A DNA stretch of 64,000 nucleotides from Isosphaera pallida ATCC 43644. Lineage in GTDB: Bacteria > Planctomycetota > Planctomycetia > Isosphaerales > Isosphaeraceae. How positions within the stretch are numbered: position 1 is the first letter of the stretch; each line of letters begins with the position of its first letter. Both the position numbers and the translations under genes were made by a program. The stretch is taken from contig NC_014962.1 in NCBI RefSeq assembly GCF_000186345.1, positions 2,756,450 through 2,820,449 on the forward strand, read 5' to 3'. Positions 1 through 64,000 of this stretch are shown in pieces. A model generated the notes under the pieces. That model was not told the origin of the DNA. It did no database searches and saw only the letters and a program-made list of their open reading frames with translations.

Positions 1-1058
1 GTATCGCGTTCGATCGGCTCGCGGCCGGCCTCGCGGATCAGCCGTTCGATTTCGGCGACATGCAATTCCTGGGGGGTTTCGGCTCCGGCCTCGTGATAAA
101 TCTTCTCATGAACCACGGTGCCGTCCAGGTCATCGGCCCCGAACGAGAGGGCGACCTGGGCGATCTTGATGCCCAGCATGACCCAATAGGCTTTGATGTG
201 TGGGATATTGTCCAGCATTAGCCGGGAAATGGCCATCGTCTTGAGATCCATGAAGCCGGAGGGCTTAGGAATCTCGTCCATCCGCGAGTTGTCCGGGTGG
301 AACGCCAGAGGAATGAAGGTCTGGAAGCCGCCCGTTTCGTCCTGGAGTTCGCGGAGCCGGACCAGGTGGTCGATGCGGTGGATCGGCCGGTCGATGTGGC
401 CGTAAAGCATGGTGCAGTTGGACCGCAGACCCAGTTGGTGGGCGGTGCGGTGGACCTCGAACCATGTGGCCGTGTCGGCCTTGGCCCCGCAGATTTGCTC
501 GCGGACCTCAGGGTGGAAAATCTCGGCCCCGCCGCCGGGGAGACTGCCCAAGCCCGCGGCGATCAGTTCCTCTAGGACCCGCTTGATCGACAGCTTGGCA
601 ATCTTGGCAAAGAACTCAATCTCAACGGCCGTGTATGCCTTGACATGAATTTCAGGTGCGGCCTCTTTAATCCATCGAATCACGTCGAGATAGTAGTCAA
701 ACTTGAGTTTGTTGTGCAGTCCGCCGACGACGTGAATCTCGGTCGCGCCTCGCTCATGTGCTTGTCGCGCCCGCTCAAGGATCTGGGAGCGATCCATCGT
801 GTAGGCTCGCGCTTCGTCGAGATCGGCGCGGAAGGCGCAAAAGTCACAGCGATAAACGCAAACATTGGTCGGGTTGAGGTGGGTGTTGATGTTATAGAAG
901 GTGGCGTTGCCGTGGTAGCGTTCGCGCACGAGGTTGGCCATTTCACCCAGCGCGAGCAAGTCGTTGGACGCTTCCAGAATCAGACCATCCTCAACGGTCA
1001 GCCGTTCGCCTTGCTCCACTTTCCGCCGGATCGGCTCCAAATCGCACGCGGTCGTCAT
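1..1058 (-). CDS. mqnE: Aminofutalosine synthase MqnE (radical SAM), 3' end cut by window
   Basis: Radical SAM enzyme of the futalosine route to menaquinone, joining the adenosyl moiety of SAM to the chorismate-derived enolpyruvyl benzoate. Read from an ATG at 1058, 352 residues are visible and the frame stays open to the window edge; the family is about 370-390 residues, so only a short C-terminus is missing. The CxxxCxxC iron-sulfur motif is Cys67, Cys71, Cys74 (CVYRCDFC), followed by the family-typical GGLHNKLKFDYY stretch and later a GADDLDGT block. MqnE is preferred over MqnC because of the HVVGGLHNKL segment, but the two are paralogues. No partner menaquinone gene is seen in the window; the next gene (CYTH protein) is co-oriented about 220 bp upstream. 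Confidence 0.88.
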   Translation of the reverse strand, partial: MTTACDLEPIRRKVEQGERLTVEDGLILEASNDLLALGEMANLVRERYHGNATFYNINTHLNPTNVCVYRCDFCAFRADLDEARAYTMDRSQILERARQAHERGATEIHVVGGLHNKLKFDYYLDVIRWIKEAAPEIHVKAYTAVEIEFFAKIAKLSIKRVLEELIAAGLGSLPGGGAEIFHPEVREQICGAKADTATWFEVHRTAHQLGLRSNCTMLYGHIDRPIHRIDHLVRLRELQDETGGFQTFIPLAFHPDNSRMDEIPKPSGFMDLKTMAISRLMLDNIPHIKAYWVMLGIKIAQVALSFGADDLDGTVVHEKIYHEAGAETPQELHVAEIERLIREAGREPIERD

Positions 1059-1277
1059 GGTCGGTGTCCTTCGGCCCCGAGGGCCTTGATGCGTCGTAAC
1101 AAGCCGACGAGCTTGTCCCGCCTTTCAACTTCCAAAACCAAAACCGGCCATGATCCCAGGGACAACTGGCGGGTCGCGTCGTCGCACCAGTCAGGGCGGG
1201 GGCGGACTCCGAACGCCATCGGGAGCGGCCCAAGATTTCTCTCTCGACCGAAATGATAGACCGGACCGATCGGACGG

Positions 1278-1889
1278 TCAAGAACGGTCGCGTTGCGGCG
1301 GGGGATGAACCGCGGGTTGGCCCGCGGTTCGTTGGAGGACCATGCGGAGGTAGGAGCGGGGCTCCAGATGTTCTGGTTTGAGACCGAGACGGGCGGCCAG
1401 GTCGCCAACGGCGCGTTGAGCCTCGGCGAGGTCATCGGGCAGATCGGCGAAGGTTTCGACTTCCACGAACGCGCCCAGACCCTCCACCCGGTCCAGGGCG
1501 ATCTGGAACGTGCGGCTGTCGAGCCGGAGCTGGGCTTGACGGCGGGTCTTGCGGACTTCAGCGATTGGGATGAACCCCAACCGTTCCAGCATCAAAGGCA
1601 TAGCGTTGGAGGAAGCGGGGTCGGAAGCGAAGCCGATCTCGAACTCCTCGCGGGTTTTGGCGGTCCCGCCCAGCTTGGGGCCCTTGTAGGTCAGATGGTT
1701 GAGGCCGCCTTCGCATCTCATGCGAAACGCCTCCCCGCTGACGGCAAAGTCGCGGCAAGGGTGATTGTAGTAGCGATCGACATGCGAGGTGGGCGGACCC
1801 AACACCCCCCCTAATGACTCAACAGCCGTGATCGGCCAGTCGGCCTCAGTCTCGCCCACGCGGTATTTCAGTTCGATTTCGTATCCCAT
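1278..1889 (-). CDS. CYTH domain (class IV adenylate cyclase/thiamine-triphosphatase-like) protein
   Basis: A 203-residue single-domain CYTH protein. The signature ExExK is present at the very N-terminus (EIELKY, residues 4-9), and charged strand-forming segments typical of the eight-stranded tunnel follow (GEAFRMRCEGG, HLTYKGPK, KTREEFE, VRKTRRQAQL, LDRVEGLGAFVEVE). CYTH proteins bind triphosphorylated substrates with divalent metal; members are CyaB-like cyclases, thiamine triphosphatases or inorganic triphosphatases, and the sequence alone does not decide which. The frame extends upstream through a TTG, but the ATG at 1889 puts the ExExK motif in the usual place. The basic proline-rich tail after about residue 185 lies outside the domain. 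Confidence 0.8.
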   Translation of the reverse strand: MGYEIELKYRVGETEADWPITAVESLGGVLGPPTSHVDRYYNHPCRDFAVSGEAFRMRCEGGLNHLTYKGPKLGGTAKTREEFEIGFASDPASSNAMPLMLERLGFIPIAEVRKTRRQAQLRLDSRTFQIALDRVEGLGAFVEVETFADLPDDLAEAQRAVGDLAARLGLKPEHLEPRSYLRMVLQRTAGQPAVHPPPQRDRS

Positions 1890-2901
1890 GAGTGACAGCC
1901 TAACCGATCTGGGCGTCGCCTTCAACCAACCTCCAGCGCGAGGCGCGACTCAACTCGTCAACAAAACGAGACATTAATATTAGTCTAAACCTTCGGTTTT
2001 CGTCGCGGGGGCGGCAAAACGGTCTTCGCTTGTTCGGGAACTCAACCAGGGTTGCGATCCGACCGGATGTCAGGATTTGGACATGCGGGCGTGAATTCAA
2101 GCCCCCAGAGGCGCAGCTCGTCTTGACGGGCGGCGGCCGGTCTGGTATGGTCGCAAGAGTATGGCGTATCTAACCTTGGCGCGGGTTCGCCTCGGTTGGA
2201 ATGCTCGGTCATGGTTCGAGACAGCGCAGCGTCGCGGCGGTGCTGGCTTCCGTCTGAATGGCCTTCCGAGTGATTTGAACCGCCGTCTTCGACTTGGTTG
2301 GAGGATGGTTTCCCCGACTCGCCACCGAACGTGTGTGTTTGAGGGTCACCAGCGTTCCGAGTGAGCAACCTCAGGCTCCCGGTTCATGCGAGCTTCCTCG
2401 GCGTGTTCTGTTCGGCTCGACTTCCTAGAGGGTTTGATTCAACATCGACCGTTGCCGGTCGTCCTCTTCCCGTGTTCCAAGCGTATGGCTCGCGCCATCC
2501 AACGAGCCTGAACCCGTTGCCTCGTGGTTCAGCCCGCTTGATCGACTGAGTTTGCAATCTGGCGTGACGTTCGACACCACCCCCGCCCTAGGCGGTGGTG
2601 GTCCACGAGGGGTGGGGTCGAGTTGCGTCCTCCATCCCCACCCCGTGACACTCCGTCGCCGCACGTCGAATTCACGTCGAAACACCCTTGCCGGGTCGCG
2701 TTCGCGGTTCGCCCGGCCTGGGTTGTATGCCCGGAGAGGAAGGACCCTCCCGCCCCTCATTGATTTGCGGTTTCAGGGACGATCCCCCTCGTTTCTCGTT
2801 CCGCCGTTCGTGCGTTGCGATGAGTGGAATTCTCGTCCGGTCGGCCCTGGTCGCACGAATTCCACTGCGTCGCCACGCGACCCACCGGGGAGTGGTCGCC
2901 G
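1890..2901. other. Intergenic region, about 1 kb
   Basis: Lies between the divergent CYTH and DUF4912 genes. Open frames here have no recognisable protein features. The only clear structure is the GC-rich hairpin at 2576-2602. No tRNA, repeat array or strong promoter was recognised. Confidence 0.5.
2576..2602. other. GC-rich hairpin
   Basis: Arms 2576-2587 and 2591-2602 pair over 12 positions with one mismatch around a CTA loop. No T-tract follows on either strand, so an intrinsic terminator is unlikely. It lies about 300 bp before the DUF4912 gene. Function unknown. Confidence 0.4.
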
Positions 2902-4110
2902 ATGTCGCTCAATCCGTTGCTGTCCCGGACCAAACGAGAACTGGCCCGCATGGCCCGTGATCGTGGCGTGGTCGGTTGGCACGCCATGCGCAAAGATGAA
3001 CTGATCCAGGTGTTGGCTGCCCGTCTCGAAATCGATTCCGAGTCGGACACCCTGATGGATCTGCCCCGGTTGCCTTCCAGCTCCGGCTCTCCCGCCCCGG
3101 TCGCCGCGAAGGCTCAAGCGCATGGTCGAGGCTCCGGCGGCGGCCCGGTCTCAGCGCCCCGAAACGGAGCCACCACTGCCGCATCCTCACCCTCGTCCAA
3201 CACCACCTCCTCAGCCTCTCCCACGCCTGTCAACCGGATATTCGGCACCACGTCCCACGCCACCTCGGAAGCGACCTCGTCAAGCCGTCTTGCCGCTCCC
3301 ACCAACCGCACCCCCCCCATCACTGCCGAACGCGACCGGGTCATCACCGTGGTCCGCGACCCCTATTGGCTCCATTCCTACTGGGAACTCTCCCGCGCCA
3401 CTTTGGAACGCGCCAAGGCGGCGATGGGCCGCGACTGGCACTCCTCTAAGCCGATTCTCCGCCTCATGGACCTCACCAGCGAAGATACCACCGCCGCCAG
3501 CGAGAAACCGCTGCGCGACATTGAAATTCACGGCGAGGTCAACAACTGGTATATCGACGTACCCGCCCCCCCTCGCTCGTTCCGGGTTGATCTGGGCTAC
3601 CTGGCCCGCTCGGGACGGTTCTACGTGCTGGCTCGCTCCAACATCGTGACCACCCCCAAAGCCCGCATGTGCGATCAGCCCCACCGTCACGGGCGGCGGC
3701 TGGGCCTGCCCACCCCCCAGGAACTCGACGGCGACGGCTACCCCGCCGCCATGCCCCGCGAATTCCGCGACGCCTTGGAATCCCAACGCCGTCAGCAACA
3801 ATTCTCGTTCCAGGGACTCGGCACCGGTGCCCTGCCCACCTTCGGCCGCGACTTCCACTTCGAGGTCGACGCCGAACTCGTGGTTTACGGCGTCACCGAA
3901 CCCAACGCCAAGGTCACCCTGCACGGCGAGCCGGTCAAGGTCCAGCCCGACGGCACCTTCTCGGTTCGCTTCAGCCTGCCTGACTCACGTCAGATCATCC
4001 CGGCCGTCGCCGCCAGTTCCGACGGCGTCGAGGAGCGTACTATCGTTTTGGCCGTCGAGCGCAACACCAAAGCGCTCGAACCCATGATCCACGACGGCAA
4101 CGACCTCTAA
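2902..4110 (+). CDS. Rho_N/SAP-like plus DUF4912 domain protein
   Basis: A 402-residue protein starting at ATG 2902, preceded by GGGGAG at a good spacing; the frame is open further upstream but that part is not protein-like. Residues about 8-40 (TKRELARMARDRGV, then WHAMRKDELIQVL) resemble the Rho N-terminal/SAP-like helical domain that binds nucleic acid. A low-complexity Pro/Ser/Thr linker follows to about residue 145. The DUF4912 domain runs from about 145 to 260, with the characteristic DPYWLHSYWEL at 153 and a later FYVLARSN block. The C-terminal 100 residues (TEPNAKVTLHGEPVKVQPDG) read like a bacterial Ig-like beta domain. Cellular role is not established for the family; nucleic-acid binding is inferred from the N-terminus only. 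Confidence 0.8.
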   Translation: MSLNPLLSRTKRELARMARDRGVVGWHAMRKDELIQVLAARLEIDSESDTLMDLPRLPSSSGSPAPVAAKAQAHGRGSGGGPVSAPRNGATTAASSPSSNTTSSASPTPVNRIFGTTSHATSEATSSSRLAAPTNRTPPITAERDRVITVVRDPYWLHSYWELSRATLERAKAAMGRDWHSSKPILRLMDLTSEDTTAASEKPLRDIEIHGEVNNWYIDVPAPPRSFRVDLGYLARSGRFYVLARSNIVTTPKARMCDQPHRHGRRLGLPTPQELDGDGYPAAMPREFRDALESQRRQQQFSFQGLGTGALPTFGRDFHFEVDAELVVYGVTEPNAKVTLHGEPVKVQPDGTFSVRFSLPDSRQIIPAVAASSDGVEERTIVLAVERNTKALEPMIHDGNDL

Positions 4111-4266
4111 CCTTCGCCGAACCTTCCCCTACTCCACCCTCGTTGACCTGCCTTGTCCCCTCTTGCAATCGGGCACGGGTTACGAACGCGGCGGTGTTGC
4201 CATTGCCGCTTGGTCACTGGTGTGGGGTGCCGGCCTTCTTGTTGTTGATTGTCACCGTGACGTGAG

Positions 4267-4317
4267 GCGATGACGCCCACCTCCCGTCCACATGCGACGG
4301 AGGGTGGGCGTCGTCGC
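4267..4317. terminator. Possible bidirectional terminator hairpin
   Basis: Arms 4267-4281 and 4303-4317 pair over 15 positions with one G-T wobble, between the converging DUF4912 (+) and sigma factor (-) genes. There is no run of T after it, so it is a hairpin well placed for termination rather than a textbook intrinsic terminator. Confidence 0.45.
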
Positions 4318-4351
4318 GTCGTCTCAAACCGAGGACGAGGCAAGCATGTCT

Positions 4352-5221
4352 TCATTCTGGCTCCACTTCCTCATGGAGCTGACGCAGAGCGCGAGCCTCG
4401 ATCCGACGAACCCACTCGCGGGTCACGCCGAGGGTGGTCGCCACCTCGCGTAAGGGTTTGGGTGCGATGTCCCCCAGTCCGTAACGGAGCGCTAAAACCA
4501 ACCGCTCGCGTTCCCCCAACCGCTGAAGACTCCGCCGAAGTTCAAGCAACTCGTCGCGACGCTCGATTTCCCATGCTGGTTCGGGACGGGGATCGACCGC
4601 CTGATCGATCGGACGGCGGGACTCGCTCCCCCTGCCCTCGGTCGCCCCCGGCTCCTCGTGGTGAACCCGGCCGCTTTCCATCGCCCGTTTCATACTAAGG
4701 CGGGTTGAGGAACTCCAACCTAATTCGTCGGCAACCTCCTCAAAGGTCGGCGAACGCCCCAAGTTCCGGGTCAAACGCGCCTCAGCACGACGCCACAGAG
4801 CCAACTTGGTGACCATGTGGGCCGGCAGACGAATCGTGGCCGCCGTCGTCGTCAGTGCCACGCGAATGGTCTGGCGAATCCAATGAGCCGCGTAGGTGCT
4901 GAACCGCACCCCACGATCCGGGTCGTAGCTGGAGACCGCCCGAATCAAACCAAGATTGCCCTCCCCCACCAAATCCTCCCAATCCAACCCCAATCCCCGA
5001 TAACGCGCCGCTACCATCGCCACCAACCGCAAGTTCGCCTCGATCATCCGCCGACGCGCTGAGGCGTCCCCACGCAAAACGCGACGCGCCAACTCCCGCT
5101 CCTCCTCCGCTGTCAACAACCCCTCAGCATCCCTCCCCACCAACCAATCCAATCCCCTCTCGCCACCACCCCGTTGCCTCTCACGCCCAGCCCGCCTCAA
5201 CGCCCTATCCATAGGCTTCAT
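4352..5221 (-). CDS. RNA polymerase sigma factor, RpoD/SigA-like sigma-70 family
   Basis: A 289-residue group 1/2 type sigma factor that directs RNA polymerase to promoters. Region 1.2/2 spans about residues 35-127, with the core-binding stretch NLRLVAMVAARYRG, then the DLVGEGNLGLIRAV block and the -10 recognition helix RFSTYAAHWIRQTIR. Region 3 follows (RLPAHMVTKL, FEEVADELGWS) to about 190, and region 4 is at about 225-285 with the helix-turn-helix LREVATTLGVTREWVRRIE. It is shorter than housekeeping RpoD and has no long region 1.1, so an alternative, stress-type member is likely. ATG at 5221 or 5212 could be used; a GGTGGG lies just upstream. Two related palindromes lie 34 and 115 bp upstream of the start. 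Confidence 0.9.
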   Translation of the reverse strand: MKPMDRALRRAGRERQRGGGERGLDWLVGRDAEGLLTAEEERELARRVLRGDASARRRMIEANLRLVAMVAARYRGLGLDWEDLVGEGNLGLIRAVSSYDPDRGVRFSTYAAHWIRQTIRVALTTTAATIRLPAHMVTKLALWRRAEARLTRNLGRSPTFEEVADELGWSSSTRLSMKRAMESGRVHHEEPGATEGRGSESRRPIDQAVDPRPEPAWEIERRDELLELRRSLQRLGERERLVLALRYGLGDIAPKPLREVATTLGVTREWVRRIEARALRQLHEEVEPE

Positions 5222-5254
5222 CCCACCAGGGTTGTCCCTGTTTTTAAATCGCTT

Positions 5255-5269
5255 TCCCGATTTTCGGGA
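5255..5269. promoter_or_regulatory. Palindrome 1 upstream of sigma factor gene
   Basis: TCCCGA, three bases, TCGGGA. It resembles the longer palindrome at 5336-5354; centres are about 83 bp apart, close to eight helical turns. A possible operator for the sigma factor gene. Confidence 0.4.
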
Positions 5270-5335
5270 GTACAGGGAGTCTATTGGCAGATGGACGGGA
5301 TAATCTTGAACAAGAACGCCAAAAAACCAAATCGA

Positions 5336-5354
5336 ATTCCCGAATTTCGGGAAT
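5336..5354. promoter_or_regulatory. Palindrome 2 upstream of sigma factor gene
   Basis: A perfect inverted repeat, ATTCCCGAA-T-TTCGGGAAT, 9-bp arms around one base. It shares the CCCGA/TCGGG core with the site at 5255-5269. Likely a dimeric repressor or activator site; the regulator is not identifiable from this window. Confidence 0.5.
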
Positions 5355-5465
5355 CTTGGGCGTTGACGAGGGAGTGTCCGTGATTGGTGAGGAGGGTGGG
5401 GTGTTTGCTGGCGTCGAAGTTGCCGTAGGGGGATGTCGAGGGCCGCGGGATGTATAGCGTGACAG

Positions 5466-5693
5466 TCGGGAGTCGAACTCGATCGGCCGTCCGAACTTGG
5501 TGGCCACGACGATCACGGCGCGGTCGAGCGGTCCGCGTTGTTTGAGATGGTCCATCAACGCGGACAGGGCCTGATCGAGGTTCTGATCTCGAATTTGATG
5601 AGGCCTTGAATAAGAGTTCTCTGAGATTTGCTTTTGAGTATCCCAGCCGATGACGTTGACGAAGTTGAGGTTGTACTCGATTTCGGCGAACCG
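5466..5693 (-). pseudogene. Decayed fragment of a DUF1501 family gene
   Basis: The minus-strand frame contains a stretch very like the C-terminal core of planctomycete DUF1501 proteins: a YNLNFVN-GWDT segment, then LDQALSALMDHLKQRGPLD and VVATKFGRP-EFD. The match stops abruptly after FDSR, where the expected GRGHQ region should follow; the continuing frame becomes Pro/Thr-rich and unrelated. Another frame downstream (about 5375-5460) reads YGNFDASKHPTLLTNHGHS, which may be a frameshifted continuation. The expected N-terminal Tat signal and first two thirds of the gene are absent. Homology is from memory of the family, not from a search. Confidence 0.55.
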
Positions 5694-5858
5694 GCTATCG
5701 GCTGCGACAGGCGACGGGCCAGCCGACGGCGTTGACCGAGCTTTGCGTTGTAGGTATGGACCCGCCACCCTCCATCGTCCAATTGGGTCGGCTTGGCAGG
5801 GGACGTTCGAGGCGGCGTTACAGCATGGGCTGGCCTCGCCCGGTAAGTCAAATGACGG

Positions 5859-6314
5859 TCAACTCGCCGAAGTCGGGGCGGATGATGGGCACTTTGCCGA
5901 ACGCGAATGCGTGGGAATTGTGGTCGAGACGGCGGGGATCGGTCGCCACCACGCCGCTGCCCAAACGCCTAGCCCAGCGCCAAGTAGGTCGCAGAGGCCG
6001 TCGAGCCAATCGGCGTCGCGTTCAAAGACGGGCTGAGCCGCTTCCGTGAGCGCTGCCAGCGCTAGCGCGCCCCCAAGGATACCCAAGCGGGCCGCGGCGT
6101 CGTTTCGTCGCAACGCCATGCTCCAGGCCAAACCGAATCCCAGAAACATGCCGGCGTGAATCAGCTTGTCGTGATGCGGTAGGGACAAAATCCACCAAGC
6201 CCGTCCTTGCGAAGGCTTGGGCAACCGATTCTCAGGCCACCAACAAACCGCCATGATCACCAAGGTCCAGGCCACTGCCACCACTCGCCACCCTGTGTGT
6301 CCCGTCTTGCTCAC
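5859..6314 (-). CDS. VanZ-like family membrane protein
   Basis: A 151-residue protein with about four hydrophobic segments. VanZ-like hallmarks are the DKLIHAGMFLGFGLAW block after the first membrane segment, the ALTEAAQ motif, and the final DWLDGLCDLLGAGLG stretch. The GTG at 6314 is chosen because AAGGGGGG sits just upstream; the longer TTG frame has no such site. Family function is poorly defined; VanZ itself gives low-level teicoplanin resistance, and most homologues are uncharacterised. The 3' end is close to the DUF1501 remnant; the tRNA-Ser gene lies upstream on the other strand. Confidence 0.75.
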   Translation of the reverse strand: MSKTGHTGWRVVAVAWTLVIMAVCWWPENRLPKPSQGRAWWILSLPHHDKLIHAGMFLGFGLAWSMALRRNDAAARLGILGGALALAALTEAAQPVFERDADWLDGLCDLLGAGLGVWAAAWWRPIPAVSTTIPTHSRSAKCPSSAPTSAS

Positions 6315-6466
6315 GCCCCATTCCCCCCTTGATGACCGAGCCACGCCACTTTGTCCCGCCAAATGATCCGGTCCGATTCCATTCCAAAAAAACGGCGCAC
6401 GGTCTCTTGCCGGATTGAGCGAACCAATGGTAGCATTTCATTGTCGAGTTTGACGATCACCATCCC

Positions 6467-6555
6467 GGAGAGGTGGCTGAGTGGCTGAAAGCGGCGGTTT
6501 GCTAAACCGTTAGGTCGGGAAACCGGCCTCGGGGGTTCGAATCCCCCCCTCTCCG
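6467..6555 (+). tRNA. tRNA-Ser (anticodon GCT)
   Basis: The acceptor stem GGAGAGG (6467-6473) pairs with CCTCTCC (6548-6554), followed by discriminator G. The D-arm is GGCTGAGTGGCT-like, the anticodon loop TTTGCTAA gives GCT, the variable arm is long as expected for serine, and the T-loop is GGTTCGAATCC. CCA is not encoded. It reads AGC/AGT codons. Confidence 0.97.
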
Positions 6556-6612
6556 CTCCGTTTGAAGACGCGGGCGTTTTTCACGTCCCAATTGAATCGA
6601 CCCGCTTCCACC

Positions 6613-7839
6613 ATGAAGATCCTGATACTTTCCCGGCGTTTTCCTCCACTCATCGGGGGGGCCGAGCGGGTCTGCGCTGCGCTGGCCGATGCCCTGGCGC
6701 GCCAAGGGGCGCGGGTCACCGTGTTGACCGAGCGTCCTCGGAATCTCGACGCCGAGCGTTGCCAAACCCAAGCCAACGGGACCGCGTCTCCTCCGCCCTC
6801 TCACGAGCCGGGCCAACCCGGCGTGCGGGCCGAGGTGGTCCGTCTGGCCTCCTCCCCGCGCCGCTTTATCGGCACCTGGCGCTACCTTCGCGCCCTACGT
6901 CGGGAGATCGACCGCCGCGCAGCCCGCGGCGAAGTCGATCTCATCTATGTGTCAATGCTCAAACACGACGCTTTTGTGGCCGTGGGCCGGGGGCGGGTCT
7001 GGAACCTCCCTGTGGTGTTGCGCCCTGAGGGGGCCGGCGCGACTGGCGATCTCGCCTGGCAAGCCTGGGGACGATTCGGGCGAACAATTGGCCGGCGGTG
7101 TCGTCAAGCCGACGCAATCGTGACCATCTCGCCCGCGATCCGCGCTGAGTTACTCGCCGCCGGTTATGACCCATCCCGTCTGCACGACCTGCCCAACGGC
7201 GTCCCGTTGCCCGACCCTGCCGCCTGGGTTCGCCCCCGCGACCCCGACCATTCCCAGCGCCCGCTACGAGCCGCGTACATCGGGCGGCTCGCTCCCGAAA
7301 AAGGACTCGACGATCTACTCCGCGCCTGGGCGATCGTGCGGCGAAGCCATCCCCAGGCCCTTCTGACCCTGGTGGGTGAGGGTCCGCAACGCCCCGCGTT
7401 GGAACGACTCCGAGACGATCTGGGTCTGGGCGACGCGGTGAGTCTGCCCGGCGCAACCCATCGACCTGAAGCGCTTTTCGCAACCCTTGATCTGTTCGTT
7501 TTGCCCTCTTATGAAGAGGGAATGAGCATCGCGTTATTGGAGGCAATGGCCCACGCCGCTCCCATCGTGGCCAGCGACATCCCCGGCAATCGCCTTTTGA
7601 TCGACTCCGGACGCCACGGCCTGCTCGCTCCTGTCCACGACCCTCCCGGCCTGGCCCGCGCGCTGATCGACCTGATTGACGACCCCCTCCGCGCCCACAC
7701 CCTGGGCCGCGCCGCTCGCGAGCGAGTCGCCGCGGCCTTCTCGATCGACCAAACCGCCCAGGCGCATTTGGATCTGTTCCAGCGGCTTCTTCGAGGAAAA
7801 CCACGGGATGGGGTCAGGGATGCGGTCCCATCAGCCTAG
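6613..7839 (+). CDS. Glycosyltransferase family 4
   Basis: A 408-residue GT-B fold retaining glycosyltransferase, probably acting on cell-surface polysaccharide. The N-terminal acceptor domain begins right at the start (KILILSRRFPPLIGGAERV), which is why ATG 6613 is chosen over an upstream TTG. The donor-binding half has AYIGRLAPEKGLDDLL and TLVGEGP. The E-x7-E motif is in PSYEEGMSIALLEAMA (about residues 298-313), followed by PIVASDIPGNRLLI. It starts 58 bp after the tRNA gene and converges with the kinase gene. Sugar and acceptor are unknown. Confidence 0.88.
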   Translation: MKILILSRRFPPLIGGAERVCAALADALARQGARVTVLTERPRNLDAERCQTQANGTASPPPSHEPGQPGVRAEVVRLASSPRRFIGTWRYLRALRREIDRRAARGEVDLIYVSMLKHDAFVAVGRGRVWNLPVVLRPEGAGATGDLAWQAWGRFGRTIGRRCRQADAIVTISPAIRAELLAAGYDPSRLHDLPNGVPLPDPAAWVRPRDPDHSQRPLRAAYIGRLAPEKGLDDLLRAWAIVRRSHPQALLTLVGEGPQRPALERLRDDLGLGDAVSLPGATHRPEALFATLDLFVLPSYEEGMSIALLEAMAHAAPIVASDIPGNRLLIDSGRHGLLAPVHDPPGLARALIDLIDDPLRAHTLGRAARERVAAAFSIDQTAQAHLDLFQRLLRGKPRDGVRDAVPSA

Positions 7840-7869
7840 AGAGGGGATGCGGGGCGCGCAGTGGCCCCC

Positions 7870-7915
7870 GTTCCAAGGGCGTTGCCCTGAGCTGGGGGAA
7901 CGACTTTGGAGGGGT
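7870..7915 (-). repeat. Degenerate intergenic repeat, copy 1
   Basis: Read on the minus strand this contains GTCGTTCCC, an AGCTCAGGG block, then GCCCTTGGAACG. It resembles the copies at 34055, 34163, 34351 and 49397. It is imperfectly self-complementary and lies between the converging GT4 and kinase genes. Confidence 0.4.
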
Positions 7916-8054
7916 CAGGGAACGCGCCTGTTCGTCGCCCTCTCTTTCCCACCGTATCGTATCGTTGTTTGCTCACCAATCCACGCATGTTCCTCAAGCC
8001 GCCGCCGTTGGCCGCGCGTTCTTGGTCCAGACGCGGATTCATTCCTGACGCCCT

Positions 8055-10172
8055 TTAAGGATTCCCCGCGCTTGGGGTTGACTCCTTCGGAAGGCGTTTC
8101 GCCCGTTCCGGGATGACAACCTGGCTGGAAAGGGATTCGACGGCATGCGAGGTGGTGGTTTGAAAGCCCGGCGGAGGCGGCAGCAACGAGCGTTGGTCCC
8201 GTCCTTCAAAGCGAACACCCGGCCCGATAATGACCACCTCGGGCGCGGCGAGATTCTCGACCAAAGGAGGGCGGGATTCGACCTGGGTTTCGACGATCAG
8301 GTGATCAAACTCAATCCGCGCTCGGGGATCGCCCACGCGAAACAGCGGGGTTCCCGCGAAGATCAGTTTGAGGCGGGGCGGGTTGGCCGCGCCATCGCGT
8401 CCCTGGATGCGAATGCGAAGGTTGTCGGCCACCAAATAAGGTTCTTTGACCACCCATTCGACCTCGTCGGCCCAAAGTTCGATCCGTCCCCCCGCACGAG
8501 CCACCAGTCTCCAAGCAGCGTCCAGGTCGTCGGCATCACGGACCAGTTCGCCGCCTCGGGAACGGGTCACGACCCGCCAGGGCGCTTGGGGAGCGTCGCT
8601 GGTGTTGGGACCAACCGCCTTGGCATCGGTGCGCGTTGTCGTGGTTGTCGGGGATTTCAACGTATTCGACCCGTTCGTGCCGAGTCTCTGGCCACCTACC
8701 AAGATGGCCAGACCCAGCGCCAACGCCGCGGCCAGTGTCAGAGCGACGGCCCAGAGCCACGATCCAACCGGTCGTGGCGAGGCCGGTTTGTTGGAGTTGA
8801 CCGACGATCTGGCCCAAGCCATTGCCTCCGGTCGCGCCGTCGCCGAGGCCGGGGAGGGGGCAAACGCCTCAGCGTGGCCCGATTGCGCGGCCGGCTTGCC
8901 GTCACTTGGAGCGGGTGAGCCGCCGCCAGACGAGGAGGATCCGCGCGCGATTGGCTCGGGTTCGATCCGCAGCCCCAGGTCGAGAGGGTTATCGGAAGCC
9001 CCAAGCGGGACCGTCGATGTTGGAGCGGGCCGCGTGGCGACTGAGGCCGTCGGGTTGATCGATGCGGCCACGCGGGGACCCGCAGCGGGGCCTTGGCGTT
9101 TAGGTCTGGTCGCCGTCAGAAACGGCACCAGTGCCTCGGCGGCCAACGCGGGGGTTTCGTAGCGGTCGCGTCTCTTCTTGCGCATCAGGGTCCGCACCAC
9201 CTCGCCCAGCCCCTCGGGCAGGTCGGGAACCAGATCCTCCAGCGGTTCGGGTTCGCGGGCTTGATGATGCAGCAGCTTCTCGGCCAGACTCTCGACCGGG
9301 AAGGGAACCTGGCCACTCAGCATGTGATAAAGCGAGCATCCCAGGGAGTAAAGATCGCTGCGGGAATCGACGGCGTGAGAGTTGCGGGCCTGTTCAGGAG
9401 AAAGGTAGTCGAAGTTGCCCACAGTCACGCCGTCGCGGGTGACCGGGACCGGTTTGGGTCCGGTGCCCTCCGGGGTCCCTTCCAGATCGTCGCGGTGGAT
9501 CGCAAGACCCAGGTCGGTTAGTTTGGCCTTTCCTTCGGGATTGATGAGCATATTCCAGGGGTGAACGTCGCGGTGGACCAAGCCCTTAAGCCGGGCGTAC
9601 TCCAACCCCAGCGCGATTTCGTAGGTCCAGCGGACCGCTTGGCGTGGTTCGATCCGACCACGCTCCACGATCAGGCTGCCCACGCTGGGCCCGTCGATGT
9701 ACTCCATCACCAGAAACAGCGAGCCATCCTCGGCAGTACCGCCGTCGTAAATCCGGACGATGTGATCGTGTTCCAACTGCGCACCAGCGCGGATCTCGCG
9801 TTTGAACCGCTCCACCGAGCGTGGGTTGGTCATGCGGTCGGAGGTCATCATCTTGAGGGCGACCAAACGGTCAAGCGAGGGATCCTTGGCTTTGTAGACC
9901 CGCCCCATACCGCCCTGGCCGATTCGATCCAACAGCACATATTTACCTACCCGAAACAACGTCGGGCGGCCCCAGATCAGCTGCTGAGCCTGCCAGACCG
10001 TCAACAAGCCGCGCTCAACCGCCTTGCGGGCCAGACGCCGCTCCAACGCCTCGACGGTTCGCTTGTCCGGCTCGATCGCCTCGAAGCAGGCGCGAAGCTC
10101 ATCTTCGGTCATCAATTGATGACGCCGAGCCTCCTGCCAGAACCGAGTCGATTGGGGTTCGAGAACCATCAT
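8055..10172 (-). CDS. Membrane-anchored serine/threonine protein kinase (PknB-like)
   Basis: A 705-residue protein. A short helical N-terminal region precedes a Hanks-type kinase domain at about 77-355: glycine loop GQGGMG (85-90), VALK lysine 107, catalytic HRD at 200-202, metal-binding DLG (220-222) in place of DFG, and SPEQAR in place of APE. The catalytic-loop lysine position is histidine (HRDVHPWN, His204). A Pro/Ala/Ser-rich linker leads to one membrane span at about 470-493. The remaining 210 residues lie outside the cytoplasm and have beta-rich repeating strands (GGRIELWADEVEW, NLRIRIQGRDG, ARIEFDHLIVET) like a small right-handed beta-helix. The substrate is unknown. It converges with the GT4 gene downstream. 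Confidence 0.92.
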   Translation of the reverse strand: MMVLEPQSTRFWQEARRHQLMTEDELRACFEAIEPDKRTVEALERRLARKAVERGLLTVWQAQQLIWGRPTLFRVGKYVLLDRIGQGGMGRVYKAKDPSLDRLVALKMMTSDRMTNPRSVERFKREIRAGAQLEHDHIVRIYDGGTAEDGSLFLVMEYIDGPSVGSLIVERGRIEPRQAVRWTYEIALGLEYARLKGLVHRDVHPWNMLINPEGKAKLTDLGLAIHRDDLEGTPEGTGPKPVPVTRDGVTVGNFDYLSPEQARNSHAVDSRSDLYSLGCSLYHMLSGQVPFPVESLAEKLLHHQAREPEPLEDLVPDLPEGLGEVVRTLMRKKRRDRYETPALAAEALVPFLTATRPKRQGPAAGPRVAASINPTASVATRPAPTSTVPLGASDNPLDLGLRIEPEPIARGSSSSGGGSPAPSDGKPAAQSGHAEAFAPSPASATARPEAMAWARSSVNSNKPASPRPVGSWLWAVALTLAAALALGLAILVGGQRLGTNGSNTLKSPTTTTTRTDAKAVGPNTSDAPQAPWRVVTRSRGGELVRDADDLDAAWRLVARAGGRIELWADEVEWVVKEPYLVADNLRIRIQGRDGAANPPRLKLIFAGTPLFRVGDPRARIEFDHLIVETQVESRPPLVENLAAPEVVIIGPGVRFEGRDQRSLLPPPPGFQTTTSHAVESLSSQVVIPERAKRLPKESTPSAGNP

Positions 10173-10602
10173 GGGCCCAGACGCTCCGCTCGCGTGATCT
10201 AGTCCTTCTCTTGTGAGCGGCCTCGACGTCCGCCACTTCGCTATCTCCCCGCGATCTCTTCAAACCTGGGGCGACCCTTGGGACGCGGGCGGCGCGTTTC
10301 AAGTCAAGCACTCACCATTTCTCCCTCAACTGTAGCGTGAGCTTGATCAACTCTCAAGCGTCGTTGGGATAGGATGCGAGGAGTCGCGGGCCGGATCAAA
10401 CGGAACGAGGTGGTTCCGTCGAGCGGAGCGTCGCGTTGACGTTCCAGACATCAAAAACGGTCGTGGGAGAAGTGAGGCGACGGACGGTCCTTCCTCCGGG
10501 TCCATATTCACGACAAGAATGATATCAAGATCATGATTAACTTGTGCGTCATTGGGCGCGGAGCAAAGGGGGTTGGTCTTGACGGAAGAAGGCCGAGGCG
10601 TT
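10173..10602. other. Intergenic region between kinase and glycosyltransferase genes
   Basis: A divergent promoter region. An AT-rich patch at about 10510-10545 (around ATGATATCAAGATCATGAT, with imperfect dyad symmetry) is the best promoter/operator candidate for the polysaccharide genes. No RNA gene or coding signal was recognised. Confidence 0.4.
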
Positions 10603-12165
10603 ATGGTTCAAGCCGTCCGGTCAGCCTCAAGGACGATGCCCACACCGTTTGGTTCATCAAGGACGATGACGACTATGAGACCGCCCCTCGTTGCGGTGGG
10701 GTTCGCCCACCTGGCGTCGCCAATCCGTCCCGCGTCCGCTCGGTTGCCGTCACGCTGGGTTCGGCCGGCAACACGGAACCGAAGTTGCTCCCAAACCAAC
10801 GGCCCCCACGCCGAATTTGAACCGGGGTCGTTCCGCGTGGTGGTGGCGTGCCCCGACGCCCGCCCGCCCGCGCATCAAGCGGCGCTGGGGTTGGACAAGC
10901 GAGGGCGGCTTGATTGTTTCCTGACCGCCTTTCATCACGCTCCCAGTGGCTCGGGCCGTTGGTTGAGGCGTCTTGAGGCGATTCAACCCCGGCGTGCCCA
11001 GGCGTGGGCCGCCAAGTTGCGCCGCAGGGCGTTTGAGGGGTTGCCTGAGGAACGGATCGTGGCCCATCCCTGGGTCGATCTTTGCCTAGCGTTGGAGAAC
11101 CGCTTCGAGCGTGGCGCGGTGCGGGCCTGGGTGGCTCGCCGGCGGATTGAGGGGTTCGACCGGCGAGTGGCCGCGACGTTGGAGAATCGGCGTCCCGAAG
11201 TGGCGTTGCTCTTTAGCGACGTGGGATCGGTCCACGGCTGGCGGACCTGTCGCGCTCGGGGGATTGTGGGCGTATTGAGCATGGTGCATGGCGAGGTCGA
11301 GGAGGAACGCGCCGTCCTAGCCCGCGAAGCCCAACGCGACCCCGACTGGTTGCCGATCTACCTGGGCGACGCGCCCCTCGACGGCGGCGAACTGGACGAG
11401 TTGCACGCCCGCCGACGTCTCGACCTGGCCGGATGCGACTGGGTTCTCGTCCCTTCCGAACATATCGCCCAACGTCTCCGCGCTGGGGGTTTCCCCGCCG
11501 AACGTCTCCGGGTCATTCCCTACGCCGCCGACACCACACGCTTTCGGCCCGACTTTTCGGCCGCGGCCGCGCGACGCGAACGCGATCGGGATCGTCCGTT
11601 GGAGCAAACTGAGGTGCGGTTCCTCTTCGCCGGCGGGTTGCAACAGCGCAAGGGATTGAAAGACCTTCTCGTGGCCTGGCGATGGATCAAGACGCGGCGG
11701 CCCGGTTGGCGATTGACCCTGGTGGGCGAGCCTCCTCGAAAAATCGGTCCGTGGACCGAGGCGCTGCGGGACGAGACGATCGACGTGGTGGGTCGAGTCG
11801 GTCACGACGCGATGCCCAACCAGATGGCGCGGGCCGACGTTTTCGTGTTTCCCTCGCTCTTCGAGGGATCGGCAGTGGTAACCTACGAAGCGATGGCGTG
11901 TGGGCTGCCAGTGATCGTGACGCCCCAGGCCGGTTCGATCGCTCGTCATGGCCACGAGGGATGGGAAGTTCCCGCGCGGCGGCCGGAGATTCTGGCCGAG
12001 GCGATGCTCAAATTGGGGGATGATCCGGAATTGCGTGCCTGCTGGGGGCGGGCCGCCCGCCAACGTGCTGAGATGTTCGACTGGAACCGTCACCAGCAAT
12101 CGCTCGCCGAGGCGCTCGAGCAAGCCCGCGTGGCGGGTCCGCGTCACGCCTCTCCCCAAGGCTGA
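10603..12165 (+). CDS. Glycosyltransferase family 4
   Basis: A GT-B glycosyltransferase. Conserved sequence begins only at about 75 residues after the chosen start (FRVVVACPDARPPAHQAALG). The true start is uncertain: ATG 10603 has GAGG upstream, while ATG 10636 and 10675 are alternatives. The donor domain has FLFAGGLQQRKGLKDLLVAW, LTLVGEPP, and the E-x7-E motif in FPSLFEGSAVVTYEAMA, followed by GLPVIVTPQAG. It is the first gene of a four-gene run with a Wzy-like polymerase and two more glycosyltransferases, so a role in exopolysaccharide or O-antigen-like repeat assembly is inferred. Specificity is unknown. Confidence 0.82.
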   Translation: MVQAVRSASRTMPTPFGSSRTMTTMRPPLVAVGFAHLASPIRPASARLPSRWVRPATRNRSCSQTNGPHAEFEPGSFRVVVACPDARPPAHQAALGLDKRGRLDCFLTAFHHAPSGSGRWLRRLEAIQPRRAQAWAAKLRRRAFEGLPEERIVAHPWVDLCLALENRFERGAVRAWVARRRIEGFDRRVAATLENRRPEVALLFSDVGSVHGWRTCRARGIVGVLSMVHGEVEEERAVLAREAQRDPDWLPIYLGDAPLDGGELDELHARRRLDLAGCDWVLVPSEHIAQRLRAGGFPAERLRVIPYAADTTRFRPDFSAAAARRERDRDRPLEQTEVRFLFAGGLQQRKGLKDLLVAWRWIKTRRPGWRLTLVGEPPRKIGPWTEALRDETIDVVGRVGHDAMPNQMARADVFVFPSLFEGSAVVTYEAMACGLPVIVTPQAGSIARHGHEGWEVPARRPEILAEAMLKLGDDPELRACWGRAARQRAEMFDWNRHQQSLAEALEQARVAGPRHASPQG

Positions 12166-12203
12166 ACCCAACGGGACGAGATCGCGCCAGGGAGGGAACG
12201 ACA

Positions 12204-13544
12204 ATGGATGGACGCGGTTACGCGATAGCAGTGGGCGCGACGATTGCGCTGACACTGCTGATCCACCTAGTTCGACGGCGTTTCGACCCGTTTGAGCCGT
12301 TATGGCTTTTCCTCGTGGGATATACACAGCTCTACGTCATTCAACCGCTTTCCTACTATGATTGGGCGCTTGGGGTCCGGGGCGAGGAGTTAGTGAACCT
12401 AGCTGGATTGCGCTCGTTATGGGCCTTGTGGGTCTTTTTGGCGGCCTATCATTTGATCCCGACCCGGGTCGTCACCGGCTTGATTCCCGCGCCTCCTCGG
12501 GTTTGGTCGCGGGTGCTGGTCTGGGCGTTGGCTCCGTTGCTGATCGCCTGGGGATTGTTTTGCGCGTTGACGCTGATCTCTCAGAATGTGGCCGGCGCGG
12601 CCGCCTCCGACGAGGGACGGTTGCTCAGTTCCTTTCCGGCGGTCATGCTGGTGGGTGGCGTGCTGTTCCTGGTGACTGGACGGGTGACCCGCGGAGCCTG
12701 GCTGGAATTGATCCTAGGGACGGGAACGATTCTTGCCTATGCGGCGATTTGGATGTTCAATGGCAAGCGTTCACACTCGCTTCTAGGTCTGCTCACCCTG
12801 GTCGCCGCTTGGTACATGACCCGCGGCAAACGCCCGAGTTGGCCGATGCTGATGCTCACTGGGTTCCTGGGAGCTTCGATGGTCACGTTGGCGATCGGTT
12901 GGCGCAACGCCGTCGATTATCCCCGCGACCTCAACGGCTTCCTCGCTTTTATCACCAACTACGACCCCGCCGACATCCTGGTCAACCTCAACATGGCCGA
13001 TGCCGAGGGAGCCGACACCCGCAAACTCGTGACCTACGAAACCGAGGAATGGGGGGGATACCTGCTGATGCTCGACGCCGTGACCGAGCCGGATCAGCAT
13101 GATTACGGGGCGCCCTATCTGCGGCTGGTGACCACCTTCATTCCCCGCATCGTTTGGCCCGACAAGCCCCTGCCGGGACGCGACAAGTGGATTCAAGCCT
13201 GGCAACGCGGCTCCCAACTCAAGCGCGCGGACGATTTCACCGGTCCCGCCATTGGAATCCTCGGCGCGCTTCATCTCAACGGTGGAGCGACCGCAACTGC
13301 ACTCATGATGACCTTCTTGGGATTCTTTCTGTCCACCATCTTCGCCTATGTCAAACGCTACACCGACCGTCCCTGGATTTTGGCGTTTTGGCCCATGTTC
13401 ATGCTCAACGCCTGGTTTATGACCGTCAACGACGATCCCTTCGTCTGGTTCTACTACAACTGGGGCTTCACTTCGTTCCCCACTGTCCTCTTCCTCTTTT
13501 TGGCGAACAAAGTTTTCGATCCAAGCTCAACCGCAAATCCCTGA
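12204..13544 (+). CDS. Wzy-like oligosaccharide repeat-unit polymerase (multi-pass membrane protein)
   Basis: A 446-residue protein with about ten to twelve hydrophobic segments spread over its length, starting at ATG 12204 after GGGAGGG. Between segments is a larger loop (about 240-340) with TNYDPADILVNLNMAD and the TTFIPRIVWPDKPLPGRDKW block. That block recalls the periplasmic loop of O-antigen/oligosaccharide repeat-unit polymerases. Such enzymes join lipid-linked repeat units at the outer face of the inner membrane. Low sequence conservation is normal for the family, so the call leans on topology and on the flanking glycosyltransferases. It lies 38 bp after the GT4 gene and 80 bp before the next, consistent with one transcript. 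Confidence 0.72.
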   Translation: MDGRGYAIAVGATIALTLLIHLVRRRFDPFEPLWLFLVGYTQLYVIQPLSYYDWALGVRGEELVNLAGLRSLWALWVFLAAYHLIPTRVVTGLIPAPPRVWSRVLVWALAPLLIAWGLFCALTLISQNVAGAAASDEGRLLSSFPAVMLVGGVLFLVTGRVTRGAWLELILGTGTILAYAAIWMFNGKRSHSLLGLLTLVAAWYMTRGKRPSWPMLMLTGFLGASMVTLAIGWRNAVDYPRDLNGFLAFITNYDPADILVNLNMADAEGADTRKLVTYETEEWGGYLLMLDAVTEPDQHDYGAPYLRLVTTFIPRIVWPDKPLPGRDKWIQAWQRGSQLKRADDFTGPAIGILGALHLNGGATATALMMTFLGFFLSTIFAYVKRYTDRPWILAFWPMFMLNAWFMTVNDDPFVWFYYNWGFTSFPTVLFLFLANKVFDPSSTANP

Positions 13545-13624
13545 ACTCGAAGATCGGCTTCGGAGGACGGTTCGAACCGAACCATATTGGATTGCGCCGC
13601 CACCCTCACCAAGGACGCCACCCC

Positions 13625-14914
13625 ATGTCGTTCCGCCTGGCGATCGCCTTCACCAACTTCGGCCCTTATCACTTGGCCAGACTCCGCGCGTTGGCCTCGG
13701 CATTGGCGCAACAGGGGGGTGAACTCGTTGCGCACGAGGTCGCCGGCGACGAACGGAAATATCCCTGGAGGATTGAACGCTGCTTTGAACCGTTTCGCTG
13801 GATCACTCTGTTTCCCGACCGCGTGTTGGAAACCCTTGCCGCCGGCCAATGCCGCGCCGCGATGCGTGAGGCTTTGAAGCGGGATCAACCTGACGTGGTG
13901 GCCACCTGTGGCTACTCCCGCCCCGAGTCGCAAGCCGCGCTCCACTGGGCCAAACGTCATGGCAAACTCGCCCTCCTGATGTCGGAAAGCCAGGAGTTGG
14001 ACCATCCCCGGATTGCCTGGAAGGAGTGGCTGAAGCGTCAGTGGGTCTCGCGTTACGACTGCGCCCTGGTGGGTGGTCCACCTCACCGCGATTACCTGGT
14101 CAAGCTAGGTATTCCCACCGAACGGATTGCTCTGGGTTACAACGTGGTGGATCATTGGGACTTCCTTCAGGGAGCGCAAGAGGCCCGGGCCGATCGTTCG
14201 AGTCGGGAGCGGCTGGGGATTCCCCATCGTCCGTATTTCCTTTGCGTCAGTCGGTTCGCCGCCGACAAGAATCTCGTGACGTTGATTCGATGTTACGCGG
14301 CCTATTGGGACGTGGTGGGTTCGAATCGGGCTTGGGATTTGGTGTTGTGCGGCTCGGGCGATCCGGAGGGCGAAGCTCAAGTGCGACGAGCGCGGGAGGC
14401 GGTTGCCAGCGAAGTCGCCAATCGAATTCATTTACCTGGATTTGTTCAAGGGAGAATCTTGCAAGCCTGGTACGCCCACGCTTCGGCCTTTGTGCTGGCC
14501 AGCACCTTGGAACCCTGGGGTCTGGTGGTCAACGAGGCGGCGGCATGCGGCCTGCCTCTTCTGGTTTCCAACCGAGTGGGGGCCGCTTCGGTTTTAGTAC
14601 GTCCCGACGTGACGGGGCGGCTCTTCGACCCCTACGACGACGCGGAGTTGACCCATTCCCTAGTGTGGTTGACTCACCAGGAGGAGTCGTTCCGATCGCG
14701 TTTGGGCCGCAATGCTGCCGCCCTCGCCAGCCAATGGGGACCGGAGCGTTTTGCCCAGGGCTTCCTTGAGGCGATGGCCTCGGCCGGATTCCCGACACGT
14801 GACCGGGACTGGACCCCGTCCAGAGTCGTTTCGGATTCCGAATCATTCATCCAAACGCCGATCCGCATCGGTTCCACCATCTTTGGTCCTTCGATCCAGG
14901 AGCCTTCGGCATGA
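13625..14914 (+). CDS. Glycosyltransferase family 4
   Basis: A 429-residue GT-B enzyme from ATG 13625 (SFRLAIAFTNFGPYHLARLRA); the open frame extends far upstream over the end of the polymerase gene in another frame, but that part is not coding. The N-terminal half has PDVVATCGYSRPESQAALHW and MSESQELDHPR. The donor half has FLCVSRFAADKNLVTLI, LVLCGSGDPEGE, and the acidic E-x7-E motif in STLEPWGLVVNEAAACGLPL. Its stop overlaps the start of the next gene by four bases (ATGA, 14911-14914), implying translational coupling. Donor and acceptor are unknown; a role in the same polysaccharide is inferred from context. Confidence 0.86.
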   Translation: MSFRLAIAFTNFGPYHLARLRALASALAQQGGELVAHEVAGDERKYPWRIERCFEPFRWITLFPDRVLETLAAGQCRAAMREALKRDQPDVVATCGYSRPESQAALHWAKRHGKLALLMSESQELDHPRIAWKEWLKRQWVSRYDCALVGGPPHRDYLVKLGIPTERIALGYNVVDHWDFLQGAQEARADRSSRERLGIPHRPYFLCVSRFAADKNLVTLIRCYAAYWDVVGSNRAWDLVLCGSGDPEGEAQVRRAREAVASEVANRIHLPGFVQGRILQAWYAHASAFVLASTLEPWGLVVNEAAACGLPLLVSNRVGAASVLVRPDVTGRLFDPYDDAELTHSLVWLTHQEESFRSRLGRNAAALASQWGPERFAQGFLEAMASAGFPTRDRDWTPSRVVSDSESFIQTPIRIGSTIFGPSIQEPSA

Positions 14915-17232
14915 CTCGGCCCCTCGCGCCTCCCACCCCAGTTCGTCCAACGCTTGCGAACTCGTCGGCTCGTTCCTCCTCGTCGCGGCCATACGGCGTT
15001 GCGACGTGGATGCATCTTTGCAATGGCTTGGATCCTATGCGCGACGGCGGGATGGTGCCCAGCATTCTGGGGATGACCGGGAGCCTGGCTCGTCTGACGG
15101 CGCGGCGCGGCGCTCCCGATCGCCTCGATGATCCAACCGACGCCTCGCCGACCTCCCCGAGGGGACGGGTCCGCATCGTCACGCCGACGCCCTCGCGTCG
15201 CGAGGCGTTGACCTTACCCCAAGGAGTAGAACTGGTTGGTCCCACTCCCGAGTTCGAGGCCGAGATACGCCGCGCGGATCTCGTTCATATGCATGGACTT
15301 TGGCAAATTCATACGCGCCGGGGCGCGCCGGCGGCGCGGGCGGCACGAGTGCCTTATCTGATCGCCGCCCACGGCATGGCCGAACCCTGGGCGCTGCGTC
15401 ATAAACGTTGGCGCAAATGGATTTACACCGCGCTGGTTGAGGGGCCGAATCTTCGAAACGCCTCCTGTCTGCACGCCTTGACCCGTCCCGAGGTGGACCA
15501 TCTGCAGACGCTCGCGCCGGAGGCTCCGGTGTGCCTGGTGCCCAATGGGGTTGATCTGGAGCCGTTCGAAGATCTGCCGCCGCGTTCGGAGTTGGAGACA
15601 GAGTGTCCTGAGTTGGAGGGCAAGTTCGTCCTGCTGTTCCTGTCGCGTCTGCACGTCAAGAAAGGTCTGGACTTGCTGGCCGACGCCTTCGCGCGGATCG
15701 CTGACGACTGGCCGGACCTTCATCTGTTGCTGGCAGGTCACGACGACGGGGCGTGGCAACCGTTCCGTCAGACCATCGAAGCGGCCGGTTTGACCGAACG
15801 GATGACCTGGGTAGGCCATGTCAACGGTTGGCGGGCGCGTCGGGCGTGGGCCGCGGCCGACGCCTTCATTTTGCCCAGCTACTCGGAAGGCTTCAGCATG
15901 GCGATTCTGGAGGCGCTGGCGTGTCGGTTGCCCGTGATCGCCACCACCGCCTGCCATTTCCCCGAACTGGCCCAACGTCAAGCCGGCCTGGTGGTCGAAC
16001 CTAGCCGTGAGGGTGTCCTTCGGGCGCTTCGAGCTCTGCAGGCCATGAGTCCCTCCGAACGGGCTGAGTTGGGTGAGCGTGGGCGTCGGCTGGTCGAAGC
16101 CGACTACACCTGGGAACGCCAGGCTGAAAAGCTTGCTCGTGTTTACGACTGGCTGCTCGGCGGCGGCACCCCGCCTGAAGCAGTGGTCGAACCCCGTGGT
16201 CGCGCGGGCCGGCGGATGGTCGCCACGACGACCGCCGCGGAGGCCACCGCCAACACCCCCGCGATCCCTCATCCTCACCTCGCCTTGACCACGGGTCACA
16301 TGCGCGCATCCGATCATCGAATCACATCCAAAGCCCCTGTCTCCAAAGCGCCTGTCAGTGTGCTGGTGCCGGTCAAAAATGAAGCCGCCAACTTGGAGCG
16401 TTGCCTGCCGGCGTTGGCATGGGCCGACGAGGTGTTCGTGGTCGATAGCCAAAGCCAGGATGCGACGGTCGAGGTCGCTCAGCGTCACGGCGCTCGGGTG
16501 GTTCAGTTTTACTTCAACGGCGTCTACCCTAAAAAGAAGAACTGGGCGCTCGATTCGTTGCCCTTCCGCAACGAGTGGGTGCTGATCGTGGACGCCGACG
16601 AGGTGGTGCCTCCCCAACTGGCCAACGAGATCGCCCAACGCATCGCCACCGACGAGGCCGACGGCTTTTTGCTCAACATGAAATATTTCTTTCTGGGGCG
16701 TCGCATCCGACATTGTGGATATGCCGAATGCTGGAACCTGCGTCTCTTCAAACATCGGATGGGGCGTTACGAGCGGATGCCGGTCGCGCCCGGTTCGGGC
16801 ACAGGCGACAACGAGGCCCACGAACACGTTATTCTCGATGGCCGAATCAAAAAACTCACCCACGAGTTAGACCACTACGCCTATCCGGATATCTCCACCT
16901 GGGTGGAGAAGCACAACCGCTACGCCGCTTGGGAAGCCGAACAATACGAACGCTTCCTCAAGGAACCGATCCCCAAAGGAATCGGCGCAGGGAAGCGGTT
17001 CAAGCGGATGCTCAAAAAAATCTATCTGAGACTGCCCGCGCGTCCGGTGATCCGCTTCCTCTATGCCTATGTGGCGCGGTTGGGGTTCCTCGACGGCAAG
17101 CCGGGTTTGGCCTTCTGTGGCCTTTTGGCCTTCTACGACTTCCTCGCCTGGGCCAAACGCTACGAGAAAAGCCTTCAATCTCTCGACGCTTCCCACAACG
17201 AAGGGAAAGGTGGCGTTTACTCTGAATCCTAA
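14911..17232 (+). CDS. Bifunctional glycosyltransferase: GT4 fused to GT2
   Basis: A 773-residue fusion in one uninterrupted frame. Residues about 30-420 are a GT-B family 4 enzyme: DLVHMHGLWQIH at 124, FLSRLHVKKGLDLLADAF, and the E-x7-E motif in PSYSEGFSMAILEALAC at about 322. A 60-residue Ala/Thr/Pro linker follows. From about 480 to the end is a GT-A family 2 domain: SVLVPVKNEAANLERCLPAL, ADEVFVVDSQSQDATVEVA, and the DADE metal-binding motif in VLIVDADEVVPP. The C-terminal region resembles WaaE/KdtX-type GT2 proteins, with YPKKKNWAL and ISTWVEKHNRYAAWEAEQY. Two sugars could thus be added by one polypeptide. It overlaps the previous gene by four bases. Confidence 0.85.
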   Translation: MTRPLAPPTPVRPTLANSSARSSSSRPYGVATWMHLCNGLDPMRDGGMVPSILGMTGSLARLTARRGAPDRLDDPTDASPTSPRGRVRIVTPTPSRREALTLPQGVELVGPTPEFEAEIRRADLVHMHGLWQIHTRRGAPAARAARVPYLIAAHGMAEPWALRHKRWRKWIYTALVEGPNLRNASCLHALTRPEVDHLQTLAPEAPVCLVPNGVDLEPFEDLPPRSELETECPELEGKFVLLFLSRLHVKKGLDLLADAFARIADDWPDLHLLLAGHDDGAWQPFRQTIEAAGLTERMTWVGHVNGWRARRAWAAADAFILPSYSEGFSMAILEALACRLPVIATTACHFPELAQRQAGLVVEPSREGVLRALRALQAMSPSERAELGERGRRLVEADYTWERQAEKLARVYDWLLGGGTPPEAVVEPRGRAGRRMVATTTAAEATANTPAIPHPHLALTTGHMRASDHRITSKAPVSKAPVSVLVPVKNEAANLERCLPALAWADEVFVVDSQSQDATVEVAQRHGARVVQFYFNGVYPKKKNWALDSLPFRNEWVLIVDADEVVPPQLANEIAQRIATDEADGFLLNMKYFFLGRRIRHCGYAECWNLRLFKHRMGRYERMPVAPGSGTGDNEAHEHVILDGRIKKLTHELDHYAYPDISTWVEKHNRYAAWEAEQYERFLKEPIPKGIGAGKRFKRMLKKIYLRLPARPVIRFLYAYVARLGFLDGKPGLAFCGLLAFYDFLAWAKRYEKSLQSLDASHNEGKGGVYSES

Positions 17233-17484
17233 GGCTCAGATGAGTTTGGATGCTCAATTCCAAGCTCTCGTGTCGAAACTTGTTTCGAACCCACTATGAA
17301 CGGATGCGACCCGCCTCCACCCGTCGCGCTCCCTTCCTCGTCTTGCCGGCAAGGAAGGGAAAAGCGTCGGGCCGGTGTGTTCGGGGAGCGTTCCCTCATA
17401 ATTAACGGGGAAGTCGCCCCGCGCGATAGAATCGAATGACATGAAGCGACTCTGCCATCGAGAACACGCGAAGGCTCTGGTCAA
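17233..17484. other. Short convergent intergenic region with hairpin
   Basis: Separates the GT4-GT2 gene from the converging DUF1080 gene. It contains the hairpin at 17330-17360 and no recognisable gene. Confidence 0.5.
17330..17360. terminator. Hairpin between converging genes
   Basis: The inner arms CTTGCC/GGCAAG (17342-17353) form a perfect 12-bp palindrome. The outer arms TCCCTTC (17330-17336) and GAAGGGA (17354-17360) extend the stem past a five-base bulge. It is well placed to end both genes, but it lacks a downstream T-run on either strand. Confidence 0.45.
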
Positions 17485-18234
17485 TCAATCCAGCGGCTTG
17501 ATGCGGATGTTGCGAAACTGGACTAGGCTGGGCGAGCTGTTGAACTTGCCGGTTTCGCGGTTGACGCTGCCGTGATGTTGTAGCGCGATTGGTCCTCGTC
17601 GGGGAATGCCGGGCAGTTGAGCGTGTTCGATGACGGTCACGCCATTAAGGATCACGGTCAAACGATCGCCCACCAAGGTGATCTCGAACTCGTTCCATTC
17701 GCCCACTGGGCGGTCGGCCTGATGCTTGGGCGTGACCCCAGCACGCACCTCCGGGGGCAACGAGGCGTCCATCCGATAGCCGTAAACCTCGCCGGACCCG
17801 ATCGGCCAGCACCAAATGTTGACTTGCGACTTGCCTTTGCGGTCCCGTAAATAGACTCCCGAATCGCTATCCGGCAAGGCCAGTTTCAGAGGCTTGCCGT
17901 CAATCCCCCGGGCGTGAGTGCCGTCGGGCAGGACGTAGGCGACGTTGGGGTTGATGTAGGGGGTGTCTTTGATCCGCCACTCCAGCTTGAGCGTGAAGTC
18001 GCCAAACTCGCGTCGAGAAAACAAGTGCTTCTCACCCTTGGCTTCACTCATGGCGTCGTAGTCGATCACGCCATCGACGATTTTCCAATGGCCGTTGTCT
18101 CCTTCGGGGATAATCCACTCATCCAGATTCGAACCATTGAACAGAGTCAGAAAGCCCTCCTCGTTAGTCGAAGCCAAGGTCGGGGGCGCGACAAGCAGCG
18201 CGGCGGTCAAAAGCGCGGAAGCGGTGGCTGGCAT
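17485..18234 (-). CDS. Secreted DUF1080 (3-keto-disaccharide hydrolase-type) protein
   Basis: A 249-residue protein with an N-terminal signal peptide (PATASALLTAALLVAPPTLA) followed by one DUF1080 domain. Domain landmarks are GFLTLFNGSNLDEWI, HWKIVDGVIDY, LFSRREFGDFTLKLEWR, SDSGVYLR, EWNEFEITLVGDRLTVILNG, and the closing PIALQHHGS and RNIRIKPLD. DUF1080 is a concanavalin-like jelly roll; some members hydrolyse 3-keto-glycosides. ATG 18234 with GGAG nine bases upstream is preferred over the TTG five codons earlier. No partner oxidoreductase lies nearby, so the substrate cannot be inferred. Confidence 0.88.
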   Translation of the reverse strand: MPATASALLTAALLVAPPTLASTNEEGFLTLFNGSNLDEWIIPEGDNGHWKIVDGVIDYDAMSEAKGEKHLFSRREFGDFTLKLEWRIKDTPYINPNVAYVLPDGTHARGIDGKPLKLALPDSDSGVYLRDRKGKSQVNIWCWPIGSGEVYGYRMDASLPPEVRAGVTPKHQADRPVGEWNEFEITLVGDRLTVILNGVTVIEHAQLPGIPRRGPIALQHHGSVNRETGKFNSSPSLVQFRNIRIKPLD

Positions 18235-19031
18235 GGGATGCTTCTCCAAGCGGGAAACCGGATGGAACCAACAGCGCGGTGGACCCGCGTGGCTCTTACA
18301 CTAAAGCGGCGGTCCGCCGAAGTCCACGATCGACCTCCGACCAGGTTTGGCGACGTTGGGCACGGTTCAGCCGCTTTTTGGTGTTCAGAAGCCGAATAGA
18401 GGCTCCTCTCGGATCGCCCATGCCATCGACCCGAGAACCACCAGCTGGATGGAAGCGGCGAACCACGGTTTGGACGTCAGCTATCGCGGGTCGGCCAATG
18501 CGGCCAACCCATGCCCTCCCATCGCCATTAGAATCGTCCGCTTGAGCGGCCCGATCGGATCCAACGGGTCGAAAACTAGCAATCTCCAGGACCACCGCGC
18601 CATGCTTGGCCAGTTGCGGACCATGTCGGTTTGATGAGCTTGAGGGTCGCTCCACGGCGTGTCGCCGATCAAGAACGATGCCACCACTGTCGCCCGACTA
18701 CGAACCAGAAGCCACACCAGCGGACGCGACGGACCAACCCCACCCTCGTGAGGAACATCGCGTTGAACACCAACGAACCGATCCCATTCGCCAGGTCGTC
18801 ACGCGAGAACACGGAGTCTTGCCACTCGCCGATCGCCGCGATGGCCACTCCCGACGTCACGAAGTTGAACCAATGTCCGATCCCTCCGGCCGTCACGTGC
18901 AATATCATCGGCAAGGCTAGAGGTTCGCGGATTGAGATGCGTCATCAACAGCGATCGACTTGGCGCGGGCTGGCGGTCCGAGCCCTCCGACGTCACCCCA
19001 AAGTGGCCACCTTGGTTTCGAGGACGCGGGA
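18235..19031. other. Intergenic region, about 800 bp, with possible decayed membrane-protein sequence
   Basis: No intact gene is recognised. Two overlapping minus-strand frames (18669-18914 and 18481-18717) read as hydrophobic or structured peptide (for example HWFNFVTSGVAIAAIGEWQ, then PIGPLKRTILMAMGGHG). They could be a broken gene in two frames, but no family is recognised and chance cannot be excluded. Confidence 0.35.
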
Positions 19032-20273
19032 ATGAAGATGAATCCGATGGAATCGACACCGGCTCCCCGCGAAGGCGACCCGCCGCCCCACGTCGAGACG
19101 CGGCAGCTGAGTTTGCGATACGCCCACACCACCTCCGCGGCGCTGGAGGATCTGTCGTTGACGATCGCCTCGGGGGAATGGCTGACGGTGGCGGGACGCT
19201 CGGGAGCGGGCAAGACCACGCTGTTGCGCCTGCTCGCCGGGTTGGAGCGGCCCACCCGCGGCGTCATTCAGTTCAATGGCCGCGACCAACTTGAAGTGCC
19301 GCCTCATTGTCGCGGCGTGGGATACCTTTTTCAGGAACCCGCCCTGTTTCCCGACCGCGACGTGCGCGCTAATCTCGCTTTCGGCGCGGGGGACGATGAA
19401 ACCTGGTGTTTTTGGCGGTCCGGCCGCCGTGACCTCAAAGCGCGACGCGCAGCGCGGATCGAGGCGGTGGCGTTGCAGCTGGGCATCGCCGACCTGCTCG
19501 ATCGAGCGGTGGAAACCCTTTCTGGCGGGCAACGCCAGCGGGTCGCGTTGGGACGGGCGTTGGTTCATCCCCGTCCGCTGCTTCTGTTGGACGAACCCCT
19601 GGCCGCGCTCGATCCGAATTGCCGCCGTGACCTCATCGACGACCTGCGCGATCTGCGTCCCGTCTTGCGGGCCACGGTGGTTCATGTCACCCACGACCTC
19701 CGCGACGCTCTGGCGCTGGCCGATCGGGTGGCAGTGTTGGGCCAAGGCCGTTTGCGTCAGATTGGCCCACCCGCGGCGCTGCGCAACGACCCGGACCATC
19801 TAGACGTGATCGGCCTTTTCGACGATCCACCAGTCAATCGTCTAGCGGGACGACTTGCGACCGATGGTGGAAAATCGTTTTCCTTTCTTGTCGATTCCTT
19901 GGGATGTGCCATTCGTTTGCCCAAGGTCGAATCCTCCCGCCTCCGTGTCGGCCCAGTGATTCTGGCGATCCGTCCTGAAGCGATCAGCTGGGAAGATCCG
20001 CCAGGGCTTGATGAACCGAGACTCGATCTGATCGACGCCGCCGACGAAACGACGAGGCTCGCGGTCGAGGACCGTGGCTGGGGGTGGATTGTGACCGCTG
20101 GTCGCTCTGACAGACGCTTTCGCCTTCGAGCGTTAAGGATCAACCCGCCCGGTTTGACCGCACGGCAACCTTGCCAAGCCCAAGCAGTGGCCAATCTGGC
20201 CCGCAGTCGTTGGTGGGTGGCCTGGTCGTGCTGCCAATGGTTCGATCCGGCGACCGGGTGTCGTCTGGACTGA
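19032..20273 (+). CDS. ABC transporter ATP-binding protein (CysA/PotA/UgpC-like)
   Basis: A 413-residue ATPase subunit. Walker A GRSGAGKT is at 55-62, Q-loop Gln101, signature LSGGQ at 163-167, Walker B LLLLDEP at 183-189, and H-loop His221. The C-terminal 170 residues have short beta strands (VGPVILAIRPEAISWE) typical of the TOBE-like regulatory domain of importer ATPases. This places it with sulfate, molybdate, iron, polyamine or sugar import ATPases. Its start, ATG 19032, has only a weak ribosome-binding site. No permease or binding-protein gene is adjacent in this window, so it is an orphan and its substrate is undetermined. An insertion-like stretch (about 119-136, GAGDDETWCFWRSGRRDL) precedes the signature. 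Confidence 0.85.
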   Translation: MKMNPMESTPAPREGDPPPHVETRQLSLRYAHTTSAALEDLSLTIASGEWLTVAGRSGAGKTTLLRLLAGLERPTRGVIQFNGRDQLEVPPHCRGVGYLFQEPALFPDRDVRANLAFGAGDDETWCFWRSGRRDLKARRAARIEAVALQLGIADLLDRAVETLSGGQRQRVALGRALVHPRPLLLLDEPLAALDPNCRRDLIDDLRDLRPVLRATVVHVTHDLRDALALADRVAVLGQGRLRQIGPPAALRNDPDHLDVIGLFDDPPVNRLAGRLATDGGKSFSFLVDSLGCAIRLPKVESSRLRVGPVILAIRPEAISWEDPPGLDEPRLDLIDAADETTRLAVEDRGWGWIVTAGRSDRRFRLRALRINPPGLTARQPCQAQAVANLARSRWWVAWSCCQWFDPATGCRLD

Positions 20274-20421
20274 GCAGTTACGATAACGTAGGAAACACGG
20301 CTCGCTTCGCCAATCCGATCGCCGAATCCCACGCGCATGGCCGGGTATTGTATTAAGTGGCGAGGCGTTGACGAGCCGCACGAATTCGCCCACACTTGAA
20401 CATCAGGGAGATTCTCATCTT

Positions 20422-20982
20422 ATGCGACCTCACATGAGCCAATCCATTTGGACACCCTTTCGCATCACACTGAGTAGTCTAGTCGCATTCCTGATGGGGG
20501 TGGAATCCGCGGCGGCCCAAGTGATCGTGGTCAACCCCAACACCAACCGTCCTAGCGTCCCCGCGTTGGGGATCAACCCGTCGTACACCGTAACGGTTTC
20601 ACCTGGTCAAGGGGTGGTTCTTCCTCGTGTGAGCGACTCGGCCTTCATCGTTCCGAACCCGATTTTCGTGCCGGGCTTTGGTTACGGCTTCGTGCCAGGA
20701 GTGGGGATTGGTCCCGGCGTGGTCGCGCCCCAGACCTTCTTCCCTGCCCCTGGGTTTGGTGGAGGCTTGTATCGTCCAGGCTTCAACGCGCCTGGTTACA
20801 TCTACGGACGAGGTTACTACAACGCCTACCCTCCTCCGGCCAACGCCTACGTGCTACCCACCGCTCCTCTGCCGAGCATCAATCCGGGGCTCATTCCCAA
20901 TCAACCTCCGTTTAACGGAGCGATCCACCGGGCCATTCAAGGGCGATCTGTCCACGGCCCCATCACCGTCATCGGCAATTGA
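20422..20982 (+). CDS. Secreted Gly/Pro/Tyr-rich hypothetical protein
   Basis: A 186-residue protein with a signal peptide (hydrophobic ITLSSLVAFLMGV, cleavage after ESAAA). The mature part is unusually rich in Gly, Pro, Phe, Tyr and Asn, with repeated PGFG/GYG/PG turns (VPGFGYGFVPGVGIGPG, PAPGFGGGLYRPGFNAPGY). That composition suggests an extended or structural extracellular protein. No catalytic motif is seen and no family is recognised. A GGGAG precedes ATG 20422 at a somewhat long spacing; ATG 20434 is an alternative. The gene stands alone between the ABC ATPase and the Tat protein. Confidence 0.6.
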   Translation: MRPHMSQSIWTPFRITLSSLVAFLMGVESAAAQVIVVNPNTNRPSVPALGINPSYTVTVSPGQGVVLPRVSDSAFIVPNPIFVPGFGYGFVPGVGIGPGVVAPQTFFPAPGFGGGLYRPGFNAPGYIYGRGYYNAYPPPANAYVLPTAPLPSINPGLIPNQPPFNGAIHRAIQGRSVHGPITVIGN

Positions 20983-21062
20983 GCCGCGGGAACAGCCCCA
21001 CCATCTCGTTCTCACGCATTCCGACTCCGAACTGAATGAAATGAAGAGAAGGCAAGTACGCC

Positions 21063-22574
21063 ATGAAACGCACGGATCAGCGAGAATGGAATCGTCGCGC
21101 CTTCCTGGGGGCGATGGGCGCGATCTCGGTCTCAACCTCGGGTTGGATGACCGGCGGGACGCCACCGGCGTCCGCCGCGTTGATGTCCAAGCGGTCTCCC
21201 TGCCCCCACGCCCAAAACAACCTTCCCGAACCCGGCGAACGCCCCCCCGCGCCTCCTCAAGGGGTACGGGTGGTCAACCCCAAGGGACGAGTGCCGGTCT
21301 CGCTCATCATCGACGACTCCACGCCGTTGGTCAATCTCGCACATTTCGCCATTCCTCAATTCGCCGAGGTCTTCCCGGACAACTATCGACAAAACTGGCG
21401 CGTCTTGCCTCGGGAAATCCCCGACGCCTTCGTGCGTGAGTTTATCGAGTTTGGTCGATCCCACGGGGTCCGAGGCAAGTATAGCGTGGTTCCCTATCCC
21501 GCCTGCGTTGGCTGGGTGGACCGCGACTTCCCCGGTTGGACCCGACGCGAATTAGAGGCTAGCCTGGCCCTGATTCGGGATGAGATCGCCCCCGACTGGG
21601 ATATCCATCCCGAGATGATCTCGCACACCTGGGCCATCGACGTGAAAACCGGCCGCCCTTACCCAGAGCGCACCGCCGACTTTCAGGAAAACTGGGGCTT
21701 CAGCGTCGGCAAGGACGCCACCTTTCTCACCGAATATCTCGCCTATGCGTTGAAGATCCTCAAGAATGTGGGATTCCTTTGCCAAGGCATCACCACTCCC
21801 GGAGGTTTCGGCAATCGGGTCTTGCGGGACCTTTCGCTGGCCAGCCGCGACGCGGTGGGTTCGTTGTTTCCTCAAGTCGATGTGGCTCACTATGTTCGGC
21901 ATCTTTACACCGATGACCGATCGGTCGCGCCCCGGGTGGAGTTCGCCGAAGGGCTCAATGGACCCAGCCCGCGTTGCGTGGTCTCGATCATCGGTTGCAC
22001 AGGGGACTGGTTTGGTGGTTGGGACGGTCTGGAAATCGGCTCGGCCGATCGGTTCCTCACCCCGGACGGCCAGTCGGGACGGCTCGCCGAGGTGATCGCG
22101 CGGGGAGAGCCGGCCGTGATGGTCAGCCACTGGCCAGGGATGTATTGTAACGGCAGCAAAGAGGGCTTCGCCATCCTCCAAGCGGTCGTCGAACGTCTGG
22201 AGGCGTCATATCGGGATCGGATCATCTGGATGAACCTTGACGGGATTGCCCACGCCTGGGCCGCCCGGGTTTTGACCGCGATCCGTCTTCACCCCCTTGA
22301 AGCTCCCCAGGAGGGGCAATCCTCGCTGGAGTTGGACGCCCCCTTCCCTTGCGACGCCTTCACCTTGGAGTGGGACCGCACCGCCTGGAACCCGCCCCGC
22401 GATCGTCCCCTGATGGTGCGAACCCCGGACAATCGGATGATCCGCCTGGAGCCAATCACCCGTCCTGAGCGTTTGGAGCCAGGGTGCGTCCTGGCCGACG
22501 AGCCACGTGAATGTCTGATCGCCTGTTTCGACCTGCCCCGTGGCCGCAGCCGGATCGAGGCGGGTTCCCTTTGA
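21063..22574 (+). CDS. Tat-exported protein with polysaccharide-deacetylase-like features
   Basis: A 503-residue protein with a twin-arginine signal (RRAFLGAMGA, residues 11-20). The mature part opens with PVSLIIDDSTPLVNLAHF, whose double aspartate in a hydrophobic strand recalls the NodB/polysaccharide-deacetylase metal site. Later candidate metal ligands are DIHPEMISHTW and MVSHWPGMY. This resembles planctomycete hypothetical proteins of the glycoside hydrolase/deacetylase superfamily, a (beta/alpha)-barrel; activity is not proven. Export folded through Tat would fit a metal-bound enzyme. The upstream neighbour is the Gly-rich secreted protein (80 bp gap); the next gene converges. Confidence 0.65.
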   Translation: MKRTDQREWNRRAFLGAMGAISVSTSGWMTGGTPPASAALMSKRSPCPHAQNNLPEPGERPPAPPQGVRVVNPKGRVPVSLIIDDSTPLVNLAHFAIPQFAEVFPDNYRQNWRVLPREIPDAFVREFIEFGRSHGVRGKYSVVPYPACVGWVDRDFPGWTRRELEASLALIRDEIAPDWDIHPEMISHTWAIDVKTGRPYPERTADFQENWGFSVGKDATFLTEYLAYALKILKNVGFLCQGITTPGGFGNRVLRDLSLASRDAVGSLFPQVDVAHYVRHLYTDDRSVAPRVEFAEGLNGPSPRCVVSIIGCTGDWFGGWDGLEIGSADRFLTPDGQSGRLAEVIARGEPAVMVSHWPGMYCNGSKEGFAILQAVVERLEASYRDRIIWMNLDGIAHAWAARVLTAIRLHPLEAPQEGQSSLELDAPFPCDAFTLEWDRTAWNPPRDRPLMVRTPDNRMIRLEPITRPERLEPGCVLADEPRECLIACFDLPRGRSRIEAGSL

Positions 22575-22816
22575 CGCGAAGAACCCGGCGAAACATGAGG
22601 CGATATCCTAGTTCTTCAACCTTGAGCCTCACCATCGCGTCTCTTCATCCGGCCACCTAAAGCAGCAGGCAACCTTTTGGACTCGGACCAATTGCGGTGG
22701 AGGCTAACCACATTCCCGGAAGAAGAAAAACAGGTCCGCCCGTCATGCCGCCAACCCAGCGCGACGGGCGAATTGAGGCGTTTCAATCCGTTCCTTAGCA
22801 AGCAACCCCGCATAGC

Positions 22817-25800
22817 TCACTTGAGCCTGGAGAGGTACTCGATCAGGTCGAGGAACTCGGTGGGGGACATCGCGCCGGCGAGGCCTTCGGGCATGCTCGA
22901 CTGTTTGACCTGGAGAATTTCAACCACCTCAGTCTTGGGAATCACCACTTTGTCTTTGCCGTCGAAGATGATCACCTCTTGGTCGCTTGAGGGAACTCGC
23001 AACCCGGAGACCACCCGACCATCCTCGACTTCAACGGTGGTGGTCAGATAGTCGTCGGCGACCTCAGCGTTGGGGTCGATGATCGACTCGACCAACTTTT
23101 GCCGGGACAGCCGTTCGGCCACCTTGGCGAGGTTGGGGCCGTATTCCTGGCCCTCGCCGTTGCCGACCTTGTGACAGGCGGTGCAGTTGCGCACGAAAAT
23201 CTCCCGGCCCTTGGTAGGGTTGCCACCCTCAAGCGTAGCCAGAGCGTTGTATGCCTTGTCGCGGACCTCGGGGGTAACCTCGAGGGCGTTGGCTGAACTG
23301 AGCAACAGCCGCAGGTGACGCGACGCCTCCAAGCCCGCCTTGTGAGCGGCCATCACCTCATTGAGCGCCGCGAGCCCCTGAGGATTGTCCGCGGCGAGGG
23401 TGCCGTTATAGTAGGCCGTCCGCCAAACCGGCTCGTTGGCGCTCAAGGCATGTTCAATGGTGTAGGACAGCCACTTGTCGAGCGGTTGCGCAGCGGCCTC
23501 AAGGATGGCTTCGACCGCCCGCGACTCGGGGAGGAAGCTGAGGGCGCGAACCGCCTCCAGACGGACGCGGGGATGCTCGTCGTGGACGGCGCGGGCGAGG
23601 ACCGCGAAGCTGCGTTCTGGGTCCAGATAGGTCCGCTCGTCGGCGAGGATGCGGATCGCCGCAGCGCGGGCTTGGCCCAGCTTTGCTGAAGTCGCCACCT
23701 GTTCAAGCAAATCGAAATTCACTCGATGATACGATTGGAGCGCCCAGAGCGCTTCGCAACGAAGACGGTCGAACTCGGGATCATCTGGGTTGAGGGTCCG
23801 CACCCAGGAATCCACGGCATTAGCTACGGCGTCGGCGGCGAAGTCGCGCAGCGCCCGGCGGGCGCGGTAGCGGGTCCGCCATTCTGGGGCACGAAGCTGT
23901 TCGAGCAACTCGGGGATGGTCTTGCCGTCTTGGGTCGTTGGCTCGATCAGGGGACGATCCTTGGCGACCAGGCGGTAAATCCGGCCCCGTTGCTTATCCC
24001 GGTTGGGATCGCGCTGGGAGTACTGCATATGACCAATCAAGGCGTTGGCCCAATCCACGAACCAAACCGCTCCGTCGGGGCCGATCTGGGGATCGCCAGG
24101 TCGGAAGTGCTTGTCGGTTGAGCGGATGAGGTCGTCGGGGGAGCCATCGGCCTTCTTGAGCCGTTGGCCGCGGAATCCTGCGCCGTCATCTTCCAGGGTG
24201 AACCGGGGCATCCCATTCATGTTGATCACGCAGGCGTAGGTGATCTGACCTTGAAGGTCGTCGGGCAAATGCCGCGAGACCAGAATCTCGTTGCCCAACG
24301 CCGGTCGCATCCCCTCGTTGTTGAAGATGGTGTCCAGACCTTTGCGGTTATTGGTCCACGCGGTCGAGAGAGGAGCATCCCAGTGGTGGTTGGCGGTGGT
24401 GCCATCGCCCACGATGCCTTGGCCCCACTGGTCGAAGACGTAGCACCAGGAGTTGTATTGGCCCGGGAGGGTGAATTGACGGATCACCCAGGTCCGAGGA
24501 TCGAACACATACGCGCCACCCGAGCCAAAACTGCGATGAGGACCGCGTGGAGTTTCTAACGTGGTACTGGTAGCGATGCCCTCAAGCATGTGCAGAAGAC
24601 CACCGTGACTCCATTCCCAAGCGCCGCAGGTGTGGTGGGTGTCGTCGGTGGCCCAACCGTCCATCAGGAATTCAACCTGGTCGGCGCGGTCGTCGCCGTC
24701 GTTGTCCTTGAGGAACAGGACGCGGGGTTGATCGACCACCAGGACGCCACCGTTCCAAAACTCGAACCCAGTGGGGCAATGCAGCTTGTCGTAGAAGACC
24801 TTGACGCGGTCGGCCACGCCGTCCTTGTCGTCATCCTCGAAAATGAGCAGACGATCGGATGGTTTGGGGTCGCCCGGTTTCCACTGGGGATAGGTGGGCA
24901 TGCAGGCGACCCACAGGCGGCCCTTGGCGTCGAAGTTGAGTTGGACCGGGTTGGCCAGTTCGGGGAACCGGGTTTCGTCGGCGAAGAGTTTGAGTTCCAG
25001 ACCCTCGGCCACGGCGGTGACCGCTTTGAATTCCAACGGGGTCAAGTAGCGCAGTTCCTCAGCTTCGGAATACTTCTGCCGCGGGTCGCCAAACCGGGTC
25101 GGGGGCACGTACAACTCGCCGGTCCGCGAGTCGTCGGGAATGGGGGAGATCGGTCGTCCCTGGACCAAGTCAAAGATTCTGCGGTCGCGCACCGCCACCA
25201 TGTTGCGGATCTTGACGTATTCGCGCGGGAAAGTTTCGGTGTCCCAGGTGCGGCGGCCGCCATAAACGTACCAGCCATTGAGCATTCGATAATCTTGCTG
25301 GTGGTACCACGCCCTGTCGATCACCTCGGCGCGGAGGCGTTCGAATAGGGCGGTGCCGGCCAGATCGGCACGGGGGTGGGGCGAACCGAACAGCGCCTGG
25401 TCGAGCAGGCGGCTCACCAAACGGTTCCCCTCGGTGTTGAGGTGGCAGCCGTTGACAGTGTAGCGCAAACCCTGACCATGTTGAAATCGTTCCTGTGTGG
25501 GGGTGAACAGATCGACGAAGAGGAGACCACGACGCGCCGCCACGCGTTGAATCGCCTGGGTGTAGGCGGCCAGGCGGCGGTTCTCCTCAACGCCGGAGGG
25601 CAGATAAGGATCGCCGCTGACCTCGAAAGCGACCGGCGAGACCAGCACGAACCGGGGCGGCCCCTGGTGATCGGCGCGGGGATATTGGGCGGCGAAGTCA
25701 TCGAGAAAGCGGTCGTAGGTGGACTCGAAGTTGGCCAGCGCTTCGGGGTCGTCGCCGGCAAACGACTCGTTGAAGCCGAAGAAGCAGAGGTATGTATCGG

Positions 25801-26194
25801 CGCGGAAGACCGCCACGGGGTCGTCGATCTTGGTGTAGTCGTTGGGGCGTTGGCGTTGGCCCACTTCATCGGCGGGCCAGGCGAAGTTGCGGACCCGCAG
25901 TTCGGATTGGGGGAAACGCAGGTGCAGCCAGGTCTCGAAATGGCCGTCGAGGTTGAAACGCTCGGCCAGGCTGTTGCCCAGGAACGCGACTTTTTCTCCG
26001 TTTGCCAAGCTCAGGGGCGGGGAGGCCAGGGTTGTGGCTTGGGGAGCCGCGATGGAGTCGGTTGGTCGCGCTGGATGGGCAACGCCTTGATCCAAGGGGA
26101 TCAACCCGAACCTCATAGTCGCCAGCATCAGGGGAATCGTGATGAACGCCAATCCAATGGGCGCGACGCGCTGGAAACGTAGTGAGGATCGCAC
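22817..26194 (-). CDS. PVC-type haem-binding CxxCH protein with N-terminal SGNH/GDSL-like domain and HEAT-like repeats
   Basis: About 1,125 residues from GTG 26194, which has GGGAG nine bases upstream; the frame is open to an ATG at 26302. After a signal/anchor segment (IGLAFITIPLMLATM) comes an SGNH-hydrolase-like region: GNSLAERF (73-80), FFGFNES, and CHLNTEGN near residue 255. The middle third is the beta-propeller of planctomycete membrane-bound dehydrogenase proteins (NPVQLNFDAKGRLWVACMP, LIFEDDDKDGVADRVKVF). HEAT-like helices follow (WRTRYRARRALRDFAADAV, PRVRLEAVRALSFL). The C-terminus is a cytochrome c-like domain with CTACH at 1004-1008. Role: probably periplasmic carbohydrate oxidation or hydrolysis with electron transfer; the substrate is unknown. 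Confidence 0.88.
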   Translation of the reverse strand: MRSSLRFQRVAPIGLAFITIPLMLATMRFGLIPLDQGVAHPARPTDSIAAPQATTLASPPLSLANGEKVAFLGNSLAERFNLDGHFETWLHLRFPQSELRVRNFAWPADEVGQRQRPNDYTKIDDPVAVFRADTYLCFFGFNESFAGDDPEALANFESTYDRFLDDFAAQYPRADHQGPPRFVLVSPVAFEVSGDPYLPSGVEENRRLAAYTQAIQRVAARRGLLFVDLFTPTQERFQHGQGLRYTVNGCHLNTEGNRLVSRLLDQALFGSPHPRADLAGTALFERLRAEVIDRAWYHQQDYRMLNGWYVYGGRRTWDTETFPREYVKIRNMVAVRDRRIFDLVQGRPISPIPDDSRTGELYVPPTRFGDPRQKYSEAEELRYLTPLEFKAVTAVAEGLELKLFADETRFPELANPVQLNFDAKGRLWVACMPTYPQWKPGDPKPSDRLLIFEDDDKDGVADRVKVFYDKLHCPTGFEFWNGGVLVVDQPRVLFLKDNDGDDRADQVEFLMDGWATDDTHHTCGAWEWSHGGLLHMLEGIATSTTLETPRGPHRSFGSGGAYVFDPRTWVIRQFTLPGQYNSWCYVFDQWGQGIVGDGTTANHHWDAPLSTAWTNNRKGLDTIFNNEGMRPALGNEILVSRHLPDDLQGQITYACVINMNGMPRFTLEDDGAGFRGQRLKKADGSPDDLIRSTDKHFRPGDPQIGPDGAVWFVDWANALIGHMQYSQRDPNRDKQRGRIYRLVAKDRPLIEPTTQDGKTIPELLEQLRAPEWRTRYRARRALRDFAADAVANAVDSWVRTLNPDDPEFDRLRCEALWALQSYHRVNFDLLEQVATSAKLGQARAAAIRILADERTYLDPERSFAVLARAVHDEHPRVRLEAVRALSFLPESRAVEAILEAAAQPLDKWLSYTIEHALSANEPVWRTAYYNGTLAADNPQGLAALNEVMAAHKAGLEASRHLRLLLSSANALEVTPEVRDKAYNALATLEGGNPTKGREIFVRNCTACHKVGNGEGQEYGPNLAKVAERLSRQKLVESIIDPNAEVADDYLTTTVEVEDGRVVSGLRVPSSDQEVIIFDGKDKVVIPKTEVVEILQVKQSSMPEGLAGAMSPTEFLDLIEYLSRLK

Positions 26195-26469
26195 GAGGCG
26201 GGACTCCCAGAAAACAAGGCGAGCGGGGAGGGTGGAGATCGGGGCGGGATTGATTCCCGATTTTGGTCCTCTCACGCGGAAATGTCCAGCGGGAAGCCCC
26301 ATCCATGCCGAGGCGTGGGGAAGTCGGTCGGGGGGTTCGAAAGCCGATTGGGCGCGATCGCCTCTCCCTCGTGCAGGTCAAGCGGGAACCGACGCGCCCG
26401 GAATCATTCATACGACTTGAAAAGGCATGGGCGGACCGGCTGGAAAAGCTGACCGCCATTCCGTTCCGT

Positions 26470-27867
26470 TCAGTCCTTCTGGGCGGCCTCGGCATTGGGA
26501 TAAACCGTCTTGCCGACCCGTTCCTCAACCTCCGGCACCCGTTCGATCAATTCGTTAGGCTGGCCGGGACGCTTCTTGAGCGTAAAGGCGTCGTACAACG
26601 TGTTGACGGCGGTGCGGGCTTCGTAGTTCAAGGTGTCGCCGTCAATCGAGATGATTTGGAAGAGTTGAGTGCGCTCAGCGGCGCGTTTGGCGGTTTGATG
26701 ACGTTCCAGAATGTACATCTTCGGACCCGACACCGACACGACGTACACCGTGCCATTTTGACTCTGGGTGGTGGCCCCTTCAGTCACGTTCGTGTCGCCC
26801 ACCACCAAGTCGGAACGGCTGTAGGTGTGGTCATGACCTTGCAACACCAGGTCCACGCCGTACTTGTTGAAAATCGGCAGCCACAGCGCACGCAGCCTGG
26901 GGTTGTCCCGGCCTTTGGCGGCGGAGAACATCGGGTGGTGATAGGTGATGATCGTCCACTTGCAGGGATTCTTGGCCAGGATGGTTTCAAGCCAGGCGGC
27001 CTGTTCCTCGTGCTTCTCGTTGGAGTTGAGCGAGATGATCCGCGCGCCCTGGTAATCGACATAGTAAACGGTTTCCTCCAGTCCTTCGACCTTGGGACCG
27101 TTCATTGGCATAGTGAACTGGGGACGCCAGTGGAGCGAGACTTGATTCTTAAGCGCGTCGGCTTCCTCCTTGCTCATGCCGGGGCGAACTGGCTTGGCGT
27201 ACTCGTGGTTGCCGGGGGTGGCGATGCTGGGGATCATGCCGTTGAGCCAGGCCCCTGCGTTGAACCACTCGCCCCATTCCGCGTCGCGGTTGGCACGGTT
27301 GATGAGGTCGCCGGCGTGGAGCATGAACGCCGCGCGGGGCGCTTCCAGGTTAGCCTCGCGGATGACCCGCGACCACATTGACTTGATGTCGTTTTGGGCA
27401 TCGCCGAAGTAAATGAAGCGGAACGGCTCGGCCTGGTCGGAAGCCGTGCAGGTCTGGAACCACTCGCTCCAGTTGGACCCGTCGCCCACCCGATAGACAT
27501 ACCGAGTTTTTGGCTGAAGACCTTTGAAAATCACCGAATGATAGTGTGCCAAACTTAGGTCGGAATCAAGCTTCTCGGTGACCGCCTCGACCGTGGTGAC
27601 TTTGCCGGAAAGCTGAAAGTCCGGCCCATCCTCTGCCAGAGCGATCTGGCCGACCGCCTTGGTCACGTCCGCGCTAGTGCGCCAGGTGACCGCCAACGTG
27701 GTGGCTGGATCGTCGGCGAAGGTCAAAATGATCCGGTCAGGGGTCGGAGTCGGGCGGTACATCTCCCGTTCCGAGAACGGTACCCCGCCCAGTTCGTCCT
27801 GGCCGGTGGCTGGAACCGTCGCTAGGCCGACCAACGCCCAGCAAACTATCAGCAATCCACGGGTCAT
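26470..27867 (-). CDS. Secreted purple-acid-phosphatase-like metallophosphoesterase
   Basis: A 465-residue protein from ATG 27867 (GGGAGAG upstream) with signal peptide GLLIVCWALVGLATVPATG. The N-terminal 110 mature residues form the fibronectin-like domain of purple acid phosphatases (PDRIILTFADDPATTLAVTW; KTRYVYRVGDG). The catalytic domain carries the five phosphoesterase blocks in order: FGDAQND, HAGDLINR, PGNHEYA, YHHPMFS and LQGHDHTYSR. It therefore should be a dimetal phosphatase acting outside the cytoplasm, probably for phosphate scavenging; no phosphate regulon site was recognised. It is co-oriented with, and just upstream of, the large haem protein gene. Confidence 0.88.
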   Translation of the reverse strand: MTRGLLIVCWALVGLATVPATGQDELGGVPFSEREMYRPTPTPDRIILTFADDPATTLAVTWRTSADVTKAVGQIALAEDGPDFQLSGKVTTVEAVTEKLDSDLSLAHYHSVIFKGLQPKTRYVYRVGDGSNWSEWFQTCTASDQAEPFRFIYFGDAQNDIKSMWSRVIREANLEAPRAAFMLHAGDLINRANRDAEWGEWFNAGAWLNGMIPSIATPGNHEYAKPVRPGMSKEEADALKNQVSLHWRPQFTMPMNGPKVEGLEETVYYVDYQGARIISLNSNEKHEEQAAWLETILAKNPCKWTIITYHHPMFSAAKGRDNPRLRALWLPIFNKYGVDLVLQGHDHTYSRSDLVVGDTNVTEGATTQSQNGTVYVVSVSGPKMYILERHQTAKRAAERTQLFQIISIDGDTLNYEARTAVNTLYDAFTLKKRPGQPNELIERVPEVEERVGKTVYPNAEAAQKD

Positions 27868-28052
27868 CGTCGCTACTCTCCCAAAACAGAAAAGAAACCG
27901 ACGCGGGGCAAATTCCGAAAAACCAATCGGGCCGGATTCCTCATCGCGCGGCCTTTGTGATTTGTTCATCATTTCCACACACGTCTAGATCGGAGTCCGT
28001 GTGCGATCAGTTTGCCCGACGCGACGCGGTTCGACAAGAGGTTGGCGGCGAA

Positions 28053-28967
28053 TCAGTCGAATGTGGCGGGGGATTCGCAACAGCGGGCGGGATGGGTCAG
28101 TAGGTAGCAACCGCGTCCATCGCCCTGGGGTTGGCTAACAAACCCCACGGCCCGCCAGCCCTCTTGAAACGCCGCGATGAACCCCGCGCGAACCGCGCTG
28201 AGCCAGCGGAAGGCACGTTCGGGGTCGTCGCGTCTGAGGTCGGAGACGCGACCGGGAACAGCCAGAGAGAGCCAAAGCGGATTCTGGTTCCGAGGTATGA
28301 GAAGTTGTTGAAAATCAAAAACGATGGGATCGGGATGGCCCTTGCTGCCGTCTGGAGCGAAGCCGACCAGGGGCCTGACCCTTGTGGGGTCGTCCAGCTC
28401 GTCCCAGGTTGGCATGGAGGTTGGGTCAGGTCGGTCGCTGTCGCTCCAGACGGCGATGAGACGATCGGTTGGAGCGCCTCCGGTGAGCGGGTCGTACCGA
28501 GGTCCGTACATATCCACGAGATACCGCCTAGCGGTGGCTCCCAACGTGGTCAGGTTGAAGCGAGCGTTGCCGGTTTGCAGCGGGTCGAACGCCCAGGCGA
28601 CCTTGGAGAGCCCTTGGCGGCGGGCGAAGTCGAATTGGAACCGTTTGAGTTGGCGGCCCAGACCTTGCGACTGGTAGTCGGGAACGACTCCGGTGAGTTG
28701 GGAGTAGAGTCCCCACTCTCCTTCGATGCGGGCAGGAAAGGCGAAGGAGACCCCCGCGGCCGAGCCGTCGGGCAGAAAGGCCCCCAGCACCAGGCCGCCG
28801 TGATGTTGCACCCCCACCAAAGTGGCGATGGGCACCAGCAGGCCGGCCCCGTCCTCGGGCAGTTTCCAAGCACGACGCTGGGCTTCGCGGCAGGCGTGAA
28901 AGTCGGCGATTGTCTGGGCGGGACGAATGATCCAGGGTGGCCTCGGAAGCGGTGTGTCGGTGGTCAT
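28053..28967 (-). CDS. GNAT-superfamily N-acyltransferase-like protein
   Basis: A 304-residue protein. The N-terminal half contains a GNAT fold: WIIRPAQTIADFHACREAQR opening strand/helix, VLGAFLPDGSAAGVSFAFPA, and the acetyl-CoA-binding motif A in GVVPDYQSQGLGRQLKRFQ (QSQGLG matches Q/RxxGxG). The following KVAWAFDPLQTGNARFNLTTLGA resembles motif B. This corresponds to the predicted acyltransferase group of COG3375; substrates are unknown. It is followed 33 bases after its start region by the end of the M20 peptidase gene on the same strand, so the two may be co-transcribed. Confidence 0.8.
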   Translation of the reverse strand: MTTDTPLPRPPWIIRPAQTIADFHACREAQRRAWKLPEDGAGLLVPIATLVGVQHHGGLVLGAFLPDGSAAGVSFAFPARIEGEWGLYSQLTGVVPDYQSQGLGRQLKRFQFDFARRQGLSKVAWAFDPLQTGNARFNLTTLGATARRYLVDMYGPRYDPLTGGAPTDRLIAVWSDSDRPDPTSMPTWDELDDPTRVRPLVGFAPDGSKGHPDPIVFDFQQLLIPRNQNPLWLSLAVPGRVSDLRRDDPERAFRWLSAVRAGFIAAFQEGWRAVGFVSQPQGDGRGCYLLTHPARCCESPATFD

Positions 28968-29000
28968 AGGCGACCCGTGGTGGAGGGCAGGTGAATGTGG

Positions 29001-30218
29001 TCACGCGAGCGGACAGAGCGACGGCGGGTCCGTGACGATCAAGGCCGCCAGCAGCGCAGCGCGTTCAGGGAGGGAGGAAATCCGAATGTGTTCGTGGGAG
29101 GCGTGCGCGCCGTCGCCGCGCGCCCCCAGGCCATCCAGGGTGGGCAGTCCCAAAGCGGCGGTGAAATTGGCGTCGCTGCCGCCACCGGTGGCTCCTTCAA
29201 CGAGTTCAAAGCCCAACCGCGCGGCCAGGTCGCGGGCATGCTGGAACAACCCCCCAATCGCCGCAGTTCGCTCCATCGGCGGACGGTTGAAGCCCCCTGA
29301 GAGGGTCAACCGCGCCCCGTTCAAAACGGCGCGCAGGCCGTTCAATTCCCGCTCGATCCGCGCCTGTTCGGCCAGCGTGACCACCCGAACGTCGAGTTCG
29401 GCCCAGGCCGTCTCGGCCACCACGTTGGTCGCGCCGCCGCCCTGGATCCGGCCGATGTTGAGGGTGGTGCCCGCCTCTGGATCGCCGAGCTGACCAATTC
29501 TCACAAGTTGATGTGCAAGTTCGAGAGTGGCGCTGACGCCCTTCTCGGGAGCGATGCCGGCGTGGGCGGCCTTGCCCTGCACGTCGAGACGGAACCGCCC
29601 CACCCCTTTGCGGGCGGTCTTGAGTCCTCCGTTGGCCAAGGACGGCTCGACCACCAGCGCGAAGGCGGAGCGTCGGGCCTCAGTCTCGATCAAGTTGCGG
29701 GAGGTCGGGCTGCCGATCTCCTCGTCGGAGGTCAACAGCAGCGTCACCGGGCGGCTGGGCGCGAGGCCGAACCGACTCAATTCTTCCAAGGCGTGCAGGA
29801 CAATGACGATTCCGGCCTTCATGTCTAACGCGCCTGGACCGGCAAAGGTGTCGGCCTTCTGATCCAAACGGATCGGCATCCGGTCCAAAATTCCGACCGG
29901 CCAGACCGTATCGAAGTGACCGAGGATCAGGATTGGCGAGGGGGAAGCGTTCGACCTTCCCGCCAGGTTCTCGAAGAAGACCGCTTTAAGGTGGTCACCG
30001 CCCCGAGGGTTGGCCACGAGTTCGACGCGGGCTCCCAGTCTTCGGCAGCGATCCGCAAGGTCGCGGGCCACCGCGTCGAGCCTCGGCTTGTCCAGGCTAG
30101 GCGACTCCCGTCCCACCAGCCAGGAGAGATCCTCCAGCATCGCAGGAAGACGGCGGGCGAACCGTTCGTTCCAGGTGGTCCAATCAAGCGGCGGCACGGG
30201 AGCGGAGCCAACGCTCAT
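29001..30218 (-). CDS. M20 family metallopeptidase (carboxypeptidase G2-like)
   Basis: A 405-residue zinc-dependent amidohydrolase. Metal-ligand motifs are in order: LILGHFDTVWP (first His and catalytic Asp), GALDMKAGIVI (bridging Asp), TSDEEIGS (catalytic Glu pair), VVEPS, and C-terminal GDGAHASHEHI. The dimerisation domain between has GVGRFRLDVQGKAAHAGIAPE. Closest in plan to carboxypeptidase G2/ArgE-DapE relatives; the specific substrate (N-acyl amino acid or peptide) is unclear. The start is ATG 30218. Upstream is the SCO1-DUF420 gene on the same strand (48 bp away), downstream the GNAT gene. Confidence 0.88.
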   Translation of the reverse strand: MSVGSAPVPPLDWTTWNERFARRLPAMLEDLSWLVGRESPSLDKPRLDAVARDLADRCRRLGARVELVANPRGGDHLKAVFFENLAGRSNASPSPILILGHFDTVWPVGILDRMPIRLDQKADTFAGPGALDMKAGIVIVLHALEELSRFGLAPSRPVTLLLTSDEEIGSPTSRNLIETEARRSAFALVVEPSLANGGLKTARKGVGRFRLDVQGKAAHAGIAPEKGVSATLELAHQLVRIGQLGDPEAGTTLNIGRIQGGGATNVVAETAWAELDVRVVTLAEQARIERELNGLRAVLNGARLTLSGGFNRPPMERTAAIGGLFQHARDLAARLGFELVEGATGGGSDANFTAALGLPTLDGLGARGDGAHASHEHIRISSLPERAALLAALIVTDPPSLCPLA

Positions 30219-30266
30219 AGCTAAAGGCGTTCCTCTGCCGAATTGTTCGGATGTGCTGAGGTAAGG

Positions 30267-31376
30267 TTAGGAGTAAAGCATGATGTACACGATCACGCCG
30301 GTCACCGAGACGTAAGCCCAAATCGGGAAGGTCACCGCGGCGATTCGCGCGTGCTGGGCAAAGCGTCGTCTGAGGACGCGCGCCACCGTCAGGACCAACA
30401 CCGGCAACATCAGGATGGCCAGCGCCACGTGCGAGATCAAAATGGTGTAGTAAACGTAACGAATCGGTCCCACACCGTCATAGGGTTTGCTGACCCCTTC
30501 GAGGTTGAAGTGGTAGGTCAAATAGCAGCCCAGAAAGACCGCCGAGACCACCAACGCTGCGCTCATGAGGATCGCGTGCAGCGTGACGCGGCGGGTCAAA
30601 ATAGCGGCCCAGGCCAGCGCCAACAGCACGGAGGCGGTGAAGTTGAGCGAGGCATTAATCGCGGGCATTCGTCCGATCCAACTGCCGCGCAGCTTGGCCT
30701 CGCCCACCAGGGCGGCCATGCGGTCCTCCTCGGTCGAGTCGTAAAAGCCAATGAGACGACCGCCCCGGTCCACCAGGGCGATTCGATCGGAGTGGGCGAT
30801 TTCCTCCATGTCCTCGTTGAGTTCCTCGGGAGGCACCGGCACTGCTGAGACGCCGAATCCCTCGCGCACTAACGTCATCACCGCGTCAGTTTCGCCGGTG
30901 AGCAACCACCACTGCTCGGGGTCGATCTCGAAGCTGTGGGCGTAAGCGGCGAGCACCTCGGGGGTGTCGTGGGTGGGATCGACGCTGATACTGACCAGCC
31001 GCACGTTGGTCCCGGCCAGTTTCTCGCCCAGGTCCTTCATAACGGTGGTGATGCGTGGGCAGGAGAGTCTACAGCGGGTGAAGATGAACGACACCAGGCA
31101 GACGTGACGGCGTAAGTCGTCGAGGCGAACCTCGCGGCCGGTTTGGTCAATCAGGCGGAATTCCGGCAGCGTCTTGACTTCGGGCAGGCGTTCGGCGGCC
31201 CGACCAGGCGCGGGTTCTGGTTTGACGACGGCTAGCGAGACTCCGAGTCCCACCACGATCAGAGCCACCACGATCGCCAATCCCAACATGTACGAGCGCG
31301 TTCGAGAGCGTTGGAAGAACGCCCCGGATTCCGGTGTCAGGAAGTCCAACGGCGACGTTTTCGAGAGGGAGGACAT
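30267..31376 (-). CDS. SCO1/SenC copper chaperone fused to DUF420 membrane domain
   Basis: A 369-residue fusion. An N-terminal membrane anchor (about 30-51) precedes a thioredoxin-fold SCO domain: FIFTRCRLSCPRITTVM with Cys102 and Cys106, and the distal copper-binding histidine in AHSDRIALVD (His195). Residues about 230-369 are a DUF420 domain of four hydrophobic segments (NASLNFTASVLLALAWAAIL, TYHFNLEGVSKPYDG, YYTILISHVALAILMLPVL). Both domains are tied to copper-A site assembly of haem-copper oxidase, so the protein probably matures cytochrome c oxidase at the periplasmic face. No oxidase genes lie nearby. No clear ribosome-binding site precedes ATG 31376. Confidence 0.9.
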   Translation of the reverse strand: MSSLSKTSPLDFLTPESGAFFQRSRTRSYMLGLAIVVALIVVGLGVSLAVVKPEPAPGRAAERLPEVKTLPEFRLIDQTGREVRLDDLRRHVCLVSFIFTRCRLSCPRITTVMKDLGEKLAGTNVRLVSISVDPTHDTPEVLAAYAHSFEIDPEQWWLLTGETDAVMTLVREGFGVSAVPVPPEELNEDMEEIAHSDRIALVDRGGRLIGFYDSTEEDRMAALVGEAKLRGSWIGRMPAINASLNFTASVLLALAWAAILTRRVTLHAILMSAALVVSAVFLGCYLTYHFNLEGVSKPYDGVGPIRYVYYTILISHVALAILMLPVLVLTVARVLRRRFAQHARIAAVTFPIWAYVSVTGVIVYIMLYS

Positions 31377-31706
31377 GATGAAACGGCGGCTCCATTCACG
31401 GGGCCGCGGCCGTCCTTCGTCGTCGCGTGCGGTCGGATCAACCGACAGTCAGCGGTGCGACATGGTGAGCGGAGGGAGGAGTGAGCGCCTTGGGCGGCGA
31501 CGATCACGATTCGCCCTCTCTCCTCTCCACGCGATGGGGACAGTCCACAACACCCGTCCAAACACGCAACACTCGGAAGTCAGCAAACACCACTGCGGCA
31601 CAGCCTAGCCGTCTTCGAGTCGTTCGTAAAGCGGCCGGGGTCCAACGGCGTCAGGTTGATTGGATTTGGTCGGCGTTGGCTCTTGGCCCGCGGTTGGCTT
31701 GAGCGT
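31377..31706. other. Intergenic region, 330 bp
   Basis: Between two co-oriented minus-strand genes (lipoprotein upstream, SCO1-DUF420 downstream). It presumably holds the SCO1 promoter; no specific element is seen. Confidence 0.4.
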
Positions 31707-32411
31707 TCAGCGGTGGTCGGGCGGGTGCTGATGTTGAACCCGCTCGCCCGAGGCGCGCCGCACGTCGTCGCGACGGGTTTGAGGCAGCTTCAGCGCCAAG
31801 GCCACGGGCAACTCGTTGGGTTCGTTGCTCAGGTGGCCTGGGTGTGGTGGTTGGGCGGTGAGGGAGTCACGGTTCGGTTGGGAATGTGAGGCGGTCAAGG
31901 GGGACCCCTTGGCCAAGGCATCGGCACCGAAGATGCGAACGCGCCGCAATTCGGCTTCAAGCTTGGCCAAGCGGCGTTCCAACTCGAGTTTCTCCTCGTC
32001 GATCACGTCGGCGTCGGGGTTGCGATCCAGGTCGGGAAAATATCGGGACGCTTGGCCTCCAGGCCGTCGCCAACGGTTGAGGTTGACGAGTTCCGAATCC
32101 CGCGTGAGGGAGCCGTCGGCTTTGCCGAGCAAATTCGGCGCGGGTCTTGGAGTCCGGGCCGTCAGGTTGACGCGACCTGGTGGCGTGGCGGTGTTCCGTT
32201 TTCCGAACAGGCCACCCGTGTGTCCTACACCGTTCAGAGGTTGAGGAGCGTACAGCCCAGCGTCGCGGGCCGCGGCGATGCTGCGCGACACTGGCCCCGC
32301 GGCCCTCCCGCCTGACACCCCCGCGCAGCCTATCATTCCCAACAAGGTCATCAAACCGATCACCGCTACGGTGAGTCGGCGGGCCGTCGTCATCCGACCG
32401 TTTCGCTCCAT
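31707..32411 (-). CDS. Hypothetical lipoprotein with short coiled coil
   Basis: A 234-residue protein from ATG 32411 (GGAAGGA eight bases upstream). The N-terminus is a lipoprotein signal: positively charged start, hydrophobic TVAVIGLMTLL, and lipobox GMIGC. The mature part is rich in Pro, Arg, Asn and Gly and looks disordered, except for a charged helix with heptad character (EEKLELERRLAKLEAELRRVR). The C-terminal tail is His/Pro/Gln-rich. No family is recognised. It is probably anchored to a membrane and may interact through the helix. Upstream on the same strand is the sigma-70-like gene, 276 bp away. Confidence 0.65.
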   Translation of the reverse strand: MERNGRMTTARRLTVAVIGLMTLLGMIGCAGVSGGRAAGPVSRSIAAARDAGLYAPQPLNGVGHTGGLFGKRNTATPPGRVNLTARTPRPAPNLLGKADGSLTRDSELVNLNRWRRPGGQASRYFPDLDRNPDADVIDEEKLELERRLAKLEAELRRVRIFGADALAKGSPLTASHSQPNRDSLTAQPPHPGHLSNEPNELPVALALKLPQTRRDDVRRASGERVQHQHPPDHR

Positions 32412-32687
32412 GAGGCGAGTCCTTCCGCCGATTCGTTGACGATCCCTCGTCAATCGCCCGTCCCTTGCTTCCTCTCCCAGCGCAACGCAGGGCGGCGTAA
32501 GTTTGACCGCCGCCTCTAGGGCACGCCGTTCCACCCAACCGGGTTGCAATGCGATTCGTACTCGTTTTGTCGGTGGTTCCCCTTAGTCAACATGACTTTG
32601 ACAAGCGCAAGCTGGAATCCAACCCATCACGCAGGCGGACTCTTCGGTGAAATCGGCAACGTTTTTGATCGCGTCATCCCCGCGAAG

Positions 32688-33644
32688 TTAGGCGGAGTCG
32701 TCGCCGAGACGGTCGCGGAGTTTGCGAAACACCAGGCACTTATCGTTGGAGACAGTTTTGGGGGAAACGCCTAGTTCGGCGGCGATTTCGGTGGGAGACA
32801 TACCTTCAAGAGTGGCTTGGAGCAGTCGGGCCTCGCGGGGACTGAGCAGGTTGTGCATCGCCTCTTGAATGGTCAGGCGGCCCCGCGTGGGGTCGTCGGG
32901 ACCCAGCGCCGCTGGACCCAGAGGCAAAAGGCTTCCCGAAGGACCGTTGGGATCGGCCAGCGAACTGGCGAGCGGACCGTGGGCGTCGTCGTCCAACGAG
33001 ATGAACGAGCGGACCCGTTGAGCGCGCTTCTTGACTGTTTGCAACGCACGCAGAAAGTCCGGACCCAGAGGCGTCTCGCGTTGAAAAAGGTCATGGACCC
33101 CGTGTTGGCCGACCCAGACCATCGCCCGGTCGAAGGCGGGGCGTCCCAGACGCTCCAACAGGGTGACGAAGACGGCCTGAGTGCAATCGTCGCGCTGATG
33201 GCTGGGAACCCCGGCCCGCTCCCAAGTTCGGCTCAAGTAGCGGTTCATCTGGTCAACGCCGGAGTGGGTGGCGGCCTCGACTTCCGCCTCGGCCCATTCC
33301 AAGGTCAGGCGGGTCGTCTCACTCTCCTCCAAAGCAGCGCGGGTCGCTTCCAGGAAGGCGGCAAGCGGGTCGAACGAGTCGAGCGACCGATCAGGGTTGA
33401 CAGATGCGGTCGCGGGTTCGGGAGTGACCGGAACGATCGAATCACGTTGAGTGAAACGCGCGGCGACCTCCAACGACGCGGCCGACTCTGGGAACGCCGC
33501 CGCCGGGTCGGCCACCGCGCCGCCCGGCACCGGGGCAACCTCCGCGCCTGGGGCCAGTGGCGCGAGCAGGCGCAGCGACTCCAGCGATTCCAAATGGGGC
33601 AGGTAATCCCGCCTGGCCTTGTTGCGTCCCGTACCGCCACTCAC
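32688..33644 (-). CDS. Sigma-70 family (ECF-like) RNA polymerase sigma factor with unusual N-terminus
   Basis: About 318 residues from GTG 33644, which has GGGAG upstream; the frame is open further to 33776. The C-terminal 50 residues are a clear sigma region 4/LuxR-like helix-turn-helix: LSPREARLLQATLEGMSPTE then IAAELGVSPKTVSNDK. A region-2-like helical segment lies around DQMNRYLSRTWERAG, DDCTQAVFVTLLERLG and RAMVWVGQHGVHDLF. The N-terminal 100 residues are Ala/Pro-rich and contain LPHLESLESLRLLAP, resembling the LEsLEdR-LLs signature found at the N-terminus of many planctomycete secreted proteins. Target promoters and any anti-sigma factor are unknown. Confidence 0.72.
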   Translation of the reverse strand: MSGGTGRNKARRDYLPHLESLESLRLLAPLAPGAEVAPVPGGAVADPAAAFPESAASLEVAARFTQRDSIVPVTPEPATASVNPDRSLDSFDPLAAFLEATRAALEESETTRLTLEWAEAEVEAATHSGVDQMNRYLSRTWERAGVPSHQRDDCTQAVFVTLLERLGRPAFDRAMVWVGQHGVHDLFQRETPLGPDFLRALQTVKKRAQRVRSFISLDDDAHGPLASSLADPNGPSGSLLPLGPAALGPDDPTRGRLTIQEAMHNLLSPREARLLQATLEGMSPTEIAAELGVSPKTVSNDKCLVFRKLRDRLGDDSA

Positions 33645-34054
33645 CGTGTTCCGGTCTCCCTTAACTCGAACGATCCCCCTGCCGAGTTCGACCCAATCGA
33701 CCCGCTTCACCCGAGGGAGGAGGAGCGAGAAGAGAGGAGGGGTGAACCGCAATGGGTTGGGGTCGCCTCGACCCACCTTACCATAGAACTCGAACGCGAT
33801 TGCTCCTATCAGATTGTTCCTTCGTCATCGACCCCAAATCGTCCTCAACCCGAGCGACAAAAATTCCTCCCAAATTCCTCAAGTCCTGTCCTCCCGGAAC
33901 TAAGGACGGACATCGGCGCAAGCTCAAACCTCGGATCGGAGCCGAGCGCCAACGGCGATCAACCCCTGACGGTGGGTTAGACTGGACCGATACGTCTCCG
34001 AACTCTTCATACCAAGGGCGGAGATTGCTTTCTTTGAGGGTTGAGTTCCCGATT

Positions 34055-34095
34055 TTCCCCGATCCCGACGGGGTCGTTCCAACAACCCAGAGTGC
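34055..34095 (+). repeat. Degenerate intergenic repeat, copy 2
   Basis: Opens TTCCCCGA, then GACGGGGTCGTTCC and an ACCCAGAG block. Shares order and spacing with the copy at 34163. Confidence 0.45.
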
Positions 34096-34162
34096 AGTCC
34101 GAAGAGACGGCCACCGACCACCGCGCCAAAGTCCATCAATCCATCCCAGTTCCACGGACAGG

Positions 34163-34215
34163 TTCCCCGACTCTGACGGAGTCGTTCCCCAAAACCCAGG
34201 GCGACGTCCTGGGAG
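34163..34215 (+). repeat. Degenerate intergenic repeat, copy 3
   Basis: TTCCCCGA, GACGGAGTCGTTCCC, then CCCAGGGCGACGTCCTGGG, which is a hairpin (CCCAGG/CCTGGG). It is the most complete copy in the window. Confidence 0.5.
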
Positions 34216-34350
34216 ATAATCGAGACATGTGCGATCCTCCATCAAACTATCCCGGCTAATCGGGCCAAATCCACGACCCCGAAGAAGGCGGGCAAGCATG
34301 GGCAGACGAACCGGCATGGTCGGAGGAGAGGTGACACGGTGGTCGGATAC

Positions 34351-34393
34351 TGTTCCCAGGGCGTTGGAAACAACGCCGTCGGGTCGGGGACGA
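34351..34393 (-). repeat. Degenerate intergenic repeat, copy 4 (inverted)
   Basis: On the minus strand: GTCGTCCCCGACCCGACGG, then GTTGTTTCC and CGCCCTGGGAAC. Same element order as copies 2 and 3. Confidence 0.4.
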
Positions 34394-34467
34394 CGGAATC
34401 GGTTGGTACGAGTCGCGTCCTTAGATTGGACCTGAGTTGAAACGACTCGGGGGATTCTCAGCACAGC

Positions 34468-35988
34468 CTAGTCGAATATTAGCCGATAAACAGCGAATCC
34501 GGCCACCGCGAAGGTGGAAAGCGCGGCGATTCGCACCAGCAGGTCGGTGAGCCGCGAGGGAGCCAGCCGAGGATCGGCCCCTCGGTAACGCAGAGCCAGG
34601 GTTGCCACTGCGATGATTGGCAACATTAGGGCTTGCGCTGCGCCGCCGATCGCCACCAACAGCAACGGCTCGGGAGAAATCAGGTAAATCCCCAATGCCA
34701 TCAATGGATAAAACGTGGTCAAGACGCGAATCTTACGTCGGCGGTCGGTTTCGTTTCGCACGGTCCAAAGGCTGTTGAGGTCGAGATGATCGACCGTCAA
34801 ACGAGCGTTGGCGGCGGTGGCGACGTAGAGCGTCTTGAACAGCACCGCCCAGACCCCGATCAAAAAGCCGATTCGGGTGATGGGAGCCAGCCAGTCCAGA
34901 CCAGCGGCGCGGAGCGGTTCGAGATACATCTCCGAGAGGGTGCGCACCATGTCGGCTCCTTCGGGGATTTTGTCCAAGCGGCTTAGTACACTGGCCCCTA
35001 GCAGGTAGAAGGCCACGGTTGCCACGGTGAAGACGACCATGCTGAACCAGGCGTCTAGCCTCAGCACCGCAAACCAGCCCTTGGCCCGTCGCGCCCAGGC
35101 GTCCGAATCGTCCCGAGGGCCGACGGCCCGCCCATATCCCTTTTCCAGACACCAGTAGGGATAGGCGATCAGTTCAGAGGCTCCAACCCCAGTGATTCCA
35201 AAGGCGCTGAAGGCCAACAAGACCGTACCTGCCGGCACCAGGGGGATCAGGCCGCCAGCCACCTCCCGCAGCGGGATGGCGTTTTTGGTGAATTGCAACC
35301 CCACTAGCCAAATGATTGTCAGGAATGTGACGGCCGCTACCAAGATGGTGGTGATGGTTTCCAGACGTTTGTAGCCGCCCGACCAAAGCAGGGCCACCGC
35401 GGCCATCGCCGTGAGGATTGCCCAGGGTCCCTCGGGGTGGGCGGTCAGCCATTCGCTCAACGGATCGGGGGCGATTCGTTGCAGGCTGTGGGAGACCTCG
35501 GGAAAGGCAAGGTGAGCCGCTTGGCCGACCAATCCTTCCATTGAAGCGACCTGCGCTTGGGTCAGCAGCGTCATGACGAACCACGCCCAACCCAACCAGG
35601 AACCCCGACCGATCCGGGGACCGGGTAGGGTGTCGAACGCTTTGAGGGTGGTCTGACCGTGAATCAGGGCGTAGCGACCCAACTCGATCTGAAGGAACAC
35701 CTTGATTACGCAGCTGAACAGAATGAGCCACAGCAGGGCGAACCCGGCCTTGGCCCCCAACGCCGTGGCGTTGACGACCTCGCCGGTGCCCACGATTGAG
35801 GCGGCCAGGATCAATCCAGGCCCGATTTGCCGAAAGGCGCGGCCCCAAGTTCGCGGCGGTTCCTGGATCGTGGTGGGCGATTCCAACCCAATCGCCGTGG
35901 TCTGGTGGTCGGACGCGGGCGGGGTGAAATCTTGGGGCGACGCGGACGCCTGGGCGTTGATCACGGAGGCGGGGGGAGGGTCGGTCAT
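34468..35988 (-). CDS. Divergent Nramp (SLC11)-fold membrane transporter
   Basis: A 506-residue protein from ATG 35988, with a disordered N-terminus (about 55 residues) and about eleven hydrophobic segments. The first segment, GPGLILAASIVGTGEVVNAT, and the fourth-to-sixth segments align in plan with Nramp transporters. However, the metal-binding DPGN motif of helix 1 is replaced by SIVGTGE, and the Met-Pro-His motif of helix 6 is absent (FGITGVGASELIAYPYW). The usual Mn/Fe ligands are therefore missing and the substrate may differ. The open frame continues upstream through the heptamer array, but that is a by-product of the stop-free repeat. The gene lies next to the four-helix-bundle cassette. 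Confidence 0.78.
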   Translation of the reverse strand: MTDPPPASVINAQASASPQDFTPPASDHQTTAIGLESPTTIQEPPRTWGRAFRQIGPGLILAASIVGTGEVVNATALGAKAGFALLWLILFSCVIKVFLQIELGRYALIHGQTTLKAFDTLPGPRIGRGSWLGWAWFVMTLLTQAQVASMEGLVGQAAHLAFPEVSHSLQRIAPDPLSEWLTAHPEGPWAILTAMAAVALLWSGGYKRLETITTILVAAVTFLTIIWLVGLQFTKNAIPLREVAGGLIPLVPAGTVLLAFSAFGITGVGASELIAYPYWCLEKGYGRAVGPRDDSDAWARRAKGWFAVLRLDAWFSMVVFTVATVAFYLLGASVLSRLDKIPEGADMVRTLSEMYLEPLRAAGLDWLAPITRIGFLIGVWAVLFKTLYVATAANARLTVDHLDLNSLWTVRNETDRRRKIRVLTTFYPLMALGIYLISPEPLLLVAIGGAAQALMLPIIAVATLALRYRGADPRLAPSRLTDLLVRIAALSTFAVAGFAVYRLIFD

Positions 35989-36113
35989 GGCGGCGAGGGT
36001 CGAATCTCTTCCCTTCTCTTCATCTCTTCTCGGGGTTCCGCGGCAGCGAGCGAAACGCGCCGACGCGCTCCAAACAGGGTCTCCGACCTTACCGTTGTGT
36101 TTGAGAGGCCGAA

Positions 36114-36301
36114 AGTGGGAAGTGGGGAGTGGGGTGTGGGGTGTGGGGTGTGGGGTGTGGGGTGTGGGGTGTGGGGTGTGGGGTGTGGGAAGTGGGAAGT
36201 GGGGTGTGGGAAGTGGGAAGTGGGGTGTGGGAAGTGGGAAGTGGGGTGTGGGAAGTGGGGTGTGGGAAGTGGGAAGTGGGGAGTGGGGTGTGGGGTGTGG
36301 T
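36114..36301 (+). repeat. Left heptamer array of cassette (GTGGGGT/GTGGGAA units)
   Basis: About 27 tandem seven-base units of the form GTGGGRN. The first half is mainly GTGGGGT; the second half has a higher-order 21-base pattern of two GTGGGAA and one GTGGGGT. It is the mirror image of the right array (CCCCACN). It abuts the left inverted repeat directly and lies about 125 bp upstream of the Nramp-like start codon. Heptamer repeats CCCCAPuT-like are known as STRRs in heterocystous cyanobacteria. Confidence 0.9.
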
Positions 36302-36365
36302 GAGCAAGCCACCAACCGGAGTCGAAGAGCACAGCCGGACTCGGAAATGGCAAGTCGCAGGCTAA
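36302..36365 (+). repeat. Left terminal inverted repeat of cassette (64 bp)
   Basis: The reverse complement matches 37074-37137 at 63 of 64 positions; the single difference is a C/G inside the GAGTCSGGCTG segment. The high identity between arms 700 bp apart implies recent formation or active homogenisation. Confidence 0.95.
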
Positions 36366-36511
36366 CCTAGGAGTGACAATTCGCAGACAGATACAGAACT
36401 CATATTAAGTTGATGTACATCGAGATATGTGATCTAAATAATGTCAGAATTTACATAAATTTTTATTAAATTTCTTACAAAATTACATTTAACTCTCTAG
36501 AATTCTTATTT

Positions 36512-36883
36512 TCAAAGACGATTTTCTAAACTTTTTCGGAGCCCCGCAATCATACGACTGATTGTTTCGGTTTGGTTGAGGAGATCGTCGAGTATCGGCT
36601 TTGGAAGAAAATGAAGTCGCCAACTGAGAATCAAATGTGTTTCCAGCTCTTTGAGAGAGCCTCTAGCGATGCTGAGAAAATTGAGAAACTCTTTTGTACT
36701 CTGTCGTCCTTGTCCCTCTGCGATGTTTGCTGGAATCGAAGAGGATGCTCTTCGAATTTGGGTTGTGAGACCGAAAAGTTCTTGTTTCGGATAACTTCTA
36801 GTCACTCTGTAGCAGATTACGGCAAGATCCATTGCCTTCCGCCAAACTTCGAGGTCGCGGTATGATTGGAGAGTCACTGTCAT
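36512..36883 (-). CDS. Four-helix-bundle protein (23S rRNA-intervening-sequence/S23, Avd-like family)
   Basis: A 123-residue protein with the family signature throughout: YRDLEVWRKAMDLAV, then FGLTTQIRRASSSIPANIAE followed by GQGR, and FLNFLSIARGSLKELETHL. The length is typical (about 115-130). Homologues are encoded in intervening sequences within 23S rRNA genes of Leptospira and Coxiella, and the fold is shared with Avd of diversity-generating retroelements, where it binds nucleic acid; isolated chromosomal copies are common but of unknown function. It is the only gene in the AT-rich core. GGGAG lies immediately before ATG 36883, unusually close. Codon use is more AT-rich than neighbours, suggesting foreign origin. 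No reverse transcriptase or 23S rRNA is nearby. Confidence 0.93.
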   Translation of the reverse strand: MTVTLQSYRDLEVWRKAMDLAVICYRVTRSYPKQELFGLTTQIRRASSSIPANIAEGQGRQSTKEFLNFLSIARGSLKELETHLILSWRLHFLPKPILDDLLNQTETISRMIAGLRKSLENRL

Positions 36884-37073
36884 CTCCCGCGTGTGTGAAA
36901 TGTGGAGTGTGCTAAGCGCCTGCTCAACATGATTTTCGTGGCGTTTCTCAAACTTTCCTCATTTCACACAAGATCCTCTCTCGGTTTCAAGAACTTTTTT
37001 CCCTACAAGTTATATCATAGATTGTTAACAAAAATATATGATCACATTCAATGATTCAACCATCACTTCCGAA

Positions 37074-37137
37074 TTAGCCTGCGACTTGCCATTTCCGAGT
37101 CGGGCTGTGCTCTTCGACTCCGGTTGGTGGCTTGCTC
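37074..37137 (-). repeat. Right terminal inverted repeat of cassette (64 bp)
   Basis: Inverted partner of 36302-36365 (63/64 identical). It is followed directly by the CCCCACN array. Confidence 0.95.
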
Positions 37138-37342
37138 CCCACATCCCACACCCCACTCCCCACACCCCACACCCCACTCCTCACTCCCACTCCCCACACC
37201 TCACTCCCCACACCCCACTCCTCACTCCCCACTCCTCACTCCTCACTCCCCACTCCCCACTCCCCACTCCCCACTCCCCACTCCCCACTCCTCACTCCCC
37301 ACTCCTCACTCCCCACTCCCCACTCCCCACTCCCCACTCCCC
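37138..37342 (-). repeat. Right heptamer array of cassette (CCCCACA/CCCCACT/CCTCACT units)
   Basis: About 29 tandem heptamers, mirror image of the left array, with CCTCACT variants not seen on the left. A few units are one base short. It ends at the stop codon of polA. The repeat has no stop codon in any frame, so long Pro/His/Thr/Ser open frames across it are artefacts. Confidence 0.9.
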
Positions 37343-40300
37343 TCAGATTTCCAGAGGTTCAACATCAAGCCAGTTGGGACCGGCAGCAAGATCAACTTTG
37401 AGCGGAGTCTCCAGAGTGGCGGCGTGAATCATTGCTTCTTGGACAAGACGAGCGGTTTCGGTCAGGGCGTCGCGCTCAACCTCGAAGAGCAGTTCGTCGT
37501 GAATTTGCAGAATCATCCGCGCGGGTAGCTTGGTTTCTTTGAGGCGTTGATCCACCGCAATCATCGCGCGTTTGATCAGGTCGGCGGCTGAGCCTTGGAT
37601 GACGGTGTTGATCGCGGTGCGCTCGGCAAGGTTGCGGTGGCGACCTTCGACATGCTTGATGCCGTTGATGGCGCGACGGCGTCCTTCTAAGGTTTCGACC
37701 CGCCCGGTGTCGCGGGCCTGGGTCAGCACCCGCGTCATGAAGGCTTCCACATGAGGATATTGATCAAAATAAGCATTGATGAACGCCGCCGCTTCGCTTT
37801 GGCTAATTCCCAGGCGACTGGCCAAACCGTGAGCGCTTAGGCCGTAAATCACTCCGAAGTTGACCGTTTTGGCCATCCGGCGTTGGTCCGAAGTGACCGA
37901 ATCAAGAGCCACTCCGAAAATCTTGGCCGCCACATCAGCGTGGATGTCTCGATCTTCCTCGAATGCGCGGAGTAGTGCTGGGTCACGGCTGAAGTGGGCT
38001 AGCACCCGCAGCTCAATTTGCGAGTAGTCGGCTGTCAGCAGGACTTGGCGGGCTGGGTCGCCCGCGACGAATGCCTGGCGCACTTGACGGCCCTCCTCGG
38101 TGCGCACCGGAATGTTCTGAAGGTTGGGTTCGCTAGAGGAGAGCCGCCCGGTGGCCGTGACTCCCTGGTTGAAGGTGGCCCGGATGCGGCCGTCGGGGTG
38201 GGTCAGGTTGGGCAAGGCGTCCAAGTAGGTGTTTTTGAGTTTTTCGATGCGGCGATGTTCAAGCAGCACCTTGGGCAGTTGGTGGAGCGCAGCGAGTTCC
38301 TCCAGCACCTCCTGAGCGGTGGAGGCTTCTCCTTTGGGGGTTTTGCCGCGGGGGGGGAGTCCCAAGCGTTCGAAGAGAATGACCCGCAGCTGGGGGGGGG
38401 AACTGAGGTTGAACGGTTCGCCGGCCAGTTGGTGGGCTTGGCGTTCCAGGTCGGTTAGGCGGGCGGAGAAGTCGCGGGAGAGCTGGCGGAGGCGGGCGCG
38501 GTCGAGAGCCACTCCAGCCTCCTCCATGTCGGCCAGGATTTCGATGAGCGGGCGTTCCAAGGTGTCATAAAGCCGTTCAAGTCCCTCGGCGGCCACACGT
38601 TGGGCCAGCACTTGACCCAAACGCGCGGAGGCGTCGGCCCATTCGACCGCCCAGAGAGCCAAACGTTCGGGTGGGACCGCCGCTGGGCCGTCCTGGTGGG
38701 GATCGTCGGCGAAGACAAGAAATCCGTCGCGCGGCGGGGTCCCGGTGGTTTGAGGGAGTCCGACAACGTCCGGCGTCTCGTCGTCGGGGTTGGTCTCCTC
38801 GGAGGCGTCAGCTTGGGATCGGGAGCGTCCGCGTTTGGGGTTGGCCTTGGGTTTGCTTCTGGTCGTAGTTGCGGAGGCGTTGGGTTCGGGAGGGCGGGAA
38901 AGGGTGTGGTTGAGGAACCTCTTGGCGAGTTCGGGGGCGGTGTGGTTGCGTTCGCCCGACTCCAACAAATAGCTCAAGACCATCGGATCGACCCCTTTGC
39001 CGGCGAGCGTCCAACCGTGGCGTTTCAGCACCCGAAGGTGGGCTTTGAGGTCGTGGGCGTGCCACGCGATCCTGGGGTTCTCCAACAACGGGGTGAGCAG
39101 GTCGCGGGCCGTCTGGGCGGGGATCACCGTCGCTCCCGGAGGTCCCATAAAGGGGAAATACCAGCCGCGCCCTGGTTCTGACGACAGCGCTAAACCCACC
39201 CAAGCGGCCCGGTGAAGATCCGGCGACCCGGGGACAGTCCATAACCCCAGTTGACTCGCCCCGGCGAGCTCGGCGGCCACCTTGGCCAACTCCTCGGGAT
39301 GATTGACGAGGCGATACTCCGCAGTGGACCAGATGGGACGCTCGTTCCCCACGCTAGAGGGGGCGGACGTGGCGGACCAGACCGGCCGGATCTCTGTTGT
39401 CTCTGTATTTGGAATGAACGACTGTTGGGGTTGATTGTGATGCGAGTCAATGGACCGCAGCGGGTCGTTGGCCTGGAGGGGGGGGGCGGGCATCGGAGCG
39501 ATCGAAGAGACGGGTTCGGGAACCGGAACCGGAGCCGGGATCTGCCCGGGGCCAGGACCGGCCACGGAGGAGGCGGGGAGAATGCCCCAGCGGGCGGCGT
39601 CGGCTTCGATTTCCGGGAGGAACTTGTGGAAGCCGCATTGGCGACAGAGAGTCTGAAGCGCCTCCACGTCAGGCGGACGGGTCACCAGGGCGTGGGGGTC
39701 GAACTTCAGCGGCAAGTCGTCGCGCAATTGAATCAAACGCCGGGCGCGATCCAGCGCTTCGGCGTGTTCAACCAGCGCCTGGCCTTTCTTACCCGGCACC
39801 CGACCGGCGCGGGCGGCCTCCAGCAACTGGTCGAGCGTTCCAAACTCGTTGAGCAGCTTGACGGCGGTTTTCAGGCCGATGCCGGGCACTCCCGGCACGT
39901 TGTCCACGGCATCCCCGGTGAGAGCGAGGGCGTCCACCACCCGTTCGGGACCAATCCCCCACTCAGCGCGATGGGCCGCGGCGTCGATGATTTGACCTTT
40001 GCGGAGGTTGAGCAAGCGGATGGCCGGGTCGGTCAAGAGTTGGCGGGCGTCCTTGTCGGACGTGCAGAGGATCACGTCATAACCAGCCGCTGCCCCGCGA
40101 CGGGCTAAGGTGGCCAGCACGTCGTCGGCCTCGAAGCCGGGAACCGCTACAACCGGCACGCGAAAACCTTCTAATGCGCGGGCGATTACGTCGAGCTGAG
40201 GCGTCAGGTCTTCGGGCTGATCCTTGCGGGTGGCTTTGTAGCTGGGGTCGATCTCGGAGCGGAACACCGGCCCCGGCGCGTCCCAAGCGGCAGCCATGAG

Positions 40301-40465
40301 GTCGGGCTTGCGTTGGCGGCGCAGGTTGAGCAAGTCGCGGAGGATTCCAAAGACCGCGTTGGTGGGTTGGCCGACGGGACCTGTCATGAGCGGAATTGCA
40401 TGAAACACTTGATAGATCAGGGCGAAACTATCCAGCAGATACAGCGTCGGCCGTTTGGAACTCAT
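37343..40465 (-). CDS. polA: DNA polymerase I
   Basis: A 1,040-residue polymerase for Okazaki fragment processing and repair. The N-terminal 290 residues are the 5'-3' exonuclease (LYLLDSFALIYQVFHA, GFEADDVLATLAR, LTGDAVDNVPGVPGIGLKTA). A Pro-rich linker leads to the 3'-5' exonuclease-like domain, which reads LGLWTVPGSP where an active DxE motif is expected, so proofreading is probably lost. A Lys/Arg/Ser-rich insert (about 525-590) interrupts this domain. The polymerase domain has motif A DYSQIELR (Asp813), motif B MAKTVNFGVIYG, and motif C HDE (989-991). ATG 40465 is chosen because conserved sequence begins there. The length exceeds the usual 880-930 because of linker and insert. The stop codon touches the cassette. 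Confidence 0.95.
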   Translation of the reverse strand: MSSKRPTLYLLDSFALIYQVFHAIPLMTGPVGQPTNAVFGILRDLLNLRRQRKPDLMAAAWDAPGPVFRSEIDPSYKATRKDQPEDLTPQLDVIARALEGFRVPVVAVPGFEADDVLATLARRGAAAGYDVILCTSDKDARQLLTDPAIRLLNLRKGQIIDAAAHRAEWGIGPERVVDALALTGDAVDNVPGVPGIGLKTAVKLLNEFGTLDQLLEAARAGRVPGKKGQALVEHAEALDRARRLIQLRDDLPLKFDPHALVTRPPDVEALQTLCRQCGFHKFLPEIEADAARWGILPASSVAGPGPGQIPAPVPVPEPVSSIAPMPAPPLQANDPLRSIDSHHNQPQQSFIPNTETTEIRPVWSATSAPSSVGNERPIWSTAEYRLVNHPEELAKVAAELAGASQLGLWTVPGSPDLHRAAWVGLALSSEPGRGWYFPFMGPPGATVIPAQTARDLLTPLLENPRIAWHAHDLKAHLRVLKRHGWTLAGKGVDPMVLSYLLESGERNHTAPELAKRFLNHTLSRPPEPNASATTTRSKPKANPKRGRSRSQADASEETNPDDETPDVVGLPQTTGTPPRDGFLVFADDPHQDGPAAVPPERLALWAVEWADASARLGQVLAQRVAAEGLERLYDTLERPLIEILADMEEAGVALDRARLRQLSRDFSARLTDLERQAHQLAGEPFNLSSPPQLRVILFERLGLPPRGKTPKGEASTAQEVLEELAALHQLPKVLLEHRRIEKLKNTYLDALPNLTHPDGRIRATFNQGVTATGRLSSSEPNLQNIPVRTEEGRQVRQAFVAGDPARQVLLTADYSQIELRVLAHFSRDPALLRAFEEDRDIHADVAAKIFGVALDSVTSDQRRMAKTVNFGVIYGLSAHGLASRLGISQSEAAAFINAYFDQYPHVEAFMTRVLTQARDTGRVETLEGRRRAINGIKHVEGRHRNLAERTAINTVIQGSAADLIKRAMIAVDQRLKETKLPARMILQIHDELLFEVERDALTETARLVQEAMIHAATLETPLKVDLAAGPNWLDVEPLEI

Positions 40466-41064
40466 TTGAGGAACCCTGGAATCCGGGCGGGCGGTCAAGC
40501 GGTGGCGACGTCTCCGTGCCATAGCGGCGTGGGAAGTCGCTCAACGTTTCGGGAACCGAACGGGAGCAAGTGACGTCCATCGTCTCAAAGAAAACCGGCA
40601 ACGGGCACGCCTTGCCCTTTGTCCGGGTCGTCTTTTCCCCTGGCTCCGCCGACTCGCTCAAGCGAGCGCGACTCGATCCAACGCCAAAGCGAGATTGTGG
40701 CGCGAAGTGCAGGGGTGGGAAAGGCGGTTCGTTCTCAACTCAACGGTTTCCGATCGGTTGGTCGGGCGCGTTGCGATCCGTTCCCAATTGCTCCGAAAGC
40801 CCGTACAATTCGACAAGACCGATCCGGTCGTCGTAGTTGGGATTGGCGGTGGGCGGGCTTCGGGTCAGTTTCGGCCTGGTCATGTGGAATACTTGCGGCA
40901 ATGCCCGGTGTCAGCGCCAGAGGAAGTGGAGAAGTCGGCCGACAGCTCCGCTGCGTTCCCGTTCTACGACGCTGCCGCCGCGTTCGACTTGAACCGACCC
41001 CGATTTTTTCATATCGACCTCGCCTCGACGAGATTTTCTCCGACCTGCTCAGGAGTCCTCCCCA
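40466..41064. other. Divergent intergenic region
   Basis: A 600-bp gap between polA and the coiled-coil gene. A possible promoter for the latter is TTCCCA (40781) and TACAAT (40804) with a 17-bp spacer. Nothing else recognised. Confidence 0.35.
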
Positions 41065-42696
41065 ATGGCGGCACCCGGCAACGAAAGTAAAGGCTTGCAG
41101 ATCGCCGTGGCGATCCTGGCCACCCTCGTGGTGTTGATGGGCGTGGTGAGCTATTTCCTCTACTCCAGCTACGCCGAAACCTCGGAGAAGCTCGCCGCCG
41201 CCGAATCTCAGAAGAACGAGCAAACCCAAGTCGCTAACCGCTTTCGGCAAAACTTCGAGGAAGTGCGGCGGATCGCTGGATTCACTGACGACGATCTCGA
41301 AAAACTCAAGGACGCTAGAAATCAGCGTGCCAGCGAGCTGACCAGCCGCATCCAGAGCATCCGCGAACAGGTAGACGCGGTGGTCACCAAGGTCCAGGAG
41401 GACGCCCGCAACGCCCAGGGCGGCGAATATGGCCGGCTCCCCGAAGAGATTGAAGACCTCAAGCGCAAGGCCCGTGAACTCAGCGACAAGATCGAGTCGG
41501 AACCAGAGATCGACCAAGGTTCGCAGATGAATCGTCTGACCGATCTTTTGCTCAACAACGCTCAGCTGATGGCCCAATTGGCCCGCGACAACATCAATCT
41601 TCGCCGCAACCTCTCGACCATCGACGCGGTCAACCAGGCGGGGGTGCGCGAGATTCAAGCCGCTTTGGAAAGACGCTCCGAGGAACTCGTCAACGAACAG
41701 CGCGATGCTGACGAACGGATGCGCAGCCTTCGCGAGAGTCTCACGCAAGCTCAGCGCGAGAACACCGACCGTGCGCGCACTATTGACGAACTCAACACCC
41801 AAATGCGTGAGAAGGAACGCAAAGCCGAGGAGCAACGGTTAGCCAACCTGGAAACCATCAGCAACTTGCGCGACGAGTTGTCCAAGACTGAAACCGTGTT
41901 GGACTCGCCGGACGGCACCGTGATCTATGTGAACGTGGCCCGCAACGAGGTGGTTTTGGACATCACCCGCGCGATGGGCGCGCGTCCTCAGATGACCATG
42001 TCCATCTTCGACAAGCGGTCTCCGGGTCTACCAACTGATCGTCCCAAGGCGACGGTCAAGCTGGTGCGGGTGGGTGAGCAAAATTCGGTGGCGACCATCC
42101 AGCGGATTGTCGATCCTACTGATCCGATCAACCCCGGCGACCTTGTGTATTCTCCGGTCTGGTCGCCGAATGCTCCGGTTCTATTCGCTCTGTTGGGTAA
42201 GATGGACCTTAACCGCGACGGAGTGGACGACCGCGACGATGTGCGTCGTCTGATCGAGCGTTCCGGCGGACGGGTGGTGTACGACTTGCCGCCGCCCAAC
42301 GCCCGGATGCCCGAGTCCGGCCAACTCAACGCCCGGGTTGATTGGTACATCATCGACGATCAAGAACCGTTGCGGACCTTCGCCAAGCGGGTCATTCCTA
42401 CCCCCGAGGATCAAGCCTTCCTCGAACGCCAAACCGAAATCATCAAGGAAGCACGCCTCTACGGCATTCGTCCCATGCCGCTGCGTCGTCTGGCCACCTA
42501 TTTGAACTATCGAAGTAACGAAGTCGATCAGGGGGTCGTTCAATACAAGAACGAGGCCACCATCGAGTCGATCCTTTATCCCGAGGGCCGCCCCGTGCCT
42601 CCACCAGGCTCCCAACCTGGCGAAGACCAAGACGACGCGATGAGCAACGACGAACCGGTGGCCGTTCCCGGCCGCGGTTTCGGTGGCCGCGGCTAA
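41065..42696 (+). CDS. Membrane-anchored coiled-coil protein, unknown function
   Basis: A 543-residue protein starting at ATG 41065 with AGGAG nine bases upstream. One N-terminal membrane segment (about 10-33, LQIAVAILATLVVLMGVVSY) is followed by 250 residues of charged heptad helix (EKLAAAESQKNEQTQ, IEDLKRKARELSDKIE, LRESLTQAQRENTDRARTI). After about 290 comes a compact beta domain (GTVIYVNVARNEVVLDI, TVKLVRVGEQNSVATIQR, DPINPGDLVYSP) that resembles surface or phage-adaptor beta folds. Next is an aspartate-rich segment MDLNRDGVDDRDDVRRLI that looks like an EF-hand/dockerin calcium loop, and a Gly-rich tail. It probably sits in the periplasm or at the envelope. No named family is recognised; such proteins recur in planctomycetes. 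Confidence 0.75.
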   Translation: MAAPGNESKGLQIAVAILATLVVLMGVVSYFLYSSYAETSEKLAAAESQKNEQTQVANRFRQNFEEVRRIAGFTDDDLEKLKDARNQRASELTSRIQSIREQVDAVVTKVQEDARNAQGGEYGRLPEEIEDLKRKARELSDKIESEPEIDQGSQMNRLTDLLLNNAQLMAQLARDNINLRRNLSTIDAVNQAGVREIQAALERRSEELVNEQRDADERMRSLRESLTQAQRENTDRARTIDELNTQMREKERKAEEQRLANLETISNLRDELSKTETVLDSPDGTVIYVNVARNEVVLDITRAMGARPQMTMSIFDKRSPGLPTDRPKATVKLVRVGEQNSVATIQRIVDPTDPINPGDLVYSPVWSPNAPVLFALLGKMDLNRDGVDDRDDVRRLIERSGGRVVYDLPPPNARMPESGQLNARVDWYIIDDQEPLRTFAKRVIPTPEDQAFLERQTEIIKEARLYGIRPMPLRRLATYLNYRSNEVDQGVVQYKNEATIESILYPEGRPVPPPGSQPGEDQDDAMSNDEPVAVPGRGFGGRG

Positions 42697-42784
42697 AACC
42701 CGCTGAAGCCCAGTCCGCACCGGCTTGTTGACGTGTTGCATCGTTATCGGTTCGGCGGTGCGATCCCAGTTTGAGCTTGAGGTT

Positions 42785-42828
42785 AGCGCTCTTGGTGATC
42801 CGTGTTATGGCGGGTCAGCAAGAGCGCT
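42785..42828 (+). terminator. Hairpin after coiled-coil protein gene
   Basis: Perfect 10-bp arms AGCGCTCTTG (42785-42794) and CAAGAGCGCT (42819-42828) with a 24-base loop, about 90 bp after the stop. No T-run follows. Confidence 0.5.
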
Positions 42829-42898
42829 TCACGTTCCGGAGGCCACGATTTGGCTAGGCGTAGAAACAGAGGCTTCCGCACGGAAAGCCAAACGTCAA

Positions 42899-42930
42899 AC
42901 GGACCGAGATGCGTGTTGCGCTCGGTCCGT
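42899..42930 (-). terminator. Terminator hairpin after citrate synthase gene
   Basis: Perfect 10-bp arms ACGGACCGAG and CTCGGTCCGT around 12 bases. On the minus strand it is followed by TTTGACGTTTGG, moderately T-rich, 70 bp beyond the citrate synthase stop. Confidence 0.65.
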
Positions 42931-43000
42931 GATTCGCGGAGGTAGATGTGTTGAGGTGGAGTCGAGTTTGGCGATTGGAGCGGCGTTGGTTGGGTTTGGA

Positions 43001-44152
43001 TCAGCCTCGTTGGTTCAGAGGAGTGACCGGACGGTTGGGGGGACCAATGTAACGGGCGCGGGGACGCATCAAGCGGTTGTGGTCGAGTTGTTCGATGATG
43101 TGGGCCGACCAGCCGGCGGTGCGGGCCATGGCGAAGATCGGGGTATAGGTCTCGATCCGCAGACCCAAATAATGATAGAGACGAGCGCTAGGCCAGTCGA
43201 CGTTGGGCGGCAGTTTCTTTTGATCGACCACGACCGACTCGATGGTGTGGGCAATCGACTCCCAGTGTTGGTTACCAGTTTGCTCGGCCAACACCTGACA
43301 ATGCTTGGTGAGGATGGCGGCGCGCGGGTCGCCATTTTTGTAAACTCGGTGGCCGAAGCCCATAATCCGCTCTTTGCGAGCGAGGGCGTCATGGACCCAC
43401 TGCTTGGCGTGGTCGGGTGAACCGACCGCCTCCAGGACCTTCCAGGCTTCCTCGTTGGCTCCGCCGTGGAGGTTGCCCTTGAGGGTGCCGATGGCCGCGA
43501 TGATTCCCGAGTGCAGGTCCGACAAGGTGGAGACCGTGACTCGGGCCGCGAAGGTCGAGGCATTGAGTTCATGCTCGGCGTAGAGAACCAGCGACAGGTC
43601 GAACGCCGCGACCATCTCCTTGCTGGGAACGCGACCCGAGACGGCGTAGAGGAAGTTAGCCGACAGGTCCAAGTCGTCGCGGCTAGAGAGGACCTCCTGG
43701 CCGTGGCTGATCCGCTCGAAGCCGGCGATGACCAACGGCATTTGCGCGATCAGCCGCTCCGCTTTACGGACGTTGGCTGCGTGATCGGTCACGGGAGTGT
43801 TGATCTCGGGGTCGAAGTGAGATAGCACGCTCACGGCCGTCCGCAGCACGTCCATCGTGTTGGTCTGGGGCGGCAGCGATTTGAGTAAGGTCAGCACCGG
43901 ATCGGGCAAGGAGCGGGATTGAACCAACCGGGCTTTGAACTCGGCGAGTTGGGTGGGGGTGGGCAGGTCGCCGTGCAACAACAAGTAGGCCGCTTCCTCG
44001 TAGGAGACGGCTCCGGCGAGATCCTCGATGCGATAGCCCCGGTATTCCAACCCGCCGCTGCCTTCCTTACCTTCGATGTTCGCAATCGCTGTTTCCGCGG
44101 CGATCACCCCCTCCAAACCGGGATAATACACCTCCACAGGGGATTGACTCAT
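43001..44152 (-). CDS. gltA: Citrate synthase
   Basis: A 383-residue enzyme condensing oxaloacetate and acetyl-CoA. Catalytic residues are visible: His229 in NLHGGANEEAW, His268 in MGFGHRVYKNGDPRA, and Asp319 in PPNVDWPSARLYHY. The length matches the short (type II-like, Gram-positive/archaeal style) citrate/2-methylcitrate synthases rather than the 430-residue Gram-negative form with its N-terminal NADH-binding extension. ATG 44152 with GGAG six bases upstream is preferred to the CTG/TTG frame extension. A 2-methylcitrate synthase role cannot be excluded, but no methylcitrate cycle genes are adjacent. It is a single transcription unit ending in the hairpin at 42899. Confidence 0.92.
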   Translation of the reverse strand: MSQSPVEVYYPGLEGVIAAETAIANIEGKEGSGGLEYRGYRIEDLAGAVSYEEAAYLLLHGDLPTPTQLAEFKARLVQSRSLPDPVLTLLKSLPPQTNTMDVLRTAVSVLSHFDPEINTPVTDHAANVRKAERLIAQMPLVIAGFERISHGQEVLSSRDDLDLSANFLYAVSGRVPSKEMVAAFDLSLVLYAEHELNASTFAARVTVSTLSDLHSGIIAAIGTLKGNLHGGANEEAWKVLEAVGSPDHAKQWVHDALARKERIMGFGHRVYKNGDPRAAILTKHCQVLAEQTGNQHWESIAHTIESVVVDQKKLPPNVDWPSARLYHYLGLRIETYTPIFAMARTAGWSAHIIEQLDHNRLMRPRARYIGPPNRPVTPLNQRG

Positions 44153-44701
44153 GATCGACTCCAGACGCAAGGGGAAGTGAAACGAAGTCGGGAAACGGAA
44201 ATCCAGGTCAAGTCGCGCGAACCATCACCGTCAGCTAGCAGGGAGAGAAGCGGCGAACCCCTCGTCTTAGGGCCGCTTGGGTCACAGGGAGTGGAACGTT
44301 CCCCAGTCGGGTGGACTCTTCAACGTTTCGGAAGGGTGGAGAAGGAACGCACCAGACAACCCGAGCCGTCGGTGGCTGAATCAACAAGCGTCATGCCAAC
44401 CGAACCAGGGCTCTCCCAACTTGGTCGAAGAAATGCGGCCAAACGGGATCAATCGCGTCGTCATTGGGTCGTAGCGGTTGGGACGCGGCAGGCGTTGGTT
44501 GGAGGGAGCAGGTTTCGATGATCCGCCCAAACGAACCGGTCTCATGGAGGTGGAGCGGCGGAAACACCGCGATGCGATCGGGTGTTGCCCCTCACCCAAC
44601 GCGCTCGTTAGTCTAGAGAAAGCCTTGCTGGAATTCCATCGACTCGCGGCGAAACGCCCCCAACTGCCTGCGCCCCCCTCGATCCCACCCCGAGTTTCGT
44701 C
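44153..44701. other. Divergent intergenic region
   Basis: A 550-bp gap between citrate synthase and the SDR gene. No coding signal, RNA gene or repeat was recognised; promoters for both genes must lie here. Confidence 0.4.
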
Positions 44702-45520
44702 ATGACTCCATCCGTCGCCCCGCCCTTTCCCGCGCCTCTGTCCGATCCGTCCGCGTTCCAACGCCTCTTCAGCCTCACGGGACGACGCGCCTTGGTCACC
44801 GGCGGCTCCAAAGGACTGGGCGCGGCAATGGCCCGCGCGTTGGCGTTGGCCGGGTGCGACGTGGTGATCGCAGCCCGTCACCGCGAGGACCTCGACGCAG
44901 CCGCCCGCGACATCGGCCGCGACGCACCGGGACGCTGCGGCTTCGTCGTCGCCGATCTCGTCCAACGCGATCAGGCCGAACACCTGGCACGCGCCGCGTC
45001 CGAGCTATTCGGTCCCATCGACATCCTCGTGAACAACGCCGGGATCAACCGGGTCGGCGCGATCGACCAAGTCCGCGACGAGGATTGGGATACCGTTCGC
45101 GCCCTCAATCTCGACACGCCGATGGTCCTGTCACGGGCTTTGGTCGATCCCATGAAGCGGCAAGGTTGGGGACGGGTGGTCATGGTCTCCTCCATTTTCG
45201 GCGCGGTCAGCCGCCCAGCCCGATCGACCTACAGCGCCACCAAGGCGGCCCTGCTGGGTCTGACCCGTTCGATGGCGCTGGATTTGGCCGCCTTCGGCGT
45301 GACGGTCAACGCCCTGTTGCCCGGCCCCTTCGAGACGCCCCTGACCGCTGCCCTTCACCCCGACCCCGCCGCCCGCGCCTGGTTCACCGACCGCGTGCCC
45401 CTGGGACGTTGGGGCCAACCCGCTGAACTCGCTGGCCCCTTGCTCCTGCTGGTTTCCGACGCCGGTTCCTACATCACCGGCACCACTCTGGCGGTCGATG
45501 GTGGCTGGATGGCTCAATAA
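44702..45520 (+). CDS. Short-chain dehydrogenase/reductase (SDR) family oxidoreductase
   Basis: A 272-residue classical SDR. The NAD(P)-binding glycine motif is TGGSKGLG (33-40), the structural NNAG motif is 111-114, and the catalytic set is Ser164, Tyr177, Lys181 (YSATK). The C-terminal NALLPGPFETPL and the closing ITGTTLAVDGGWMAQ are typical of the FabG/gluconate 5-dehydrogenase-like group. An N-terminal extension of about 20 residues precedes the Rossmann fold. AARHRED after the second strand suggests NADP(H) preference (Arg59). The substrate is not predictable, and the gene stands alone. Confidence 0.9.
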   Translation: MTPSVAPPFPAPLSDPSAFQRLFSLTGRRALVTGGSKGLGAAMARALALAGCDVVIAARHREDLDAAARDIGRDAPGRCGFVVADLVQRDQAEHLARAASELFGPIDILVNNAGINRVGAIDQVRDEDWDTVRALNLDTPMVLSRALVDPMKRQGWGRVVMVSSIFGAVSRPARSTYSATKAALLGLTRSMALDLAAFGVTVNALLPGPFETPLTAALHPDPAARAWFTDRVPLGRWGQPAELAGPLLLLVSDAGSYITGTTLAVDGGWMAQ

Positions 45521-45771
45521 TTCCAGCGCCAATCTAATTCAGCTCTAATTCAGCCGCACCGTTCACCCTCTTCTCGTTACCAGGACGCCCCATCCACGAC
45601 GAATGGAACGTCCAACGAGCGTCCCGCGAACGTCATGGCGGATCGTCCGCCCCCGCTCGTTGGCAAACCAGGGAGGCTCCAGGAAGAACGATGCGGCGTT
45701 GGGAGAGGCCGTTTCGATCGCAACCTCGGAACAACCGCAACGGTTTGGTAAATGGTCTCCGGACTCAGACC

Positions 45772-46680
45772 TCACCTAGAAATCGCGTCGGTTGCTTGGC
45801 GGATGGGAACGCGAGCGCGTATCCAGGTGGTGACTTGATCAAAGAGAGCGTTTCGGTTCAGGTCGTTCAGGGGTTCATGAAGCGCGTTGGGTTCGTGAAT
45901 CAGAGTCTTGTCAGCCGTCCCGACCGCCTCAAAGAACGCGAGGCTAGTGGCAGGTTCGATGACGGGATCGGCTCCGCCGAGGATCATCAACAACGGGACG
46001 CCAAATTCTTGGGCTCGCGCGACGAGCGCCGGCCCCCGCTCAATCATCCCAAGAAAGAGAGGGGCGTTGATGCGGTTGTGAACCAACCGATCGGCTCGAT
46101 GGGCCGCTTGACGCTCGGGATCGCGGGTCAGTTGGTCCGGCGTCAACGGCGTGCCCAGCGTGATGCGTGGCCAAGCTTTGAGCCAATCCGCCGCCCAGCG
46201 TTGCCAGCGCAGGACCGGCACCTTGATCGCCAACGCCGGGTTGCTCACCACCAGACCCCGCAAATCGGAAGAGCCGTTGACGTGATCTAGCGTCCAGGTT
46301 AGAGCGATCAGACCGCCCTGGGAGTGACCCAGGACGAATAAAGGCGCGCCGTGGGCTTGCTGCCGCGCTTTGTGAACCGCCAGTTCCAGATCGTCGAGGT
46401 TCTCCTCCCAGCGGTTCACCACGCCACGGGGTCCGGGGCTGAGGCCATGACCGCGCTGGTCGTAGGTGAGAACCGCCGCCCCTAGGTTCTCTACCAAACG
46501 ACGGGCCAACTCCTGATAACGTCCCTGATGCTCTCCCAGTCCATGAACCACCACGACCACCGCCGAGGGCCGGTCGGGTTGGGCGTGGGGAGACCCCGGG
46601 AGGAACCATCGACCCTGAAGAGGATGTTTGAGACCCGAAACCGTCAAACCAACCTCCCGGGTGATGACCGATTGGTTCAC
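45772..46680 (-). CDS. Alpha/beta hydrolase (monoacylglycerol lipase/lysophospholipase-like)
   Basis: A 302-residue serine hydrolase of the Hydrolase_4 type. The oxyanion strand is VVVVVHGLGEHQGRY, then YDQRGHGLSPGPRG, nucleophile elbow GHSQGG, acid in LMILGGADPVI, and catalytic histidine in NALHEPLND. It probably cleaves lipid esters in the cytoplasm; no signal peptide is seen. The GTG start at 46680 overlaps the methyltransferase stop (GTGA), and GGAG lies nine bases upstream, arguing for translational coupling and against the TTG at 46707. Confidence 0.87.
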   Translation of the reverse strand: MNQSVITREVGLTVSGLKHPLQGRWFLPGSPHAQPDRPSAVVVVVHGLGEHQGRYQELARRLVENLGAAVLTYDQRGHGLSPGPRGVVNRWEENLDDLELAVHKARQQAHGAPLFVLGHSQGGLIALTWTLDHVNGSSDLRGLVVSNPALAIKVPVLRWQRWAADWLKAWPRITLGTPLTPDQLTRDPERQAAHRADRLVHNRINAPLFLGMIERGPALVARAQEFGVPLLMILGGADPVIEPATSLAFFEAVGTADKTLIHEPNALHEPLNDLNRNALFDQVTTWIRARVPIRQATDAISR

Positions 46681-47348
46681 GGGTCGCGTCTCCAGGACCA
46701 AGTCCAATGTCGATCCGAAGACATGACCAGAGTTCCTCCGGTTAAGCCCAGTTCCCGGCGCATTGCGTCGATCTCGGCGAGGGTGAACGCGGCACGAAGC
46801 GAGGCACCGAACAAGGCGCGGGCGAACTCCGGCTCGTCGGCGGCGTAAGTCTCGACGAGATCGTTGACCTGCTCCTCCGAGTCGGGTCGAACCAGATCGC
46901 GTACAAACAGGGTGCCGCCGGGAGCCACCATACCGGCCATCGCTGCCAGCACGGCGCGGGGATCGGCAAGGTGATGCACAATGGAGTTGGAAATCACCGC
47001 TTCATAATGACGCCACTGCGTCTGATCAAACGCTTTGGCGTCTTGGACCTCGCAGCGAATCCGGCTGCTCAGGCCGGCTGTTTCGACATGGTGACGAGCG
47101 CGGGCGATCATCCGCGAGGCCAAGTCAACCGCGACGATCCGGGCGCGGGAGTCGCGCCGGGCGATCTCAATGGGAATGAGCGCGGTGCCGGTCCCCACGT
47201 CGAGAATCTCCCCGCCCTGACAAGGACCGTGAAACGCCAGAAAATCCTCAGCGAAGCGTGCGTTGACTTTGGAATGGTCCATCGCGTCATAAGTGGACAC
47301 CTCTTCGTCGGTGTCCATTAATTCAGGTTCGGGAGTGCGTTCGAGCAT
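46677..47348 (-). CDS. Class I SAM-dependent methyltransferase
   Basis: A 223-residue Rossmann methyltransferase: motif I ILDVGTGTALIPIE, acidic loop VAVDLASRMI, motif II region FDQTQWRHYEAVISNSIVHH (UbiE/Methyltransf_25 type, with HHLADP), and motif III PGGTLFVRDLVRP. The N-terminal EEVSTYDAMDHSKVN helix resembles ubiquinone/menaquinone-type small-molecule methyltransferases, but the substrate is not assignable. It overlaps the downstream hydrolase gene by four bases, so the two are probably made together. Confidence 0.85.
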   Translation of the reverse strand: MLERTPEPELMDTDEEVSTYDAMDHSKVNARFAEDFLAFHGPCQGGEILDVGTGTALIPIEIARRDSRARIVAVDLASRMIARARHHVETAGLSSRIRCEVQDAKAFDQTQWRHYEAVISNSIVHHLADPRAVLAAMAGMVAPGGTLFVRDLVRPDSEEQVNDLVETYAADEPEFARALFGASLRAAFTLAEIDAMRRELGLTGGTLVMSSDRHWTWSWRRDP

Positions 47349-47416
47349 GAAACCGTCTCGGAAAAGGAAGGGATTCGCCGGAGTTGAGTTGAGCGCGGGG
47401 TTGGCTCCTCACCGGG

Positions 47417-49069
47417 TCATTCGTCCCGTAGCTTCTTGCCGCGAAGCAGGTGGTGGTAATGCTGGGCGAAGCGGTGGGCCTCGTCGCGCACCGACTGAAG
47501 CAGACGCAAGGCGAATGAGCGACGGGAGAGGATCAGGGGTTCGGCCTCGCCGGGACGATGGATGATTTCCTCACGTTTGGCGAGTGAAATCAGGGTCGGC
47601 GGCGGTTCATCAAGGGCGCGGAAGGCGGCCAGTGCTGCGTTGAGTTGGCCCTTGCCACCGTCGATCAGGAAGATGTCCGGGAAGGGTTCCTCGCGCTCAC
47701 GTAGACCTAAAATCCGCCGGGAGACCACCTCACGGATCGAGGCGTAGTCGTCGATCCCTTTGACGCTCTGAATGCGATAGCGGCGATAGCCCGGCTTGAA
47801 CGGCAGGCCGTCCACGAAGGTCACCAGCGAGCCAACAGTCTGGTCGCCGCCGAGGTGGGCGATATCCACTCCGTCGATGCGTCGCGGAGTCCGATCCAGT
47901 TCCAAAACCTTGCGTAAGCCGATGAGACCGCGCTTGGGGTCGATGTGGAAGACCTCGGGCTGGGCGTGGGTGTTCAGGTCGCCTCGCAGGTTGAGGTTTT
48001 GAAGCGCTTTGAGGGTATCCCGAATTCGGGCGGCCTTCTCGAACAGCAGGTTGCGTCCTGCCTCCTTCATTTCGGCTTGGAGTTCGGCCACCACCTCGTC
48101 GAGCTTGCCGTCCAGCACCAGCTTGAGACGGCGGATGTCCTCGCGATAGGATGCCTTGTCGATCCGCAGGTTGCAAGGCGCGGAGCATTGGCGAATCGCG
48201 TGCAACAAACAGGGGCGAAACCAACGCCAGCGGGGATCATTCTCACGGATGTCGAGCGAGCAGGTGCGAAACTGGAACACCTGTTGAAGCAAACGGATCG
48301 CGCCTCGGAGTTGGCCCGCGCGGGGGAACGGGCCATAGAGTTTGACCCCTTTGGCCGCAGGGGAGCGAGTGAAGTTGACGCGGGGGAAATCCTCATGGGT
48401 GGTGATTTGAAGGTAAGGGAACGACTTATCGTCTTTGAGTTCTTTGTTGTGGCGGGGCTGGATGTCCTTGATGAGCCGGGCCTCCATTAGCATGGCGTCC
48501 ACCTCGCCCTTGGCCTCCAGGTAATCCACCTGGGCCACTTCACCGATCCAGTCGCGGATGCGTGGGTCTCCCTCGGCGGCCTTCTGAAAGTAGGACCCGA
48601 CGCGGGAACGCAGGTTTTTGGCCTTGCCGATGTAGACCACCCGACCCCGGGCGTCCTTCATGAGGTAGACTCCCGGCCCGGTGGGAAAGTCGCGGATGTG
48701 GTCCCGTATCCGTTCGAGTTGGGAGTGGGCCACGACGATTGGCCCCGCTGCCGAGGGGGGCTGGTTCCCTTCAGAATCCCCGGCTTCCGAGATGGTCGCC
48801 TGGACGGGTGGACTGGCGGGACCATCGGTCGTGGATGGGCTGGCGACCCCGGCGGTCGATTGCGACTCCGGAGCCGACCCTTGAATGGACGCTGGCGACT
48901 CCGGTTGGTTTTGGTCGGCGTCGGTGGGCCGAGTTGCGACGATAACCGAAGAGGGGGAGGAATGGGCAACGTGACGAGGACGAGCCGTGGCAGTGTCGGA
49001 CTCCGCCGGCTCCACACTGGTGGAGGAAGGCGCGGGGGGATCGACGGCGGACCCAGTGGACTTGGTCAT
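47417..49069 (-). CDS. uvrC: UvrC-like excinuclease subunit lacking the C-terminal (HhH)2 domain
   Basis: A 550-residue nuclease of nucleotide excision repair. ATG 49069 has GGGAG eight bases upstream. The first 125 residues are a Pro/Ser/Thr-rich extension not found in standard UvrC. The GIY-YIG domain follows (GPGVYLMKDARGRVVYIGKA, then NLRSRVGSYF), then the Cys-rich and UVR/UvrB-binding segment (KLDEVVAELQAEMKEA, LLFEKAARIRDTL). The RNase H-like 5'-incision domain has RIDGVDIAHLGG, FLIDGGKGQLNAAL, and RDEAHRFAQHYHHLL. It stops right there (KKLRDE), where standard UvrC continues for about 60 residues with two helix-hairpin-helix motifs. The downstream frame encodes nothing HhH-like. Confidence 0.9.
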   Translation of the reverse strand: MTKSTGSAVDPPAPSSTSVEPAESDTATARPRHVAHSSPSSVIVATRPTDADQNQPESPASIQGSAPESQSTAGVASPSTTDGPASPPVQATISEAGDSEGNQPPSAAGPIVVAHSQLERIRDHIRDFPTGPGVYLMKDARGRVVYIGKAKNLRSRVGSYFQKAAEGDPRIRDWIGEVAQVDYLEAKGEVDAMLMEARLIKDIQPRHNKELKDDKSFPYLQITTHEDFPRVNFTRSPAAKGVKLYGPFPRAGQLRGAIRLLQQVFQFRTCSLDIRENDPRWRWFRPCLLHAIRQCSAPCNLRIDKASYREDIRRLKLVLDGKLDEVVAELQAEMKEAGRNLLFEKAARIRDTLKALQNLNLRGDLNTHAQPEVFHIDPKRGLIGLRKVLELDRTPRRIDGVDIAHLGGDQTVGSLVTFVDGLPFKPGYRRYRIQSVKGIDDYASIREVVSRRILGLREREEPFPDIFLIDGGKGQLNAALAAFRALDEPPPTLISLAKREEIIHRPGEAEPLILSRRSFALRLLQSVRDEAHRFAQHYHHLLRGKKLRDE

Positions 49070-49665
49070 GGCGGCGACTCCCTTCACGTTGCGTTTCGTT
49101 GCGAGACCTTGCGGCGTAGGATGACGCGATTCGGAGCGGGACGGGTTTCCGAACCCACGGAAGGACCAGTCCCGCCGTTCGACGTCTCTGGGACTGGTAT
49201 TGTGGGGCGGTGACCCTTTGGGAATCAAGCGCGGATCGAGGTCGTGTCAACCCTCTTGGCGGATCGTTGCTGGTCTCTTCTGGGGTGGCGAGTGACCATC
49301 ACCACCCAGGTTGTTCTCGTCGAGGACTGAGGGTTGGGAAGCGACCTACTCTAACGATCGGGGTGATCCGCAAACGCAAACGGGGTCACTTTGACAGCCC
49401 AGGGCCACGTCCCGAGCTTGGGAACAACTCCTCCGAATTCCGGGATCACCGGGGAAGCGAACCGTCGGGGGATTGGATCGGCTCTCGGGACTTGGACAAC
49501 CCGGGCGAGGGCCGGCACCGACTGGAGCGTCGGTGGGTTGGGGGGTTGGTTCCGAAATGAAATCTGGTAAGATCGCCACGCGGGAGGAATGAGTGGCCGC
49601 CAAACCCAGTCCGCCCTGCCTGACCGTGTCTGGTAAGCCTTGTTCCGTCAAGGAGGACGCCTTTG
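49070..49665. other. Divergent intergenic region with one degenerate repeat
   Basis: Holds the repeat copy at 49397-49435 and a possible promoter for the methyltransferase gene: TTGGTT (49546) and TAAGAT (49568), 16 bp apart. Confidence 0.35.
49397..49435 (-). repeat. Degenerate intergenic repeat, copy 5
   Basis: On the minus strand: GGAGTTGTTCCCAAGCTCGG, then GACGTGGCCCTGGG. It matches the GTYGTTCCC and GCCCTGGG elements of the other copies. Confidence 0.4.
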
Positions 49666-50763
49666 ATGAAGTCCCCGGTTGCCCCACCGCTGTCCCAAAC
49701 GGTTCGCGTGTCCCAAACGGTTCGCGGTTCGTGGACGGTGCCTGAACCCAACGCTTCGGGAATCCCATCCTCTCGGTCCCCTTCGGACACAGCCCAGCCG
49801 CCAGCGTCGCTTCAGCGTCGGCTCAAAAACCAGGCCAAGCGGGGTCTCCGCCGGCTCTTCGAGTGGGGTCAACGAGTGGGGGTGGACATCCTGCCCCGTC
49901 ACTTCTATTCCGAGGTGCCCGACATCCGGACGCTTCGCCAGGACCAGACCTGGCGCGCGCCGAGGTCGATGGTCGGAGTCCACGGGACCGCAATCGACTC
50001 TCAATTCGAGTTCGTAGCGTCGTGCTGCTTCGGACCGGAGGGGATTCAGTCGCAACTGGCCAGCGGCGCGATTTACCGCGACGCCTGCGACGACAACGGC
50101 GAACCGGGCTTCAGCGCCACCGACGCCGAGTTTCTTCATGCCTTCATCCGTTCGATTCGTCCCCGCCGGGTGATCCAGATTGGCTGCGGGGTCTCCACCG
50201 CCGTCATGCTGCGGGCCGCCCACGCCTCGGGATACGTGTTGGAGATTCGCTGCATCGAGCCCTACCCCACACCATTTCTAATCGAAGCCCATCGTCGGGG
50301 CGAACTCGAACTGGTGGCCAAACCGGCTCAGACCGTGTCGCTGGAGACCTTGACCGATCTTGGCGACCACGGCCTCCTCTTTGTCGATTCCACGCACACC
50401 GTCAAACCAGGCAGTGAGGTCAACCGTCTCATCCTAGAAGCGCTCCCACGGCTTCGGCCGGGTACCTGGGTGCATTTCCACGACATCTATTTTCCCTACG
50501 ACTACCAGCGCGGTTTGCTCGACGACGAGTTATTCTTCTGCAACGAAACCGCCCTTCTGCTGGCGTTTCTCACCGGCAATGATTCCTATCGGATCCGAGC
50601 TTCGCTGAGCATGTTGCATCATGCCGACGCCACGCGGTTGGCGCGATGCCTGCCCCGTTACACCCCAGCACCCTGCGAGCAGGGTCTGAGAACCGGACCA
50701 GGCGACTTCCCGGCGTCGATCTACCTCGAAGTGATCGAGCGGACCGAGGCTGGACTGGGCTGA
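49666..50763 (+). CDS. Class I SAM-dependent methyltransferase (Methyltransf_24-like)
   Basis: A 365-residue protein from ATG 49666, preceded by a strong AGGAGG nine bases upstream. The first 60 residues are low-complexity; a perfect 18-bp tandem duplication in the DNA gives the repeated SQTVR. The core has IRPRRVIQIGCGVSTAVML (motif I), IRCIEPYPTPFLIEAH (acidic loop as ExYP), GLLFVDSTHTVKPGSEVN, and PGTWVHFHDIYFPYDY. The VDSTH and HFHD pair is typical of Methyltransf_24 family enzymes often found in surface polysaccharide or secondary metabolism loci, with possible metal ligands. The substrate is unknown. It stands alone, divergent from uvrC. Confidence 0.8.
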   Translation: MKSPVAPPLSQTVRVSQTVRGSWTVPEPNASGIPSSRSPSDTAQPPASLQRRLKNQAKRGLRRLFEWGQRVGVDILPRHFYSEVPDIRTLRQDQTWRAPRSMVGVHGTAIDSQFEFVASCCFGPEGIQSQLASGAIYRDACDDNGEPGFSATDAEFLHAFIRSIRPRRVIQIGCGVSTAVMLRAAHASGYVLEIRCIEPYPTPFLIEAHRRGELELVAKPAQTVSLETLTDLGDHGLLFVDSTHTVKPGSEVNRLILEALPRLRPGTWVHFHDIYFPYDYQRGLLDDELFFCNETALLLAFLTGNDSYRIRASLSMLHHADATRLARCLPRYTPAPCEQGLRTGPGDFPASIYLEVIERTEAGLG

Positions 50764-50950
50764 CCATCATACGAAACGAAGCCCAAAGCTGCCTCACGGT
50801 CCAAACCAAAATCGAATGTGTTCGATGAGTTGAGTTAATGTCCCCTAAAGCAAACGTTTTCTAACGTCATAGAATATGATTTCCTGTTGGCCGTGTTCGC
50901 TTTATCCCATCCATCCATCATGACGTTCGCCAAGGCTTCTGGCGAGCTTG

Positions 50951-52237
50951 TCACTCGCGGGGATGGGGCTGGGCAGGAGGCGGCAAAGGGCCAACCAGTT
51001 CGCGGTTGCCGAAATTGCGGCGCTGGAGGTGGTCGCTGATGGTCGCTCCAGGTTGGCGGGCGTCCAACCAGTCGATCAGTTCGGGAAAGATCTCGCGGGG
51101 GGCGTGACGGCTCCAAACCAGGTCGCAGTGGCCATAGTCATCGACATGACCATGTTTTCTACCGTAAACCCATAAGGTCTTGTCAGGGCTTGACAGGCCA
51201 TTCAAGGTCATGAGGGTGCTGGGGACGTCGGCCATGATATCCCCCTCGCCGGCGATCAGCAGGGTGGGGGTTTCAATGCGCGGCAGGAGCAAGGCGTAGT
51301 CGATCGAGCCGTCAGCGGAGACGAGGTGGCCGGTGGCGAGATAGACTTCCAGTTGCTTCAGCGCCCCTCGGCCCAAGTCCTCCAGGGTGTAGCCGTAGAA
51401 CCGGGAGATGGTGCGGCGATCCACATTGTCGGCGTTGAAATAGAACCGATCGACCTTGCCGAGTCCCGGTGGCCTGAGCAATTGCATGGGGCGGGCCATG
51501 CGGGACGTGCTGACGCCGCGCGTCAGGGTTTGCAAAGCGCGGTTGGCGCGGAGCATTGGGGTTTGGGGGGCGATGGCCAACAGCGCGGGCGCGCCCATGC
51601 CAACATAGGTGTGAATACGTTCGGGACGATCTCCTATTTCCAGAAAAGGATACATCATCATCCCGCCCAGGCTATGGCCGACCCAGTTGATCCGTTCGTG
51701 GCCGGTAAGCCGGCGGACGTGGTCGAGGATGGCTGGGATATCGTAGCGCACCAGGTCGTCCACGGTCCAATCGCCGTTGCCCAGTTCGGGAACGGGCGCT
51801 TCGCGTAGCACGCGGTTGACCTGTCCGAGATGACCAATCCGATGGCTGCCGCCCGAGCCGCGTAGGTCAAACACGAAGACCTCGTAGCCGTTGCCCGCTA
51901 GCTGGCCAGGGAGGTGATTGTCGGTGATGGTCCAAAACGTGGCGTTGAGTCCCAGACCGTGGCAGAGAACCACCGGCAGCTTGCCAGGGTCGGGACGGGC
52001 GGGACGATAACGCCTGACTCCCAACCGCCAACCATCGGCCGTTTCGGCGAACGACTCTCGGCAGGGAGCCAAGTCGCGGTCGGCGAACCGTCTCAGACTC
52101 GCGCAGCCAGGCGCGGTCGCCAGCGTCAAAGCTACCAGAAAGAGACCAGGACGGCAGCACGCCCAAGTCCGCGGCCACGTCCCCAAAGATGCGTCGTCAA
52201 ACCGATGGGTCCCCTGTCTTCGCGCCATCGAATCCAT
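50951..52237 (-). CDS. Lipoprotein-type alpha/beta hydrolase
   Basis: A 428-residue protein. An N-terminal hydrophobic segment ends in a lipobox-like APGC (GLFLVALTLATAPGCASL), so it is probably lipid-anchored outside the cytoplasm. The hydrolase core has VVLCHGLGLNATFW, VFDLRGSGGSHR, the nucleophile elbow GHSLGG, LLIAGEGDIMAD, and the histidine region HGHVDDYGHCDLVW. The overall plan resembles polyhydroxybutyrate-depolymerase/lipase-like and lysosomal-lipase-like hydrolases. ATG 52237 and 52228 are both possible. The enzyme substrate is likely an ester; nothing in the neighbourhood narrows it. Confidence 0.85.
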   Translation of the reverse strand: MDSMARRQGTHRFDDASLGTWPRTWACCRPGLFLVALTLATAPGCASLRRFADRDLAPCRESFAETADGWRLGVRRYRPARPDPGKLPVVLCHGLGLNATFWTITDNHLPGQLAGNGYEVFVFDLRGSGGSHRIGHLGQVNRVLREAPVPELGNGDWTVDDLVRYDIPAILDHVRRLTGHERINWVGHSLGGMMMYPFLEIGDRPERIHTYVGMGAPALLAIAPQTPMLRANRALQTLTRGVSTSRMARPMQLLRPPGLGKVDRFYFNADNVDRRTISRFYGYTLEDLGRGALKQLEVYLATGHLVSADGSIDYALLLPRIETPTLLIAGEGDIMADVPSTLMTLNGLSSPDKTLWVYGRKHGHVDDYGHCDLVWSRHAPREIFPELIDWLDARQPGATISDHLQRRNFGNRELVGPLPPPAQPHPRE

Positions 52238-52585
52238 CCCTTTCCCTGGGCCAGACTACAGGGGGAAGTCCCTTCCGTCCTCGACCAAACCCAATCGCCT
52301 AACACAACGCGATGACGGATGGAATCGGCCCCAACCTCGCTCGCGCGTGGCGACGGTTGGTTACAAGCCCAATCCTCCCTTCAACCTCGGCGAACGGGAT
52401 GATTCGATTCACCGATCACCAATTCTTGAGAGTCCGACCACCGGTTTGGCCGCGCTCGATTCCAGATCCCGCGGTGTCCTTTCCATCGTCGCGGGCCACG
52501 ACCAGGTTGAGGTTTGATCGTCCGGGCGTCCCCAAAGCGACGGGGCGGCTCGGAAGTTTGCCGCAAACCGCCTCGACCGCCAAGC
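52238..52585. other. Intergenic region, 348 bp
   Basis: Lies between the start of the hydrolase gene and the end of the FHA-GGDEF gene, both on the minus strand. No feature was recognised apart from the presumed hydrolase promoter. Confidence 0.4.
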
Positions 52586-53689
52586 TCAAGTTGCGGGATC
52601 CTCATCGCGGGCTTGACTCACCCCCGGAGCCTTGGAAAAGCTGACCTCCCCACTGACGTTGTCGAGCGCGCTCCAATAGTCAGGACGATTGATTCCAGCC
52701 ATCACTTGGTCACGTCCCATCGCTTTGGCCCGGTAAAGCAGACCGTCAGCGCGGGTGATCCAGTGTTCCGAGCGATCGTCAGGCTGACGGGTTTCGGTCA
52801 ATTCCAAAAACAGTAGACCAATACTGGTGGTGAGATGGAGAGGGAAACCCAAGGTTTGCATTCCAAAGGGTTGGTTGGCCACTCGGATGCGGATCGTCTC
52901 GGCCAGCCGACACGCGAACTCCAACGATTCGGCCGGATAGACCGACAAGAATTCCTCTCCGCCCAAACGGGCGGAGAATCCCGGTGGCGGGATCAACTCG
53001 CAGAGCAATCCTCCCAGTTCGATCAACACCTGGTCGCCCACCTGATGACCATACGTGTCGTTGATCGACTTGAAACGATCCAGGTCGATCAACGCCAAGG
53101 CCAAACCCAGGCCGCGGTAAGCGTTGCGATCCCGTTCCCCCTCTAACATCTCCACGACATACATTCGGTTATAAAGACCTGTCAAATCATCACGCACCAC
53201 TTTGTTGAACATCTCTTCGTGATGCTTGAGTGAGCGCGGGCTGTGGTGGAGGAATTTGAGGCGGACCTCGGGCGAAATGCAGATGATGTCGTTCTCGCGG
53301 AGCTTGACCGGCTCGGGTCCTAGGCGGTGACCACGGAGATAGGTACCGTTGCGGCTTTTGAGGTCTTGGAGGATCACGGCGTCGTCGCGCACATGAATCC
53401 GCGCGTGGTCGCGGGAGACGGCCAGCGAACGGAACCAGATCGGGTGACGCGCGTCGCGGCCAATGAGCGAGACCCCGGGATTCAAACGAATCAACTGGCC
53501 CATCAAACCGCCATGCTGCACCAGCAATCCCGGAGTCGGTTTATCCTCCGCTCCCTCCTCCTGAACCCGTTCCCGCCCCTGGTGCGGCTGGGTCGCCTCG
53601 TCCGAGTGGGTCATCCGCGTGGAACTCAACCCATGACGGGTGGTCGGGTCATCCTGATCGCGTTCCCATCGGTCCTGGCCTGAATCCAT
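52586..53689 (-). CDS. FHA-GGDEF diguanylate cyclase
   Basis: A 367-residue cytoplasmic signalling protein from ATG 53689 (GGAG six bases upstream). An FHA domain occupies about 55-145 (SLIGRDARHP, SLAVSRDHARIHV, LQDLKSRNGTYLRGHRL), so it should bind phosphothreonine peptides. The GGDEF domain runs from about 165 to 335: DDLTGLYNRMYVVEMLEGER, LIDLDRFKSINDTYGHQVGD, and the active-site GGEEF at 243-247. The expected product is cyclic di-GMP. The RxxD inhibitory site that normally precedes GGEEF is not seen, so product feedback may be absent. Kinase-dependent control is plausible because Ser/Thr kinases are present in the genome. Confidence 0.93.
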   Translation of the reverse strand: MDSGQDRWERDQDDPTTRHGLSSTRMTHSDEATQPHQGRERVQEEGAEDKPTPGLLVQHGGLMGQLIRLNPGVSLIGRDARHPIWFRSLAVSRDHARIHVRDDAVILQDLKSRNGTYLRGHRLGPEPVKLRENDIICISPEVRLKFLHHSPRSLKHHEEMFNKVVRDDLTGLYNRMYVVEMLEGERDRNAYRGLGLALALIDLDRFKSINDTYGHQVGDQVLIELGGLLCELIPPPGFSARLGGEEFLSVYPAESLEFACRLAETIRIRVANQPFGMQTLGFPLHLTTSIGLLFLELTETRQPDDRSEHWITRADGLLYRAKAMGRDQVMAGINRPDYWSALDNVSGEVSFSKAPGVSQARDEDPAT

Positions 53690-54012
53690 AATCGACTCCG
53701 ATCCGACGCCAACGCAAGACGGGATGGAATGGAAAAGGATGGAATGCAACGGGGACGCGGGAGGAGGAACGACATCGCCACCGTCGCGCGGGTCGATTGC
53801 TTACACGACGATGGTGAGCATCCGTTGCCACGGGAGCTCCCGACGACTCGCGGCCGCCGAAGGAGCTTAGGTCGATCTTGGCCCCGGGGCCAAGTCGTTT
53901 CGGCCACGGACGGGCAGAATGGATCCCGCCACCAACCCCCCGGCACGACTCCTCATCGCCAGAAACCAACGCTGTGAACAGCCGGGCGTGACCTCATTCA
54001 ACGATCAGACGA
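53690..54012. other. Intergenic region, 323 bp
   Basis: Between the thiol peroxidase gene (upstream) and the FHA-GGDEF gene, both minus strand. No repeat, RNA gene or hairpin of note was seen. Confidence 0.4.
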
Positions 54013-54540
54013 TCAGCTCACCGCCTGCTTGAGGGCATCTAAGGTGGCGGCGTAATTGGGTTCGTTAGCGATTTCGGGAACGATCTCGACGTAGCGGATT
54101 ACGTCGGAGGCGTCCACCACGAAAACCGCCCGCGCCAAGAGGGCCAGGGGCAGCCCCTCGATCAGCACCCCATAGTTGGTGCCGAAGCTGTGGTTGTGGA
54201 CGTCCGACAGGTTGATCAGGTTGTTGATCTGAGCATCAGTACAGTACCGCTTCATGGCGAACGGCAGATCCAGACTCACCGTGAAGCTCACGACATTGTC
54301 CCCCAGCGCGGCGACCTCTTTGGCGAAGGTGCGGGTCTGGACGTTGCAAACCGGGGTGTCCAGCGACGGCACAACATTGAAGAGCCGGACCTTTCCCTTG
54401 GTATCGGCCAACCTGGCCACGCTCAGGTCGTCCTTGAGGCAGGTGAACTCGGGCGCGGGGTCGCCCGGTTGAAGACGCGGACCGACCAAGTAGATCGGAT
54501 TGCCCTTCATCGTCACTTCGTTGGCGCGTAGTACCGCCAT
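54013..54540 (-). CDS. tpx: Thiol peroxidase (Tpx, atypical 2-Cys peroxiredoxin)
   Basis: A 175-residue peroxidase that reduces hydrogen peroxide and lipid hydroperoxides using thioredoxin. The peroxidatic cysteine is Cys65 in PSLDTPVCNVQTRTF, and the resolving cysteine is Cys100 in KRYCTDAQ, about the same spacing as in E. coli Tpx. GDPAPEFTCLKDDL and RAVFVVDASDVIRYVEIVPE are family-typical. ATG 54540 is chosen since conserved sequence begins soon after; ATG 54552 is possible. It is a single gene with a long AT-rich upstream region. Confidence 0.95.
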   Translation of the reverse strand: MAVLRANEVTMKGNPIYLVGPRLQPGDPAPEFTCLKDDLSVARLADTKGKVRLFNVVPSLDTPVCNVQTRTFAKEVAALGDNVVSFTVSLDLPFAMKRYCTDAQINNLINLSDVHNHSFGTNYGVLIEGLPLALLARAVFVVDASDVIRYVEIVPEIANEPNYAATLDALKQAVS

Positions 54541-55418
54541 GATTGCATGCATCCTTCCGGAATCGGGTCCTCTCAAACCTGCGGATCGACTGGACAATCC
54601 CTTTACCGAGGTTGATCACGGTTGAGTTGGATCAGAGTCGATCCCGTTTTTCGAGAGGGGGGGTCGGGCGAAGATTTGCCACCCTTAGCCTAACCCATCC
54701 CGTCCCCCCGAACAAGCGGTTGGCGGTTTTTCCAATGGTCCCAACCCAGCGTCGGGATGGTTCAACACCCGGTCGGTTGCAACGTGATGGAAATTTCTCT
54801 TGTTTCAGGAGATCCCGGGTCGGAGACTCTCAAACGCGATTCAGCGCCGAACCAAACCACACCGCTTTCGCCTTGCGGTCCGCATCGATCCTGAGAAGAG
54901 GCGATTTCACTATGAACCGATCTCTCTCAACCGATCCCCAACCCACGCCCGGCTCAATCGACGGCTGTAAAAAATATACTTTACGAAATGTGTTGGCACG
55001 TCGAATCTATTTGAGGAATCCCAGCCGTTCGGAAGCTGATTCGCCGATCACGGGGTCAGCTTGCAACCTAGCGCGAACCCTCATCTCGACGATTGGTCTT
55101 CCAATTATATGCAGCTCAATCGTTGAAGAGTTCAGTGGGACATCCCGTCAACGAACCCCCGTTATTCTCAACTAACGTTCAATTATATTCATATTCTAAG
55201 AACTCGTGCGAATTGTTCGCACACCTTGACCTTCGCCAACCAGCATCAAAGCCCCTAGCCGCTCTAGGAACAATTTTAAACCCACTCTAAGACCATCGCG
55301 TTCTCGCTCTATCTCCCCCGCTCCGCCGCGCTTGCCGAGAGTGAGGCGGCTCCCTAAACTGGTTTTGCGAATGAAGCGAAAGCCAACCTGCCAAGAGGGA
55401 GAGAGGAGAGCCAGAGGG
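54541..55418. other. Divergent intergenic region with AT-rich island
   Basis: About 880 bp between tpx and mnmG. From about 54965 to 55290 the base composition is much more AT-rich than the surroundings (for example around AAAAAATATACTTTACGAAA and CAATTATATTCATATTC). A small open frame, ATG 54912 to 55175 (87 codons, GAGG upstream), could encode a peptide but resembles no family. A palindrome lies at 55206-55222. Confidence 0.5.
55206..55222. promoter_or_regulatory. Palindrome upstream of mnmG
   Basis: GTGCGAA-TTG-TTCGCAC, perfect 7-bp arms, about 200 bp before the mnmG start. A possible regulator binding site; it does not match a named operator with confidence. Confidence 0.4.
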
Positions 55419-57278
55419 ATGTCGCCCAACCGGTTCGACGTGGTGGTGATCGGCGGCGGTCATGCAGGGATCGAGGCGGCGTTGGCTGCGGCTCGGATGG
55501 GGTGTCGCACCGCGCTGTTGACCCTCAACGTGGACGCGGTGGGCCAGATGAGTTGCAACCCCGCGATTGGGGGGGTCGGCAAGGGGCAGATCGCCCGCGA
55601 GATCGACGCCCTAGGCGGCGCGATGGGTCTGATCACCGACGCCTCGGCAATTCAGTATCGTCTGCTCAACCGGGGCAAAGGACCGGCGATGCATGGTCCA
55701 CGCGCCCAGTGCGATAAGAAGCTCTATCAGATCACCGCCAAGGAAACCGTCGAGCGTCAGGAACGCCTCACCCTGCGTCAGGAGTCAATCGAGGCAGTCC
55801 GCGTCGAACAGGGAAAGGTGGTGGGGGTTTTGTGTCGGGGAGGGGTTGTTTATGAAGCGCGGGCGGTGGTGTTGACCACCGGCACCTTCCTTCAGGCGCT
55901 GATGCACACCGGCGAACTGAAGACCGCCGGCGGCCGCGCGGGCGATCCGGCGGCTCAGGGGTTGTCCAGCTCGTTGCGAGCGTTGGGGATCGAACTGCGT
56001 CGGTTCAAGACCGGCACCCCGCCCCGGCTCAATGGCCGCACCATCAACTTCCGCCGACTCGAAGAACAACCCGGCGACGACGACCCCACCTTCTTCTCCA
56101 GCCTGACGACCGCCCTCAACGGTCCTCAAATGGTCTGTCACTTGACCGCCACCAACGAGCAGGTTCACGACCTGATCCGGGCCAACCTTCATCGCGCGCC
56201 GATGTATTGCGGCCAGATCGACTCCCGAGGCCCCCGTTATTGCCCCTCGATCGAGGACAAGGTGGTGCGGTTCGGCGACCGAAGCTCCCACCAGATCTTT
56301 CTGGAGCCTGAAGGTCGGCGCACCTTGGAGTACTATTGCAACGGCATCTCGACCAGTTTGCCCCGTGACGTGCAAGAGGCGATCATTCCGTTGATCCCCG
56401 GTCTGGAACATGCCGAGATCATGCGGTTTGGCTACGCCGTCGAATACGACTATGCCCCGCCGACCCAGTTGCGGGCCTCGTTAGAGGTCAAGGAGTGGCC
56501 CGGCCTGTTCCTCGCCGGTCAGATCAACGGCACCACCGGCTACGAGGAGGCCGCCGCCCAGGGACTCGTCGCCGGGATCAACGCCGCCTTGAGCGTCCAA
56601 AACCGGGAGCCGTTCATTCTAGACCGCTCCCAGGCATACATCGGCGTCCTCATCGACGACCTAGTGACTAAGGGGGTCGATGAACCCTATCGCATGTTCA
56701 CCAGCCGCGCTGAGTTCCGCCTGGCGCTACGGTACGACAACGCTGATCTGCGTCTGACCGAATTGGGTCGGCGGTTAGGGTTGGTGGACGAGCTGCGTTG
56801 GCGGACGTTTCAGGAGCGGGTCGAGCGGATGGAACGTCTAGGTGAGCGTCTGCGGACGTTCAAGGTCGATGGGGAGACGCTGGAACGTCGGCTCAGACGG
56901 CCGACAACCACCTGGGAGGAGCTGCGGGCGCTGGATCCGGAGTTGCCCGCTGAGGCGTCCGACCCGTCCTCGGTGCGTCATTGGCTAGCGGAGTTGAAGT
57001 ACGATGGTTATCTGGTTCGCCAGCGCGATCAGGTTGAGAAGTTCCGCCGCTGGGAGGACAAGCCCATTCCAGAGGACCTGGATTATGACGCTTTGACCCA
57101 ATTGCGTCACGAGGCCCGCGAGAAGTTCGCGGCGACCCGACCCGTCACGTTTGGCCAGGCCGGACGGATCAGCGGCGTCGCTCCCGCCGATCTGGCGGTC
57201 CTTTTGGTTTACCTCAAGAAGGGAGGATTGCCCAGACGCGCGCGACGTTCCGAACCCGAATCCCTTCCCCAAGGCTAA
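55419..57278 (+). CDS. mnmG: tRNA uridine-5-carboxymethylaminomethyl modification enzyme MnmG (GidA)
   Basis: A 619-residue FAD enzyme that with MnmE modifies the wobble uridine of certain tRNAs. The FAD dinucleotide-binding motif GGGHAG is at 12-17, then ARMGCRTALLTLNVDAVGQM and CNPAIGGVGKGQIAREIDAL. Further landmarks are GTFLQALMHTGE, FKTGTPPRL, GRPYCPS-like PRYCPSIEDKVVRF, GQINGTTGYEEAAAQGLVAG, and MFTSRAEFRLALRYDNADLR. The C-terminal helical domain binding MnmE is complete (GRISGVAPADLAVLLVYLK). The start is ATG 55419. mnmE is not in the window. Confidence 0.97.
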   Translation: MSPNRFDVVVIGGGHAGIEAALAAARMGCRTALLTLNVDAVGQMSCNPAIGGVGKGQIAREIDALGGAMGLITDASAIQYRLLNRGKGPAMHGPRAQCDKKLYQITAKETVERQERLTLRQESIEAVRVEQGKVVGVLCRGGVVYEARAVVLTTGTFLQALMHTGELKTAGGRAGDPAAQGLSSSLRALGIELRRFKTGTPPRLNGRTINFRRLEEQPGDDDPTFFSSLTTALNGPQMVCHLTATNEQVHDLIRANLHRAPMYCGQIDSRGPRYCPSIEDKVVRFGDRSSHQIFLEPEGRRTLEYYCNGISTSLPRDVQEAIIPLIPGLEHAEIMRFGYAVEYDYAPPTQLRASLEVKEWPGLFLAGQINGTTGYEEAAAQGLVAGINAALSVQNREPFILDRSQAYIGVLIDDLVTKGVDEPYRMFTSRAEFRLALRYDNADLRLTELGRRLGLVDELRWRTFQERVERMERLGERLRTFKVDGETLERRLRRPTTTWEELRALDPELPAEASDPSSVRHWLAELKYDGYLVRQRDQVEKFRRWEDKPIPEDLDYDALTQLRHEAREKFAATRPVTFGQAGRISGVAPADLAVLLVYLKKGGLPRRARRSEPESLPQG

Positions 57279-57855
57279 AAACCTTACCAAGCTCCGCGAT
57301 CCACAAAAGCCCGTTCATATTGCCGAATCACCCGTCGCGCCCAGGGAACCAAGGCAAGCCGCTTCCCTCCGCGAAGATGGGGCGTTGTGCGGGCTTCTCA
57401 ACGGTGCCGGCGGTTCCGGCAACCGGGATGAGGTTGACAGACTCGATCCCCGCTGTATAATCGGCACTTATGGCAAGTTCGGTATTTTCGTCAAACTTGG
57501 AGGTTAGTTGGAGATTCGGAGGTGGGACCCAACGATGAGGCGAGCGGCCAGGGATGCGCTGTGGTCCGCTTCGTCAGCGCGAGTTCCATTCTCCAAACCC
57601 TTTCCTGTCCACTCATTCTTTCCTTCCCCTCGGTGGCGCGTTGAAGATGCTCTGGTCGGGTTTCGCTTGATGGAACCACGATCCAGGACTCGCGCTTTAC
57701 CGTATGGAAGCATGACGCGAATGAACCCAACGAACCGATGTTGGAACGGTTCGACCGATTCTCCCCTCACGATCGCCGCAGCGATCGACCATACCGGCCG
57801 TCTTCGGCGCGCGCCGAAGGGCGCGGAGACAGACCCCTGGAAGGGACGCAGGGCG
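57279..57855. other. Intergenic region with a consensus promoter and long leader
   Basis: 577 bp between mnmG and the response regulator. Contains the promoter at 57434-57461. The 390 bp between that promoter and the regulator start codon have open frames, but none looks like protein; a 22-codon frame begins at ATG 57469. Confidence 0.5.
57434..57461 (+). promoter_or_regulatory. Perfect sigma-70 consensus promoter
   Basis: TTGACA at 57434-57439 and TATAAT at 57456-57461 with a 16-bp spacer. Both hexamers match the housekeeping consensus exactly, rare in a GC-rich genome. It points towards the response regulator gene, giving a leader of about 385 bases, or towards an unannotated small RNA. 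Confidence 0.7.
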
Positions 57856-58449
57856 ATGCCGATCAAATCGATCTACACCACCGGCGAGGCGGCCAAAATC
57901 TGCAAGGTGAGTCAGCAGACGATCATTCGCTGTTTCGACTCAGGCCAACTCAAGGGGTTTCGAGTGCCGGGTTCCAAATTCCGGCGGATTCCTCGGGCGG
58001 CACTCTACCGCTTTATGAAAGAAAACGGGATCCCCACCGACGCGCTCGATTCAGGCAAGCGGAAACTTCTGGTGGTGGATGACGACAAGGCGGTGGTGGA
58101 CCTGATCGCCGAGGTGTTGGCCAACGACAGCCGCTTCGAGGTGCGGGTGGTCAACAACGGCTTCGAAGCCGGAGCCCAGGCGGTGGAGTATCATCCCGAC
58201 CTGATCATTCTGGACGTGATGCTGCCGGACATCAACGGCAAGTCGGTATGCGAGTTGATCCGCCGCGACCCAACCCTGAGCGACATCAAGATCCTTTGCA
58301 TCTCGGGGATGGTTGAAGCGGATAAAATCGAAGAACTCAAGGCGGCCGGAGCCGACGACTTTCTTCAAAAGCCGCTCGATGTAGATGTGCTGATGAACCG
58401 AGTGTGCGAGTTGCTGGAGTTGAGTACGACCAGCGCCGAGGAAGGCTGA
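57856..58449 (+). CDS. Response regulator with N-terminal excisionase-type helix-turn-helix and C-terminal REC domain
   Basis: A 197-residue protein from ATG 57856. Residues 5-57 form a MerR/excisionase-like DNA-binding domain (YTTGEAAKICKVSQQTIIRC, SGQLKGFRVPGSKFRRI). Residues 69-190 are a receiver domain: acidic pair in VVDDDKA (75-77), phosphoacceptor Asp120 in LIILDVMLPD, Ser150 in CISGM, and Lys172 in LQKPLD. The order (DNA-binding first, receiver last) is the reverse of most response regulators. It is followed 200 bp later by a histidine kinase on the same strand, the likely partner. Confidence 0.9.
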   Translation: MPIKSIYTTGEAAKICKVSQQTIIRCFDSGQLKGFRVPGSKFRRIPRAALYRFMKENGIPTDALDSGKRKLLVVDDDKAVVDLIAEVLANDSRFEVRVVNNGFEAGAQAVEYHPDLIILDVMLPDINGKSVCELIRRDPTLSDIKILCISGMVEADKIEELKAAGADDFLQKPLDVDVLMNRVCELLELSTTSAEEG

Positions 58450-58651
58450 GTCCGATTCGTCCAGGGCGGGGTCAAAACGCGGCGTCCGCGACCAAGGAAA
58501 CCACCTCGTGGCTGATCCTCAAGCCGTGGGCCATTGACATTCTCTGGGGATTGCGATTTCTCCCCTCCAGCTGGTCCGAACGCGCCGCCGGACGCTTCAG
58601 ATGGCCCGGCCCGTGAGGTTCGGTTCGTGAGCATTTTGCGCGAGTCCGCCT

Positions 58652-60730
58652 GTGATCGTCCCCTCACTCCGCCGCGACCCACCACCCGATCTCCCCTCGC
58701 TCCGCGAGCGACTGGAACGTCTGGAGGGTCTGCCGCTGCGCCCGCATACGGCGCGGCGTCTGATTGACGCGGGTTGGCTCGATCCGGACTTCGACCCACT
58801 CGCCGTGTCATCCCCCGATCAAGTTCTGAGCGGGGTTGACGATGATCCTGCCGTCGCTTTGGATCGGTTGCGAGGGCGGCCCGAGCTTGGCCAGCCGTTG
58901 CGGCTGCTGGCGGAGCGTCCGTGGTGGATCGCTCCCTCCAGCCGCGCGGCTCAACGGGCGCTTGACCGTCTGTTCGGGGTTCACCACCAGGTCGCGCGTG
59001 CAATCGACCACGAGGCGCGTCAACGCGGCCTCGACGACAACGCGCGGCGACGATGGGTTGATTTGGCCTGGGTGCATCGCTTGGGGCTCTGGGCGTTGGC
59101 GGCGGTCGATCCCCTTTGGATCGTCGAATGGCTGGGACACGCCGATCCCCACTCCCGACGCCTCTTCGAGCGAACCACCCTGGGAGAGGACCTAGGTGCG
59201 TTAGGACGCCGGTTGGCCGAACGTTGGCACGCTCCCAGCGACCTGGTCGAGGTCGCCTGGCTTCACGACCAACCGGCCGTGTCCGCCCACGCCCTCAGCT
59301 TGGATCACCCGGACACCCTGGCGGCGATCCGTCGCGCCGTTGCCATTGCCGAAACTCAGGGTGCTGGGTTCTTCCAGGTTGCCCCCATTCAATCGGCCCG
59401 CTCCACCGAGACGCCCGACGACACCTCCCACCACGAGCTGATGGTTTGGATCGACCCCACGGTCACCGCCGGCGAAGTCGGCGCGGTGAACCTGGCAGCG
59501 CGTTGTCGTCTCCGTCAATGGGTGGCCGATCAGGGTTTGGCCTGGCTCTCCGTGGCGGCCGAAAGTCTAGAATGGGCCGACCAAGCACGGGGACCGGACG
59601 ACTTCCTCCGCGTTCTCGCCCCCCGATTGAATGGTCTCCCGGGCGTTCGCGCCATTCAGATTGTCGCACGTTCCGAGGAGGACGCAACCAACCCCCCGGC
59701 TCCAGACAGCCTACCCCCCCCTTGTCGAGCGGCGTCCGGCGAAACCTTGGCGGGAACCCCTCGTCAGCGTTTAGTCGCTTGGCTGGACGATTTCCACACT
59801 CTCAACGCTCGAAGGGAGTCGAACCCACCCGCGAGTTCGCTCGTCCATCTCGCAATCGAACCAGCGCGACGGGTTTGGCGGACGATTCTGCAAATCCTGC
59901 TGCAACGGGATCGGGAGCGCCGTTTGCTCGACCAGGTTCTGGAATCGTCCGCCGTCACCGTCGTTAGCTCTCTGGATGCTGGCTCGGGGTCCAGCCAAGC
60001 CGACGCGGTCGCCCAAGCCAGCGCGCCGGCCATTCGGAGCGCGCGGTTTGAGGCGCTGGCCGAGTTCGCCGCTGGTGCAGGTCACGAACTAAACAACCCC
60101 TTGGCGGTCATCCAGGGACGCGCTCAGGTGTTGGCAATGCGGTTCAAGACCAAGCATCCCGACGTGGCCGAATCGTTGGACATCATCGTGCGACAGGCGC
60201 GACGCGCCCATCGAATGATCCGCGACCTGATGTTCGTGGCCCGCCCGCCCGCTCCCCGCATCCAGTCCTGCCGTCCCGACGAACTGGCCGCCCGCGTGGT
60301 CGAGGATCTCGCGTCCGAGGCCAAAAGCCGTCGCGTCGAGTTGCGGCTGGTTCGCGCTGTCATGCCGCCCGCCCGCCTGGAGAGCGACCCCGACGCCCTG
60401 AGACACCTCGCCGAAATCCTGCTACGCAACGCGCTCGAAGCTGCGCCCGAATCCAGCGTTGTCGAATTCCTCACCGCGTCCCGACCCGACGAACTGGACT
60501 GGACCATCCGGGATCAAGGTCCCGGTCTCGATCCCCGTGATCTCGACTCCCTACTCGATCCGTTTCGCTGCGGACGCCAAGCCGGACGCGGCCTGGGTCT
60601 GGGACTGCCCCGCGCCGCTCGAATCCTAGGACAACTGCAAGGCCAATGGCACTGGACCACCGCCCCCGGTCAGGGCGTCGCCATCCATCTGCTCATCCCC
60701 TCCGCTCCCCCGCCTCGAAACCTTCAATAA
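58652..60730 (+). CDS. Soluble sensor histidine kinase with N-terminal HDOD-like domain
   Basis: A 692-residue protein, GTG start at 58652, without clear membrane segments. The N-terminal 230 residues resemble a divergent HDOD domain: LEGLPLRPHTARRLIDAGWL, a helix VDLAWVHRLGLWALAAVDPL in the place of the GLLHDIG segment, and LAERWHAPSDLVEVAWLHDQ. A middle region (about 240-450) is of unknown fold, GAF-like at best. The kinase core has the H-box GHELNNPLAVI with His478, N-box LLRNALEAAP, G1 WTIRDQGPGLDP, and G2 GRGLGLGLPRAARILG. The input must be cytoplasmic. Partner: the HTH-REC regulator just upstream. Confidence 0.85.
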   Translation: MIVPSLRRDPPPDLPSLRERLERLEGLPLRPHTARRLIDAGWLDPDFDPLAVSSPDQVLSGVDDDPAVALDRLRGRPELGQPLRLLAERPWWIAPSSRAAQRALDRLFGVHHQVARAIDHEARQRGLDDNARRRWVDLAWVHRLGLWALAAVDPLWIVEWLGHADPHSRRLFERTTLGEDLGALGRRLAERWHAPSDLVEVAWLHDQPAVSAHALSLDHPDTLAAIRRAVAIAETQGAGFFQVAPIQSARSTETPDDTSHHELMVWIDPTVTAGEVGAVNLAARCRLRQWVADQGLAWLSVAAESLEWADQARGPDDFLRVLAPRLNGLPGVRAIQIVARSEEDATNPPAPDSLPPPCRAASGETLAGTPRQRLVAWLDDFHTLNARRESNPPASSLVHLAIEPARRVWRTILQILLQRDRERRLLDQVLESSAVTVVSSLDAGSGSSQADAVAQASAPAIRSARFEALAEFAAGAGHELNNPLAVIQGRAQVLAMRFKTKHPDVAESLDIIVRQARRAHRMIRDLMFVARPPAPRIQSCRPDELAARVVEDLASEAKSRRVELRLVRAVMPPARLESDPDALRHLAEILLRNALEAAPESSVVEFLTASRPDELDWTIRDQGPGLDPRDLDSLLDPFRCGRQAGRGLGLGLPRAARILGQLQGQWHWTTAPGQGVAIHLLIPSAPPPRNLQ

Positions 60731-61489
60731 AGGAAACTCGTCCTCCCAACCGTCTAGGACTTTGTCCAAATTCTAGACAGATCGTCTAGATTCTGGACAA
60801 ACAGAGGTGGTAGACACTTGGGCGAGCCACTGATCAAGCAGGAAAATCGGCGGCAATTTGGCTCTTTTCCGAAATGAGTTTCGTTTGGCACGCGAATTGA
60901 ATTGCTAGAATTGTGTTGGAACGGGTGCCTGCCTCTCGTCTCACGAGAGCTACCCGCCCGCTCATCCTGGGGGAGGTTGGGGGGGGGGTCGAGAACGTGG
61001 GTCGAGTCGATTCGGCCTTGCGTGTACAACTGGAGCATCACCGGGCCTGGAGTCCTCAGATCCTATTGAAGCGAGTCAGCAAGAAGCGAGTGGTGAAGAG
61101 ACAGCGGAGCGATGGAATCACACGGAGTTTGTAAGCGCTAAGGTCGCCCATTGGCACGGTCGGGCGACCGATTGCGGAACGATGATGTCGAGTCCCCCTC
61201 CTCATCAAAGTTCGTTTCGCAATCCCTCACGGAATCGGGGTTGGGAGTCGCAAGATTCCCGACCCCGATCTGTGTTTCGAACCAAGACGAAATGCTGAGT
61301 CCGACCGCGACACGACGACCCACGCTGCCGATGCGTCCTAAACTCAAGCCGACGTAGCGGCCGCGGAATCGATTGCGAAATGGAATGGAATTGGTCGGCG
61401 CTCGACCAACCCACGACACCCAGACCGAGAGGGGACGTCGCCCCACGGGGTCGCAAGGCGACGAACCCAAGCAAGGAGGACGTGAAACG
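60731..61489. other. Intergenic region with large palindrome
   Basis: 759 bp between the histidine kinase and the ABC permease-protease gene. It contains the palindrome at 60761-60801 and an AT-rich patch around 60885-60915 with TTGGCA and TAGAAT 15 bases apart, a weak promoter candidate. No gene is recognised. Confidence 0.45.
60761..60801. promoter_or_regulatory. Large imperfect palindrome downstream of histidine kinase
   Basis: 18-bp arms (60761-60778 and 60784-60801) match at 16 of 18 positions around a five-base spacer; the arms read TTTGTCCA-x-A-x-TCTAGAC. A further half-site CGTCTAGGAC lies just before. No T-run follows, so an operator or recombination site is more likely than a terminator. 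Confidence 0.55.
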
Positions 61490-63718
61490 ATGCCTGGACC
61501 AACCATCGCGCGGATCCTCCGGCGGGAAATCCGGGATCAACTGCGCGACCGCCGTACCTTGTTCATGGTGGTGGTGCTGCCGATCCTGATGTATCCCATG
61601 ATGGGTCTGGCGATTCTGCAAGTCTCGCCGGTGCTTCAAGAGAAGCCGCGGGTGGTGGCGGTGGTGGGGGTCGAGGACCTGGCCGAGGGGCCTCCTTTGG
61701 TGGAACCCAACCCCGAAACCAACGAGCTCTGGTTCAACCCCGGGCTGTTCGACCGGGTCGAGGACGCTCGGGCGTTGGTGGTCCAAACCGTGCCCCGCGA
61801 CGGACGTTGGGACCATCCCGAGGCATGCCGCGAGTTGATCCGACGGGGCCACGCCTCAGCCGTTTTGGTATTTCCTCCCGACATTGCCGCCCATCTCAGA
61901 GGGGAGCGGGTTACTCGGGCCCAGGTTCGGATCATCTACGACGGAGCCGACGAACGCAGTGAGTTCACCTTCAACCGGGTGCGGAATGTCCTGGCCAATT
62001 ACGAAAAAACCGTGGAGGCGATCCGGGCCGCGCGTGAGGGAAAACCATTCGCCCAGGTCGATCCCTTCCGAATGCGTCCTGAGGATGTGGCGACCCTCAA
62101 AGAGGCCGGCGGCAGCGCATGGGCGCGGTTGTTCCCGTTCCTGCTAGTGCTGATGACCCTCACTGGAGCGTTCTATCCCGCCATCGACGTGTTCGCGGGC
62201 GAACGGGAACGCGGTACGTTGGAAACCCTGGTCCTCACTCCGGCCGGACGCGACGCGATCGTCATCGGCAAATTCCTCACCATCGCCCTGGTCAGCCTCG
62301 CCACCGCGTTGCTGAACGTGGTCAGCATGGCCCTGACTGGCATCCAGTTGGCTGCCGCGGTCAACAACGCGCCAGGAGTCACCTCCGGACACCGTGGAGC
62401 CGAAGCGGTCCTGTCGGCCCCCACGCTCGAATCACTGGTCTGGATGCTGTTGCTGATACCCCCTCTGGCCCTCTTCTTCGCGGCCGTCAGCGCCGCGGTG
62501 GCCAACCAGGCGCGAAGCATGAAGGAAGGCCAATACTTCATGACGCCGCTCTATCTGGCCACCATCCCAATTTTGATGCTCTCGATGTCGCCCGCCGTGG
62601 AGCTTGGCGTCTCGATGGCGCTGACCCCGATCGCCGGCCCGGCGTTGCTGCTGCGCGACTTGATCAAAGGCGACTACGCCACCGCCCGCGGTTTGGGTCC
62701 GCTGGTGTTGCTAGCGACCCTGAGTTACGCCGCGCTAGCGCTGCGCCTAACCATTCGCGGCTTCGACCGCGAGGAGGCGCTGTTCCGCGACGCCGAACCT
62801 TTCCATCCGGCCCTGTGGTGGACCGCTTTGAGACGTGATCGGCCCGAGCGGCCCACCTCCAACCAGGCGTTCCTCGGTTTCGCCCTGATGCTGACAACGG
62901 CCTGGTTCTGCGCGCCGTTGCTCAGCGCCTCGTTGACCGGTCTGATCTTGGGCCAGGCTCTCTTCATCCTTGCGCCTCCTCTCGCGTTGACCTTGCTGCT
63001 CACCCGCAACCCTCGCGCGACTCTAAGACTGCGAACCACGTCGGCCTTCTGGTGGCTTGCTGCCCTGGGTCTAGCCCTGTGCGCCAATCCCGCGCTTCAG
63101 GAACTGCGTTCGCTCATCGAAACCCTTCAACCCATCCCACCCCAACTCGCCGAAGCCCTCCAAAACCTGACCAGCGCGACCCGGAACGGCTCGCTAGGCC
63201 TGGTGATCCTGGGGTTCGCCGTGGTGCCGGCGGTTTGCGAGGAACTGGCCTTCCGCGGCTTCATCCTCTCGGGATTGACCCAACCCCGCGACCGCCGCAC
63301 CGCCCGCGCGACCGCCGTGGCCCTCTCCGCCCTACTCTTCGGCCTGACCCACCTGGCGCTAAGCCTGCCTCAACAGTTCTTCCCCTCGACCCTTTTGGGT
63401 CTCATACTAGGAACCCTCGCGTTGGGAAGCCGCAGTCTGGGGCCGCCTCTGGTCTTCCACATCGTCAACAACACGCTAGCCTTCCTCTGGCCCCTCCTTC
63501 CCTCAGAGGCCGCCACAACGTTGTTCCGCGACCCCGAACGTCTGCTGTTTCAGACCCCAATCGTCGTTGTCGCCTCGGTGATTGCCCTCGCCCTGGTGAT
63601 CTCGATCATCCGCGCCGCCTACCCGCCCGATGTGGCCAACGCTCTCCCAACTCCCGCTGAACCCCATCCCGTCGCTCAACACCAGGACCAACCCAACGCG
63701 CCGGAGGCGGTCTCATGA
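61490..63718 (+). CDS. ABC-2/NatB-type permease fused to CPBP intramembrane metalloprotease
   Basis: A 742-residue membrane protein from ATG 61490 with AAGGAGG upstream. The first 440 residues are a NatB/ABC-2 permease: an N-terminal span ([20 protein letters not shown]), a large extracytoplasmic domain, then [20 protein letters not shown] followed by [18 protein letters not shown] and five more spans. Residues about 480-710 are a CPBP (CAAX protease and bacteriocin-processing) domain with the EE pair at 584-585 in [18 protein letters not shown], and HIVNNTLAF. Export and proteolysis may be coupled, as seen in related sodium or peptide exporters. Its stop overlaps the next ATP-binding gene by four bases (ATGA). 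Confidence 0.88.
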
Positions 63719-64000
63719 TTGTGGTCGAACATCTCTCGAAGCAGTTTTTCGATTTGCGACGGGGACATGTCACCGCGGTCAACGACATTTCGTTCCGTTG
63801 CGCCCAGGGGGAAGTGGTCGGTCTGCTTGGTCCCAACGGCGCGGGCAAAACCACCACCCTACGCATCCTTTCCACCATCCTCAAACCGTCCTCCGGCGTG
63901 GCTCGAATCGACGGCATCCAAGTGGATCAGGCCCCCGAGGAGGTCCGCCGACGCATCGGCTACATGTCGGCCAGCACTCAGCTTTATGACCGCATGACCG
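63715..64000 (+). CDS. ABC transporter ATP-binding protein (NatA-like), 3' end cut by window
   Basis: The first 95 residues are visible. The Walker A motif is GPNGAGKT in [20 protein letters not shown], and the region towards the Q-loop reads [15 protein letters not shown]. The start ATG overlaps the permease stop, so the two form one operon and presumably one exporter. The signature and Walker B motifs lie beyond the window. Confidence 0.92.

Follow-up and report, generated by a model that had tools for sequence, protein, structure and literature searches.

The mirror-array cassette next to polA

The window is the whole 64-kb stretch of Isosphaera pallida DNA analysed here. It contains an intergenic cassette, located between polA on one side and an Nramp-type gene on the other, which is composed of the following parts:

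36114–36304, plus strand: left heptamer array, an outer terminal repeat with (GTGGGRN)n running inwards to the core (Tandem Repeats Finder, period 7, 27.3 copies)
36302–36365, plus strand: left 64-bp inner arm, 63/64 complementary to the right arm
36366–37073, no strand: AT-rich core between the arms, 708 bp
36512–36883, minus strand: S23/four-helix-bundle gene, 123 aa, intact (matches to PF05635 and TIGR02436)
37074–37137, minus strand: right 64-bp inner arm, recognised by its complementarity to the left arm
37137–37342, minus strand: right heptamer array, the left array mirrored (Tandem Repeats Finder, 29.6 copies)
37343–40522, minus strand: polA, host flank, its stop codon in contact with the element

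The two arrays, of 27 and 30 units, lie at the outer ends in mirror orientation and surround the inner arms. The arms are complementary at 63 of 64 positions, and the genome search with the arm gives 98% over 64 bp. The core has a GC content of 39.5% (measured over 36377–37062) versus 62.1% for the 64-kb window, and harbors one real gene, of the S23 type. On the other side of the right arm, the array extends to position 37342 and thus directly abuts the polA stop codon at 37343–37345. These observations confirm an earlier sequence-only reading, which had described the mirror GTGGGRN arrays, the arms, the AT-rich 708-bp core with its lone S23-type gene, and the contact with the polA stop.

The GTGGGRN array pattern occurs 199 times in the I. 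pallida genome versus 29 times for the reversed pattern used as control, so the arrays in this genome are not due to chance. The window also contains short two-copy tandem repeats at 16327–16356 and 49691–49726 (15 and 18 bp), which are unrelated to the cassette. Among known RNA families, a search of the 64-kb window against Rfam found a single tRNA only.

The S23 protein

Proteins of the S23/four-helix-bundle type are widely annotated and a pentamer structure has been solved. To our knowledge, no enzymatic activity has been assigned to four-helix-bundle S23 proteins. The protein of the window matches the 23S_rRNA_IVP family PF05635 with E=7e-40 and 136 bits, compared with a curated cut-off of 33.8, and TIGR02436 with E=9e-39. 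The Avd model gives 21 bits, far below its cut-off of 80. Two solved structures, 2gsc and 2rld, are retrieved by sequence with this protein. The nearest is 2gsc (XCC0516 from Xanthomonas campestris, E=4e-24), and XCC0516 is cited as a homopentamer (PMC4990558).

Between the window gene and its nearest relatives the synonymous difference is 0.84–0.88, which is saturated, and the non-synonymous difference is 0.19–0.27. Plasmid copies of S23 with 78–83% DNA identity have a dN/dS of 0.10–0.15. S23 thus evolves under purifying selection, with a dN/dS of about 0.1. The low dN/dS of the plasmid copies, together with the low non-synonymous change in the window gene, therefore shows that the S23 product is maintained.

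Related cassettes in I. pallida and the polA junction in relatives

The array type of the window recurs at about 17 further places in the I. pallida genome. Array searches recover 12 cassettes, in which a plus array is followed by a minus array, and six one-sided arrays. The sequence-only reading had stated that the lack of any second copy of the arm–gene–arm unit, together with the same structure at the same locus in all relatives, would argue for a fixed local arrangement. Neither a second 64-bp arm nor, by protein search, a second S23 gene is found in this genome; what recurs is the mirror-heptamer layout, in 11 other cassettes with different cores and without an S23 gene. Some of these cassettes are related to each other. 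Those at 3.059 and 3.071 Mb have 455 bp in common at 85% identity from array to array, those at 3.422 and 3.456 Mb have 283 bp in common at 86% identity, and further pairs show weaker core similarity. The core of one cassette (L143:1170-1460) is itself a tandem array, with a unit of approximately 35 bp derived from the heptamer. On the I. pallida plasmid contig (L149, 56174–56340), the end of the record falls inside a heptamer array; as the record is circular, the array may run on at its beginning.

In most I. pallida cassettes, no more than about 8 bp separate the array edge, on at least one side, from a stop codon that ends a long open reading frame (ORF). For heptamer arrays of Xanthomonas, the mean distance to the adjacent ORF on the 5' side is 28 nt (PMC4692102), and TAACTGA repeats have been proposed as regulatory (PMC4679880). 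Such positions, a few bases from stop codons, would suit heptamer hairpins that act as regulatory or mRNA 3'-end structures, with S23 as an RNA-binding regulator and movement as incidental. Sparing of the neighbouring genes accounts for them as well.

The sequence-only reading had also proposed comparing the polA junction in relatives. Neither a GTGGGRN array nor the cassette is found after polA in 11 other Isosphaeraceae, and the 3' junction of polA lacks the element in each. The refuting condition set by that reading, no second unit together with an unchanged locus in all relatives, thus gave a mixed result. In another member of the family (L221:2650-2830), a different 7-bp repeat (GATCGAA/GAACGAA) is located about 70 bp past the polA stop. 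Because the relatives are too distant for an empty-site alignment, we only infer mobility for the window copy: its class, its base composition and its absence in relatives suggest that it was inserted after polA.

Association of S23 genes with mirror heptamer arrays

S23 loci were gathered from Planctomycetota, all bacteria, Gammaproteobacteria and plasmids; the sample favours the best matches and is phylogenetically non-independent. Mirror arms were scored at a threshold of at least 14 within 300 bp of the gene, with other ORFs of 90–400 aa from the same loci as controls. They are found at 85 of 134 S23 loci (63%) versus 2 of 141 other ORFs (1.4%; p=7e-33), at 1.1% of shifted positions and in 4.4% of cross-locus pairs. 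At this threshold, clear arms are missing in 37% of the S23 loci. The period is 7 or 14 bp in 91 of the 92 arms tested. The polarity is also common to the arms: in 71 of 97 cases xGTxxxx in the upstream arm points to the gene, and in only one of 97 is it reversed. The heptamer itself is lineage-specific (AGTGGTC, AGTCGTC, AGTTTTT, GGTTGCT, AGTAGGC and others). GGGAATC-type arms surround a gammaproteobacterial S23 gene (L187) that is itself broken.

For the generic GT-period pattern in Planctomycetota, we compared only genomes with and without S23, because the presence of heptamers raises the reversed control too. Of the 87 genomes with S23, 32 have at least 20 long array hits, versus 3 of the 112 without (p=2e-10), an association over 199 genomes that is uncorrected for phylogeny and counts the arrays adjoining S23 itself. 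Other genomes contain many short plus/minus heptamer pairs with a spacing of about 75–110 bp, and of the seven genomes with matches, six have no such pair in the reversed control. No S23 gene was found in phage records.

An 18-mer shared by the upstream regions of S23 genes from many phyla was considered as a conserved terminus and rejected, as it is coding sequence of a methyltransferase that hosts a nested S23 gene. At two loci (L206:1880-1915 and L161:5330-5360), the heptamer array itself encodes the stop codon and the last residues of S23, and the upstream array stops some 10 bp short of the start codon with an AGGAG stretch.

Filled and empty sites on cyanobacterial plasmids

On Trichormus plasmid C, an S23 unit is located between two genes. 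A stretch of 428 bp is missing from six relatives, with flanks that are 97.5% identical. In the two relatives compared at sequence level, the absence is exact and no flanking bases are lost. Units of 417 and 506 bp at other plasmid sites show the same present/absent behaviour. Four plasmid cases differ in the direct repeat at their junctions: GTAAT (5 bp) in one, no exact repeat in the next, then ATG (3 bp) and a single base pair. A constant-length target duplication is thus absent. For one further pair (L196 and L230), a clean junction was not obtained. A decayed S23 element, consisting of an array and an N-terminal S23 fragment, lies at L204:1350-1480; L161 has the element at this plasmid site, whereas L203 and L209 are empty. 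Given this decayed copy, precise loss rather than gain may have occurred there. Identical S23 genes on two cyanobacterial plasmids were discarded as evidence of transposition, since a larger segment is common to both and the identity is hence uninformative.

Moreover, 46 plasmid records contain S23-less hairpins, about 184 bp long and with these same ends, amounting to 90 places, partial matches included. Eight of them were aligned and have their termini in common. One hairpin of 182 bp splits an S23 gene whose counterpart in a relative is intact.

Several plasmid S23 elements are located inside operons: among type I-D cas genes (L198, L201), between cas10 and cmr3 (L200), within a tra operon (L196), and between the genes for ribonucleotide reductase subunits (L195).

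The empty sites bear on whether the repeats are ordinary slippage-made simple sequences that lie near S23 by coincidence. In most of the repeat-rich genomes that PMC4679880 cites, heptamers predominate among the long simple repeats, which favours this origin. The mirror layout, the 71:1 polarity, the specificity for S23 and the empty sites are not products of slippage, and the empty sites already contradict it. We consider coincidence extremely improbable.

S23 genes nested in host ORFs

Of 153 S23 genes, 37 (for example those of L080, L087, L098 and L101) lie inside a longer host ORF that is open throughout, always in the +2 frame. The number of +2-frame stops is zero in all 37 nested genes and averages 4.7 in the other 116, of which 10 are stop-free. 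Among eight hosts tested, seven contain DNA-methyltransferase-type domains (Eco57I, MmeI, N6_N4_Mtase, and DUF1156 alongside a match to D12-type methyltransferases); the eighth is a PAS histidine kinase. One host methyltransferase has uninterrupted, single-piece homologues on plasmids, with up to 75% identity. The simplest reading is that nesting would result from insertion under selection preserving the host frame. Frame-open copies nested in DNA methyltransferases would be a striking case of dual coding, in which the element spares the host gene.

Insertion into coding sequence, nesting in methyltransferase ORFs, lineage-specific heptamers and exact presence/absence in near-identical plasmid operons all suit a selfish element better than regulatory or 3'-end structures past stop codons. 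We therefore regard the regulatory explanation as quite unlikely.

A probable class of small mobile element

The element consists of two mirror heptamer arrays around a single S23 gene, without any known transposase, and has shorter derivatives without S23. The association of S23 with heptamers across phyla, the presence/absence on plasmids, the dispersed S23-less copies and the purifying selection are direct observations. Together they make it likely that the window cassette belongs to a widespread class of small mobile element that has so far gone undescribed. S23 would have a binding or mobilising role in it. The sequence-only reading had suggested an undescribed mobile unit outside rRNA without a transposase, and this holds for the class, given the filled and empty sites, the S23-less derivatives and the dispersed copies.

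In the mechanism we propose, the mirror arrays can pair and would form a long hairpin. S23, a pentamer in the solved homologue, may recognise the hairpin of its own heptamers, in DNA or RNA form, which may help the element and its S23-less relatives to copy into new sites. The S23-less derivatives carry the arrays alone or a hairpin core. Insertion would favour stop codons or, in some lineages, the interior of DNA-methyltransferase genes, where the element could be read through in the +2 frame. The strand-transfer enzyme probably acts in trans.

One candidate for such an enzyme is a Y1 (HUH, IS200/IS605 or RAYT-type) transposase moving the elements on single-stranded hairpins, with S23 as an accessory or passenger. 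This is the REPIN model, in which a Y1-type transposase acts in trans on single-stranded hairpins (PMC3116915), and the hairpin ends, the miniature derivatives and the lack of a constant target duplication recall both IS200/IS605 and REPINs. I. pallida does have one Y1_Tnp match (C2:4939391). This sole match is partial and the fetched locus contains no ORF over 195 aa, so it looks degenerate. In addition, the gene enclosed by the arrays is the strongly purifying-selected S23 rather than a Y1 transposase. We judge movement by a Y1 enzyme to be unlikely.

An rRNA intervening sequence (IVS) that escaped from rRNA and was inserted as RNA via reverse transcription would account for the protein family and the complementary ends, both of which are found in IVSs (PMC4990558). 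This origin is very unlikely: no RVT_1 domain was detected in the I. pallida genome, and no 23S motif was found in any S23 locus fetched, in a limited test with exact motifs. The RNA route and the link to 23S rRNA, both raised by the sequence-only reading, thus find no support here.

For the preferred mobile-element class, we tentatively consider a bolder version possible. S23 pentamers might be the mobility proteins of a new element type that lacks both recombinase and reverse transcriptase and whose ends are co-evolving heptamer arrays. In some lineages it might be 'ORF-transparent', residing inside methyltransferase genes with +2 read-through, so that one DNA stretch would give both S23 and an insert in the host enzyme.

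We provisionally regard the element class as new: the open-access literature, to which our search was confined, has heptamer repeats and S23 proteins separately and never together. The class would offer a common explanation for two old puzzles, the role of the S23 protein and the occurrence of heptamer repeats in many bacteria. The class would also represent mobile DNA in many phyla without a known transposition enzyme, with a mechanism that is testable in plasmids with existing filled and empty sites.

Comparison with known systems

By its score above the curated cut-off, the window protein belongs to the S23/PF05635 family. Avd of diversity-generating retroelements is a related four-helix-bundle family. 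It differs in that the window protein scores well below the Avd cut-off and that I. pallida has no detectable reverse transcriptase to accompany an Avd protein and a template repeat.

The elements resemble MITEs as small inverted-repeat elements, and the S23-less copies are reminiscent of non-autonomous derivatives. They differ from MITEs in having tandem-array ends and no cognate transposase; the constant-length target-site duplication of DDE-type MITEs is absent in the four plasmid cases.

The likeness to REPIN/RAYT systems lies in a single-copy gene flanked by a repeat, and in many dispersed hairpins, mainly extragenic, whose repeat is the one found beside the gene. In REPINs the partner gene encodes a Y1 tyrosine transposase (PF01797) and REPs are short palindromes, whereas here the enclosed gene encodes a four-helix bundle (PF05635) and the repeats are tandem heptamers.

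Intervening sequences of 23S rRNA are similar in having a lone S23-family gene, complementary ends capable of forming a stem, no recombinase, a size of about 0.4 kb and a sporadic distribution (PMC4990558). The window copy likewise has its S23-family ORF between complementary ends. IVSs are located in rRNA helices, inside the 23S (or 16S) rRNA gene, and are excised by RNase III, whereas the present elements are intergenic, in operons and in protein genes, the window copy having polA and an Nramp-type gene as neighbours. The present elements also differ by their heptamer-array ends and their S23-less derivatives.

The heptamer repeats of cyanobacteria and Xanthomonas (STRR, GGGAATC, TAACTGA) share the 7-bp tandem unit. 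GGGAATC in Xanthomonas forms 70–75 convergent array pairs in opposite orientation, and heptamer repeats are described as generally unassociated with mobile elements (PMC4692102). These heptamers are described as repeats without a linked gene, whereas in the present elements they are linked to S23.
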